This document shows positions 1 through 45,452 of a stretch of 45,452 nt of DNA, in pieces; position 1 is the stretch's first letter; every line of letters starts with the position of its first letter. This DNA comes from a bacterium (GTDB lineage Bacteria > Patescibacteriota > Minisyncoccia > UBA6257 > 2-01-FULL-56-20). The notes below the pieces were generated by a model. The model saw only the letters and a list, made by a program, of their open reading frames with translations, ran no database searches and was not told the origin of the DNA. Both the position numbers and the translations under genes were made by a program. The DNA is taken from NCBI GenBank assembly GCA_027310625.1, contig DAIDAM010000005.1, positions 1-45,452 on the forward strand, written 5' to 3'.

Positions 1-171
1 GGGCTGGGCAGTTCCGCCAGACACATATAACTGGCAGCAGGGGTTGCGCTCGTTACCCCAATTAAGGGAACGCCTCACGGCACGAGCTGACGACCATATA
101 ACTCCAATATTTCTACTGGTACGGACTATACCTTCATTCGGCATGCGCCGAAAGCTGGCGTATTATGGCGA

Positions 172-888
172 TTAAATAATCGCCATCCGTCCCGACGCAT
201 GTCGGGACAAGTCTCTACGGGGTGCGAACGCTGATTTTTGCAATCTTACTGAGTAAGGATAAATTAGAGAAAGAAATTCATTTGTTTCCAACCGAGAAAA
301 ATACAAGCAATACGTTTTGGCGCTGCGATAATAATAAATTTTCATTTTACGAAAATTTATTGAATGCATTAACGCCAAATCACGCTCGGTTTCCTCGCGG
401 TCGCCGTATACAATACGACAATCTCGGTAAAAATCGTTCCCCACCGAACCGTCTCCGTCGAATCTGCCAGCCATGTACGGCAAAATAAGTTTGCCGGAAA
501 TGAAATTCGTCGCATTATTTCTAATTTCTCTGAATTTCCTCAACAAAGGACGGCTATTGATGTATAAGTGATATGCTTTTGTGCGCCTTTTGAATTTATC
601 CGGATGATAAATTCTCAACTTAAATCGCTTGGACGGAAAAAGTTCCAAGAAAAATTCTTGAAATTTTTCTACAAGGTCAGTGTCGGTATTACTTATCCCT
701 ATACTGCTTGTCCGATGGTACCCATCGGCGCACCATAAGCCGACAATATAAGCATCGTCTTTTGTTTTAGGAAACTTCATTCCCTCAAATGGTTCGCTCG
801 TAGAAAATCCATTAGAGTGAATTTTCTCTTCGCTGCCATTAGTAAGATTCCAAAAATCAGCATTCGCACTTCCCACGGTATTGCCCAT
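172..888 (-). CDS. LAGLIDADG homing endonuclease (intron-encoded, two motifs)
   Basis: Motifs AYIVGLWCADGYH and YMAGRFDGDGSV; located inside 16S intron 1. Confidence 0.9.
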   Translation of the reverse strand: MGNTVGSANADFWNLTNGSEEKIHSNGFSTSEPFEGMKFPKTKDDAYIVGLWCADGYHRTSSIGISNTDTDLVEKFQEFFLELFPSKRFKLRIYHPDKFKRRTKAYHLYINSRPLLRKFREIRNNATNFISGKLILPYMAGRFDGDGSVGNDFYRDCRIVYGDREETERDLALMHSINFRKMKIYYYRSAKTYCLYFSRLETNEFLSLIYPYSVRLQKSAFAPRRDLSRHASGRMAII

Positions 889-941
889 GCATAAATTTTA
901 ACATTTGCGCATTAGGGTTTCACCGTTATGAGCCAGTTTTC

Positions 942-972
942 CCGAGCACATAAGTTGTTTATGTGTTTCGAG
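942..972. repeat. Palindrome family A (CCGAGCACATAA-n4-TTATGTGCTCGG), copy 1
   Basis: ccgagcacataagttgtttatgtgtttcgag; inside 16S intron 1. Confidence 0.85.
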
Positions 973-1290
973 GGTGCTACTCCGCCCTCCTGCGGAGAGT
1001 CGAATAAATCAACCATGCAGCACCTGTGACGGCTTCCAATGTTAATCGGCTCCCTTCCCTTTCGGGTCGGTACTACCGCCATTTCAAGCCCTGGTAAGGT
1101 TCCTCGTTTACCATCGAATTAAACCTCATGTTCCACCGCTTGTGCGAGTCCCCGTCTATTCCTTTGAGTTTTAAGCTTGCGCTCGTACTTCCCAGGCGGC
1201 CTGCTTAACGCGTTAACTACGCCACTCCGAGGGTCGATACTCGAAACAGCTAGCAGGCATCGTTTAGGGCGTGGACTACAAGGGTATCTA

Positions 1291-2296
1291 CAATTTTGTT
1301 GCTGCACAACAAACGCTGACTGACGCTGACTTCACGCTGACTTACGCTGAAAAAATTCTGCGTAGTTCTGCGTTCGTTCTGCGTTGGTCTGCGCGTTCGC
1401 TGCGCGAACGAGTCATTTCTGCTCGCCTCTCTATGTCGCCATAGAGTTCGGACTATATCATGTTCGGATATCGGATTTCAGATTTCGGATATCAGAAAAT
1501 TTCAGGGCGAGCGCAGGTTATGTAACCCGCCCATTGATGAATCTGATGTCTGACTTCCGATGTCTGACATCTGAACCTCGGCGTATAGTCTCTGAGGGAA
1601 TTTGCGAACTTCATAAGTGAGGCGGCGCTACGTAGACAACCGCCTTATGCCGGGCTTCAACCATTGTTTTACCTGCGAATTCGCAGTAAACAATCTGGTA
1701 CCCCCGGCGGGCACTTCGGTACTACAGTGGTACTACATATTTCGATTGACTGCAAAAAATTACTAATGCATTGCCACAATCGTACCAACACCGTACCAAC
1801 ACAAATTTGTAAACAGCTATGATTCGCATGCGTCCATGCGAACAAGTGAGAAAAACACCTCACTTATGAAGCTCACAAATCTTCCCTGCTGGTTGTCCGC
1901 ACCGAACAGATTTTCAGTCGCCTAAGGCGACTACTGTCGGATTCTCGGATTTTCCAGCATATAGCTCCGCCGTCGCCTCACGGCTATGGCGGACTCACGA
2001 TTTCGTAATCCTCGCTTACGCTCGGAAACAAAATCGGAGCGAGTTTTCCAAGCACATAATGCGTTATGTGCTCGGGGACTCTGTCTACCCTCACCCTTAT
2101 GAGGGGTTCTGCTCTCGTGTTTGAAACCATAAGTGCAGGTTGCGAGCAAATCAACGAGCGGAGCTGAAAATTTGGCGGTAACAAAATTTTGGTCGGAGCT
2201 TGCCGACGGGAATCGAAATTTTGTCGCCAAATTTCAGCGCAGCGAATATGATTTGCCGCAACCGAACGGGTTTCAAACATGAGAGCAGAACAACGA
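1291..2296 (-). mobile_element. Group I-like intron 3 in 16S (after ...AAAAAGGAT, before TAGATACCC), no homing endonuclease ORF, full of inverted and tandem repeats
   Basis: Removing 1291-2296 restores GGAT|TAGATACCC; U at 5' site and terminal G; P7-like TCAGAGACTATA (approx 1580-1594) and GATATAGTCCG (approx 1448-1460) on minus. Confidence 0.85.
2048..2075. repeat. Palindrome family A, copy 2
   Basis: ccaagcacataatgcgttatgtgctcgg; inside 16S intron 3. Confidence 0.88.
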
Positions 2297-2732
2297 ATCC
2301 TTTTTGCTCCCCACGCTTTCGCGTCTCAGTGTCAGGAAGATCCCAGTGAACTGCCTTCGCCTTTGGTGTTCCGCACGATATCAACGGATTTCACCCCTAC
2401 ACCGTGCGTTCCGTTCACCTCTTATCTCCTCCATCCCGCTCATCTCTTTCGCGATTCCAAAGTTGGGCTTTGGCATTTAACGAAAGATGCAGCGGGACAC
2501 CTACACGCTCTTTACGCCCAATAAATCCGGATAACGCTCGAGGTCTACGTATTACCGCTGGTGCTGGCACGTAGTTACCCACCTCTTTCCGATAAGCACT
2601 CACGTAAGTTGTTACTTATCTACCGCAGTTTACAATCCGAAGACCTTCATCCTGCACGCGGCGTCGCTCGATCAGGCTTTCGCCCATTGTCGAATATTCT
2701 CGACTGCTGCCTCCCGTAGGAGTACGGACCGT

Positions 2733-3438
2733 CATAATGTTTTCCATAATTACTTATGGTATCAGACTATACCTTCACCCTCATACACCAGAGGGGTCTG
2801 CATATTAGCCGCCATTGAATGGTGACTCCTCCGCTATTTGCGGAAAGTCGTTACGGGGTTAAACAGCTCCGAATGTTTTTTCTTGCCGCCCGTATTGGAA
2901 TTCAAATTTCTAATTTCCTTTACGAGCCGCAGAATGTGTTGAAATTCTTTTTCAGATAAGGAACTGCGCACATTAACTTTTGCGCCATCATAAATTTCAA
3001 TAATGGCGAGCATAATCTTTGCTTGCCGTTCTTTGAGCACAATGTGAGGAATTAACCTCTTTAAAACTGCTTTAACTTCATTTCTATCTTGAATAACTAA
3101 TTCCGTTAAATTGTGCATCTCTACGTTTCTCAATGAACCGACATCGCCTAAAAACTTTTGAAGTTTCACGAACATATTCTTATGTCGAATATGTTGCGTG
3201 AAATTTATTTTCAAGCGGATGCGGTACGGGAATCTTCTACGCTCCGGCCGATGTTCTACTGTGGCAACAATAGAACCATCGCCATCAAGAAAACCCGCAA
3301 CGTAGCTATCTGTAAATCTCGAGCTGTCAACTTCCCACGGGATTGTCTTCATGGGGATATTGTAATATATCCCCCAAAAGATTCCCCCGTTATGAGCAGA
3401 GTTTTGCTTCAACGTTGCCGTTGAAGGAGACAAAGTTT
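2733..3438 (-). mobile_element. Group I-like intron 2 in 16S (after ...ACTGAGAT, before ACGGTCCGTACTCC), carries a LAGLIDADG ORF
   Basis: Removing 2733-3438 restores CTGAGAT|ACGGTCC; core-like GTAACGACTTTCC and GAAGGTATAGTCTG; terminal G. Confidence 0.9.
2834..3433 (-). CDS. LAGLIDADG homing endonuclease, single motif (intron-encoded)
   Basis: Motif SYVAGFLDGDGSIVA; located in 16S intron 2. The start may be internal (MKTIPWEVDSSRFTDSYVAG). Confidence 0.85.
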   Translation of the reverse strand: MSPSTATLKQNSAHNGGIFWGIYYNIPMKTIPWEVDSSRFTDSYVAGFLDGDGSIVATVEHRPERRRFPYRIRLKINFTQHIRHKNMFVKLQKFLGDVGSLRNVEMHNLTELVIQDRNEVKAVLKRLIPHIVLKERQAKIMLAIIEIYDGAKVNVRSSLSEKEFQHILRLVKEIRNLNSNTGGKKKHSELFNPVTTFRK

Positions 3439-3906
3439 ATCTCAGTTCCGTCGTTGGGGGTCAGGCTCTCACCTCCCCTACCGGTCGTTGCCTTGGTAGG
3501 CCGTTACCCTACCAACTAGCTGATCGGACCTAGGCCGATCCCGAAGCGTCTTGCGACATTTAATGTTGCCATACTATCGGGCATTACCTCCGATTTCTCG
3601 GAGCTATTCCCGTCTTCAGGGTACGTACCAAGGTGTTACTAACTCGTTCGCCGCTATCGCTCGCACCACGCTGCGCTTGTGCTCCGCTCTATCGCACGAA
3701 TTTACGAATCACCGCGAACTTACGAATTCGTAAATTCGTATACATTCGCTCATTCGTGCGATAACGTGAGCGCCAACGCAATGTGGCGCGAACGACCGCT
3801 CGACTTGCATGCCTTATCCACGCCGCCAGCGTTCATCCTGGACCAGGATCAAATCCTCTATTAGAAATTGTTAGTCCGCTTTAGGCGGGCGTTACAATTT
3901 CTTATA

Positions 3907-3935
3907 CCGAGCACATAACTTGTTATGCGCTTCGG
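3907..3935. repeat. Palindrome family A, copy 3
   Basis: ccgagcacataacttgttatgcgcttcgg; 16S leader. Confidence 0.88.
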
Positions 3936-3987
3936 TTGATTTGTGTAAGTTTTAGTTTGATTCCAAAACAAACAAAATGAATGGACT

Positions 3988-4017
3988 ACCGAGCACATAA
4001 AGTGTTATGTGCTCGGT
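3988..4017. repeat. Palindrome family A, copy 4 (perfect arms)
   Basis: accgagcacataaagtgttatgtgctcggt; 16S leader. Confidence 0.92.
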
Positions 4018-4248
4018 GCTCAAAATTGCAGCCGCTCGATTACTCGCGGGCAATTTTGGCATTGGGACAACTAAAAAACTCTCTTAGTGGCTGTTAACAA
4101 TGAAATTGTGTTACAGCCACTTAGACCTCGCCGTAGGTCGCAGAAAGCGGCCGAAGGCGGGTCATCGCCAAAACTACGCTCACGGGGTGAGCGTGCGTTG
4201 GCTTTCCATATACTGTTGTGAAACTCCAGTCGCGTTCATGACTGAATC

Positions 4249-4276
4249 ATTGTAGCCGCTTATCATCACTTGTCAA
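4249..4276 (-). promoter_or_regulatory. Promoter for 16S: TTGACA-16 nt-TACAAT
   Basis: Minus strand TTGACAAGTGATGATAAGCGGCTACAAT, about 380 nt upstream of the 16S 5' end. Confidence 0.75.
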
Positions 4277-4297
4277 GCAAAACGTGGTGTGTATAAT
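4270..4297 (+). promoter_or_regulatory. Divergent promoter for the rpmE side: TTGTCA-16 nt-TATAAT
   Basis: Plus strand TTGTCAAGCAAAACGTGGTGTGTATAAT, just before the ATG at 4307. Confidence 0.7.
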
Positions 4298-4306
4298 TAG
4301 CGAACT

Positions 4307-4405
4307 ATGAAACCGGACATTCACCCGACATATTACCCCGAAGCGAAAGTCCGCTGCGTCACAGCACCAAAGCAAAGCTTGGTGCTGGACTTCGCTCGGT
4401 AATAA
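4307..4405 (+). pseudogene. N-terminal fragment of a second, diverged L31 gene ([17 protein letters not shown] then unrelated tail)
   Basis: Encodes [31 protein letters not shown]; the first 10 residues match the downstream L31 with several synonymous differences; then hairpin CAGCACCAA-AGCAAAGC-TTGGTGCTG. Confidence 0.7.
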
Positions 4406-4423
4406 ATAAAAACAAGGTTAATC

Positions 4424-4666
4424 ATGAAACCAGATATACATCCAACATATTACGATAAAGCTGTTGTCCGCTGCGCTTGCGGGAAAACTTACACTATCGG
4501 CGCCACCAAGCCGGAAATTCACGTTGAAATCTGCGGCAATTGCCACCCCTTTTACACCGGCGAAGAGAAACTGATTGACACCGCCGGCCGCGTGGAAAAG
4601 TTTAAGAAGCGTCAAACGCGAGCAGCAACTCACAAACCCAAAACGAAAACTAGACAGCGAAAATAG
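4424..4666 (+). CDS. rpmE: 50S ribosomal protein L31 (ends at TAG; frame stays open to TAA near 4813)
   Basis: [10 protein letters not shown]...[47 protein letters not shown]. Confidence 0.95.
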
Positions 4667-4867
4667 ATTATCGAGAAATTCTCCGCCTCCGCCAAAGGCG
4701 GACTCGCCTCTGGCGAGGAAGAGAACCGCGGATCCGCCTCCGGCGGAAAGAAGCGCCAAACGAAAGCGGCGGCGGCTCCGAAAAAAGCTAAGAAAGTTCG
4801 CGTTAAGAAGTAAATACCGCTGGCTTGAGTGATAATTTAAAATTATTTGAGTTAGTGCGCCACTTTG

Positions 4868-4892
4868 GATTGTTGACTTTTTGTCAACAATC
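4868..4892. repeat. Hairpin GATTGTTGACTTTTTGTCAACAATC (related copies at 39320-39342 and 42833-42857)
   Basis: Three intergenic copies of TGTTGACTTTTTGTCAACA or near-identical. Confidence 0.85.
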
Positions 4893-4926
4893 ATTAACTC
4901 CCGGATTTTTGAGGTAAAATAGGAAT

Positions 4927-5664
4927 ATGACGAATAAAATTGTTTTAGAAATTCGCGCCGGAGCTGGCGGCGACGAGGCGGCGATATTCGCCGGCGACCT
5001 CGCGAGGATGTACCAAAAATACGCCGCCCGCAAGGGTTGGGGTTTTGCAATTCTCGATTCCAACGAGACGTCGTTGAACGGTTATAAATCGCTAGTCGCC
5101 GAAATTTCCGGCGAAGGAGTTCGAGAGGCGCTCAAAAACGAATCCGGCGTGCACCGCGTCCAGCGCGTTCCCAAAACCGAAAAAAGCGGGCGCGTGCACA
5201 CTTCCACCGCTTCCGTCGCCGTTCTGCCGATTGTGGAAGCAAAAGAAGTGCAAGTGAATCCGAACGATCTGGAATTGACGCTCTCACGAGCGGGCGGACC
5301 GGGCGGACAGAACGTCAACAAAGTTGAGACCGCCGTACGCATTCTTCACAAGCCGAGCGGCATCGTCGTTTCCTCGCGCGTTGAGCGCTCTCAGCACGCC
5401 AACCGCGAAAAAGCGATGGAAATTCTGCGGGCGAAACTTTACGAAATTGAGCAATTGAAAGCGTCGGGCAATTTGACCGACATCCGTCGCCAGCAAATCG
5501 GCTCCGGCGATCGCTCGGAAAAAATCCGGACGTACAATGTGCCTCAAGATAGAATTACTGATCACAGGATTAACAAAAAATGGGGGAGAATTGAGAGTAT
5601 CCTTGACGGCAATATGGACCCTATCATTGAGGCGTTCAAAAAATTTCCCGCCGCCCAAAATTAA
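4927..5664 (+). CDS. prfA: Peptide chain release factor 1-type protein lacking the usual N-terminal domain
   Basis: [49 protein letters not shown] (GGQ loop). Confidence 0.93.
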
Positions 5665-5774
5665 TTTTGGGCGAGCCCCGTCCAATTTTATTGGGGTGGG
5701 GAGAACAGAATCACCGTTGCCCCGAAATAATTTCGGGGCGAGCCTCGCCTCGATAAAATCGAGGCGGGACCACT

Positions 5775-5860
5775 GCATCGGCGTCAAAGTTCACAACATT
5801 GAAGCTATCCTCGACGGCGGTTTGGATACGCTATTGAACAAAATAAGCAAAAAGAAATAA
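5775..5860 (+). pseudogene. Remnant of a second RF1 C-terminus
   Basis: Out-of-frame DHCIGVKVHNIEAILDGGLDTLLNKISKKK* resembles the RF1 C-terminal DHRIG..LHNLEAILDGDLDPL; follows a palindrome cluster. Confidence 0.65.
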
Positions 5861-5876
5861 AATCCAGAAAGAGTTT

Positions 5877-6344
5877 TTATACCTCTATCACTTCGAATTT
5901 CTCGACAACTTCCCCGTCCTTGTCGAACAAAAACTCTCCGGTGATTTTTTTGCCGGCGAGGACTTTAGGCAGCCAGTGCGGGTCGTCGGGCCACATGGAA
6001 TGGAACGGTAGTTCGCTGTGCGCGTACCACTGCGAGCGCATTTCTTCCGACTCCGCCGGATCGCCTTCCCATTTTTCGGCGACGAAAATATACACTTCCT
6101 GGTCCCAATCGGAATTATCTCTTTTAAAAAAGAATTTTAAGCTTCCGTGTTCCCGCAAATCGCCGGGATTTATGTAAACGCCGATTTCTTCTTCTGTCTC
6201 CCGCGCCGCCGCTTCCCGTACCGGCTCGTCTTCCTCGACCTTCCCGCCGACGCCGTTCCATCTCCCTGCGCCGAATCCCCGCTTTTTCATCGCCAGCAAA
6301 ACTTTTTCTCCCTTTATCAAAAAACACAAGGTCGACTTTCGCAT
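5877..6344 (-). CDS. NUDIX hydrolase, MTH1/8-oxo-dGTP diphosphatase-like
   Basis: Nudix box GGKVEEDEPVREAAARETEEEIGV; likely start MRKSTLCFL. Confidence 0.85.
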   Translation of the reverse strand: MRKSTLCFLIKGEKVLLAMKKRGFGAGRWNGVGGKVEEDEPVREAAARETEEEIGVYINPGDLREHGSLKFFFKRDNSDWDQEVYIFVAEKWEGDPAESEEMRSQWYAHSELPFHSMWPDDPHWLPKVLAGKKITGEFLFDKDGEVVEKFEVIEV

Positions 6345-6469
6345 TGTTGAATATAATAGCAGGCTGACTTCCAAAATGAAAAGTTTAAAGTTGATTTCAA
6401 ACCATTTATATTTTATAAAGTGTGCAGTCACCAAATCCACCTGGATTTGGCACACATGAGAGAGTGGAC

Positions 6470-6781
6470 ATGGACAATCTGCGAATGAAAGTTGGGAAAG
6501 ATGGCACAATCACCTGGAATAAGCCTCGCTCCACTGGGCCGTTTACAATCTGGCTATTCGCTGCCACAAGAGAAAGGCTCTTTCGACTCGATAAAAACAG
6601 AGAAATTGCCAGCGTGAGTCGGGAAAACACGGCGTTACGGCTTGAGCCAGGAAACTATAACGTTGTTGGCGGCCAAATCGTGGCAACGGTCAACTATCTC
6701 AATCTGATCGAGGTCACTGTCGATGGGAAGGTAACCGAGAAAAAGGTTGTGGTTGACGACGCGAGGAAGCTTCTGATCTAA
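6470..6781 (+). CDS. Hypothetical protein
   Basis: Intact ORF MDNLRMKVGKDGTITWNKPRSTG... Confidence 0.5.
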   Translation: MDNLRMKVGKDGTITWNKPRSTGPFTIWLFAATRERLFRLDKNREIASVSRENTALRLEPGNYNVVGGQIVATVNYLNLIEVTVDGKVTEKKVVVDDARKLLI

Positions 6782-6831
6782 CGGCTGTGTGCTGAGATAG
6801 GGGCAGGAACTTCGGTTCCTGCTTTCTTATT

Positions 6832-7134
6832 TTACGCTTCGTCCAGAATCAATTTTTTCTTGAATGTTCCGCGCTCGCCGGCTTTCTTTTTTCTTATCTT
6901 CTCGATTTCCTCTTTGTCAAACCCTTTGTACTCGGCAATAGCGTTTATCACCTCCATAACATCCGCAAATTCTTCATCGCTTTCTTCTTTTACAAACTCG
7001 CCGAACTCTTTCAGCAGTTTTTCTTTCAACTTTTCCCAATATTCCTTTTCGGAAGCAGTATGAACCACCGGCCTTCCGCCTTTCGACAAAATGTACTCCG
7101 GAATTTTATCCCTAACCAGCTTGTTGTATTTCAT
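6832..7134 (-). CDS. MazG-superfamily (phosphoribosyl-ATP pyrophosphohydrolase-like) protein
   Basis: MKYNKLVRDKIPEYILSKGG...EFGEFVKEESDEEFADVMEVINAIAE. Confidence 0.8.
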   Translation of the reverse strand: MKYNKLVRDKIPEYILSKGGRPVVHTASEKEYWEKLKEKLLKEFGEFVKEESDEEFADVMEVINAIAEYKGFDKEEIEKIRKKKAGERGTFKKKLILDEA

Positions 7135-7135
7135 A

Positions 7136-7621
7136 TTACTTAATCAACCCGCCGTGATAGACGGCATAATATATTTGTTTTCCGTCTCTAAAAATTTTTT
7201 CTTTTCCTTCAAAGCGGGTTAAGTCGCCTTCAACATTGTTTTGATATTCAAGATTTTCGATTTTGTAGATTTTTGGTCCGCGCACGGGAATCACGTCGTT
7301 ATAATCCTGTTTGAGCGCGCCGCGGAGCACTTTATCCAACTCCGCTTCCGTAATATCTTGGACGAGATTATAACCATAATAATTCACTCCCCAAGACGGT
7401 TTGCCTTTCTTATACACGATATTCTCACTGATAAAATTCGTCTCGCCAAAATAAGTATCGTGACAAAGAAAATCGCCTTCGGAATATTCATAGTCCCGCG
7501 ACTCCGGTATTTGCGACGGAGTTTTCTTCGCCGTCTCGGAGGCGTACATATTCTTATTGGCGATTTTCAGAAATCGAGCGAGTGAGTCAATGTCCATTTT
7601 GTCCAAAAAACATTCTAACAT
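7136..7621 (-). CDS. DUF5680-like protein; start may be internal (MDIDSLARF)
   Basis: LARFLKIANKNMYAS...YEYSEGDFLCHDTYFGETNFISENIVYKKGKPSWGVNYYG. Confidence 0.6.
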   Translation of the reverse strand: MLECFLDKMDIDSLARFLKIANKNMYASETAKKTPSQIPESRDYEYSEGDFLCHDTYFGETNFISENIVYKKGKPSWGVNYYGYNLVQDITEAELDKVLRGALKQDYNDVIPVRGPKIYKIENLEYQNNVEGDLTRFEGKEKIFRDGKQIYYAVYHGGLIK

Positions 7622-7639
7622 TCTGCAGAATGTTAGAAT
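7612..7639. repeat. Palindrome family B (ATTCTAACATTCTGCAGAATGTTAGAAT), copy 1
   Basis: Perfect 28-bp palindrome at the start of 7136-7621. Confidence 0.9.
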
Positions 7640-7648
7640 ATCGTAAAT

Positions 7649-8242
7649 TCACTCGTCCACGCCGAAACGTTTGTAAACGTGCGGTTTGAAATTTTTTCCG
7701 AACCAGTGTTCGATTTCGTGTTCCGCTTCTTCGGGCGTCTCGGAAGCGTGGAGAATGTTCGCCACCGCCCGTTTCTCGCTGTTGGCGAGCGCCGGCGAGT
7801 CAATGGAAAAATCGCCGCGGATTGTGCCCATGTCCGCGAGATACGGCATCGTGCTGCCGGAAATTTTTCGCACAACATCAACGGCGTGAACGCCCTGCAC
7901 AACCATCCGCACCAGCGGCGCGGAAGTCACGTAATTCAAAAGCCACCCGCGCACCATTTTCCCTATTTCCAAATCGTCTTTCGTTCCGAGTTTCTCAATC
8001 GGGTCAACTCCGTATTTTTCGTAAGTCGCGAGTGTTTTCTGGCCGAGCCGCCGAATCCACGACTCGTCTTTCGGATAATGGTCGTCTATTTCCTTGTGCG
8101 TCGGCTGAAACATTTCCAGCGCGACGATTTTCAAATCCCGCTGTTCAAAACGCCTGATGATTTCGCCCGTAAGTCCCTTGCGAACCCCATCGGGCTTCAC
8201 CATAACAAACGTGACTTCCTCTTTTGGATGTTTTGGCTTCAT
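7649..8242 (-). CDS. ndk: Nucleoside diphosphate kinase (long form)
   Basis: TFVMVKPDGVRKGLTGEIIRRFEQRDLKIVALEMF...MGTIRGDFSIDSPALANSEKRAVANILHASETPEEAEHEI. Confidence 0.9.
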   Translation of the reverse strand: MKPKHPKEEVTFVMVKPDGVRKGLTGEIIRRFEQRDLKIVALEMFQPTHKEIDDHYPKDESWIRRLGQKTLATYEKYGVDPIEKLGTKDDLEIGKMVRGWLLNYVTSAPLVRMVVQGVHAVDVVRKISGSTMPYLADMGTIRGDFSIDSPALANSEKRAVANILHASETPEEAEHEIEHWFGKNFKPHVYKRFGVDE

Positions 8243-8288
8243 AAATTTAATTGCTGCCGATGATAACTCTTATTGAAGTTTTTTGCAA

Positions 8289-9713
8289 TTAATCTTTAAC
8301 GATTTTTATTCCAAGTTCGTCCAGCTGTTTTTCGTCCACATCCGACGGCGTGCCCATCATCGGGTCGCGGAAATCGCCGGTTTTCGGAAAAGCGACGACC
8401 TCGCGGATGTTCGGCTCTCCGAGCAAAATCATAAGCAGGCGGTCGATTCCGGGCGCGATTCCGCCGTGCGGCGGGACGCCGTACGTGAACGCCTCCAAAA
8501 GATGGCCGAAATCTTTTTTTGCTTTCTCTTCGCTCATCCTGAGGAGTTTGAAAACTTTCATTTGCAATTCGGGGTCGGTGATTCTCATACTGCCGCTCGC
8601 AAGCTCACAGCCGTTGCAAACCCAATCGTACTGCGTGCTCGTCATTTTCAGAGGGTCTTTGTCAATCAACTCCACGCTCCCTTCTTTCGGCTGAACAAAC
8701 ATATGGTGAACCGGCTGAATCTCTTTCGTTTGCTTATCCAGCTCAAAATTTGGGAAGTCGACAATCCATGCAAAAGCGATTTCATCGCGGTCGTTTTTGT
8801 CTTTTCTCAAATCTGGTTTGTCGGTTCCGTATTTTTTCATCGCTTCGCTGTACGGAACGCGCGGCCAGGGCGTCTTCATTTTCTTTTCGGGGAAAAATGT
8901 CTCCATCATTTCCGTGAAGAGCGATTCCACAAGCGACATCACCTCTTCCGGCGTCGTAAACGACATTTCAAGGTCGAGCTGGGTGTGTTCCGGCTGTCTG
9001 TCGCCTCTCGTATCTTCGTCGCGGATGGCGCGGGCAATCTGGAAATATTTTTCAATGCCGGCAACCATCAAAAGTTGCTTGTACTGTTGGGGCGATTGCG
9101 GCAGAGCGTAGAATTTGCCTTTTTGCGTCCGCGACGGCACCAGAAAATCCCGCGCGCCTTCCGGCGTTGATTTCGTAAGCAGCGGGGTTTCCACTTCTAT
9201 AAAACCGCGCTGACTCAAATAATCGCGGATGAATTTCACAACTTTGCCGCGGACGATGAGATTCCTTCTGAGCCGTTCGCGCCGCAAATCAAGATAGCGA
9301 TATTTCAACCGCACTTCTTCGTCTATGTCGTAGCCGTCGCCGTCAACGGAAATCGGCAGGGCTTCCGACTTGCTCAAAATCTCCAAACTTGCCGCGCTGA
9401 CTTCGTAAGCGCCGGTTGGAATTTTGTCGTTGACCATTTTCGCCGGCCGCTTTTTCACCTCGCCGCCGACTTTCACCAAATATTCCAACCGCAAATCGCC
9501 GGCATTGTCGGTTGACGCATTTTCGCCAGGGGCGCCACGCCCGCCGTCGGGCAGGGACCCGCCTCGGGCGGGGAAAACAACCTGCGCGATTCCGCTCCGG
9601 TCGCGGAGATCTATGAAAACCAATTTCCCGTGGTCGCGCCGCGCGTGCACCCAGCCGATAAGTTCGATTTCCTCGCCTTCTTTTTTAACAATATCCGTCG
9701 CGTAAACTCTCAT
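8289..9713 (-). CDS. aspS: Aspartate-tRNA ligase, apparently lacking the GAD insertion domain
   Basis: IELIGWVHARRDHGKLVFIDLRDRSGIAQVVF; DEDTRGDRQPEHTQLDLEMSF; GIAPGIDRLLMILLGEPNIREVVAFPK. Confidence 0.93.
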   Translation of the reverse strand: MRVYATDIVKKEGEEIELIGWVHARRDHGKLVFIDLRDRSGIAQVVFPARGGSLPDGGRGAPGENASTDNAGDLRLEYLVKVGGEVKKRPAKMVNDKIPTGAYEVSAASLEILSKSEALPISVDGDGYDIDEEVRLKYRYLDLRRERLRRNLIVRGKVVKFIRDYLSQRGFIEVETPLLTKSTPEGARDFLVPSRTQKGKFYALPQSPQQYKQLLMVAGIEKYFQIARAIRDEDTRGDRQPEHTQLDLEMSFTTPEEVMSLVESLFTEMMETFFPEKKMKTPWPRVPYSEAMKKYGTDKPDLRKDKNDRDEIAFAWIVDFPNFELDKQTKEIQPVHHMFVQPKEGSVELIDKDPLKMTSTQYDWVCNGCELASGSMRITDPELQMKVFKLLRMSEEKAKKDFGHLLEAFTYGVPPHGGIAPGIDRLLMILLGEPNIREVVAFPKTGDFRDPMMGTPSDVDEKQLDELGIKIVKD

Positions 9714-9775
9714 TTAATAATTTCTTGATACTTGATACCTGATACCTGACGCTGATTGTGTTATACTATACTTTA

Positions 9776-10228
9776 ATGATGGAGTTTTCTCAAATGCTCA
9801 CCAATTTTGTCGTCGCTCTCGCTTTGGGCGCACTCATCGGATTGGAACGCGAACTGGCGGGCAAGGAAGCGGGCATCCGCACTTCGCTGATGGTTTCCGG
9901 CGGAGCATCGCTCTTTGCAATAATGGCTTTAGTTGCTCCATCGCTTGTAAAACCCGAGAGCTCGGGGGCGGCATTGGCGATACTTGCGAACATCGTCGTC
10001 GGCATCGGATTCCTCGGCGCGGGAATTATTCTGAAAACGGAAGAGAGAGTTCACGGATTGACGACCGCCGCCGTTGTTTGGGCGACCGCCGCAGTGGGAG
10101 CGCTTGCCGGCATCGGATTTTTGGGATTCGCGGCAACAACTGCAATTATTTTCGCCGGGATATTGTATATCCTCAGAAAAGTTGGATTGGTGGAAAAGAT
10201 AGGAGGAAATCATCGCAACGTCATTTAA
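9776..10228 (+). CDS. MgtC/SapB family membrane protein
   Basis: LALGALIGLERELAGKEAGIRTSLMVSGGASLF...GIGFLGAGIILKTEERVHGLTTAAVVWATAAVG. Confidence 0.88.
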   Translation: MMEFSQMLTNFVVALALGALIGLERELAGKEAGIRTSLMVSGGASLFAIMALVAPSLVKPESSGAALAILANIVVGIGFLGAGIILKTEERVHGLTTAAVVWATAAVGALAGIGFLGFAATTAIIFAGILYILRKVGLVEKIGGNHRNVI

Positions 10229-10860
10229 TTGGTTCGACTATTGCTCACCACAAACCAGAAACGCAAGTGCCGCTTTGACCAATAAGGTCCTGCATAATTA
10301 ACACCGACGCGCGGACCTTTTTTGATTTTTGAAGCGGGAATTTTTACTCCCCTGTCCTCGATCCACAATCCGCTTTTTTTCGTCGCCGGCTTGCCGTTTA
10401 ATTTTCCGTCAATTTTTAAAAGCTCCGTCAGTTTGCCGGGGCCGGAAGCGCCGATTACGCCCCGAATCAAAACGGCTGCCGGATATCCTTTTTCCCGCGT
10501 GACAATGTTCAGCATCCAATGAACGCCGTAGGTGAAATAAACGTACCAATGTCCGGGTTTTCCGAACATCGGCGCGTTCCGTTTGGTCTTGCCGCGGCTG
10601 GCGTGCGAAGCGCGGTCGCCGAAGCCGTCGTACGCCTCCACTGCGGTTATCATCATAGCCGCAAGACGGCTCGCGGATTTACGCCGATTCACCTGCCTAA
10701 ATTTCCCTCCGAAATTTTGGCGGGTAAGCGCGGATTCACGCGGAAACCGACGGACCAAAAATTTTCCCAAAAGCGATTTTGCGACCGCCAAAGTGGAACG
10801 ATTGAAAAATTTTCCCCGAAGCGTTTTCCTTCTCGTTTTCCCTGGTCTCATTTTTACCAT
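10225..10860 (-). CDS. 3-methyladenine DNA glycosylase (AAG/MPG family) with a repeat-derived insertion
   Basis: AVEAYDGFGDRASHASRGKTKRNAPMFGKPGHWYVYFTYGVHWMLNIVTREKGYPAAVLIRG. Confidence 0.88.
   Translation of the reverse strand: MVKMRPGKTRRKTLRGKFFNRSTLAVAKSLLGKFLVRRFPRESALTRQNFGGKFRQVNRRKSASRLAAMMITAVEAYDGFGDRASHASRGKTKRNAPMFGKPGHWYVYFTYGVHWMLNIVTREKGYPAAVLIRGVIGASGPGKLTELLKIDGKLNGKPATKKSGLWIEDRGVKIPASKIKKGPRVGVNYAGPYWSKRHLRFWFVVSNSRTN
10672..10744. repeat. Family C element (CTTxCCCxCCxAAATTTC...GAAATTT...GGTGAATCxGCG) inside DNA glycosylase CDS
   Basis: Minus GCGCTTACCCGCCAAAATTTCGGAGGGAAATTTAGGCAGGTGAATCGGCG. Confidence 0.7.
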
Positions 10861-10923
10861 TTTAAGTAAAACGGCACCTTCCCGCTAATCTTGACTCCGC
10901 ACTTTTTAGCAAAAGGGGCGGGG

Positions 10924-10951
10924 TTGACATATCCTCAGCTCGCGCTATAAT
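10924..10951 (+). promoter_or_regulatory. Sigma70-type promoter TTGACA-16 nt-TATAAT
   Basis: TTGACATATCCTCAGCTCGCGCTATAAT. Confidence 0.7.
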
Positions 10952-10980
10952 GGTTTTAACTGAATAGATTGTATCGAGAA

Positions 10981-11010
10981 ACTCGCTAAACAGCGGGGTT
11001 TTTATTTAAG
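10981..11010 (+). terminator. Short intrinsic terminator/attenuator close to the TSS
   Basis: CTCGCT-AAAC-AGCGGGG followed by TTTTTATTT. Confidence 0.5.
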
Positions 11011-11157
11011 CATCCGAATAGCGGTATCCGAATAGCCCTGACAAATAGGCACATCCGAATATCGCCCATCCGAATCAAAAATATTCGGAGCATTCGGATG
11101 TATTCGCAGATTCGGATCGCGTGTGGAAGTTTTGGCGGCAGCTCATAACCGCCGATT

Positions 11158-11655
11158 ATGCAAACAATTTTAGCAAAAATACTGGCGGCGGGATTTGCGG
11201 CAAGTATGACCATTGGCGGACAAACCACCCCCCAAACGCTTAACGCAACGATAACGCCGGCAGTAATATACTCCCAAAACGGTAATATTGTAGTTATCCC
11301 TTCAGCAGAACGCGCCGTGAATACAAATCTTGATGCTTGGATAGAAAATCTTGCCCTCCTTGAATCAAAAGGCAGGAACAACATAAAAGTTCTTGACTAT
11401 AACGGGCTCCACTCTTTCGGCTGTCTGCAATTCCAGATAAGCACGTTCGCGGAATTCGGAACGAAGTACGGTTTCTTCTCCCAAAACGATAATATCGGGA
11501 AACTGATTTACGATTGCGAACTCCAGAAAAAAATCGCGAAGCTTATGATTCTTGAAAACCCGGACAACTGGCGGAGATGGTACACGTCGGTTGTAACAAA
11601 GGGTCTCGGTCTGCCGCCAATTGACGAAAAACCTGTTCTGCTTTCGCTGAGATGA
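11158..11655 (+). CDS. Secreted protein with lysozyme/transglycosylase-like region
   Basis: Signal-like N-terminus; LLESKGRNNIKVLDYNGLHSFGCLQFQISTFAEFG...ENPDNWRRWYTSVVTKGLG. Confidence 0.6.
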   Translation: MQTILAKILAAGFAASMTIGGQTTPQTLNATITPAVIYSQNGNIVVIPSAERAVNTNLDAWIENLALLESKGRNNIKVLDYNGLHSFGCLQFQISTFAEFGTKYGFFSQNDNIGKLIYDCELQKKIAKLMILENPDNWRRWYTSVVTKGLGLPPIDEKPVLLSLR

Positions 11656-11689
11656 TGAACTTGCTTCAGTTCGAAAAATTTGTTAAGAT

Positions 11690-12175
11690 GATGACGCTGG
11701 TAATCCAGGTAATAGGTCGCCTTAGGCGACAGGAAAGTCCGGACACCGCTCCGACTTTGGTCGGGGAAGCGTATCCGCTAACAGCGGACCGCAGTAATGC
11801 GAGAGGTGCGAGCAGAGACGTCCCGAAGCGAAAGTTTCGGGAGAGCCCAATCTCAACGTTGTCGGCTCAGTCCCGCCATAGAGATAAAAAAACGGGAGTG
11901 AAACGGCTAAATCCTTACAGGGTGCAAGGCCGCGCCGAAGCACATAAAGCAATTTATGTGCTCGGAGTGCCGCTCGAGTTCGAGAGCAATCGAGAACCCA
12001 GATAAATTATTACACCGATTTTGTTTTCGAGCTTTGCGAGAAAATACAAAATCGAGTGTCCCGCAGAAGCGAAAGCGGAAGCGGGACCCCGCCGATGGCG
12101 GGATGCTCGGTTTCGTAATATCGCTTCGCTCAAACGAAACCGGCACAGAATCCGGCTTACGGATTACCAACGCAA
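11690..12175 (+). ncRNA. rnpB: RNase P RNA (expanded, with a palindromic insertion)
   Basis: AGGAAAGTCCGGACACC near 5' end; GGGTGCAAGGCC; ACAGAATCCGGCTTACGG near 3' end; P1 TGGTAATCC/GGATTACCA. Confidence 0.93.
11935..11965. repeat. Palindrome family A, copy 5
   Basis: ccgaagcacataaagcaatttatgtgctcgg; inside rnpB. Confidence 0.9.
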
Positions 12176-12206
12176 AACCCGCGATTATATCGCGGGTTTT
12201 GTTTTC
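12174..12206 (+). terminator. Intrinsic terminator of rnpB
   Basis: AAAACCCGCGATTATATCGCGGGTTTTGTTTT. Confidence 0.85.
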
Positions 12207-12245
12207 CAAAGCCCTTTGTTGTCAACACTATGACGCGTCATAGTA

Positions 12246-12267
12246 CCACTATGCTATAGCATAGTGG
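12246..12267. repeat. Palindrome CCACTATGCTATAGCATAGTGG (related copies at 22490-22505 and 29413-29428)
   Basis: Perfect palindrome; the 16-bp core CTATGCTATAGCATAG occurs three times, all intergenic. Confidence 0.85.
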
Positions 12268-12293
12268 TTTCTGTGTGTATAAGTTGAAACCAA

Positions 12294-12902
12294 TTACTTG
12301 TGAAATCCCAAGTCCGCCGGATTGTCGTCGCCGAAGATTCGTCTTACAATTCCTTCTTTTTTCTCGAAATCCGAGCGCAATCGCGAAACTTCCTCGGCAA
12401 GCAGCACCGTTTCTTCAGACAATTCCTTTCTTTTGATTGCCCATTTGGACCAGTAATCAATCACGAGCCGGCTGTCGCCGAAAACTTTTTTTACTTTTTT
12501 CTTTTTGGCGATTTCGAGCGCGTATTTCATCGCCAGCAGCTCGCCGTAATTATTCGTCGCCGAAGAATCCAAAAGATATTTGCCGAATTTGTTCAAAAGT
12601 TCTTTCGGCAACGATTTGTGCAAAAGATTCTTTCCGCTCTCGTCGGTGACGCTTATTTCCACGCCGTGTCCCCTACCCGTGCCGGCGTCAAAATAAATTC
12701 CCGGCGTTAATTTCTTTAATATCTTAATTTCATAATTTGCTCCCAATTTTAGCCATTTCTCCGCTTCCACCCTCGTTTTGAAACCGCGGTACCGCGCGCC
12801 GGTTTTCCCGGAAATGATTTTTTCGCATTTCCCCCAGCTGTCAACAATACCACTTTTTCCTATTTGGGGAATGAAATACGCATAAAATTTTTTAACACTC
12901 AT
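12294..12902 (-). CDS. Ribonuclease HI-like protein with N-terminal viroplasmin-like domain
   Basis: YAYFIPQIGKSGIVDSWGKCEKIISGKTGARYRGFKTRVEAEKWL; IYFDAGTGRGHGVEISVTDESG...NNYGELLAMKYALEIAKK...GDSRLVIDYWSKW. Confidence 0.8.
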   Translation of the reverse strand: MSVKKFYAYFIPQIGKSGIVDSWGKCEKIISGKTGARYRGFKTRVEAEKWLKLGANYEIKILKKLTPGIYFDAGTGRGHGVEISVTDESGKNLLHKSLPKELLNKFGKYLLDSSATNNYGELLAMKYALEIAKKKKVKKVFGDSRLVIDYWSKWAIKRKELSEETVLLAEEVSRLRSDFEKKEGIVRRIFGDDNPADLGFHK

Positions 12903-12997
12903 GAAAATATGAAAACAATAAAAGAAATGAGTTTACTATAATATAATCACAATTGTGATTATTTCATAGTAAGCAGGAACTCGGACATACAGAAATT

Positions 12998-13570
12998 TCA
13001 AAATGCACGGCGTTCTGGTTCTTTCAGAAGTTTCAGAAAAACCTGATACGTCGTTCGCGCGTCGTCAATGGCGCGGTGCGGCCGCCCCGGCGGAAGTTTG
13101 AAATAAGCGGAAAGTTCGCTTAAAGACAAGTGCGGCAAGCTCGGATGGCCGGCGAGTTTCTGCCAAGCCAAAGAGAAAGTATCCAGCCCCTTGTAATAAT
13201 AATTGAAGCGCATACCGTACTGCTCGAGCGATTTTTTTACGTGCATCCAGTCAAAAGCAATGTTATGTCCGACTAAAACCGTGCCTTCCGTGTAAGACAA
13301 AAACTGCTCCAAGCCGGTTTTCAAATCCACGCCCTCTATCGCCCACTCTTCCGGGTCATAGCCGACGATGCCCAAAGAATCGGGGTCGGCGGTCTCAATA
13401 TGCACCGGCTTTATTTTGATGTCTTTTTCAGCAATTATTTCAAACGTTTTCGCTTTCGCTTTCACCAAGCCGATTTCAATAAGCTCTTTGTCCAAATCAA
13501 AACCGGTCGTTTCCGTATCGAAAAAAACGAGGTCGGCTTCGGCAATGTTTATTTCCGGATCTCGCGGCAT
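12998..13570 (-). CDS. DnaQ-like 3'-5' exonuclease (DEDDh)
   Basis: LVFFDTETTGFDLDKELIEIGLVKAK; LVGHNIAFDWMHVKKSLEQYG; HRAIDDARTTYQVFLKLL. Confidence 0.88.
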   Translation of the reverse strand: MPRDPEINIAEADLVFFDTETTGFDLDKELIEIGLVKAKAKTFEIIAEKDIKIKPVHIETADPDSLGIVGYDPEEWAIEGVDLKTGLEQFLSYTEGTVLVGHNIAFDWMHVKKSLEQYGMRFNYYYKGLDTFSLAWQKLAGHPSLPHLSLSELSAYFKLPPGRPHRAIDDARTTYQVFLKLLKEPERRAF

Positions 13571-13634
13571 GATGATAAAGCTTATATTATCTGATTTTTA
13601 GCTAACCTACAAATTGCGAAATTTGCGAAATGCT

Positions 13635-13668
13635 CTATACCCCTTATTCGCACGAATAAGGGGTATAG
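13635..13668. repeat. Palindrome CTATACCCCTTATTCGCACGAATAAGGGGTATAG, partner at 13983-14021
   Basis: Two related copies flanking the arsR-like gene. Confidence 0.85.
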
Positions 13669-13682
13669 CAAAATTTGCAAAC

Positions 13683-13949
13683 CTAAAGAACAGAAACAAT
13701 ATTTTTCACGATTTGGGAATTTGTTGGGGATATCCGGTAAAACGCCTGTAAACTCCTCTGTTCCCTTTCGATGATGTCCAGCGCGGCAAGTACACCCAAG
13801 TGCCTGGATGTGGACTTAAAAGAAAGCTTGATTGCTCCCGCGATTTCCGAAACAGACGCCTCTCGGTGAGATTTAATGTGCTTCAATATCGCCAGCCGCC
13901 TGCGATTAGCCAGCGCTTTAAGCTGTTTTTCTAAATTCTTTGTATCCAT
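13683..13949 (-). CDS. ArsR-family HTH transcriptional regulator
   Basis: LEKQLKALANRRRLAILKHIKSHREASVSEIAGAIKLSFKSTSRHLGVLAALDIIEREQRSLQAFYRI. Confidence 0.85.
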   Translation of the reverse strand: MDTKNLEKQLKALANRRRLAILKHIKSHREASVSEIAGAIKLSFKSTSRHLGVLAALDIIEREQRSLQAFYRISPTNSQIVKNIVSVL

Positions 13950-14053
13950 AGTGCCTACAGCGTCAATTATACAACAATTCTGCTATGCCCCCCCCCTAAT
14001 TCGTGCGAATTAGGGGTATAGTATGATAGTATAGTAATGGAAAACAGAGGATA

Positions 14054-14446
14054 TTACCGTTCCCATTGTTTAACGTAAGGCGCAAAGTCAACCTGATATG
14101 GCGGAATTCCTAATGATATCCCGTAAGCCGTGGCGGCATCGTATTCTTCTTTGCTGGCGCGGTTCACACGAAAAATTTTCCTCGGATAGATTATGTAGTG
14201 TGTTCTGTCATTTTTAAAATCTGCGTACCAAGAACTCGGTTTGTCGTTGATTACTTCGCTGATTTTTTTCGCTATTTCGCTAGCTCGTTCTTCTGGAATT
14301 TGAACAGTGTGCAGTGTCCATTGTTTTAGCCACGGAGTTTTGTGGTCTTTCGTGACGGGTTCAATTTTCGTTTCTACGATTTTTATATCCCGCAAGACAT
14401 TGCTATCTGATAAACTTTCCTCAATGATAACGCCTTTGTAATCCAT
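14054..14446 (-). CDS. Conserved hypothetical protein
   Basis: Intact ORF MDYKGVIIEESLSDSNVLRDIKIVETKIEPV... Confidence 0.6.
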   Translation of the reverse strand: MDYKGVIIEESLSDSNVLRDIKIVETKIEPVTKDHKTPWLKQWTLHTVQIPEERASEIAKKISEVINDKPSSWYADFKNDRTHYIIYPRKIFRVNRASKEEYDAATAYGISLGIPPYQVDFAPYVKQWER

Positions 14447-14466
14447 TTTAATTAATTTTTATTCTC

Positions 14467-15705
14467 TCAATGCTTCCCGCCTTTGGTGAGGCTCTCACCC
14501 CATCTTCGCCGAGTCGAAGCGGGCGCCTTCCCAAGGGCGGCAATACCCGGAAGTTTTTCGCCGGCGAGGAAATCCAACATCGCTCCCCCGCCGGTGGAGA
14601 TGAAAGAAAATTTTTTATCCAAGCCGCGTTCTTTCAAAAAAGCGACCGTTTCTCCGCCGCCGGTTAACGAAAACGTCTTTTTGTTCGAAGTTATCGCCCT
14701 GGCGACCGCAAGCGTTCCCGCCGAAAATCCTTTTTTCTCAAACGCGCCCATCGGCCCGCTCCAGATTATCGTTTTCGCTCCTCTGATTTTTTCCGAAAAA
14801 ATCTCTGCGGTCGCTTTGCCTATGTCCAAAGCCGCCCTGCCGCCGAATTTCAAGTCAACGGGCAAAACCAAATTTTTGTAGCCGAGAATCTTCCGGAGAT
14901 TTTTCAAATCCTTTTTATCCTTGTCCATCAGCGAATTTTTGACATCAACGCCTTTCAAAAACAAAAGTGTGTTAGCCGCCGCGCCGCCGAGAAGAAAAGA
15001 ATCGGCTTTGTTTCTGAAATATTTCAAAACGCCGAGCTTGTCGTGTGCTTTCGCGCCGCCGAGAACGACAACAAGCGGCCTTCCCGATTTCGTCATCGCG
15101 TGCGAGAGAAACTTGATTTCTTTCTCCATTTCCAATCCTGTGAAACTCGGCAGAAATTCCGTTATCGCGACGACCGACGCGTTTTTCCTGTGGGAAACGG
15201 CGAAAGCGTCGTTGACGTAAAAATCCCCGAGGGCGGCGAGTTTTCTGGCGAGTTTTCCGTCGTTTGCTTCCTCGCCTTTCAAAAACCGCACGTTTTCAAG
15301 AACGAAAACCGAATTTTTCGGCGCCCTCCGGACAGCGTCTTTTATTTTTTCAAAATTGAAACGCGGCAGAAACACGACTTTTTTTCCGAGCAACTTTGAA
15401 AGATAAATCGCGTCCTTTCTCAAACTTAATTTTTTATTAACCCCCCTTATTCCACCATTCGCGCGAATGAGGGAATGAGAAATTGGCTGGGGGCGGCCGC
15501 GGTGGCTCAAAATCAAAATTTTGTCGGCGCGCTTAAGTAAAAATTTTATCGTCGGCACCGCCGCTTTCATCCGCCATTCGTCCTCGGAATTGAAATCAAG
15601 CCGCAACAAGACGACGCCGCGCAAATCTTTCCCCCTCGCCTTGCTCAAGTAGTTTATTCCCGCGCCAAATGATTTTGTTTTGCTTTCTTTTAGTTTGTTC
15701 ATCAA
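14467..15705 (-). CDS. pgk: Phosphoglycerate kinase
   Basis: LRGVVLLRLDFNS, ILILSHRGRPQ, VFVLENVRFLKGEE, VNDAFAVSHRKNAS, GGAKAHDKLGVL, TIIWSGPMGAFE, GGGETVAFL. Confidence 0.92.
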   Translation of the reverse strand: MMNKLKESKTKSFGAGINYLSKARGKDLRGVVLLRLDFNSEDEWRMKAAVPTIKFLLKRADKILILSHRGRPQPISHSLIRANGGIRGVNKKLSLRKDAIYLSKLLGKKVVFLPRFNFEKIKDAVRRAPKNSVFVLENVRFLKGEEANDGKLARKLAALGDFYVNDAFAVSHRKNASVVAITEFLPSFTGLEMEKEIKFLSHAMTKSGRPLVVVLGGAKAHDKLGVLKYFRNKADSFLLGGAAANTLLFLKGVDVKNSLMDKDKKDLKNLRKILGYKNLVLPVDLKFGGRAALDIGKATAEIFSEKIRGAKTIIWSGPMGAFEKKGFSAGTLAVARAITSNKKTFSLTGGGETVAFLKERGLDKKFSFISTGGGAMLDFLAGEKLPGIAALGKAPASTRRRWGESLTKGGKH

Positions 15706-15805
15706 AGTTCCTTTGTTCCCTTTTTAGCTACAATCTTCAATGTCATACAATTTACAACTATCAAATTATAACCATCAAAACTCGCTATAGTGTGGAGGCG
15801 GGTCA

Positions 15806-17524
15806 TTATTTTTTCATCACGGAAATCATGTAATCTTTCTTCACGCCAACTTTTTTCCGCGGATTGAAAATCCCAAGCGGGTCGAAAATTTTTTTTACCT
15901 CCTCGAAAAGGCCGTAAATTTTTTTGCCGTACATTTCTTCGAGATACGGTCCCCTGATGAGGCCGTCGCCGTGTTCCGCCGTCAGCGAACCATGATATCT
16001 CAAAACAAGCTCGTAAATTCTGTCGGTGGCTTCGATTATCGCCTTCCGCGTTCCCGGGTCTTTGAGATTGACCAGCGGAATGATGTGGAAATTGCCGTTG
16101 CCCGGATGACCGGCGATAGTGTAAACAAATTTCTTTTTATATTCGTCGAGAATGGCGTTCACTCTCGGCAAAAATTCGGCCATAAATTCCGGCTTGACGA
16201 TGATGTCGTCCACGAACGGTTCGGCTCTCATCCCCGGCGCGAAATCGTGGAGGAGGGCGAAACTTCTTCTTCTTATCGTCCAGTATTTTTCTTCTTCTTT
16301 TTTGTCTTTGATTGCCCTGACCCGAACGGGAAACTTCAGCGCCGCGCGGCGAACCGCGCCAATTTTTTCCGCAAGTTCTTTTTCGTCATCGGATGCGATT
16401 TCCACCAGCAAAATCATTTTGGGCAGTCCGCCTTTGAGAATCATTATAAACTCCGGCAAAAATTTCCAGGCGAGTGTGAAAACGCTGCCGCCCATCAATT
16501 TGAAAACCGCCGGCAGAGAACGCATGACGATTTCGAGTGTTTTGTCGTCGTAGGACTCGATGCTCTCCGGCCGGAACGGCAAAATCGCTTCCACGAGTTC
16601 CGGCACGGGTTCGAGCGTCTTTGCAAAAACGACCACGAGGCCGGAATATTTTTTCTTTTTGACGAGCCGCAGTTTCGCTTCCGTTATCAAGCCGAGCGTG
16701 CCCTGCGCGCCGACGAATAATCTCGTCAAGTCAAATGTCTTTTTATTCCAGACGTTCCAGAGCGCATAGCCAGTGGAATTTTTGGAAACATCGGGTTTAG
16801 CTTTTTTTATCTCGTCGTAGTTTTTTTCAATCAGTTCGTATAATTTTTTGTAAATTCCGCCTTCGAAATTTTTGGCGCGCATTTTTTTCTTCAGTCCCGC
16901 CGCCGAAAGCGCTTTGATTTCGTATTCGTTGCCGTCAGCGAGAACAACTTTAAGCGATTCGACGTAATCCTCCGCTTTCCCGTAAACGAGAGATTTTTCG
17001 CCGCCGGAATTGTTGGAAATCATTCCGCCGACGGCGCAAATGTCTTTGGAAGCAGGATACGGCGGGAACATCAGCCCGCGCTTGTCCAGTTCCTTTTCCA
17101 AATCGCGGAAATAGACCCCGGGCTCGACGACGGCGTATCCATCCGCCAAACCAGAATCAAACATTCTAACATTCTGCAGAATGTTAGAATGTTTTTTGTC
17201 CTCCCTTTTAGTGCCGGACAGCGGCGATTTGATTTCCTTGATCTTATTCAGATATTTCGTAAAAGACACAATGACACCATCATTTAGCGGGCCGCCGGAC
17301 ATATCCGTGCCCGCCGCCCGCGCCGTCAGCGAAACATGTGCGCCTTTTTTATTCGTGCTTGCTGCCCATTTTACCAGCGCTTCCACGTCGTCCGCGCTTT
17401 TCGGCTCGACCACCGCCTGCGGCTTGATGCTGAAAATGGAATAATCGTGCCCGTATTTTTGAAGCTCGGTTTCGTCAACCGAAACGTCGCCTTTGATGAG
17501 TTTTTTCAGGTCGTCGGTGAGCAT
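15806..17524 (-). CDS. FAD-binding oxidoreductase, GlcD/lactate-dehydrogenase-like
   Basis: TARAAGTDMSGGPLNDGVIVSFTKYL; GGMISNNSGGEKSLVYGKAEDYVESLKVVLADG; GHPGNGNFHIIPLV; TAEHGDGLIRGPYLEEMYG. Confidence 0.88.
   Translation of the reverse strand: MLTDDLKKLIKGDVSVDETELQKYGHDYSIFSIKPQAVVEPKSADDVEALVKWAASTNKKGAHVSLTARAAGTDMSGGPLNDGVIVSFTKYLNKIKEIKSPLSGTKREDKKHSNILQNVRMFDSGLADGYAVVEPGVYFRDLEKELDKRGLMFPPYPASKDICAVGGMISNNSGGEKSLVYGKAEDYVESLKVVLADGNEYEIKALSAAGLKKKMRAKNFEGGIYKKLYELIEKNYDEIKKAKPDVSKNSTGYALWNVWNKKTFDLTRLFVGAQGTLGLITEAKLRLVKKKKYSGLVVVFAKTLEPVPELVEAILPFRPESIESYDDKTLEIVMRSLPAVFKLMGGSVFTLAWKFLPEFIMILKGGLPKMILLVEIASDDEKELAEKIGAVRRAALKFPVRVRAIKDKKEEEKYWTIRRRSFALLHDFAPGMRAEPFVDDIIVKPEFMAEFLPRVNAILDEYKKKFVYTIAGHPGNGNFHIIPLVNLKDPGTRKAIIEATDRIYELVLRYHGSLTAEHGDGLIRGPYLEEMYGKKIYGLFEEVKKIFDPLGIFNPRKKVGVKKDYMISVMKK
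17161..17192. repeat. Palindrome family B, copy 2, inside the FAD oxidase CDS
   Basis: Perfect 32-bp palindrome ACATTCTAACATTCTGCAGAATGTTAGAATGT. Confidence 0.92.
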
Positions 17525-18261
17525 TAAGGATTAATAGGTTCCGAACGATTTATTTTGTATTTCAGCAAAAAATTCTCCGGAATAAAATCTGACGGACACT
17601 TATTTAATTCCTGAAGAGGACAAAAAAACAATCGGTTTGGATTGCGTGGAGAACCGCCTACGCCAATTGCCACAAAAACACGCATATTGTTTTTCTTTCC
17701 ATAATTTTCATAATTTTTACCTTGCCACTTATTCCACCTAAAAACACCATTATGGAAATAAGAGCGGAATTTGCACTCAACCGCGATTATCCCTTTTGTC
17801 CGATGCTTTAAAGTTAAATCAGGATTCTTATCAGATTCCACAACACGACCATTCGCCCAGTGGCCACGATCTTTCGTCCAATCAACAATTTCCCAGTCGG
17901 GGAAAATATTATTTACAATGTAACGCTCAAAAAGTTCACCCTTTCTTCTGTTATTGTAGTAATCCCACGTAAAAGCACCGAAAACAGCGAGCGAAATAAA
18001 ATCAATCCACTGCCAAATGTTCCTACTGAATTTAAACTCAATGATTGGATTGAAAACAATTGCAATAGCAACAAATAGGCCAAGCCAAATTTTTCTGTCG
18101 GCGGTATAAGCAGTGTAAGCCGCGAGTAAGGCAACGACAAAAACGAATACCCTTAATGCCGCAAAATTTCCCGCATAAAACCTAAAAAGTGGAGCAACCA
18201 AAACAAATAACAGCCACAAAATTACTAAACAAATAAGTATTATTTTAAAATTACGTTCCAT
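17524..18261 (-). CDS. Membrane protein (DUF6804-like) with C-terminal PD-(D/E)XK nuclease-like region
   Basis: Multiple TM segments; AAYTAYTADRKIWLGLFVAIAIVFNPIIEFKFSRNIWQWIDF; NPDLTLKHRTKGIIAVECKFRS. Confidence 0.65.
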   Translation of the reverse strand: MERNFKIILICLVILWLLFVLVAPLFRFYAGNFAALRVFVFVVALLAAYTAYTADRKIWLGLFVAIAIVFNPIIEFKFSRNIWQWIDFISLAVFGAFTWDYYNNRRKGELFERYIVNNIFPDWEIVDWTKDRGHWANGRVVESDKNPDLTLKHRTKGIIAVECKFRSYFHNGVFRWNKWQGKNYENYGKKNNMRVFVAIGVGGSPRNPNRLFFCPLQELNKCPSDFIPENFLLKYKINRSEPINP

Positions 18262-18269
18262 GTTCCGAT

Positions 18270-20642
18270 TTACACCCTCAACCTTTTATAAATATCTTCC
18301 TCGACCGCTTGCCGGTCGGCGCCGTATTTCTGGCGCGACGTTTCTTTCAAGCGCTCGACGAGCTCGCGGTTACCGCGTTCCGGCGGGAGCGTTTGGATGT
18401 TGAACGGCTTCGTCGTTTCGCCGTTGACGAGAATTTTTGCGTAGGCGTTGAAATTATCTATGTTAATGAGGTCGTTTTTGTTAAACACCGGCGCGAACTG
18501 CTTTTCCAGAAACTCCGCGTCCTGCACGCCGATGCGGAAAACAATCTGCGAGCCGACGTTGCCGAAAACGGAATCGCGGATTTTTTCCGTCAGCTGGGCG
18601 ATGAACTGATGCGCCATCGTGAGATTGAGCCGGTATTTCCGCGCCTCGGAAAGAATCGTCGAGATGGAATCGGTGGTGAAGTTTTGGAATTCGTCAATGT
18701 AAAGATTGAAATCGCGCCGCTTTTCAACTTCCGGAATGTCCACGCGCGACAAAGCGGCCATCAAAAGTTTTCCGGTAAAAACCATTCCGAGCAGCCCGGC
18801 GTTGATGTCGCCGATTCTGCCTTTGGAAAGATTGATGAGAAGAATTTTCCCGTTGTCCATCACCTCGCGGAAGTTGAACGCCGACTTCGGCTGACCGATT
18901 ATCGGCCGCATATAATCGTTCGAAATGAAATTGTTGAACTTGGAGGTGATGTAAGGCGTCATATTGGCGAGCGACGCTTCCCCGCCCGCTTTCGCCGCTT
19001 CCTTTTCCCAAAAATCAACCACGACGGGATTGCGAACGCGCGCGAGTTTCCGCTTCCGAAATTCCGCGTCGGTGAAAATTCTCGGCACTTCAATCAATGT
19101 CGCTGGTTCGTTGGGCGCGTCCTCCATCAAAAGCAGCAAAGCATTTCGCATATACTGCTCGAACATCGGACCCATTGTTTCCGGCGGGAAGAGTTTGTTG
19201 AAAATTCCCTGCATCTCGTTGACGATGAATGTTTTTTCTTCGGGGCGGCTGAAATTGTATTCGAGCATGTTCAGCCCGAGCGGACGCTCGATGTCGCCGG
19301 GATCGAAATAAATCACGTCGTTCAAGCGCTCCGACGGAATGTAACTCAAGGCGTTTTCCGCGAGGTCGCCGTGGGGGTCAATGATGGCGACGCCCTTTCC
19401 TTTTTTGATGTCGTCCGTAATCATATTGCCGAGCAAGGTAGATTTACCCGTGCCGGTCTGGCCGACGATGTAAACGTGGCGGCGCCGGTCGTCGTCGGTG
19501 ATGTAAATGCTTTTCACTTGTCCGCGAAAAACGCTCTGGCCGACGAGAACGCCTTTTTCGGGAAGATTGGTCGGCGGCGGCGCTTCGCGGGACTTCAGCC
19601 ATTTCACGCGCGGCGTTTCGGTTGACGAAGTCGGAAAATGAAAGAAGCTCGCGATTTCCTCGCTGTTCAAAGTCATCGTTTCCCTGCCGTCAAACTCGCG
19701 GAAGCTGAATTCGTAAATCACTTTCGCCGGATTCCTCGGTTTCAAAATCCTGAAATCGTTTCGCATCGGGCTCCCGAACTGCGTGAAACCGGCGGCAATG
19801 CCTTCCAAAATCGCGTTCGCCTGAAACTGGCTCGGCGCGGAAGCGAGTATGCGAACGTTGGCGTTGAAAAGCGGCTTTGAGATTTTTGCCGTCAGCGCCT
19901 TCACCGCTTCCTCGTCAACGACTTTTTCTTCCCTCTCTTTTTCCTTTTCTTCTTTGCTTTTCGTTTTCAGCGCTTCTTTTATCTCTTCCGAATCGAGAAA
20001 AGTGCGGCCGAAAACTCTTTCGAGTTTCTCGCCTTTCTTCAGACGGCGTATCATGCTCTCAACTCCTTTTTTGCTGTCCTTTAACGCCGGTTTCGCGATG
20101 ATTTGCATCGCCGCGCCCTCGCCGACTTCGTTCATTTTGGAAAAGCCGCCGATTATGGAAGAAAAGGAGTCAGAATTGAGCTCGCCGTACGTCCGTATCG
20201 GCAGTGCGTAATTTTCGGATTGTTTTAGATAAGCAACCGCGGACGCGCCGCTAGGGTTGAAGATGTTGTAGTCGTCGTACGCCTCCTCAACGGAAGCGTT
20301 CGCCCAAAGCCCCTGTATCTGCTTTGCGGCAACTTCCTTCATGTCGCGCGGAACGGAAACATAAAAGCGAATTTCCTCGCCGACATGCGGAACGGCGATT
20401 TCAAGAGCAAACGTTCTTCCGAGCGAAGCGAGATTGCTCAAAAGCTGTTCGGTGAGATTTATCTCCTGCTTGAAATCTTTCTCGCGCGAGTATTCGGGCG
20501 CGATTTTATAGACCTTCACGAGAAGAAGAACGGATTGCAGCGACTCACGGAGGCGCCGCCTCGCGAGAAATTTCGAAACAAAATAAATGCCGGCTCCGAC
20601 AACCGCCGAAATCAGAAGAAATAAAAGTATGAAAACCGCCAT
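18270..20642 (-). CDS. TraG/VirD4-like type IV secretion/conjugation ATPase
   Basis: Walker A VGQTGTGKSTLLGNMI; GVAIIDPHGDLAENAL; FNLYIDEFQNFTTDSISTILSEARKYRLNLTMAHQFIAQL. Confidence 0.85.
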   Translation of the reverse strand: MAVFILLFLLISAVVGAGIYFVSKFLARRRLRESLQSVLLLVKVYKIAPEYSREKDFKQEINLTEQLLSNLASLGRTFALEIAVPHVGEEIRFYVSVPRDMKEVAAKQIQGLWANASVEEAYDDYNIFNPSGASAVAYLKQSENYALPIRTYGELNSDSFSSIIGGFSKMNEVGEGAAMQIIAKPALKDSKKGVESMIRRLKKGEKLERVFGRTFLDSEEIKEALKTKSKEEKEKEREEKVVDEEAVKALTAKISKPLFNANVRILASAPSQFQANAILEGIAAGFTQFGSPMRNDFRILKPRNPAKVIYEFSFREFDGRETMTLNSEEIASFFHFPTSSTETPRVKWLKSREAPPPTNLPEKGVLVGQSVFRGQVKSIYITDDDRRRHVYIVGQTGTGKSTLLGNMITDDIKKGKGVAIIDPHGDLAENALSYIPSERLNDVIYFDPGDIERPLGLNMLEYNFSRPEEKTFIVNEMQGIFNKLFPPETMGPMFEQYMRNALLLLMEDAPNEPATLIEVPRIFTDAEFRKRKLARVRNPVVVDFWEKEAAKAGGEASLANMTPYITSKFNNFISNDYMRPIIGQPKSAFNFREVMDNGKILLINLSKGRIGDINAGLLGMVFTGKLLMAALSRVDIPEVEKRRDFNLYIDEFQNFTTDSISTILSEARKYRLNLTMAHQFIAQLTEKIRDSVFGNVGSQIVFRIGVQDAEFLEKQFAPVFNKNDLINIDNFNAYAKILVNGETTKPFNIQTLPPERGNRELVERLKETSRQKYGADRQAVEEDIYKRLRV

Positions 20643-20653
20643 TTGCCTTTATT

Positions 20654-22480
20654 TTACACTATTTCGGCGTTATAGCATTGTTCGCAGTAAACAATTTCGC
20701 GGCGTTCAGGGGCATATGACGTTTCAAATTCATTCGGGCAGCGGGCTAAATTGTGAAAATGCACTGCTAGATTCCTGTAATTGCCGTTTTCAGACGATTT
20801 ACCATTACACCGACATCTGCGATACCGAAGTTTCAGCGGATTTCTCTGGCTCGCCCTTTGATAATGGCGGCAGTTGTAACACAGGCGTGGCAAAGGCAGA
20901 TTCATTCGGCGGTAAAACTCCAATTCACGAGGAATTATTCTGAAAACGCCGGCGCAACCGTGTGCCGCAGGGTCATTTCTGTTGGCACATTCGATAACAT
21001 TTTCAAGTATTGAATCATTGATATCTTTGGTATTGTCCGGCAAATCGGCGGATTTAATTGCGGCCGAATGGGATTTAGGCTCGGGGTTGTGCCAATAAAA
21101 GTTTTTTTCTTTTGCTTCCATTTCGACAAGAGGAAAGTACTCTTGTGCCCAAGTTTCGTTATATGGCAGCGGAGAAAATTCCGGCGGAAGAAACTCGCCG
21201 TATTTATATTCAATTTTTCGAATTTCGGATTTGGAATTTCGGATTTCGCTTATGTACGGCATTTCGTTCATGTGCTTCACTATTTTCGGGACAAGTTTTT
21301 CATATTCCTCTTTCGTGTACTGCTTGTTTAAAATGCAATATTGTTTATCGCGAAGTCCGACGCAGCCGAAGAGATGGGAAGAGTTGGCGCCGAAACAATA
21401 CAGGCAATAGCGAAGGTCGACGAAGCCGGCGGTTTGCAAGGTATTGCTTGGAATACAAATCCATGAAAATTTGACTCCGTAGCCGCCGGCTTCCTCAAGT
21501 TCATAGCATAATTCCCCGCCGGCGATAGAAATATCCATGCAATCAGAGCTTTTCTCCACGAAAAGAATCAACTGACAATAGGCGCAATCTTGAAGATTGC
21601 GCGAGTAAAAACACTTTCTCGCATTTTTGCAGTTATCCAGAAAATCGCCGGTGGAATTTATGTTCATTCGTCCCCGTAGATATTTAACGGGGAAGTTGGT
21701 GGAAAAATTTTTGATTTTCGCCTTGAGTTCATCGACTTTTTTGGCCGAACCCAAGTCGTATTCCTTCAAAATTTTGAAATATTCTTCTTTCGAATAAGGT
21801 TTATTGAAGATGTAATAATTTTTGTTGCGCAAATTTATGCAACCAAAGCAATTCTGGCAACCGACCAAGTCAATGGAGAAATAAACGTCGACGCAATCTG
21901 AGCAATGGCTTGAGAAAAAGCAGCGAAAGCATTTTTCGCAGTCGAAGAGCTCGTAGGACAGTTCGCAATTGTGGACTTTAAGGGTGTCGATACATTCCTT
22001 GCAGCCGTTTATTGATTCGCTGTAGAGAGAATTTTCGGTGAATCCGGCGTTGAAGCAAAGATAGCAATCTTTGACGTTGACCGAGTTTTCACAGTAGTCG
22101 CTGTTTACGGCATTAATAACGCGTCGGTGCGGCATGGGAACAGCAAGCTGTAACTCGCGCAATTGTTCAAAAAACGGTTTTGAAAAATTGTAATCCCGCC
22201 CGTAATCCATCGGATTCCATTCGTCGGACCACCACCATTTTTCGTGAACGACATGGTGTGGGTTTCCCGGCGGAAACGGCGAGAACACTTCCTTATCAAA
22301 GTGCCCGACTCTACGTTTATAAAGCTGGTGTCCGGAGCGAAAACTCAACCGCCGCTGCAGACGGCAATCCGCGCAAAATGTCGGCGGCGGAACGCTTACT
22401 TTTTCGTAGAACGAAAAATCCTCTGGTTCGATAATGAAATTCCGTTTACAGCTCTGACAAATTTTTGTTTCAGAATTCAT
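20654..22480 (-). CDS. Large Cys-rich protein with terminal zinc-ribbon-like modules
   Basis: ICQSCKRNFIIEPEDFSFYEKVSVPPPTFCADCRLQRR at N-terminus; FRIIPRELEFYRRMNLPLPRLCYNCRHYQRASQRNP and YCEQCYNAEIV at C-terminus; many C..C pairs between. Confidence 0.8.
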   Translation of the reverse strand: MNSETKICQSCKRNFIIEPEDFSFYEKVSVPPPTFCADCRLQRRLSFRSGHQLYKRRVGHFDKEVFSPFPPGNPHHVVHEKWWWSDEWNPMDYGRDYNFSKPFFEQLRELQLAVPMPHRRVINAVNSDYCENSVNVKDCYLCFNAGFTENSLYSESINGCKECIDTLKVHNCELSYELFDCEKCFRCFFSSHCSDCVDVYFSIDLVGCQNCFGCINLRNKNYYIFNKPYSKEEYFKILKEYDLGSAKKVDELKAKIKNFSTNFPVKYLRGRMNINSTGDFLDNCKNARKCFYSRNLQDCAYCQLILFVEKSSDCMDISIAGGELCYELEEAGGYGVKFSWICIPSNTLQTAGFVDLRYCLYCFGANSSHLFGCVGLRDKQYCILNKQYTKEEYEKLVPKIVKHMNEMPYISEIRNSKSEIRKIEYKYGEFLPPEFSPLPYNETWAQEYFPLVEMEAKEKNFYWHNPEPKSHSAAIKSADLPDNTKDINDSILENVIECANRNDPAAHGCAGVFRIIPRELEFYRRMNLPLPRLCYNCRHYQRASQRNPLKLRYRRCRCNGKSSENGNYRNLAVHFHNLARCPNEFETSYAPERREIVYCEQCYNAEIV

Positions 22481-22527
22481 TCCCGGCCGCTATGCTATAG
22501 CATAGAGTATTTGCTCTTCGCGCTTTG

Positions 22528-22926
22528 CTATTTAATTATTCCCCTTTTCTTCAGCTCCGGGTAAAGTTTCGCTGCAAGCGCGTCGTGGAAAGCGTCCATC
22601 ACGAACGGGCTTGATTTCGCCGCCTCGGCATTCGCCTTGTCCAGACCCTGATTCAAGGCCATGCTGACGAGATACTCTATCTCCGTTTTTGACGCCGGCG
22701 GCGCGGAGGAAGCGTAATCGGGCAGGGCGCCGGACTGCTTTGGCGCCGGCGCGGCAGGCGGAGGCGCCGCCGAAACGACTGACTGAATGGACTTTTTTAC
22801 CAATTCCTGCCCGCCCCCCGATTCTCCCCCGGGCAATTCCCTGTATTTCTCGATTCCTTGAGAGATGCGCTCAATGTCCTTTTCGAAGGCCTCGTATTTG
22901 AATTCACCTGTTGAATTCTCAGTCAT
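22528..22926 (-). CDS. Hypothetical protein
   Basis: Intact ORF with Pro/Ala linker and ...SPFVMDAFHDALAAKLYPELKKRGIIK. Confidence 0.6.
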   Translation of the reverse strand: MTENSTGEFKYEAFEKDIERISQGIEKYRELPGGESGGGQELVKKSIQSVVSAAPPPAAPAPKQSGALPDYASSAPPASKTEIEYLVSMALNQGLDKANAEAAKSSPFVMDAFHDALAAKLYPELKKRGIIK

Positions 22927-22949
22927 GAAAAAATGTATAATTATTTGAA

Positions 22950-24754
22950 ATGGCCAATCGCAAGATTTTTTTGCTGCTGTTATTGATTTTAATTATAGCA
23001 AGCTTTTTTCGGCTCTACCAAATAACGACGACGCCGCCCGGGCTTTATCCCGACGAAGCGATGAACGGAAACAATGCTTTGCAGGCGTTGCGAACCGGCG
23101 ACTTTTCCGCCTTGGGCGGACCAGCCTCGGGCTGGAAGGTTTTCTATCCCGAGAATAACGGACGTGAAGGACTTTTTATAAATATCCAGGCGCTGTTTTT
23201 GAAAGCGTTCAATTCACCCTCCCAAATTTCTAGCAAAGAAACTTGGGAGGGCAAGCCATGGGTCCTGCGTTTGCCGAGCGCGATTTTCGGCATACTGACG
23301 GTACTCGGGATTTATTTCCTCACTAAAGAGTTATTCGATGTTAAAATTTCATTTTCTCCGAAACCCCCGCAGCCGAGCGGGCATGGCCTTCAACCGCAGG
23401 TTGAAGTCGCTCGGCGAGGACAAGCGAGCGAGTCGCAGGACGAGCGAAGCGGGTTGAGGAAAAATGAAATTTTGGCGCTGCTCTCGGCGTTTTTTCTCGC
23501 GACGAGCTTCTGGCACATCAATTTTTCTCGCATCGGCTTCCGCGCGATTATGGCGCCAATGTTTTTAACTTGGTCATTATATTTATTATTGAAAGTATTG
23601 AATCAAGTTAAAAACAAATCTGAAATCCGAAATCTGAAATCTGAAATCTATAGTAAAAGGACTTGGGACTTGGGACTTGGGACTTGGTGCTCGGCAGTCC
23701 TTGCAGGATTACTCTATGGGCTCGGGTTTTACACCTACATCGCATACCGCGTAACGCCGGTTTTAATCGCTTTCATTCTCCTTTTTCACTGGTTTAAAAA
23801 CAAAGATTCGCCGACTCGTAAAAAAATCCTTGTCTCCAGTCTCTTATTTCTTGTTTCTTCGTTCATTGTCGCTTTGCCGCTCGGCATTTACTTTCTTCAG
23901 CATCCCGCCGACTTTTTTGGAAGAACTTCAGAAATATCCATTTTCGCCTCGCCAACGCCCCTCAAAGATTTTTCGCTCAATGTTTTGAAAACTTTGGGAA
24001 TGTTCAATTTTGCCGGCGACTGGAACTGGCGACACAACTACGCCGGCGCGCCGGAACTTTTCTGGCCGGTGGGCATACTTTTTATCCTTGGAGTTTTTAT
24101 AGGGATAAAAAGCATGGTTCGAAGTTCGAAGTTCGAAATAACTTTGGGTTTTGGATTTTGTTCAGCTGGTTTATTCTCGCCATGCTCCCCGTCGTCATTT
24201 CCAACGAAGGCATTCCGCACGCGCTGCGGAGCATTCTTATGATTCCACCGGTGATGATTCTTGCGGGCACGGGCGGCGTTTGGTTGTATGAAAGTATCAA
24301 GTATCAAGTATCCCGCCTTCGCACAGGCTTCGGCGGACAGGCAAGTATCAAGATTTTTAATTTCAAAATGCCATTTTACATTTTGATTTTTGCATTTTTT
24401 ATTTGGCTAACCTTTAACGCTTACTACACTTATTTCGTCGCTTGGGCTAAAAACCCGAATGTGCAGGGAGCGTTTTCCGCGAACTACGTCGAAATCGGCC
24501 GTGAAATAAACAAACTGCCCGCAGGCGTTCCCAAATATGTTGTCGTTCAGGCGGGCGGCGTTTTGGTTAACAGCCCGCCCGCCACGACTTCGTCGGGCGA
24601 AGTCGGGCGGGGCATTCCTATGCCTGCGCAAACGGTGATGTTCATCACCGACACATTCTCGCAGGAAAACCAAAACGCGAAAAATATCTATTACGTTCTG
24701 CCGTCCGAAGAAAAAGACATACCGCCCTTCGCCTACAAGTTCAACCTGCAGTAG
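22950..24754 (+). pseudogene. GT39/PMT-like membrane glycosyltransferase, frameshifted at a heptamer tandem repeat (ORFs 22950-24242 and 24158-24754)
   Basis: YQITTTPPGLYPDEAMNGNNALQAL...PWVLRLPSAIFGILTVLGIYFLTKELF...SFWHINFSRIGFRAIMAPMF; second frame continues FSWFILAMLPVVISNEGIPHALRSILMIPPVMILAGTGG. Confidence 0.8.
23213..23256. repeat. Family C element inside GT39-like CDS
   Basis: TTCACCCTCCCAAATTTCTAGCAAAGAAACTTGGGAGGGCAAGC. Confidence 0.8.
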
Positions 24755-24756
24755 AA

Positions 24757-25356
24757 TTACGGTTTTTCAAAGTGCTGATAATCTTTAACGTTTTTCCAGT
24801 AACCTCCCCACGTCCATCCTCTTTCCCTGAAAAAAGAAACAATTTCGTCGCTGGCGACGAGCGTTCCCGGTTTGGAAATATCGTAGGATGCTCCTTTCGG
24901 CAAAGCTTCGCCACCGATTTTCGGATAATAAGGATTGAGAAATGGATTTATATCTATCGCGCGGCCACGGGCGTGATTGGACAGGCGGTCTGTGCCGAGA
25001 ACTTTTCTGTAATTGAATCCCGAAGAATTGTCGGCTCCCATCGAACGGATGTCGTTCCACTTGAATCTTTTGTCCGCAATCGGAATTACGGAAGTGAGCG
25101 GAAACTTTATTTTCCTCATCAAATCGAACGCTTCCATAACTTCGTTTTGCAGTTCTTCGTGAATTACAATCTGCCCGCGGTGCAGTTTGCCGTCGAAAGA
25201 ATAATAAACGACCTCCAGAACTTTCTGGCGCTTCAAAATTTCAGGCGGACATATAAATGCAGGGTTCTGCTTCAGCGCTTCCGCTTCGCTGAGTTTTGAA
25301 TCAACAATAACTTCGCCTTCAAACCTCCTTTCCGGGGTCTCGCCAAAGGACGTCAT
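24757..25356 (-). CDS. M15-family peptidase-like protein
   Basis: DNSSGFNYRKVLGTDRLSNHARGRAIDINPFLNPYY...GWTWGGYWKNVKDYQHFEKP. Confidence 0.82.
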   Translation of the reverse strand: MTSFGETPERRFEGEVIVDSKLSEAEALKQNPAFICPPEILKRQKVLEVVYYSFDGKLHRGQIVIHEELQNEVMEAFDLMRKIKFPLTSVIPIADKRFKWNDIRSMGADNSSGFNYRKVLGTDRLSNHARGRAIDINPFLNPYYPKIGGEALPKGASYDISKPGTLVASDEIVSFFRERGWTWGGYWKNVKDYQHFEKP

Positions 25357-25359
25357 TCC

Positions 25360-25701
25360 TCAAATGTTCACAATTTCCACCTCGGTAAAATGCTGTCGGT
25401 GTCCTTTTTTCTTTCTGTAGCGCGTCTTCGAGTGATATCGGAAAACTATTTTTTTCTTTTCTCTCCCCTGCTTCAAAACCTTCGCGGAAACTTTTTCGCC
25501 GGCTAAGTACGGCGCTCCGATTCTAACATCCCAATCTTTTCCGCGTTTATCCGCGTCAGTTCCGCGTGAATCCGCGATTAAAAGAACTTTGTCGAACACA
25601 AAAGAAGCGCCATCGGCGGCGTTTAGTTTTTCAACTTTGATTTTCTGGCCGGCGCGGATTCTGTATTGTTTTCCACCGGTCTCAATAACGGCAAATTTCA
25701 T
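25360..25701 (-). CDS. rplU: 50S ribosomal protein L21 with repeat-derived insertion
   Basis: MKFAVIETGGKQYRIRAGQKIKVEKLNAADGASFVFDKVLLIAD...GAPYLAGEKVSAKVLKQGREKKKIVFRYHSKTRYRKKKGHRQHFTEVEI. Confidence 0.95.
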   Translation of the reverse strand: MKFAVIETGGKQYRIRAGQKIKVEKLNAADGASFVFDKVLLIADSRGTDADKRGKDWDVRIGAPYLAGEKVSAKVLKQGREKKKIVFRYHSKTRYRKKKGHRQHFTEVEIVNI

Positions 25702-25703
25702 GA

Positions 25704-25806
25704 GTTTATCTGCATTTATCAGCCATCAGCATTTATCAGCGTTGTGCGCGACGGAAAGGTTTTTGACGCTGATTTGTGCGGATTTCGGCGGATTTATGCT
25801 GATGCT
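25704..25806. repeat. Family D inverted-repeat element (ATCAGCATTTATCAGCG ... CGCTGATTTGTGCGGATTT...ATGCTGAT), copy 1
   Basis: Loop GTTGTGCGCGACGGAAAGGTTTTTGACGC is related to copy 2. Confidence 0.8.
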
Positions 25807-26151
25807 TTAGTTGACAGAAATGATAGCCGAAAATCCTATAAAAATCAATACCGCGATGAAAAAACCGGCCGCCGCGGTCACTTTCCCAAGAAAGGGGTCT
25901 CTTTTATCCAGCTCTATGCTCAAAAGGAGATCAAAGACAAGTGAAACAATTGCAAAAACCGCAACCGCGCTCAAATCTCCCAAACCGCCTATTTGGTTTA
26001 TCCCCGCCGCGTCGCTGAAATGAAGAACGAGGGGCTGATAAACTTTCCTCAAAGAAAAATAAGCAATGGCCCAGCCAAAAAAAACGAGAAGGAAACTGAA
26101 AAGAAAAATAGAATTTACCATTTTATGCTCCAGAAATTTTTTCATTTTCAT
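25807..26151 (-). CDS. Small membrane protein
   Basis: Intact ORF with several hydrophobic segments; bracketed by two related inverted repeats. Confidence 0.6.
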   Translation of the reverse strand: MKMKKFLEHKMVNSIFLFSFLLVFFGWAIAYFSLRKVYQPLVLHFSDAAGINQIGGLGDLSAVAVFAIVSLVFDLLLSIELDKRDPFLGKVTAAAGFFIAVLIFIGFSAIISVN

Positions 26152-26159
26152 CTCGCTAG

Positions 26160-26262
26160 TCGGTATCTATCAGCAATATCAACATCAATCAGCGTTTTGT
26201 GCAATGAACAAAGTTCTTGACGCCGATTTACGCTGATTTCTGCGGATTCATGCTGATAAAAT
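26160..26262. repeat. Family D element, copy 2
   Basis: TATCAGCAATATCAACATCAATCAGCGTTTTGTGCAATGAACAAAGTTCTTGACGCCGATTTACGCTGATTTCTGCGGATTCATGCTGAT. Confidence 0.8.
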
Positions 26263-27249
26263 TTAATATTTTCTCAAAAGCGCCGCGGCGGCGTCGGGGT
26301 CGACGACGTTTATGTCGACACCCGTTCCGAGTTCAAAGCCGGCAGGCAGGGAAATCTTCGGCAAAATCTCGATGTGCCAGTGATAATGCTTGTAATTCGG
26401 CTGGTTTTTAAGAGGAGAAGTGTGTATGAAAAAGTTCAGGTCCGGATCGTGGAGATTTTTTTCGATTTTAAGAAGAACGGTGCGAAGAACTGATGCGACG
26501 CTTTTCACTTCCGATGAAGCTGTCTTCTCGAAATACGGCCTGTGCTTGCGCGGGAAAATCTTTATCTGAAACGGGCGCCTTGAGAAAAAAGGCGCAACGG
26601 CCAAAGCGGAGGAATTCTTCGCAATTATTCTTTTTTTGCTTTTTTCTTCAAATTTTATGATTTCGCAATGCACGCAGCGGCGGTGTTTTCTGAAATAACT
26701 CGCCGAGCCGCCGAGCGAATGGTTTATGCCCGGAGGAATTATCGGCAGGGTTATCATCTGGGCGTGCGGGTGATAAAGAGAAGCGCCGGCGCTTTCTCCC
26801 CAATTGAAAAACGTGGATGTATAAACGAGACATTTGTCGTTTTTAAGTTCCGAGTACCGCTTCTGCATAATGGAAAAAAGCTCGTAAACTTCTTTTTCGC
26901 CGAGATGCGCCCAGTTTCTGTAATGGTCTCTTGTAATCGCCAAATCGTGATGTCCGATTCCGCCAAAGCGCCAGTACGGACCCGTTTTAAAAGCAAATCC
27001 GCAAGTACTGTTGTGCCGCAAGGCAGGATATTTATTCGGGATAATCGCGACGCGCCAGCTCCGCTCGCTTGGATAGACATTGATCGGCGGCCAGTTGCCG
27101 GACTTTTTCAAATTTTCAAACGGGCACTTTGAAAGCGGCGAAGGTCTCCGCTTTTTTTTCTTTTCCAACAAATCATGAGGACGTTTCGCGCGCTCCGTCG
27201 CTAAAATTATCCAATCACCCGAAACCGGGTCTTGTCGCAGTTCGGACAT
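26263..27249 (-). CDS. galT: Galactose-1-phosphate uridylyltransferase
   Basis: MSELRQDPVSGDWIILATERAKRPHD; NVYPSERSWRVAIIPNKYPALR; GASLYHPHAQMITLPIIPPG; NYKHYHWHIEILPK. Confidence 0.9.
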   Translation of the reverse strand: MSELRQDPVSGDWIILATERAKRPHDLLEKKKKRRPSPLSKCPFENLKKSGNWPPINVYPSERSWRVAIIPNKYPALRHNSTCGFAFKTGPYWRFGGIGHHDLAITRDHYRNWAHLGEKEVYELFSIMQKRYSELKNDKCLVYTSTFFNWGESAGASLYHPHAQMITLPIIPPGINHSLGGSASYFRKHRRCVHCEIIKFEEKSKKRIIAKNSSALAVAPFFSRRPFQIKIFPRKHRPYFEKTASSEVKSVASVLRTVLLKIEKNLHDPDLNFFIHTSPLKNQPNYKHYHWHIEILPKISLPAGFELGTGVDINVVDPDAAAALLRKY

Positions 27250-27338
27250 GTGATTACATCAACGAATAACGAATCTTTTACGAATGTACGAATTATACTC
27301 TGTTCGCATTATTTCGCCCATATTCGCACTGTTCTTAA

Positions 27339-27398
27339 CTACTTCCAAACCACTTCGCTGTTATAACACTGCTCCATTTGCATCGCTATGACTAGTCA
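27339..27398 (-). pseudogene. Possible C-terminal remnant of a paralog of the Cys-rich protein
   Basis: Encodes MQMEQCYNSEVVWK*, compare EQCYNAEIV* at the C-terminus of 20654-22480. Confidence 0.35.
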
Positions 27399-27448
27399 TA
27401 GCGCCTATAACTCTGCTGCTTTTGTTTCCTTTTGCTATTTGCTATTTG

Positions 27449-29329
27449 CTATTTTTTTATCCTGTTCCAATAATACCAGTTAAAAACGTCTTTCGCTATC
27501 GGCACGGCGTTCAAACTTCCCTGAACCGCATCTTCCACTAAAACAAGAACCGCGACGCGGCTTTCTTCCCGATTTCCGGGAACCGTGTATCCCACAAAGA
27601 ACGCGTTCGATTGCTCATTGCTCATGATTTGCGCGGTGCCCGTTTTACCTTCCACGGCAAAAGGCAGCTCGCCGAGCATGTTCACCCTGCTGCGTTCGGA
27701 AGTTGCAACGAGCCGCATGCCCTTTCTAACTTCTTTAATCTCCGGGCCAAGGTATGACAAGTCGGAGATTACTTTTATCCCGGCATCCTTATTCAGCGCG
27801 GGCCGGTAAATTTTTCCGCCGTTCCCGATTGCGGAGATGTAGCTCAAAAGCTGAATCGGCGTCAGAAGAAGATTTCCTTGACCGATGCTCACGTTATAAG
27901 TGTCGCCGAGAAGCCAGGGTTTCCCTTCTCTTTTTTCTTTCCATTCCGGCGACGGGAGAAATCCTTCCGCCTCACCGGGTAAATCAACGCCGGTTAAATT
28001 CCCGAGGTTGAATTTTTGCCACCACTCGCGGAGCCGCGTGATTCCGAGTCCGGTAGAATCGGGCCCGCCTCCTCCGACCTCATAAAAGTAAACGTTGCTC
28101 GACTGCGCGATGGCGTAGGCGAGATTTACGTAGCCCTGATACTGCCAGTCAAGATAGCGGGTGGGTTTCTCGGGGTCGTAGGGATTCGGAATATCTATGT
28201 AGCCCGGAGAAAATATTTCTTTTTCAGGCGTGATGACACCCTCCTTCAGCGCGGCAACCGCGACAAGCGGCTTTATTGTTGAACCGGGGTTGTAAAAACC
28301 GGAAACGCTCCGGTCAAAAAGAGGTTTATTGGGAGAATTGAGGATTGCCTGCTTTTCATTATTTCTTCCGGCGGAACTCAAAATGTTGTTGTCAAAAACC
28401 GGGAAGTTAATGAGGGCGAGTATCTCTCCGTTTTCGGGATTCATCGCAAGACCGACACCCTTCACGCGCCCCAGCGATAAAAACCCAGCCCTCATCCGCT
28501 CGTAAAAATATTTTTGGAAATCGGCGTCAATCGTGAGACGGAGGGAATTTCCTATGCGCGGCAAGGTCTCTTCTTTGTCGCCGAGCAGTTTTCCTCTCGC
28601 GTCCCTTTTTTGAACGACTTTGCCGTTTGTCCCGCGAAGCACGCTGTCGTAGTAAAGTTCCACGCCGCTCTTTCCTATTCTGTCTTCTTGCACAAGAAGA
28701 GGGCTGCTCTTGATTTCACTTGCGGAAACCATACCGGTGTACCCTATAACCGAAGAAAAAATTTGCCCGTCGCCGTAAACCCTCTTGAAACTGCTTTTTA
28801 TTTCAATTGACGGCAGGTTGAGTCCCTTCAGGCGGACAATTTCATTCTGCGCAAGGTCTTGATTCAAAAGAAAGTATTTGCCTTCATTTTCCAAATCGCC
28901 GGATTTCAAAAAATCAAGAATTGTTTCCGGCTGAATCCCGAGTATTTCTTCCACCGCATCCAGGGTTTTTCCTTGTAAGTCGGGATTTTTCAGAAATTCA
29001 TCGGTCTTCAAAAACGCGGAGAAGACCGGTTTATCTTCCGCCAGCACTTTTCCGTTCCTGTCATAGATCGTTCCCCGCGGGGCGACCATAACATTCACCA
29101 GGTTTTGATTGTCTTCGGCCCTCGCCTCGTAGCGATAGGACTGGAAAACCGAAAGAAAAACCATCCGCCCCGCCAAAACGAGCGTCGCCGCAAAAACCAG
29201 CAAAATAGCGAAGAAAACGGGTTTATTCTCAAGCCCCACTTCAACAAGTTCTATATTCTTGTCTTTCGTCCAATTCTCGCTAAGCGTATCTTCAACAATT
29301 ATTTCCTTTTTTCTTTTGAGGCGCGGCAT
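27449..29329 (-). CDS. mrdA: Penicillin-binding protein 2
   Basis: APRGTIYDRNGKVLAEDKPVF; FYNPGSTIKPLVAVAAL; AQSSNVYFYEVGGG; VEGKTGTAQI. Confidence 0.92.
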   Translation of the reverse strand: MPRLKRKKEIIVEDTLSENWTKDKNIELVEVGLENKPVFFAILLVFAATLVLAGRMVFLSVFQSYRYEARAEDNQNLVNVMVAPRGTIYDRNGKVLAEDKPVFSAFLKTDEFLKNPDLQGKTLDAVEEILGIQPETILDFLKSGDLENEGKYFLLNQDLAQNEIVRLKGLNLPSIEIKSSFKRVYGDGQIFSSVIGYTGMVSASEIKSSPLLVQEDRIGKSGVELYYDSVLRGTNGKVVQKRDARGKLLGDKEETLPRIGNSLRLTIDADFQKYFYERMRAGFLSLGRVKGVGLAMNPENGEILALINFPVFDNNILSSAGRNNEKQAILNSPNKPLFDRSVSGFYNPGSTIKPLVAVAALKEGVITPEKEIFSPGYIDIPNPYDPEKPTRYLDWQYQGYVNLAYAIAQSSNVYFYEVGGGGPDSTGLGITRLREWWQKFNLGNLTGVDLPGEAEGFLPSPEWKEKREGKPWLLGDTYNVSIGQGNLLLTPIQLLSYISAIGNGGKIYRPALNKDAGIKVISDLSYLGPEIKEVRKGMRLVATSERSRVNMLGELPFAVEGKTGTAQIMSNEQSNAFFVGYTVPGNREESRVAVLVLVEDAVQGSLNAVPIAKDVFNWYYWNRIKK

Positions 29330-29546
29330 TCCGGTTAGTAGAAATTCAACTTATCAATAATTATTTACGATACATTTGCAATTGCAATAAGCCGGCGGGT
29401 GAAAATCAGCCGCTATGCTATAGCATAGTGCTGTGCTTCAGCACGGCAATTGGATTTTTCCGCCAGAGGTGCCCATCTGCCGCCTGCCCGCCGGCAGAGC
29501 AGGGACGGGCAGGGACTTGCCTCAAACACGACACCACGCGGCATTT

Positions 29547-29999
29547 TTAATGTTGATGGGTTTCATAGAGGCGATTAAGCGCGTGGAACATAAGGAAAAC
29601 AAAAAAAGCTGTAGCGGCCGCAATAAAGGAAAAAATCCTAAAATCGGAGACCAGCGCGCCGAAGTTCGTAAGGGAGTAAAAAACCGAAATGGAAAACAAT
29701 AAGGAAATAAGAACGTTCACATCGTTTCTCCAAGGGAAATATTTTTTAAAATACGCGATGAAGAGAGGCAGGAAAATTAAAAGAAGAATTTCAAAGTTGG
29801 GGACCGGACGCCAACCCAAGAAAAATGCCGAAGCAACGGAAAGAGCGGCAACCTCAAGAAGGTTAAGATAAAAAGCGGAAACTATAAGAACGCCGACAAC
29901 AAATTCCGGCGACCATCCAGCCGCAACTCTCCAGTTAACCTGGAGGAAAAGCGCGATTAAAAGAATAAGAAAAAAAATTATAAGTTTATTCGTTTTCAT
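29547..29999 (-). CDS. mreD: MreD-like rod-shape membrane protein
   Basis: Small multi-TM protein between mreC and mrdA in canonical order. Confidence 0.65.
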   Translation of the reverse strand: MKTNKLIIFFLILLIALFLQVNWRVAAGWSPEFVVGVLIVSAFYLNLLEVAALSVASAFFLGWRPVPNFEILLLIFLPLFIAYFKKYFPWRNDVNVLISLLFSISVFYSLTNFGALVSDFRIFSFIAAATAFFVFLMFHALNRLYETHQH

Positions 30000-30005
30000 A
30001 ATTCG

Positions 30006-30704
30006 TCATTTTTTCGGTTCATAAGCGGTGTCTATGAAAACTGTTATTAAATCGTTGACATTATAAGTAGTGTCCAAATCCGCCTCCATGAAAAATCCGT
30101 CCGACGAGAGCCGCAGGTTTTTGACTTTCCCAATCGTTAACCCAAAGGGAAAGTCGCGACTTGCCGAGTATACCGCGTCGCCTTCCGCAACTTTCGAGTC
30201 CTTGGGCATCAGCGAGAGGAAGGGCGTATTGCCTCCTTTCAAAAGCGAATTAACGCCGCTTTCGCCTACCCTTGCGGACATTTGAAATCTCGAGTCAAAA
30301 ATCGTTTCCACTAAGGAATTGTTCCTTAAAACTTCCTCAACTTTTCCGACAAGAATTTTATAGCCGGAGGAAGCGGAATAAATGAAAACTGGCTGGCCGA
30401 TTTTTACGCCGTTTTCGCCGCCGATGTTGACCAAAAGCTCGTTTTTAAAATTGAAGGGGTAATTGGAATAAACGGACGCGGGAAGAAGATTCTCCTGACG
30501 GGGAGCCGCCGGCTTCAGCGAGCGAAGCTTTGCGAGCTCCGTTTTCAGCGAATCGTTTTCAAGAACCGTGTTTTTGTAATCCCCATTTGGGCTCGCTCCT
30601 GGGGCAAGAAAAGCCCTGAACTTCCACCCGAGAGAGGGACTGAAAAAAATCAAAAAAAGGACGGCGAGCAGGAAAAGAATAAGCAGGTTTTCTTTTCTTC
30701 TCAT
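30006..30704 (-). CDS. mreC: Rod shape-determining protein MreC
   Basis: LLPASVYSNYPFNFKNELLVNIGGENGVKIGQPVF...LVETIFDSRFQMSARVGESGVNSLLKGG; adjacent to mreB. Confidence 0.85.
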   Translation of the reverse strand: MRRKENLLILFLLAVLFLIFFSPSLGWKFRAFLAPGASPNGDYKNTVLENDSLKTELAKLRSLKPAAPRQENLLPASVYSNYPFNFKNELLVNIGGENGVKIGQPVFIYSASSGYKILVGKVEEVLRNNSLVETIFDSRFQMSARVGESGVNSLLKGGNTPFLSLMPKDSKVAEGDAVYSASRDFPFGLTIGKVKNLRLSSDGFFMEADLDTTYNVNDLITVFIDTAYEPKK

Positions 30705-30727
30705 TCTTATTCTCCAAACTCTTTCGG

Positions 30728-31774
30728 TCAGAGCACAACCTCAACGGGCTTCAACGAAGCTGAAAGAAAACGCTTGTAGTGGTCGAAATTTTCCGCAGTG
30801 AGACCGAGGCCGCGGACTACGGCCGTCAAGGGATTGTCAGTTACGGTCGTTGCAATTCCCGTCTCGCTTTCTATCAGCCGGTCCATGCCGCGAAGAAGCG
30901 CGCCGCCGCCGGAAACGTAAATCCCCTGCTTGAGCATGTCGCCGACGAGCTCCGGCGGAGCAAGTTCTATCATCTCCTTTATGGAGTCGGTTATGGAACG
31001 AAGCGATTTGCCGAGGGCGGCGCGGATGTGACTGTTCTTTACGATTACCTCCTTCGGCAATCCGGTTGAAAGGTCCATTCCGCGAACCGCGACGTCCAGT
31101 CTTTCATCAAGGGGAACGGCCGAGCCGGCGGCAATCTTTGCGTATTCCGCCGTCGGTTCTCCCACGGCGAGCTTAAACTCGTCGCGCATGAACTTCATTA
31201 TGTCGTCATTGAATTTGTCGCCGGCGACTTTGAGTGTTTTATAAATCACCGTCCCGCCCATTGAAATCACCGCTATATCGGTCGTTCCCCCTCCTATGTC
31301 AACGACCATGCTCGCTGTCGGCTCCTCCACGGGCAAACCTATGCCGAGGGCAACCGCCATCGGGGCTCCCATAAGATGAACTTTCGCGCATCCCGCCTGC
31401 GTCGCGGCGTCCTCAACCGATTTCCTTTCCACCTCCGTAAGGTCGTCGGGAACGGCAAGAACCGCGCGCCTCACGCCGCCGAAAGACCTTCTGCCGTTCA
31501 AACGCTTCAGAAACTGCCTCAAAAGCTCTTGCGTCATGTCGAAATCGGAAATGACGCCGTTGACGAGCGGACGTATCACGCTTATGTGCTCCGGCGTCCG
31601 CCCGATCATTTTTTTCGCTTTCTCACCCACCGCAAGAATCTCCATTGTTTTATTGTTAATCGCCGCCACCGTCGGTTCGTTCAAAACAAGCCCCCTGTTC
31701 TTCTGGTAAACGAGAGAATTTGCCGTGCCGAGGTCTATCCCAACTTCTTTCAAAAAATCGTCAAAGATGGACAT
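30728..31774 (-). CDS. mreB: Rod shape-determining protein MreB
   Basis: VGIDLGTANSLVYQKNRGLVLNEPTVAAI; MVVDIGGGTTDIAVISMGG; GIYVSGGGALLRGMDRLI. Confidence 0.95.
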   Translation of the reverse strand: MSIFDDFLKEVGIDLGTANSLVYQKNRGLVLNEPTVAAINNKTMEILAVGEKAKKMIGRTPEHISVIRPLVNGVISDFDMTQELLRQFLKRLNGRRSFGGVRRAVLAVPDDLTEVERKSVEDAATQAGCAKVHLMGAPMAVALGIGLPVEEPTASMVVDIGGGTTDIAVISMGGTVIYKTLKVAGDKFNDDIMKFMRDEFKLAVGEPTAEYAKIAAGSAVPLDERLDVAVRGMDLSTGLPKEVIVKNSHIRAALGKSLRSITDSIKEMIELAPPELVGDMLKQGIYVSGGGALLRGMDRLIESETGIATTVTDNPLTAVVRGLGLTAENFDHYKRFLSASLKPVEVVL

Positions 31775-31799
31775 TTGTTTAGAAATTAGACATCAGACA

Positions 31800-33041
31800 T
31801 CAGTCATTAGACATTAATTTCATAAATTCATTCTTGTTCATTAATTTCACTTTATCTTCCGTTCGCCTTTTCACCTCCACCTTCTCGTCTGTTTTTTCAC
31901 TCACGACAGCCCGGAAAGGAAGCCCTATCATATCCGCTTCCACCAGCTTCTCGCCCGGCGAAACATTCCTGTCGTCGTAGAGTACTTCAACATTCCTTTT
32001 TTGTAAATCATTGTAAAGGTCTTTTGCCGAAACGTTTCCGAGCGCGAGAAGGTGAACCTTAAACGGCGCGATTGTCTCCGGCCAGGCAATTCCGTTTTCG
32101 TCGTGATAAACCTCGACGGCGGCGGCCATCAAACGGCTGACACCGATGCCGTAAGAACCCATAACGACAAATTTTTTATTCCCTTCCTTGTCCAAAAAAG
32201 TCAAATCGAATGCTTCCGCATATCTCGTGCCGAGCGGAAAAATGTTGCCGACCTCGATGGATTTTTTTTCGGATACCTTGGCGCCGCATTTCGGACACTT
32301 TATATTTGTGTCTCCGCCTTTGGCGGACAATTTCGAGACCTCTTTATTCTCGGCGTAAAGGCAGGAATCGCAGGCGAAAATTGTGTCCTCGCCCACTTCC
32401 GCCGCCACCTGGAATTCGTGCGTGTTGCTGATGGTAAAGTCGCCGCCGGCGGCGAGCGTGTAATAGGTTTTCAAGCCGCACCTTTCAAAAACTTTCCGGT
32501 AGGCGTCGGCGACTTTGCCGTAGTAATCGTACATATCCTTTTCGTCGGCGTGAAAGCTGTACAAATCCTTCATTAAAAACTCCCGCCCGCGGAGCAGTCC
32601 CGATTTGGCGCGCGGCTCGTGGCGGAATTTCGTCTGAATTTGATAAGCGGCAAAGGGCAAATCGCGGTAGGAATTCACGTATTTCCTGGCGATTTCGGCG
32701 ATTACCTCTTCGTGCGTCCAGCTGATGTTGAACGACGGCTCTTTCTCGCCTCCGCTGATTACTTTGAAAACGACATCCACGTCCCAGCGGTTGGTGGCTT
32801 TGAGATAGCGTTTGTCGTGGAGCGCCGACATTAAAACCTCCTGGCCGCCGATAGCGTCCATTTCCTCCCTGATGATTTCGGAAATTTTTTTAATCACGCG
32901 CCAGCCGAGCGGCAGATAGGAATAAACGCCGGCGGAATTTTTGTAAACGAATCCTCCTCTCTCCAAAAGACGCGCGTTCGGCGCTTCCTCGTCCTTCGGA
33001 AATTTTCTTTCTACCTTCGTGAAAAGTTTTGACTGGAGCAT
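31800..33041 (-). CDS. proS: Proline-tRNA ligase (short form)
   Basis: RLLERGGFVYKNSAGVYSYLPLGWRVIKKI; FRHEPRAKSGLLRGREFLMKDLYSFH; VVMGSYGIGVSRLMAAAVEVYHDENGIAWPETIAPF. Confidence 0.93.
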   Translation of the reverse strand: MLQSKLFTKVERKFPKDEEAPNARLLERGGFVYKNSAGVYSYLPLGWRVIKKISEIIREEMDAIGGQEVLMSALHDKRYLKATNRWDVDVVFKVISGGEKEPSFNISWTHEEVIAEIARKYVNSYRDLPFAAYQIQTKFRHEPRAKSGLLRGREFLMKDLYSFHADEKDMYDYYGKVADAYRKVFERCGLKTYYTLAAGGDFTISNTHEFQVAAEVGEDTIFACDSCLYAENKEVSKLSAKGGDTNIKCPKCGAKVSEKKSIEVGNIFPLGTRYAEAFDLTFLDKEGNKKFVVMGSYGIGVSRLMAAAVEVYHDENGIAWPETIAPFKVHLLALGNVSAKDLYNDLQKRNVEVLYDDRNVSPGEKLVEADMIGLPFRAVVSEKTDEKVEVKRRTEDKVKLMNKNEFMKLMSND

Positions 33042-33179
33042 CGAAAATCGAATAATGAATTATGAATAACGAATAATGGATCTAATAATTTTCTTGTAAA
33101 TCCCAGAATTCATAATTCTTTATTCATCATTCACGGCATTATTGCCCCAGTTTAGCACCGGCGAGAGATTATGGCAAAG

Positions 33180-33215
33180 AAAAAGACCTCCCGCTGGGGG
33201 CAGGAGGTTCTCCGA
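33180..33215 (-). terminator. Intrinsic terminator downstream of 33246-33632
   Basis: Minus ACCTCC-TGCCCCCAGC-GGGAGGT followed by CTTTTTCTTT. Confidence 0.7.
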
Positions 33216-33245
33216 AAATGGAGGCAGTGACGCGCTGGAACAGCT

Positions 33246-33632
33246 TCAGGCGGCGTCGGGCTGACCGCCGCTCTCCAGGTACGCGGACCAGGAATTCATA
33301 CGCATCTGCCCTGCGAGCATCTCCACAAACCTCCAGAGCAGGCACCTGGATTCCTCGGCGTTCCTTGAAAACGATTTCATCTCCTGCGACGCTTCGTCCG
33401 CCAGCCGACTGACGAAGACGTTCTCGGAAATGCCGTTCCCGAGCGGGCGGCAGTACTGGCCGCCGCTCCTTGCGAGAACAGGCGTGAAAAGGTCATGGAT
33501 GACGAGGATTATCAACCTTTTCACATCATCCTCGTGGCTCACAACAGAGCGGATTCTTTTTTCCACTTTGTTGAGCAGTCCGAGACAGAACTGCCTCTGC
33601 TCCTTATCCGTTTCCACTATGTCAATCTGCAT
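33246..33632 (-). CDS. Hypothetical protein
   Basis: Intact ORF followed by an intrinsic terminator. Confidence 0.6.
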   Translation of the reverse strand: MQIDIVETDKEQRQFCLGLLNKVEKRIRSVVSHEDDVKRLIILVIHDLFTPVLARSGGQYCRPLGNGISENVFVSRLADEASQEMKSFSRNAEESRCLLWRFVEMLAGQMRMNSWSAYLESGGQPDAA

Positions 33633-33703
33633 ACAGAACCTCTTTCAAGGGCACCGAAAGCTCGGTGAAAAAATCATAATCCGAAGACACCCGCCGCGTC
33701 AAT

Positions 33704-34756
33704 TCAGGAGAATCTTGAGAGGAAGAACAGCGCCAAACCGAGCGCGCTCGAGACCGCCGATACAATCCAAAAGCGCATCGTCACCTGCGATTCCGGCCAG
33801 CCGAGCGCTTCAAAGTGATGATGTATCGGCGTGGAAAGAAAAACTTTTCTTCCGAGGAATTTTTTGCTCGCGAGCTGGATTATCACTGAAAGCGACTCCA
33901 GAACGAAAATAAGGACAAAAAACGGAAGGAAAAGCGCCGTGTTCGTAAGCATGGAAATGACGCCGATGGTGATGCCGAGCGACATTGAACCCGTGTCGCC
34001 CATAAAAAACTTTGCCGGATAAATGTTGAACCAAAGAAAAGCAAGGAGCGCTCCGATCATCACGCCGCCGAAAGCGGCAAGGTCGTAGCGCCCGAGGACA
34101 AAGGCGACGGTCGTCAGTGACACGAAAGCGAAAAGCGACACTCCGCCCAAAAGCCCGTCCAAGCCGTCGGTCTCGTTCGCTGAAAACGCGCTGGCGACGA
34201 TGATGAACATAAAAATGGGAATGTACCACGGCCCGATGGCGACATTGCCGACAAACGGAATGTAAAGGACGTCCCAGCCGAGGCGGAAGTAAAACCACCA
34301 GGCGCCGATTGACGCGAGTATAAGATAAAGGACAATTTTGTATCTTACTTTCAGCCCCCCGCCGGACGCGCCGCCGATTCCCAAGGCGCCGAGCCAGTCG
34401 TCAACAAGCCCGAAGAAAGCGGCGAGAAAAAGAAACGCGAGTGGGAGATATGTTTCGGCGCGGCTGACGAAATTGAAATAATCCCATCTGCCGTCAAAAA
34501 AAGCGGACAAAACAAGAAAGACGAAAGCGATAATGAGCGCCGTTCCCCAGATAATCACGCCGCCCGCCGTGGGCGTGCCGGCTTTCTTCTCATGGAATTT
34601 ATGGAAGACCGGAGTATTGTCCTTTTCCCTTATTTGCTTTCGGACATGATGTTTTTTTATAAACCCGTACCACAAGGGCGTGATAAGCAGCGCCGCCATG
34701 AAAGAAATCGCCGTAAGCGTCATCACGCGTATGGATTCAAAAATCACCGTGTTCAT
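33704..34756 (-). CDS. mraY: Phospho-N-acetylmuramoyl-pentapeptide-transferase
   Basis: FHEKKAGTPTAGGVIIW; FLAAFFGLVDDWLGALG; ANETDGLDGLLGG; FMGDTGSMSLG; HHHFEALGWPESQVTMRFW. Confidence 0.94.
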   Translation of the reverse strand: MNTVIFESIRVMTLTAISFMAALLITPLWYGFIKKHHVRKQIREKDNTPVFHKFHEKKAGTPTAGGVIIWGTALIIAFVFLVLSAFFDGRWDYFNFVSRAETYLPLAFLFLAAFFGLVDDWLGALGIGGASGGGLKVRYKIVLYLILASIGAWWFYFRLGWDVLYIPFVGNVAIGPWYIPIFMFIIVASAFSANETDGLDGLLGGVSLFAFVSLTTVAFVLGRYDLAAFGGVMIGALLAFLWFNIYPAKFFMGDTGSMSLGITIGVISMLTNTALFLPFFVLIFVLESLSVIIQLASKKFLGRKVFLSTPIHHHFEALGWPESQVTMRFWIVSAVSSALGLALFFLSRFS

Positions 34757-34757
34757 T

Positions 34758-35771
34758 TTATTTGTAATTGTTGCCGAACCAGTCCATAAGCTTTTCCGTT
34801 TCGCCGAATCCGTCGCTACTGCCTAAAATTATAACCAAAACAGGTCTGCCTCTGTAAGAAAAAATTGAGAGGATGTTCGCGCCTCCGTCGTCCGCAGAGC
34901 CGGCCTTGCCGCCGACGAACCCGGAAGTTCCGGCAAAGGAGTTCGCGTTTGAAAGAAGTTTGATTTTCTTCGAATTCAGTTCGGTCACGTAAACGCTTTT
35001 CTTTTTGGTCGTCTCAAATATTTTCGGATAATTGAGATATATGTTGAAGGCGAGTTTTTCCAAATCAAGAACGGTGGACTGGGTTCCGGCTGATAGTCCC
35101 GCCGGGTCGGAGAAATTTGTGGAATACATTCCGAACTCCTTCGCGGTCGCATTCATTTCCGCCACAAAATCGGATTTGCCGTAAGCGTTCGCTATCGCTT
35201 CCGCCGCGCCGGCTTTCGAACCCATGAGCATCGCGGCAACGGCATCGCCGAGGGAATAGGTCTCGCCGGAAGGAAACGTTATTTTGAGCGCGGGGTCGTT
35301 TTTTTTCGCGGCAACTACGGCGGCCATAAGCTCCGCAATTGAGGAAACAGGCCAGCGAAAAGCGTCGTTTTCCTCAAAATAATTGCGTCCGGTTTTCAGG
35401 TCGGCGACTGCGGCAAAATTTCCGCTTATCTGCGGCGCTTGTTCGCCTCCGACTTTTTGAAAAGCGTCAATAAACGACAGCAAATCGGGTTTGAGCAGGG
35501 CTCCGTTTTCAAAAATGTTGCCGTAATTCCCTTTTCCGGATTGCTCGCCGTAACTTGCGTCAATTTTCGTTTCTCCCGTCTCGGAATTGTCCGTTATCAC
35601 GGCGGGCTTTGCCTCCGCCACGGGTTTCTGTTCCAGCCCGTAACTAAACTTTTCGTAAAAGGAAGATACCTCGCCATTTTCTTTGCCGTTGCCTGTTTTG
35701 CCGAAGCCGCTTCCGACAATCGCGAGCGCAACGGCCAGAAAAACGAAAAAAATCTTGTTGTATGAATTCAT
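34758..35771 (-). CDS. S11 D-alanyl-D-alanine carboxypeptidase-like protein with degenerate active-site motifs
   Basis: RWPVSSIAELMAAVV, GSKAGAAEAIANAYGKSDFVAEMNATAKEFGMYSTNFSDPAGLS, GFVGGKAGSADDGGANILSIF. Confidence 0.8.
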   Translation of the reverse strand: MNSYNKIFFVFLAVALAIVGSGFGKTGNGKENGEVSSFYEKFSYGLEQKPVAEAKPAVITDNSETGETKIDASYGEQSGKGNYGNIFENGALLKPDLLSFIDAFQKVGGEQAPQISGNFAAVADLKTGRNYFEENDAFRWPVSSIAELMAAVVAAKKNDPALKITFPSGETYSLGDAVAAMLMGSKAGAAEAIANAYGKSDFVAEMNATAKEFGMYSTNFSDPAGLSAGTQSTVLDLEKLAFNIYLNYPKIFETTKKKSVYVTELNSKKIKLLSNANSFAGTSGFVGGKAGSADDGGANILSIFSYRGRPVLVIILGSSDGFGETEKLMDWFGNNYK

Positions 35772-35900
35772 CCTGTTAGAAACAGGTCGCCCTGGGCGAC
35801 CGTAAACTTGCCGCTTCTGCGGTTATACGACTTTCTTTGCAAAATTATGAAGAATCTTCCTGAAATCATAGTTGCGGTGTTTCTAGCAGGATTCATTTCC

Positions 35901-36458
35901 TTACTGGACTATTTCGCTATCAGCTTTTTCGGAAATTGAAAGAGAGGCGCGCAGTTTTTCATAATCGGGAAGTTCTTCTTTTCCCTTCACTCCCATATGC
36001 CTGAAAAATTCGAAAGTCGGCTTGTAAAGGAAGGATTGCAGATGATTGGTGTCGGAAAATCTTTCAACGAGACCGCGAATCATGAGATTTCTTATCGTGA
36101 AAGAAGAATTTACGCCCCGCCGGTAATCTATCTCCGCGCGGGAAACAGGACCAAGATAAGCGATTATCGCCATCACCTCCAAGCTCGCGGGCGTAAGGTC
36201 GTCGCTCAATTCCTCTTTCACGAAACTCCCAAGAATTTTTGAAAACTGCGGCTTGGTGACAAGCTGAATTTTCTCGTCGTCGCGAACGAGCGCAAGCCCC
36301 CTGCTTTTCTCCGAAAGCCGTTTATCAAACTCATCAAGAAGCCCGCCAAGCTCGTCTTTCTTCAAATCGAGCATTTTTTCCGCCTTTTTATGCGAGAGCG
36401 GCTCCCCGTTTATAAAAAGGAGCGCCTCCAGTTCGGCAAGCTTTTGTTCGATGTTCAT
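35901..36458 (-). CDS. scpB: Segregation and condensation protein B
   Basis: LAELEALLFINGEPLSHKKAEKML; LEVMAIIAYLGPVSRAEIDYRRGVNSSFTIRNLMIRGLVE. Confidence 0.9.
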   Translation of the reverse strand: MNIEQKLAELEALLFINGEPLSHKKAEKMLDLKKDELGGLLDEFDKRLSEKSRGLALVRDDEKIQLVTKPQFSKILGSFVKEELSDDLTPASLEVMAIIAYLGPVSRAEIDYRRGVNSSFTIRNLMIRGLVERFSDTNHLQSFLYKPTFEFFRHMGVKGKEELPDYEKLRASLSISEKADSEIVQ

Positions 36459-36464
36459 AATAAT

Positions 36465-36568
36465 TTATCCGCATCAATCAGCAACATCAGCATTAATCAG
36501 CGGTAAATATTTGCTACACTTCGCCAACGCTGATTTATGCGGATTCTGGCTGATTCATGCTGATGACT
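36465..36568. repeat. Family D element, copy 3 (overlaps scpA stop)
   Basis: ATCCGCATCAATCAGCAACATCAGCATTAATCAGCG...ACGCTGATTTATGCGGATTCTGGCTGATTCATGCTGATGA. Confidence 0.8.
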
Positions 36569-37436
36569 GCTGCTTTTTAATCATAATATCAGAAAAGTGC
36601 GCTCTCTGCTCAAGAAAAATGACCTGTTCATGCGCCATGTGAAGAATCGCAAGAAAGGCGGCGATTATTTCCGAGCGCGGCTTTGTGCCGGAAATTTCCT
36701 TGAAACTTAACTCGCTGAACTTTTGAAGGCGTTCCAATATTTCTTTTATCTTTTTCTCCACGGAAACGATTTCTTCAGAAAGAGTTTCCTCTTCGGAAGA
36801 CAGCTTGCGGACGACGTCGGCAATTTTTTCCGCCGCGACCGTCACCGAATCAAGGGATAAATTTGAACCGGGATAGAAAATTTCCCCCTGCCTCGCTGAA
36901 GCTCCGGCGAAGCGGACACCGGAAGCGGCGAACGAAGAAAGCGCGTTCAAAAAATACGGTCTGCCCAACTCCATTCCGTTTTTTTGCCACGAGTTGTTGA
37001 GAAGTTTCATTGCCGGTTTCAGCGCCCTGTAGAGTTTTAATCTTTCCTCCAAGTCCCTGATTTCCGTTTCCTCGTCCGCGGTCAGTTTCGCACCCGGAAG
37101 AAGCGACTTCGATTTTATAAGAACAAGACGGCTCGCCACCGCTATAAAATCGGCCACAAGGCGCATCATTTCGCGAGAAACTCGCTGACTTACGCTGAAA
37201 TTTTTATCTGATTCTGCGTTTGTCTGCGCTTGCCCTCCCAAATTTCCAGCGGAAATTTGGGAGGGTGAATCCGCGTCGGTCAGCGCTTTAAGGTACTCGA
37301 GAAAATCCGCCGTCACCTCCGCCAAACTTATCTCGCTTATTTCAAGCTTTTTTTCTTCAATGAGTTCAAGCAGTTTTTCAAGCGGCCCCTGAAATTTTTC
37401 AGTTTTCAGCTCGTATGTAGTCATGGTCATAGTCAT
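36555..37436 (-). CDS. scpA: Segregation and condensation protein A with repeat-derived insertion
   Basis: YELKTEKFQGPLEKLLELIEEKKLEISEISLAEVTADFLEYLKAL...VADFIAVASRLVLIKSKSLLP. Confidence 0.9.
   Translation of the reverse strand: MTMTMTTYELKTEKFQGPLEKLLELIEEKKLEISEISLAEVTADFLEYLKALTDADSPSQISAGNLGGQAQTNAESDKNFSVSQRVSREMMRLVADFIAVASRLVLIKSKSLLPGAKLTADEETEIRDLEERLKLYRALKPAMKLLNNSWQKNGMELGRPYFLNALSSFAASGVRFAGASARQGEIFYPGSNLSLDSVTVAAEKIADVVRKLSSEEETLSEEIVSVEKKIKEILERLQKFSELSFKEISGTKPRSEIIAAFLAILHMAHEQVIFLEQRAHFSDIMIKKQQSSA
37226..37274. repeat. Family C element inside scpA
   Basis: GCGCTTGCCCTCCCAAATTTCCAGCGGAAATTTGGGAGGGTGAATCCGCG. Confidence 0.82.
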
Positions 37437-37479
37437 CGGTCATGTTTCTCGTTTCTTGTCGCTGGTCGCTGGTCACCGG

Positions 37480-38751
37480 TCACTTAAAACTCTTATAATT
37501 ATTCGCCGGGTCCCATAAAAACCATCCGCCGAATTTGTCCGTCGAGGTAGCAAAAACTTCATTAACGGCGTCTATTTGCTTCTGAAGCATTGAACTTGTA
37601 TAAACCGCGCCCAAGTCGAAGGACTGAAGCCAGGGACGAAGCTTGGCGCGATAACTGATAACCGATGACTGATTACTGATGACTGATGATGTCGCGGAAC
37701 TGGTCTCTGGTCTCTGGTCACTTGTCTCCACCATAAGCCGCTTGAGCGCCTGCTCCATAGAATATTTAACGACTTCGTAGGGGTAGTTCGCCGGGTTTTT
37801 GTATCCCATAAACCCCGAAGCGTAGTGCGACGGATAAACCATGGGAGAAACGTAATCGAAATAAGGGTAAGCGTCCTCAATCACCTGCCCTATCCCCAAA
37901 TCGTCCCACGTGTCTATCGTTGAAAGTCCGAAAAGGTCCACGGAAAGCTTTGCGTCCGAAAGCCGTTCTCTGAGATAGGCGAAAAAATTTTTGATTACTC
38001 CGCGGCGCGGCGTTTTTTCGTCCCAAAAGGGGTAGCCAATCGCGCTCAAGTCCCCGTCGGAGGCGAAACGGATGTAGTCAAAATTTATTTCGTCAAACCC
38101 GCGGTTGAGAGCGTCTTTCGCGATGGCGATGTTGTAATCCCAAACCGGTTTCGCCGCCGCATCCATCCACGAAAGCCCGCGGTTATCCTTCCATGTTTTT
38201 CCGGTGTTTTTATTTTTGAGCGCCCACTCGGGATGCGCTTTTGCAAGAATCGGATCCTGGAAAATGGTGATTCTGCCGATAACGTAAATGTTTTTGTCGT
38301 GCAGCCGCTTGATGAGCTCGTTCGGACGCAAAATTCTCAACTCTCCTTCCGCCCCGCTTTCTTTGACTTCGGGAATGTCCGTATCGTAAGACACGTACCC
38401 GGAGTAATCTTTGATATCAATGACAATGGCGTTCAGTCCGCGGCTTTCGATTATGTTTGTAAGATAGTCAATTTTCTCGCGCGAGCCCGCCGACCAGCCG
38501 GTGGCGTAAAGCGCTTTCACTACCTCCGGAGGGTTGTTCAGTTTCGCTTGAAATCCTATGTCCGACACAGCGCCGTTTCTTGTCGCGGCGGAAGAGGTTG
38601 GTCCAGTCGCCTCGGGAACGGCGAGAACTCCCCCCGCCTGTATATTGTTTCCCGATTGCTGATTCTGAACTACGGCCGTTTTAGGATAAAAAAATAAAAA
38701 AAATACGGCACCGCCGAACACCGCAAGAATCCCGCCCAACAGCAATTTCAT
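37480..38751 (-). CDS. Putative glycoside hydrolase (DUF4015-like) with repeat-derived insertion
   Basis: NAIVIDIKDYSGYVSYDTDIPEVKE; FDEINFDYIRFASDGDLS; VSPMVYPSHYASGFMGYKNPANYPYEVVKYSMEQAL; LRPWLQSFDLG. Confidence 0.82.
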   Translation of the reverse strand: MKLLLGGILAVFGGAVFFLFFYPKTAVVQNQQSGNNIQAGGVLAVPEATGPTSSAATRNGAVSDIGFQAKLNNPPEVVKALYATGWSAGSREKIDYLTNIIESRGLNAIVIDIKDYSGYVSYDTDIPEVKESGAEGELRILRPNELIKRLHDKNIYVIGRITIFQDPILAKAHPEWALKNKNTGKTWKDNRGLSWMDAAAKPVWDYNIAIAKDALNRGFDEINFDYIRFASDGDLSAIGYPFWDEKTPRRGVIKNFFAYLRERLSDAKLSVDLFGLSTIDTWDDLGIGQVIEDAYPYFDYVSPMVYPSHYASGFMGYKNPANYPYEVVKYSMEQALKRLMVETSDQRPETSSATSSVISNQSSVISYRAKLRPWLQSFDLGAVYTSSMLQKQIDAVNEVFATSTDKFGGWFLWDPANNYKSFK

Positions 38752-38759
38752 GAAGTAAA

Positions 38760-38950
38760 CTATATCCCTAAATCTATATTTTTCCTATCCCTTTTTGATT
38801 CTTTCGCCTCTTTATAATAGTTCAAAGCCAAAAGCGGAACTTCTGGTTTTTTATTATTTAGAAGTTCTTCAAACCAAAACTCTCGTCGGGAATTTTCTCC
38901 CGCAAAATCTCCAAATTGTCGCCGAAAAACAGGGTGCGGTTTTTGAGCAT
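38760..38950 (-). pseudogene. Relic of a DNA methyltransferase (N- and C-terminal pieces, internal deletion and frameshift)
   Basis: MLKNRTLFFGDNLEILREKIPDES... then, in another frame, EELLNNKKPEVPLLALNYYKEAKESKRDRKNIDLGI*. Confidence 0.6.
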
Positions 38951-39014
38951 AATTTGCTTAAATTATGCTCGATTTTCAGCACAAAAACAACCGCTTTTGA
39001 GTAATTTTAGATTT

Positions 39015-39314
39015 TTAAGCCACTCGTTCCCACTCGATATCGGTACCAACGATATAGGCAACCCAGGCTTCATGGCCGTTATTTACAGCAAATGAGCGGA
39101 GTCCTCTTTTCTCGTCAGAAGTAATAACCGGCGCTGCAACTGCGGGTCGCGAAGCTTTTACCTGAACAAGAATCCATCGCCCATCTGCGTATTGTCCAGC
39201 CACATCAAATACTCCACGGCTGCCCATGGCTAGCTTAACATTTACAAATCCTTTTGATATCAGGTATTGAGCAACCAAACTCTCTTTAGTCCTACCAAAA
39301 TTGTAGTTATCCAT
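39015..39314 (-). CDS. Small PD-(D/E)XK nuclease-like protein
   Basis: GRTKESLVAQYLISKGFVNVKLAMGSRGVFDVAGQYADGRWILVQVKAS. Confidence 0.65.
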   Translation of the reverse strand: MDNYNFGRTKESLVAQYLISKGFVNVKLAMGSRGVFDVAGQYADGRWILVQVKASRPAVAAPVITSDEKRGLRSFAVNNGHEAWVAYIVGTDIEWERVA

Positions 39315-39363
39315 TTGTGATTGTTGACTTTTTGTCAACAATTGATAAATCGACCTTTCTCAA

Positions 39364-39510
39364 CAAAAAACTCGAAGAAATCAGTGTTTTCCCCGAGTTT
39401 CACAAAAGTCCTATTCAGATTTTCGTAAAATCGGAGGGGATGGTTGCTTTTGCGCCGTTGCTACGTCACTAAGTAACCCACCGATGTTCCTTGCTGTATT
39501 TTGTCGGGGG
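39364..39510 (-). ncRNA. Structured leader RNA with terminator; riboswitch/attenuator-like candidate
   Basis: -10 TATAAT on minus (39518-39513); closing stem CCCCGA/TCGGGG; alternative terminator AAACTCG...CGAGTTTTTT sharing CTCG. Confidence 0.5.
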
Positions 39511-39582
39511 TAATTATAGCATAAAAAAATAAAAAAGTAAAAATTTGGATTTAAGGAAATTTTTTGCTTATAATTCTGCAAT

Positions 39583-40686
39583 ATGGCTTTGGCTTTATAT
39601 AGAAAATATCGCCCCAAAAAATTTTCCGAACTCATCGGTCAGGAAACAAACGTGGAGATTTTGAAAAACGCCGCCGCCGGAAACCGGCTGGGGCACGGCT
39701 ACCTTTTTTACGGTTCGCGCGGCACGGGCAAAACGACAACGGCGCGCCTGATTGCAAAATTGCTGAATTGCGAAAAACGTCATTCCGACGTCGCCTTCGC
39801 CAGAATCGGCGAACCCTGCAACGAATGCCGTTCGTGCAAAGAAATAGATTCCAACACCTCTTTCGACGTCATTGAAATCGACGCAGCTTCCAACCGCGGC
39901 ATAGACGAAATAAGAAACATAAAGGAAAGCATCCAAACCGCTCCCGTCGGCGGAAAATATAAAGTTTACATCATTGACGAAGCGCACATGCTCACCGGCG
40001 CCGCCTTCAACGCGCTTTTGAAAACTCTGGAGGAACCGCCGGCACACGCCGTGCTCGTGCTGGCGACGACGGAATACGAAAAACTTCCCGCGACGATAAC
40101 TTCCCGCGTCCAGCGCTTTCTTTTCAAAAAACTTCCGAAAACGAAAATTATGGAAAAACTTTCGGCAATCGCCAGAGCCGAAAAAATAGAAATCGAACCG
40201 GCGGCGCTGGAACTCGTCGCCGCCGCGGGCGAAGGAAGTTTGCGGGACGCCGAATCGCTCCTCGACCAGATCGCGTCTTTCAATTCCAAAATCGATTTGG
40301 CAACCGCCGAACGTCTCACCGGCCGCGTCGGCCTCAAAAAAGTCGAGGAATTCGCCTCGCTCGTAATAAAAAATGATTTGAAAGGCGCGCTTGATTATCT
40401 CGCGGCACTCAACGAAGAAGGGCACAACCTCGTCCAGCTTGCAAAAGATTTAATACATTATTTAAGGAAAGTTCTGTCACTCAAACTGAATCCCGGTTTG
40501 GAAAAAATTTTCCATTCGGAACTGACGAGCGACGAAATCGTCAAGCTGAAAAAACTTTCCATGGAAGCCGACGTTCAAAAAACCGTCAGACTCATAAAAT
40601 CTTTCATCCGCGCCTACTCGGAAATGAGATACTCTCCATTTGCGATGGTTCCCCTTGAGGTTTGTCTAGCGGAAAACTTGGGATAA
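39583..40686 (+). CDS. dnaX: DNA polymerase III subunit gamma/tau (short)
   Basis: ALYRKYRPKKFSELIGQE; HGYLFYGSRGTGKTTTARLIAKLLNC; CNECRSCKEI; DVIEIDAASNRGIDEIRNI; YKVYIIDEAHMLTGAAFNALLKTLEEPPAHAVLVLATTE. Confidence 0.95.
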   Translation: MALALYRKYRPKKFSELIGQETNVEILKNAAAGNRLGHGYLFYGSRGTGKTTTARLIAKLLNCEKRHSDVAFARIGEPCNECRSCKEIDSNTSFDVIEIDAASNRGIDEIRNIKESIQTAPVGGKYKVYIIDEAHMLTGAAFNALLKTLEEPPAHAVLVLATTEYEKLPATITSRVQRFLFKKLPKTKIMEKLSAIARAEKIEIEPAALELVAAAGEGSLRDAESLLDQIASFNSKIDLATAERLTGRVGLKKVEEFASLVIKNDLKGALDYLAALNEEGHNLVQLAKDLIHYLRKVLSLKLNPGLEKIFHSELTSDEIVKLKKLSMEADVQKTVRLIKSFIRAYSEMRYSPFAMVPLEVCLAENLG

Positions 40687-40694
40687 AATATTTT

Positions 40695-41198
40695 ATGCAA
40701 AATTTCGACTGGAATAAGGAAATTAAAGAAGGTTTGGACAGAACGGAATTTATGGCGCTTTCGACTTTAGGCAACGATGGCAGTTGGACCTGCCCTGTCC
40801 AATTTGGATACAGCGAGAAATTGATTTTGTATTTTGTATCAATGCCGCGATCTAAACATTCGCAAAACATTTTAAGAGACAACAAAGTTTCGGTTGCTAT
40901 CTTTAAAACTGAACGTTTTCCCGGGCCAAAAGGAGACGTACTCGGCTTACAGCTAAAAGGCATGGCAGAACATTTAATTTCGCGCCGAGACGTCGAGGAG
41001 GCAGCGCGCTGTTATTACGGCCGTAGTCCGAGAAAAATTGATTACAAAACAAAGGTTGACGAACACTTAAGAGAAAATGCGGAATGGAATTTTTATAGAA
41101 TTATCCCGACGGAGTTATGGTGTTTCGATTCCCGTTTCTTCGGAGAAGAGCGCAGAAAAGTTGATTTGTCGGCACTGACATTAGATTCTCACGCATAG
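40695..41198 (+). CDS. Pyridoxamine 5'-phosphate oxidase-family protein
   Basis: FMALSTLGNDGSWTCPVQFGYSEKLILYFVSMPRSKHSQNILRDNKVSVAIF. Confidence 0.75.
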   Translation: MQNFDWNKEIKEGLDRTEFMALSTLGNDGSWTCPVQFGYSEKLILYFVSMPRSKHSQNILRDNKVSVAIFKTERFPGPKGDVLGLQLKGMAEHLISRRDVEEAARCYYGRSPRKIDYKTKVDEHLRENAEWNFYRIIPTELWCFDSRFFGEERRKVDLSALTLDSHA

Positions 41199-41199
41199 T

Positions 41200-41781
41200 A
41201 TGGTTATAAAACGCCCTGAATCCAAACAGCCCATCCCGAAAAACGCTGAAAAAGTTTTTAGCGGAAAACTGTTTGACGTTTATCAATGGGAACAAGAGCT
41301 TTTCGATGGGAGCAAAACTGTATTCGAAAAATTGAAACGACAGGACACCGTTGTTGTGTTTCCGATACTCCCCGACGGCAGAATACTTTTAACCGAACAG
41401 GAACAGCCCGGCAAAAAGACGTTTATTGGCGCCACGGGTGGACGCGTGGATGAAGGCGAAGATGTTTTGGCGGCAGCCGAGCGAGAGCTACTAGAGGAAA
41501 GCGGTTATGCGGCTGATGAATTTATCCTTTGGGACGCACAGCAACCCCTCAGCAAAATCGACTGGGCTGTGTACACATTTGTCGCCAAGGGACTAAAGAA
41601 AGTTGCCGAACCCAATCTCGATGCGGGAGAAAAAATAACCTTAAAGCCGGTAACTTTCGACGAATTTCTGAAATTATCCTCCGACAAGAATTTTTATGAA
41701 AAAGAAATTATTAATAAAATACTGAAAGCGCGGTTAGACGAAAATAAACTGGAAAAGTTGAGGAAATTATTTAGTCCCTAA
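41200..41781 (+). CDS. NUDIX hydrolase (ADP-ribose pyrophosphatase-like)
   Basis: Nudix box GGRVDEGEDVLAAAERELLEESGY. Confidence 0.85.
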   Translation: MVIKRPESKQPIPKNAEKVFSGKLFDVYQWEQELFDGSKTVFEKLKRQDTVVVFPILPDGRILLTEQEQPGKKTFIGATGGRVDEGEDVLAAAERELLEESGYAADEFILWDAQQPLSKIDWAVYTFVAKGLKKVAEPNLDAGEKITLKPVTFDEFLKLSSDKNFYEKEIINKILKARLDENKLEKLRKLFSP

Positions 41782-41817
41782 AGAAATTATATTCCGTAGA
41801 AATCCATTGTTCACTAA

Positions 41818-42723
41818 ATGAGCAGAATAATACCTTCAAAAAATTTATTGCTCGCCAGCGCAACAATTGCCGCCATCGTAATCCTCGGCGCCGGATACGC
41901 CTATTGGAAACTGCATAATCAAAACGTCGCTCTCCAGAAAGCGATACTGGAACTGCAAAAAGAAAATGCCGATTTTCAGGCGGTTCTTGCTTCCACGACG
42001 GCCGAACTCGCGAGTTCGACAAACGAGAACTCCGCTCTCTCGCAAATATTGCAAGCCGAGCAAAACAGAAACAATCAATTCCAGGCGACCATCAACGACC
42101 TCTCGGGCACCGTCGGCGCGCTCAAAAAATTAAGCGAGATCGACCCGCAACTCCTCAAAAAATATTCCAAAGTTTATTTTTTGAACGAAAATTACGTTCC
42201 GCCATCGCTTTCCGCGATAGACCCGCAGTACATTTACAACAAAAACAAAGCCGAACTCATTCATTCCGGCGCCCTCCCCTATCTTGTCGGAATGATCGAA
42301 GCCGCGAAGCGGGACGGCGTGACCATTAAAGTTCTATCGGCATACAGGTCTTTCTATGAACAAAAAAATATAAAAACGGGTTATGACACAACATATGGGG
42401 CGGGAACAGCGAACCAATTTATCGCCGCGCAGGGATACTCCGAACATCAGCTCGGCACGGCGGCGGATTTCGCGTCTCCCGGAGTCACCAACTTGGCGCA
42501 GGACTTTGAAAAATCGTCCGCTTATTCGTGGCTGACAAATAACGCCTACAGGTACGGATTCGTACTTTCCTATCCAAAAAATAATGTTTACTATACTTTT
42601 GAGCCGTGGCAATGGAGATTCGTCGGCGTAGCACTCGCCACCGCGCTCCGCAACAAAGGCGAATATTTTTACAACTGGACCCAGAGCGAAATCGACAAAT
42701 ACTTGATTTCGATTTTCGACTGA
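41818..42723 (+). CDS. M15 D-alanyl-D-alanine carboxypeptidase (VanY-like), membrane-anchored
   Basis: N-terminal TM plus coiled coil; VLSAYRSFYEQ; GYSEHQLGTAADFASPG; PWQWRFVG. Confidence 0.87.
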   Translation: MSRIIPSKNLLLASATIAAIVILGAGYAYWKLHNQNVALQKAILELQKENADFQAVLASTTAELASSTNENSALSQILQAEQNRNNQFQATINDLSGTVGALKKLSEIDPQLLKKYSKVYFLNENYVPPSLSAIDPQYIYNKNKAELIHSGALPYLVGMIEAAKRDGVTIKVLSAYRSFYEQKNIKTGYDTTYGAGTANQFIAAQGYSEHQLGTAADFASPGVTNLAQDFEKSSAYSWLTNNAYRYGFVLSYPKNNVYYTFEPWQWRFVGVALATALRNKGEYFYNWTQSEIDKYLISIFD

Positions 42724-42893
42724 ACGGACTCAATTAATCTCTAAAAAACCGCCATCTATGATTGTTCCCTTTTAGGGAACAATGAATAGACATCGGTTCA
42801 ATTAAATCTTTTGTAAATTTCCTGCTTCCGGCGATCGTTGACTTTTTGTCAACAGTCGCTGTTTTCCCATGATTTTGCTAAACTTTGGAAGAT

Positions 42894-43250
42894 ATGATTG
42901 AACACGTTTCCGTTCCGGTAAAAGATTTCAGAAAAGCGAAAAAGTTTTACCTCGCCGCCCTGAAACCGCTGAAGTACAAACTAAATTACGATTTCAAAGA
43001 TGCGGCGGGGTTCATGGCCGAAGGCCACACGAGCTTCTGGATTGTGAAAAAACCGCGCGTGCAGAAAACTCACATCGCTTTCAGGGCAAGAACGAGAAAG
43101 ATGGTGCGCGATTTTCATAAAGCGGCGCTCCAAGCCGGAGGCAAAGACCACGGCAAGCCCGGATTGCGAAAAGATTACAGCCCGGACTATTACGCGGCGT
43201 TCATTTTGGACCCCGACGGCAACAACATCGAGGCGGTTACTTACAATTAA
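42894..43250 (+). CDS. VOC/glyoxalase-family protein
   Basis: MIEHVSVPVKDFRKAKKFYLAALKPLKYKL...HIAFRARTRKMVRDFHKAALQAGG...YYAAFILDPDGNNIEAV. Confidence 0.87.
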   Translation: MIEHVSVPVKDFRKAKKFYLAALKPLKYKLNYDFKDAAGFMAEGHTSFWIVKKPRVQKTHIAFRARTRKMVRDFHKAALQAGGKDHGKPGLRKDYSPDYYAAFILDPDGNNIEAVTYN

Positions 43251-43400
43251 CACCTTGAATTTATCGTAATTTTCTCCGCCTGTGCATAAAAGCGCGGAAA
43301 AATTCCGCGGCCGCGGTATAATTTAAGTAAATAAAAAAGCAGCTTAAAAAAATAACGGCACGGAGAAATTCAGGAATTCAAATGAAAAACGGGGGCAAAC

Positions 43401-43634
43401 ATGAAAACTCGCGAGCTTCTTGTAGAGCACTTCATGATGGGTGGACAACTCTGTGAAAGAGTCCACCTTGAGGAAGTTCTTGAAGAGCCGGACGCACAAG
43501 ACCCGGCCGTAAGCGCCCTACAGATAACAACAAGAACGCCGAAAAGAAGAACGGAGGTGCGGGAGTGCAGATGCCCGCGGGAGGCGCAGAGAGCCACAAG
43601 GCACTACCTCAGAACCGGTAGATGGTGGGGCTAA
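43401..43634 (+). CDS. Hypothetical small protein
   Basis: ORF with upstream GTATAAT; weak support. Confidence 0.35.
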   Translation: MKTRELLVEHFMMGGQLCERVHLEEVLEEPDAQDPAVSALQITTRTPKRRTEVRECRCPREAQRATRHYLRTGRWWG

Positions 43635-43787
43635 TGAAACATCGTGTCCCGCAAAGCGGCTAGACGAAAGTCCGGCCGCTCTCTGTTTCTTGTCCCCCGC
43701 ATAAAACGTGGTTACGCGGAGAATCAAATCCGCGAACAATTTGCCGCGCGGCAAAACAAGTTTTATCATCAAGACAATAATAAAAAT

Positions 43788-44474
43788 ATGGCTTCGCTTA
43801 AAGAAAATCCGACCTTTTCCGAATACCAAAAAATCGTCAAGGACATCTACGGCGTTTCAAATGACCGGCATTTCTCGACATCCGATATGCTCGCCAACAT
43901 CGAGCGTTTTTTAATGCGCGGATTGAAGGGCATCAGGAAAGGAGACCGCGAAAAAACAAAAACCAACATGATGATTTCGCTGAGTTGGTTTATGTCTTTT
44001 TTGAATCAGCTGCATGTAAATGCCGAAGACGAGGTATAGAAGAGATTTCCCTATTTGTGTTCTTACTGCGGAGCGCGCCCTTGCGTCTGCAAAGAAAATA
44101 AAATTGGTAAGCGGCAAAACATCGTCCCCGACGAAACTCGCCGGCCGAAAACGATTGCCGATTTCCAGAAAATGTTTGAGGAAATTTATCCTTCCTCAAG
44201 GCGCACGCTGGAGCATGCCGGGTTACACCTTGCCGAAGAAATGGGCGAACTCTCAGAAAAAATTCTCGCTTACCGCGGCGCAAGAGACAGCGTGAACTTC
44301 GACCAGGTGAAAGCGGAAGCGGCCGATTTAATCTCCTGTTTTTTCGGTGTGTTCAATTCTTCGGGCATCGACGCCGCAAAAGAAATATCCGCGCATTTTT
44401 CAAACAATTGTCACGAATGTCACAAAATGCCCTGCGAGTGCAGTTTCGAAAAAATTTTGAGTTATAAATCCTAA
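43788..44474 (+). CDS. MazG-like NTP pyrophosphohydrolase-type protein with zinc-binding Cys clusters, split by one in-frame TAG at 44037-44039
   Basis: MASLKENPTFSEYQKIVKDIYG...ISLSWFMSFLNQLHVNAEDEV[TAG]KRFPYLCSYCGARPCVCK...RPKTIADFQKMFEEIYPSSRRTLEHAGLHLAEEMGELSEKI...NNCHECHKMPCECSF. Confidence 0.7.
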
Positions 44475-44477
44475 ATT

Positions 44478-45437
44478 TCAAACGCGCAGACCTGCAGAGC
44501 GGCGCGGGAAGCGAGACACGGAATACGATTCCACCTCGCTTAATTTGAGCGGCGTTGTGACGTTGCCAGTGCGGACGTAAAAGTGTTCCTCGCCCTCGGA
44601 ACGAAGGTATATTGGTCTTGAACTCGCAAGCACCTGAATTACGCAGACATCGCGGTCATCAACTGATTGAAACCTGAGGCGTATCAAGCCCCTGAACTCG
44701 GGGCCGATCATTCTGTTGAAAATCTGCGTGAAGTGATTTTCGAAGCCGTCGCTGTCTTTCCTGTTCAGCGTTTGATAATCGTTTTCCAGTCCGATAACTT
44801 CCCTGCCGTTCGCCTCGCCGGACGAAAGTCGGGGCAGGTCGCCGACGCCGATGATAAGATGACCGCCGTTCGAATTCATGAAAGCGGCAATCGTTTTCAT
44901 CGTCGCCTTTTCAAGGTCTTTATTTATTCCGCCGTTCCGCTCGTCAAAGCGGAGCGTCGCCTTGAATTCCAGACGTTCGTGTTCGCTTTCCGAAATCAAA
45001 TCGAAAACTTCCGGTTCTTCGCCGAAATGCCGGCTTTGAGGGTCGGCAAAATTCTGCAATATCCTCAACTGCTTTTCGGGGCGGGAAATATCCGCAAGAA
45101 CAAGGGAATTGTAATTGGAGTTCTCCACGCGGACCGAGCCGTAATGAAGAAGTTTTCCGAGCGGGCCCGAAGAAACGGTGAGAGCGGCGGACTTATCAAG
45201 CGGCACCGTTCTCTCTTTTTTGAAAAAAACTCCCGAGCGGTGCGAAATGTGTCCGGGGCGGATGACGTACGACTCGTAATACCAGCGCACGAAAGCGTAA
45301 ATCGTTATAAAAAATTGCGCGCCGGAGAGAACAAGAATTTTAAGCGTTTGATAGGAAAGCAAACTTGGCAAGAGAAAAAGTTGCGTGTAAAGCTGATATT
45401 TGAAATTTCCGAGCGTTGCAAGAAGGTAGTAGGCCAC
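44478..45437 (-). CDS. Membrane PH-domain (YdbS-like) protein fused to Schlafen AlbA_2-like domain
   Basis: YVIRPGHISHRSGVFFKKERTVPLDKSAALTVSSGPLGKLLHYGSVRV; ERLEFKATLRFD...KTIAAFMNSNGGHLIIGVGD...FYVRTGNVTTPL. Confidence 0.75.
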   Translation of the reverse strand: MAYYLLATLGNFKYQLYTQLFLLPSLLSYQTLKILVLSGAQFFITIYAFVRWYYESYVIRPGHISHRSGVFFKKERTVPLDKSAALTVSSGPLGKLLHYGSVRVENSNYNSLVLADISRPEKQLRILQNFADPQSRHFGEEPEVFDLISESEHERLEFKATLRFDERNGGINKDLEKATMKTIAAFMNSNGGHLIIGVGDLPRLSSGEANGREVIGLENDYQTLNRKDSDGFENHFTQIFNRMIGPEFRGLIRLRFQSVDDRDVCVIQVLASSRPIYLRSEGEEHFYVRTGNVTTPLKLSEVESYSVSRFPRRSAGLRV

Positions 45438-45452
45438 AAACGCCGCAAGTTC

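Follow-up and report, generated by a model that had tools for sequence, protein, structure and literature searches.

The intervening sequences of 23S and 16S rRNA that are cut by RNase III are extra hairpins at variable rRNA helix tips. In mitochondria, the RHE elements of sponges and the double hairpin elements and GC clusters of fungi have conserved stems and variable loops, and are found in intergenic DNA and at length-variable sites of rRNA genes; RHE-type elements are often in tandem with other hairpins, and their mechanism is unknown (PMC2800124). REP and REPIN sequences, which are associated with RAYT transposases, are intergenic palindromes of 20–40 nt. They are probably non-autonomous mobile DNA and include GTAG and CGTC families (PMC3733652). 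The rRNA genes of CPR bacteria carry insertions, i.e. introns with homing endonucleases; the main text of the survey that describes them never mentions the terms hairpin, palindrom- or repeat (PMC11270868).

The repeat described here is a hairpin of about 30 nt found in Patescibacteria, with the form ACC-GAGCACATAA-[loop, mostly 4 nt]-TTATGTGCTC-GGT. No published description of it was found in searches of an open-access library. From sequence comparisons, it is with moderate confidence regarded as a short, dispersed and probably mobile REP/RHE-like element, non-autonomous and tolerated at helix tips.

Hairpin copies in the window

The window, the whole stretch of DNA that was analysed (45,452 nt), contains the 5′ and middle parts of a 16S rRNA gene with inserts (positions 1–3870, minus strand; RF00177, with group I intron matches below the gathering score) and an RNase P RNA gene, rnpB (11697–12174, plus strand; RF00010, 80.5 bits, E 2.6e-25, below the Rfam gathering score). 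Two LAGLIDADG open reading frames are found in the 16S inserts, at 172–888 (Pfam LAGLIDADG_3) and 2834–3433 (LAGLIDADG_1). A first-pass annotation had placed five copies of the hairpin, all with a 4-nt spacer, at these loci. Hairpins are present at all five places, but those at 942–970 and 11935–11965 have longer loops. When the spacer is fixed at 4 nt and as many as three mismatches are allowed, matches are found at 2048–2075 (one mismatch), 3907–3934 (three) and 3989–4016 (none), i.e. three in the window against zero expected from 100 dinucleotide shuffles.

The perfect copy (3989–4016, minus strand) and the copy at 3907–3934 (minus strand) are upstream of the 16S start, in the leader region. 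By flank alignment, both are contained in a hairpin array at 3860–4066 (minus strand, ends approximate) that resembles composite A, a larger repeat of intercistronic DNA. The flank GGTGCTCAAAATTG of the perfect copy is common to composite A, and positions 3987–4038 match the copy in the pilB leader at the DNA level. The copy at 2048–2075 (minus strand) is within a 16S insert, inside an SSU match at 1195–2844, and its single change gives a G-U pair on the rRNA strand.

The two remaining copies are more divergent. That at 942–970 (minus strand), in an insert-bearing part of the 16S gene, has a loop of five nt (GTTGT), and its 3′ arm is degenerate, TTATGTGTTTCG (entered in the feature list as TTATGTGTTT); beside it are a weak SSU match at 936–1124 (minus strand) and the LAGLIDADG_3 reading frame. 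In the copy at 11935–11965 (plus strand), the 5′ arm is lengthened by one A and the loop, too, is longer. Judged by sequence, this copy, inside the RF00010 match, forms a terminal hairpin of RNase P RNA that varies between lineages. One copy of the five is perfect and four have small arm changes, so that the arm conservation stated earlier is complete in one copy, near-complete in two and loose in the remaining two. The lack of further hairpins in the rest of the window, where a lone 10-nt arm is found at 31582, is confirmed.

Dispersal in the source genome and in other genomes

The 10-nt arm GAGCACATAA has 27 matches in the 766-kb assembly and none for a reversed control, and these matches form inverted pairs almost without exception. 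A DNA uptake sequence, which would be present in hundreds of single unpaired copies and in coding DNA as well, does not have this pattern and was rejected as an explanation. About 21 hairpins were located by motif searches and in chosen stretches of the genome: six inside rRNA genes (introns and inserts included) or rnpB, four within ∼350 nt of 16S, and 11 between protein genes. Several of the latter are within operons, including the pil operon (pilN, pilB and pilC leaders) and a ribosomal protein operon, gene names being read from translations. The pilB and pilC leaders share a near-identical composite of ∼170 nt, in which the hairpin is central. A second composite, B, gives Rfam matches only far below the gathering score and was rejected as a known RNA.

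The hairpin is thus not confined to structured RNA loci, as had been proposed from the window, since about 11 of 21 copies are intercistronic or intergenic. The five-of-five association in the window arises because both the 16S and the rnpB locus happen to fall there. The first pass had named many ordinary intergenic copies as the sign that the RNA association was due to chance; about one-half of the copies are of this kind, yet the association is not chance, because 10 of 21 copies fall in ∼1.5% of the genome (2e-13) and because independent genomes have the hairpin inside 23S, 16S, rnpB and group I introns. Measured against non-coding DNA (∼14% of the genome, a rough estimate), the enrichment is weaker (2e-4). 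The enrichment in RNA genes is real.

A scan of 84,980 genomes for exact arms yielded 94 stretches against about two expected by our own arithmetic, mostly from Parcubacteria (Patescibacteria); as exact arms were required, arm conservation among these is partly ascertained and overstated. Relaxed matching on the fetched loci gave 131 copies in 52 genomes. Twenty-eight of these are inside 23S, 16S, rnpB or group I introns and a further 12 are within 350 nt, by Rfam for 56 of the 94 outside loci and by rRNA BLAST, rnpB motifs and ARAGORN only for the remainder. Among relatives, seven of 61 genomes (the source genome included) have the hairpin with up to three mismatches, and a looser foot pattern, which also picks up some chance matches, is present in 46 of the 244 genomes of the order. 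The hairpin of a congener (G001), loop included, is the same as that in the Liptonbacteria MAG behind L099, so that a Liptonbacteria-type Patescibacterium is the most likely source of the window. For one contig assigned to Spirochaetia (L077), a match to a Wolfebacteria contig extends over several genes, and mis-binning is probable. IMG/VR holds a single match, and carriage by phages was rejected on this basis.

Could the matches be coincidental, or be look-alike ordinary transcription terminators? In favour of this reading, A/T runs follow or flank a few exact matches outside Patescibacteria (in Emticicia, Proteus and a Bacilli MAG). Ninety-four stretches are far from the expected number, however, and copies are found inside mature rRNA and rnpB and within operons. 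For the family as a whole this reading is already refuted, and what probability it retains is negligible.

Helix tips, base-pairing and copies in relatives

When six 23S genes are aligned, the hairpin is present at four helix tips, each of them in two to four genomes, and the 23S of one Niyogibacteria genome has six copies. The same tips are used in different families. Elsewhere, the source genome included, these tips have plain hairpins or other palindromic repeats. The 23S copies have a TTTA loop in one genome and CTTG in another. In other genomes of the order, a variant stem, GAGCACTCAA, caps a 23S helix and the tip of 16S h44. Up to two hairpins are found within one RNase P RNA. The rnpB tip has the hairpin at the same site in L077 and L100, and other hairpins are present there in about 20 relatives.

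Arms are conserved, and loops and outer stems vary. Matching loops are more frequent within a genome (12%) than between genomes (3.3%; permutation p 0.0005). Past the fixed arms, the outer base pairs covary at the first two positions, and changes on the rRNA strand retain pairing (18 G-U vs. seven A-C cells). Both properties are as expected if the copies fold in RNA. Retention of pairing does not point to a separate role, because rRNA function alone would select for it.

These data raise the question of whether the hairpin is a functional landmark. A trans-acting factor would bind it in rRNA, RNase P RNA, introns and intercistronic leaders and act on all of these; an RNase, a methyltransferase or an RNA-binding protein could have this part. 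Conserved arms beside variable loops and outer stems would fit such a role, as would the pairing-preserving changes, the use of identical 23S tips in several families and the capping of 23S and h44 tips by the variant stem. In addition, composite A is at a nearly fixed distance, 52–76 nt, ahead of start codons in most copies. The distribution is patchy, however: the congener does without the hairpin at five sites, and unrelated hairpins occupy the same tips in relatives. Part of the arm conservation also stems from the exact-arm scan. A landmark role is considered unlikely, although it is the chief competitor of the mobile-repeat reading. Somewhat less probable still is its more specific form, in which a Patescibacteria RNA-binding factor would recognize GAGCACAUAA hairpins as a shared tag on rRNA, RNase P RNA, introns and structured mRNA leaders, and so link ribosome assembly with tRNA processing and leader control.

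Other roles were examined and rejected. An operator for a dimeric DNA-binding protein is ruled out, as the spacer between the arms ranges from three to about 80 nt. A leader peptide could start at an AUG in the 3′ arm (MCSVL...), but it varies in length and has no constant frame with respect to the next gene; a conserved, coupled peptide is unsupported.

The five sites at which the congener has no hairpin are the pilN, pilB and pilC leaders, the rpsH spacer and the rnpB tip. A further case comes from a Deferribacteraceae MAG (UBA1873), where a palindromic host repeat is present both empty, GTCATTTCGACCGGAGCGGAGAAATCTC, and filled, GTCATTTCGACCGGA-[ACC hairpin GGT]-GGAGTGGAGAAATCTC. The filled form has a clean insertion of 30 nt with GGA on either side. 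All seven copies in UBA1873 probably go back to a single insertion. Across hairpin copies there is no convincing general signal of a target-site duplication.

The opposite pattern is found at the rplV-rpsC spacer. This site appears to be inherited and diverging rather than newly inserted, because an orthologous stem, in which bases covary, is present there in the congener. It agrees with the proposal that the hairpins are inherited helix tips kept alike by concerted processes, such as palindrome correction in replication or gene conversion, with no transposition. The 23S sites common to several families and the loops homogenized within genomes would also be accounted for. Inheritance leaves unexplained the intercistronic copies that are absent from the congener, the filled and empty UBA1873 repeat, and copies in unrelated host structures, and as a general explanation it is improbable.

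The first-pass annotation had offered, as one option, a selfish hairpin that survives in peripheral RNA helices. This option fits best, because of the presence and absence of copies in the congener, the near-identical duplicated composites, the clean filled/empty pair and the helix-tip positions. The comparisons suggest that the hairpin is mobile.

Possible mode of spread and comparison with known systems

Under the mobile-repeat interpretation, the palindrome would spread as DNA through Patescibacteria genomes and land where non-coding DNA is transcribed. Within structural RNAs, and within intercistronic leaders that are structured, a copy would survive only if it extended an existing helix at its tip or took the place of that tip. 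Copying may occur by DNA transposition, probably with a trans-acting enzyme, and selection against disruptive insertions would set the distribution. The likeness of the arms across the phylum may be due to recent spread, to transfer between lineages or to recognition by the enzyme. The predicted outcome is a hairpin that caps helices of 16S, 23S, RNase P RNA and group I introns and that also serves as a module within larger palindromic repeats.

A GTAG/CGTC REP moved by a RAYT (IS200-like Y1) transposase is a specific version of such spread. Size class and genomic habit suit REPs (PMC3733652), and the source genome encodes one Y1_Tnp protein. Yet GTAG and CGTC are not in excess at the hairpin foot (nine and eight of 131 copies vs. 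8.5 and 7.5 in the control). In addition, the Y1_Tnp gene, at C10:105364, sits among five copies of a different palindrome, AGGAAGTCGGACTTCCT, that in the source genome occurs only around this gene. Membership in the RAYT/REP system was rejected, as the hairpin lacks both the foot tag and, in the source genome (the only one considered for this feature), a Y1 gene flanked by the same palindrome; the probability left to this version is very low. No enzyme that would mobilize the hairpin was found, the sole Y1/IS200-like transposase found in the source genome being tied to the other palindrome.

One short repeat occupies the cell's most constrained RNAs, at up to six tips per 23S and two per RNase P RNA, across much of a phylum. 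It explains part of the rRNA helix-length variation of Patescibacteria, and provides an easy marker for following repeat mobility in uncultured genomes. If a factor does bind the arms, a shared handle on several core RNAs would be exposed.

The hairpin differs from the RNase III-cut intervening sequences in being much shorter and in being dispersed also outside rRNA. It is not itself an intron, although the rRNA introns of the same phylum (PMC11270868) host some of its copies. In heterocyst-forming cyanobacteria, too, a dispersed repeat, the STRR, is found inside the RNase P RNA gene (Vioque, 1997, as cited in PMC2858038); STRRs are short tandem repeats, whereas the Patescibacteria element is a hairpin module. 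With REP/REPIN sequences the hairpin shares size and intergenic habit, as a short (20–40 nt) palindrome dispersed in intergenic DNA, but it has no GTAG/CGTC tag and the local Y1 gene is linked to another palindrome. Like the sponge RHE and fungal elements (PMC2800124), it is dispersed in many copies, has a conserved stem around a loop that varies, and is found also at length-variable sites of rRNA genes; the likeness is one of habit and no sequence kinship is claimed. Unlike the mitochondrial elements, the hairpin is found in bacterial chromosomes of many Patescibacteria species, has one core sequence over many families, and is present also in RNase P RNA and group I introns. In habit, it most resembles the sponge mitochondrial RHE, together with the bacterial REPs.

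Structured elements that contain the hairpin

Copies of the dispersed GAGCACATAA hairpin lie within two larger structured elements, composites A and B. Composite A is ∼170–190 nt in length and adjoins start codons (...CAAAATTGGC-ATG); the hairpin occupies its middle, 52–76 nt ahead of the gene start. It is found at locus L010 (2000-2270, 3670-3860 and 6760-6950) and at L006 (5480-5790), and the downstream genes, from several Parcubacteria, include pil, ribosomal-protein and secE-like genes and others. Composite B is intercistronic and surrounds the hairpin at L018, L026, L035, L040, L055, L062, L064, L072, L076, L096 and L101. Its structure resembles a three-way junction with variable stems, capped by the GAGCACATAA hairpin, and the motifs CCAGCG, CTCGG, GGACCAAGC and CTCCG recur. 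Composite B corresponds to no Rfam family.

The hairpin also occurs on a contig labelled Spirochaetia (QYPD01000041.1, locus L077). Several genes of this contig match a Wolfebacteria contig, and it is probably mis-binned.

Other palindromes in rRNA and rnpB

A second palindrome of ∼75 nt, CTATCGCGCGAAT...TTCGTAAATTCGTGCGATAG, occupies the 16S V1 region (window 3690-3763) and several 23S helix tips (L009 4799-6500) of G000, the genome that holds the window. In other genomes, some of these 23S tips bear the GAGCACATAA hairpin. The GTCGCCTTAGGCGAC palindrome is common to a 16S insert (window 1911-1931) and the start of rnpB (11716-11736); a similar palindrome, GTCGCCTAAGGCGAC, is present near the 16S 3′ end in L007.

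A palindrome at the transposase gene

The sole Y1_Tnp (IS200-like transposase domain) gene found in G000 is surrounded by exact copies of AGGAAGTCGGACTTCCT, which also occur within its open frame (G000:C10:105119-107042, locus L107). There are five exact copies in 2 kb, and nowhere else in the G000 genome is AGGAAGTCGGACTTCCT found at equal identity. The gene and its AGGAAGTCGGACTTCCT copies are likely to constitute a transposase–palindrome unit.
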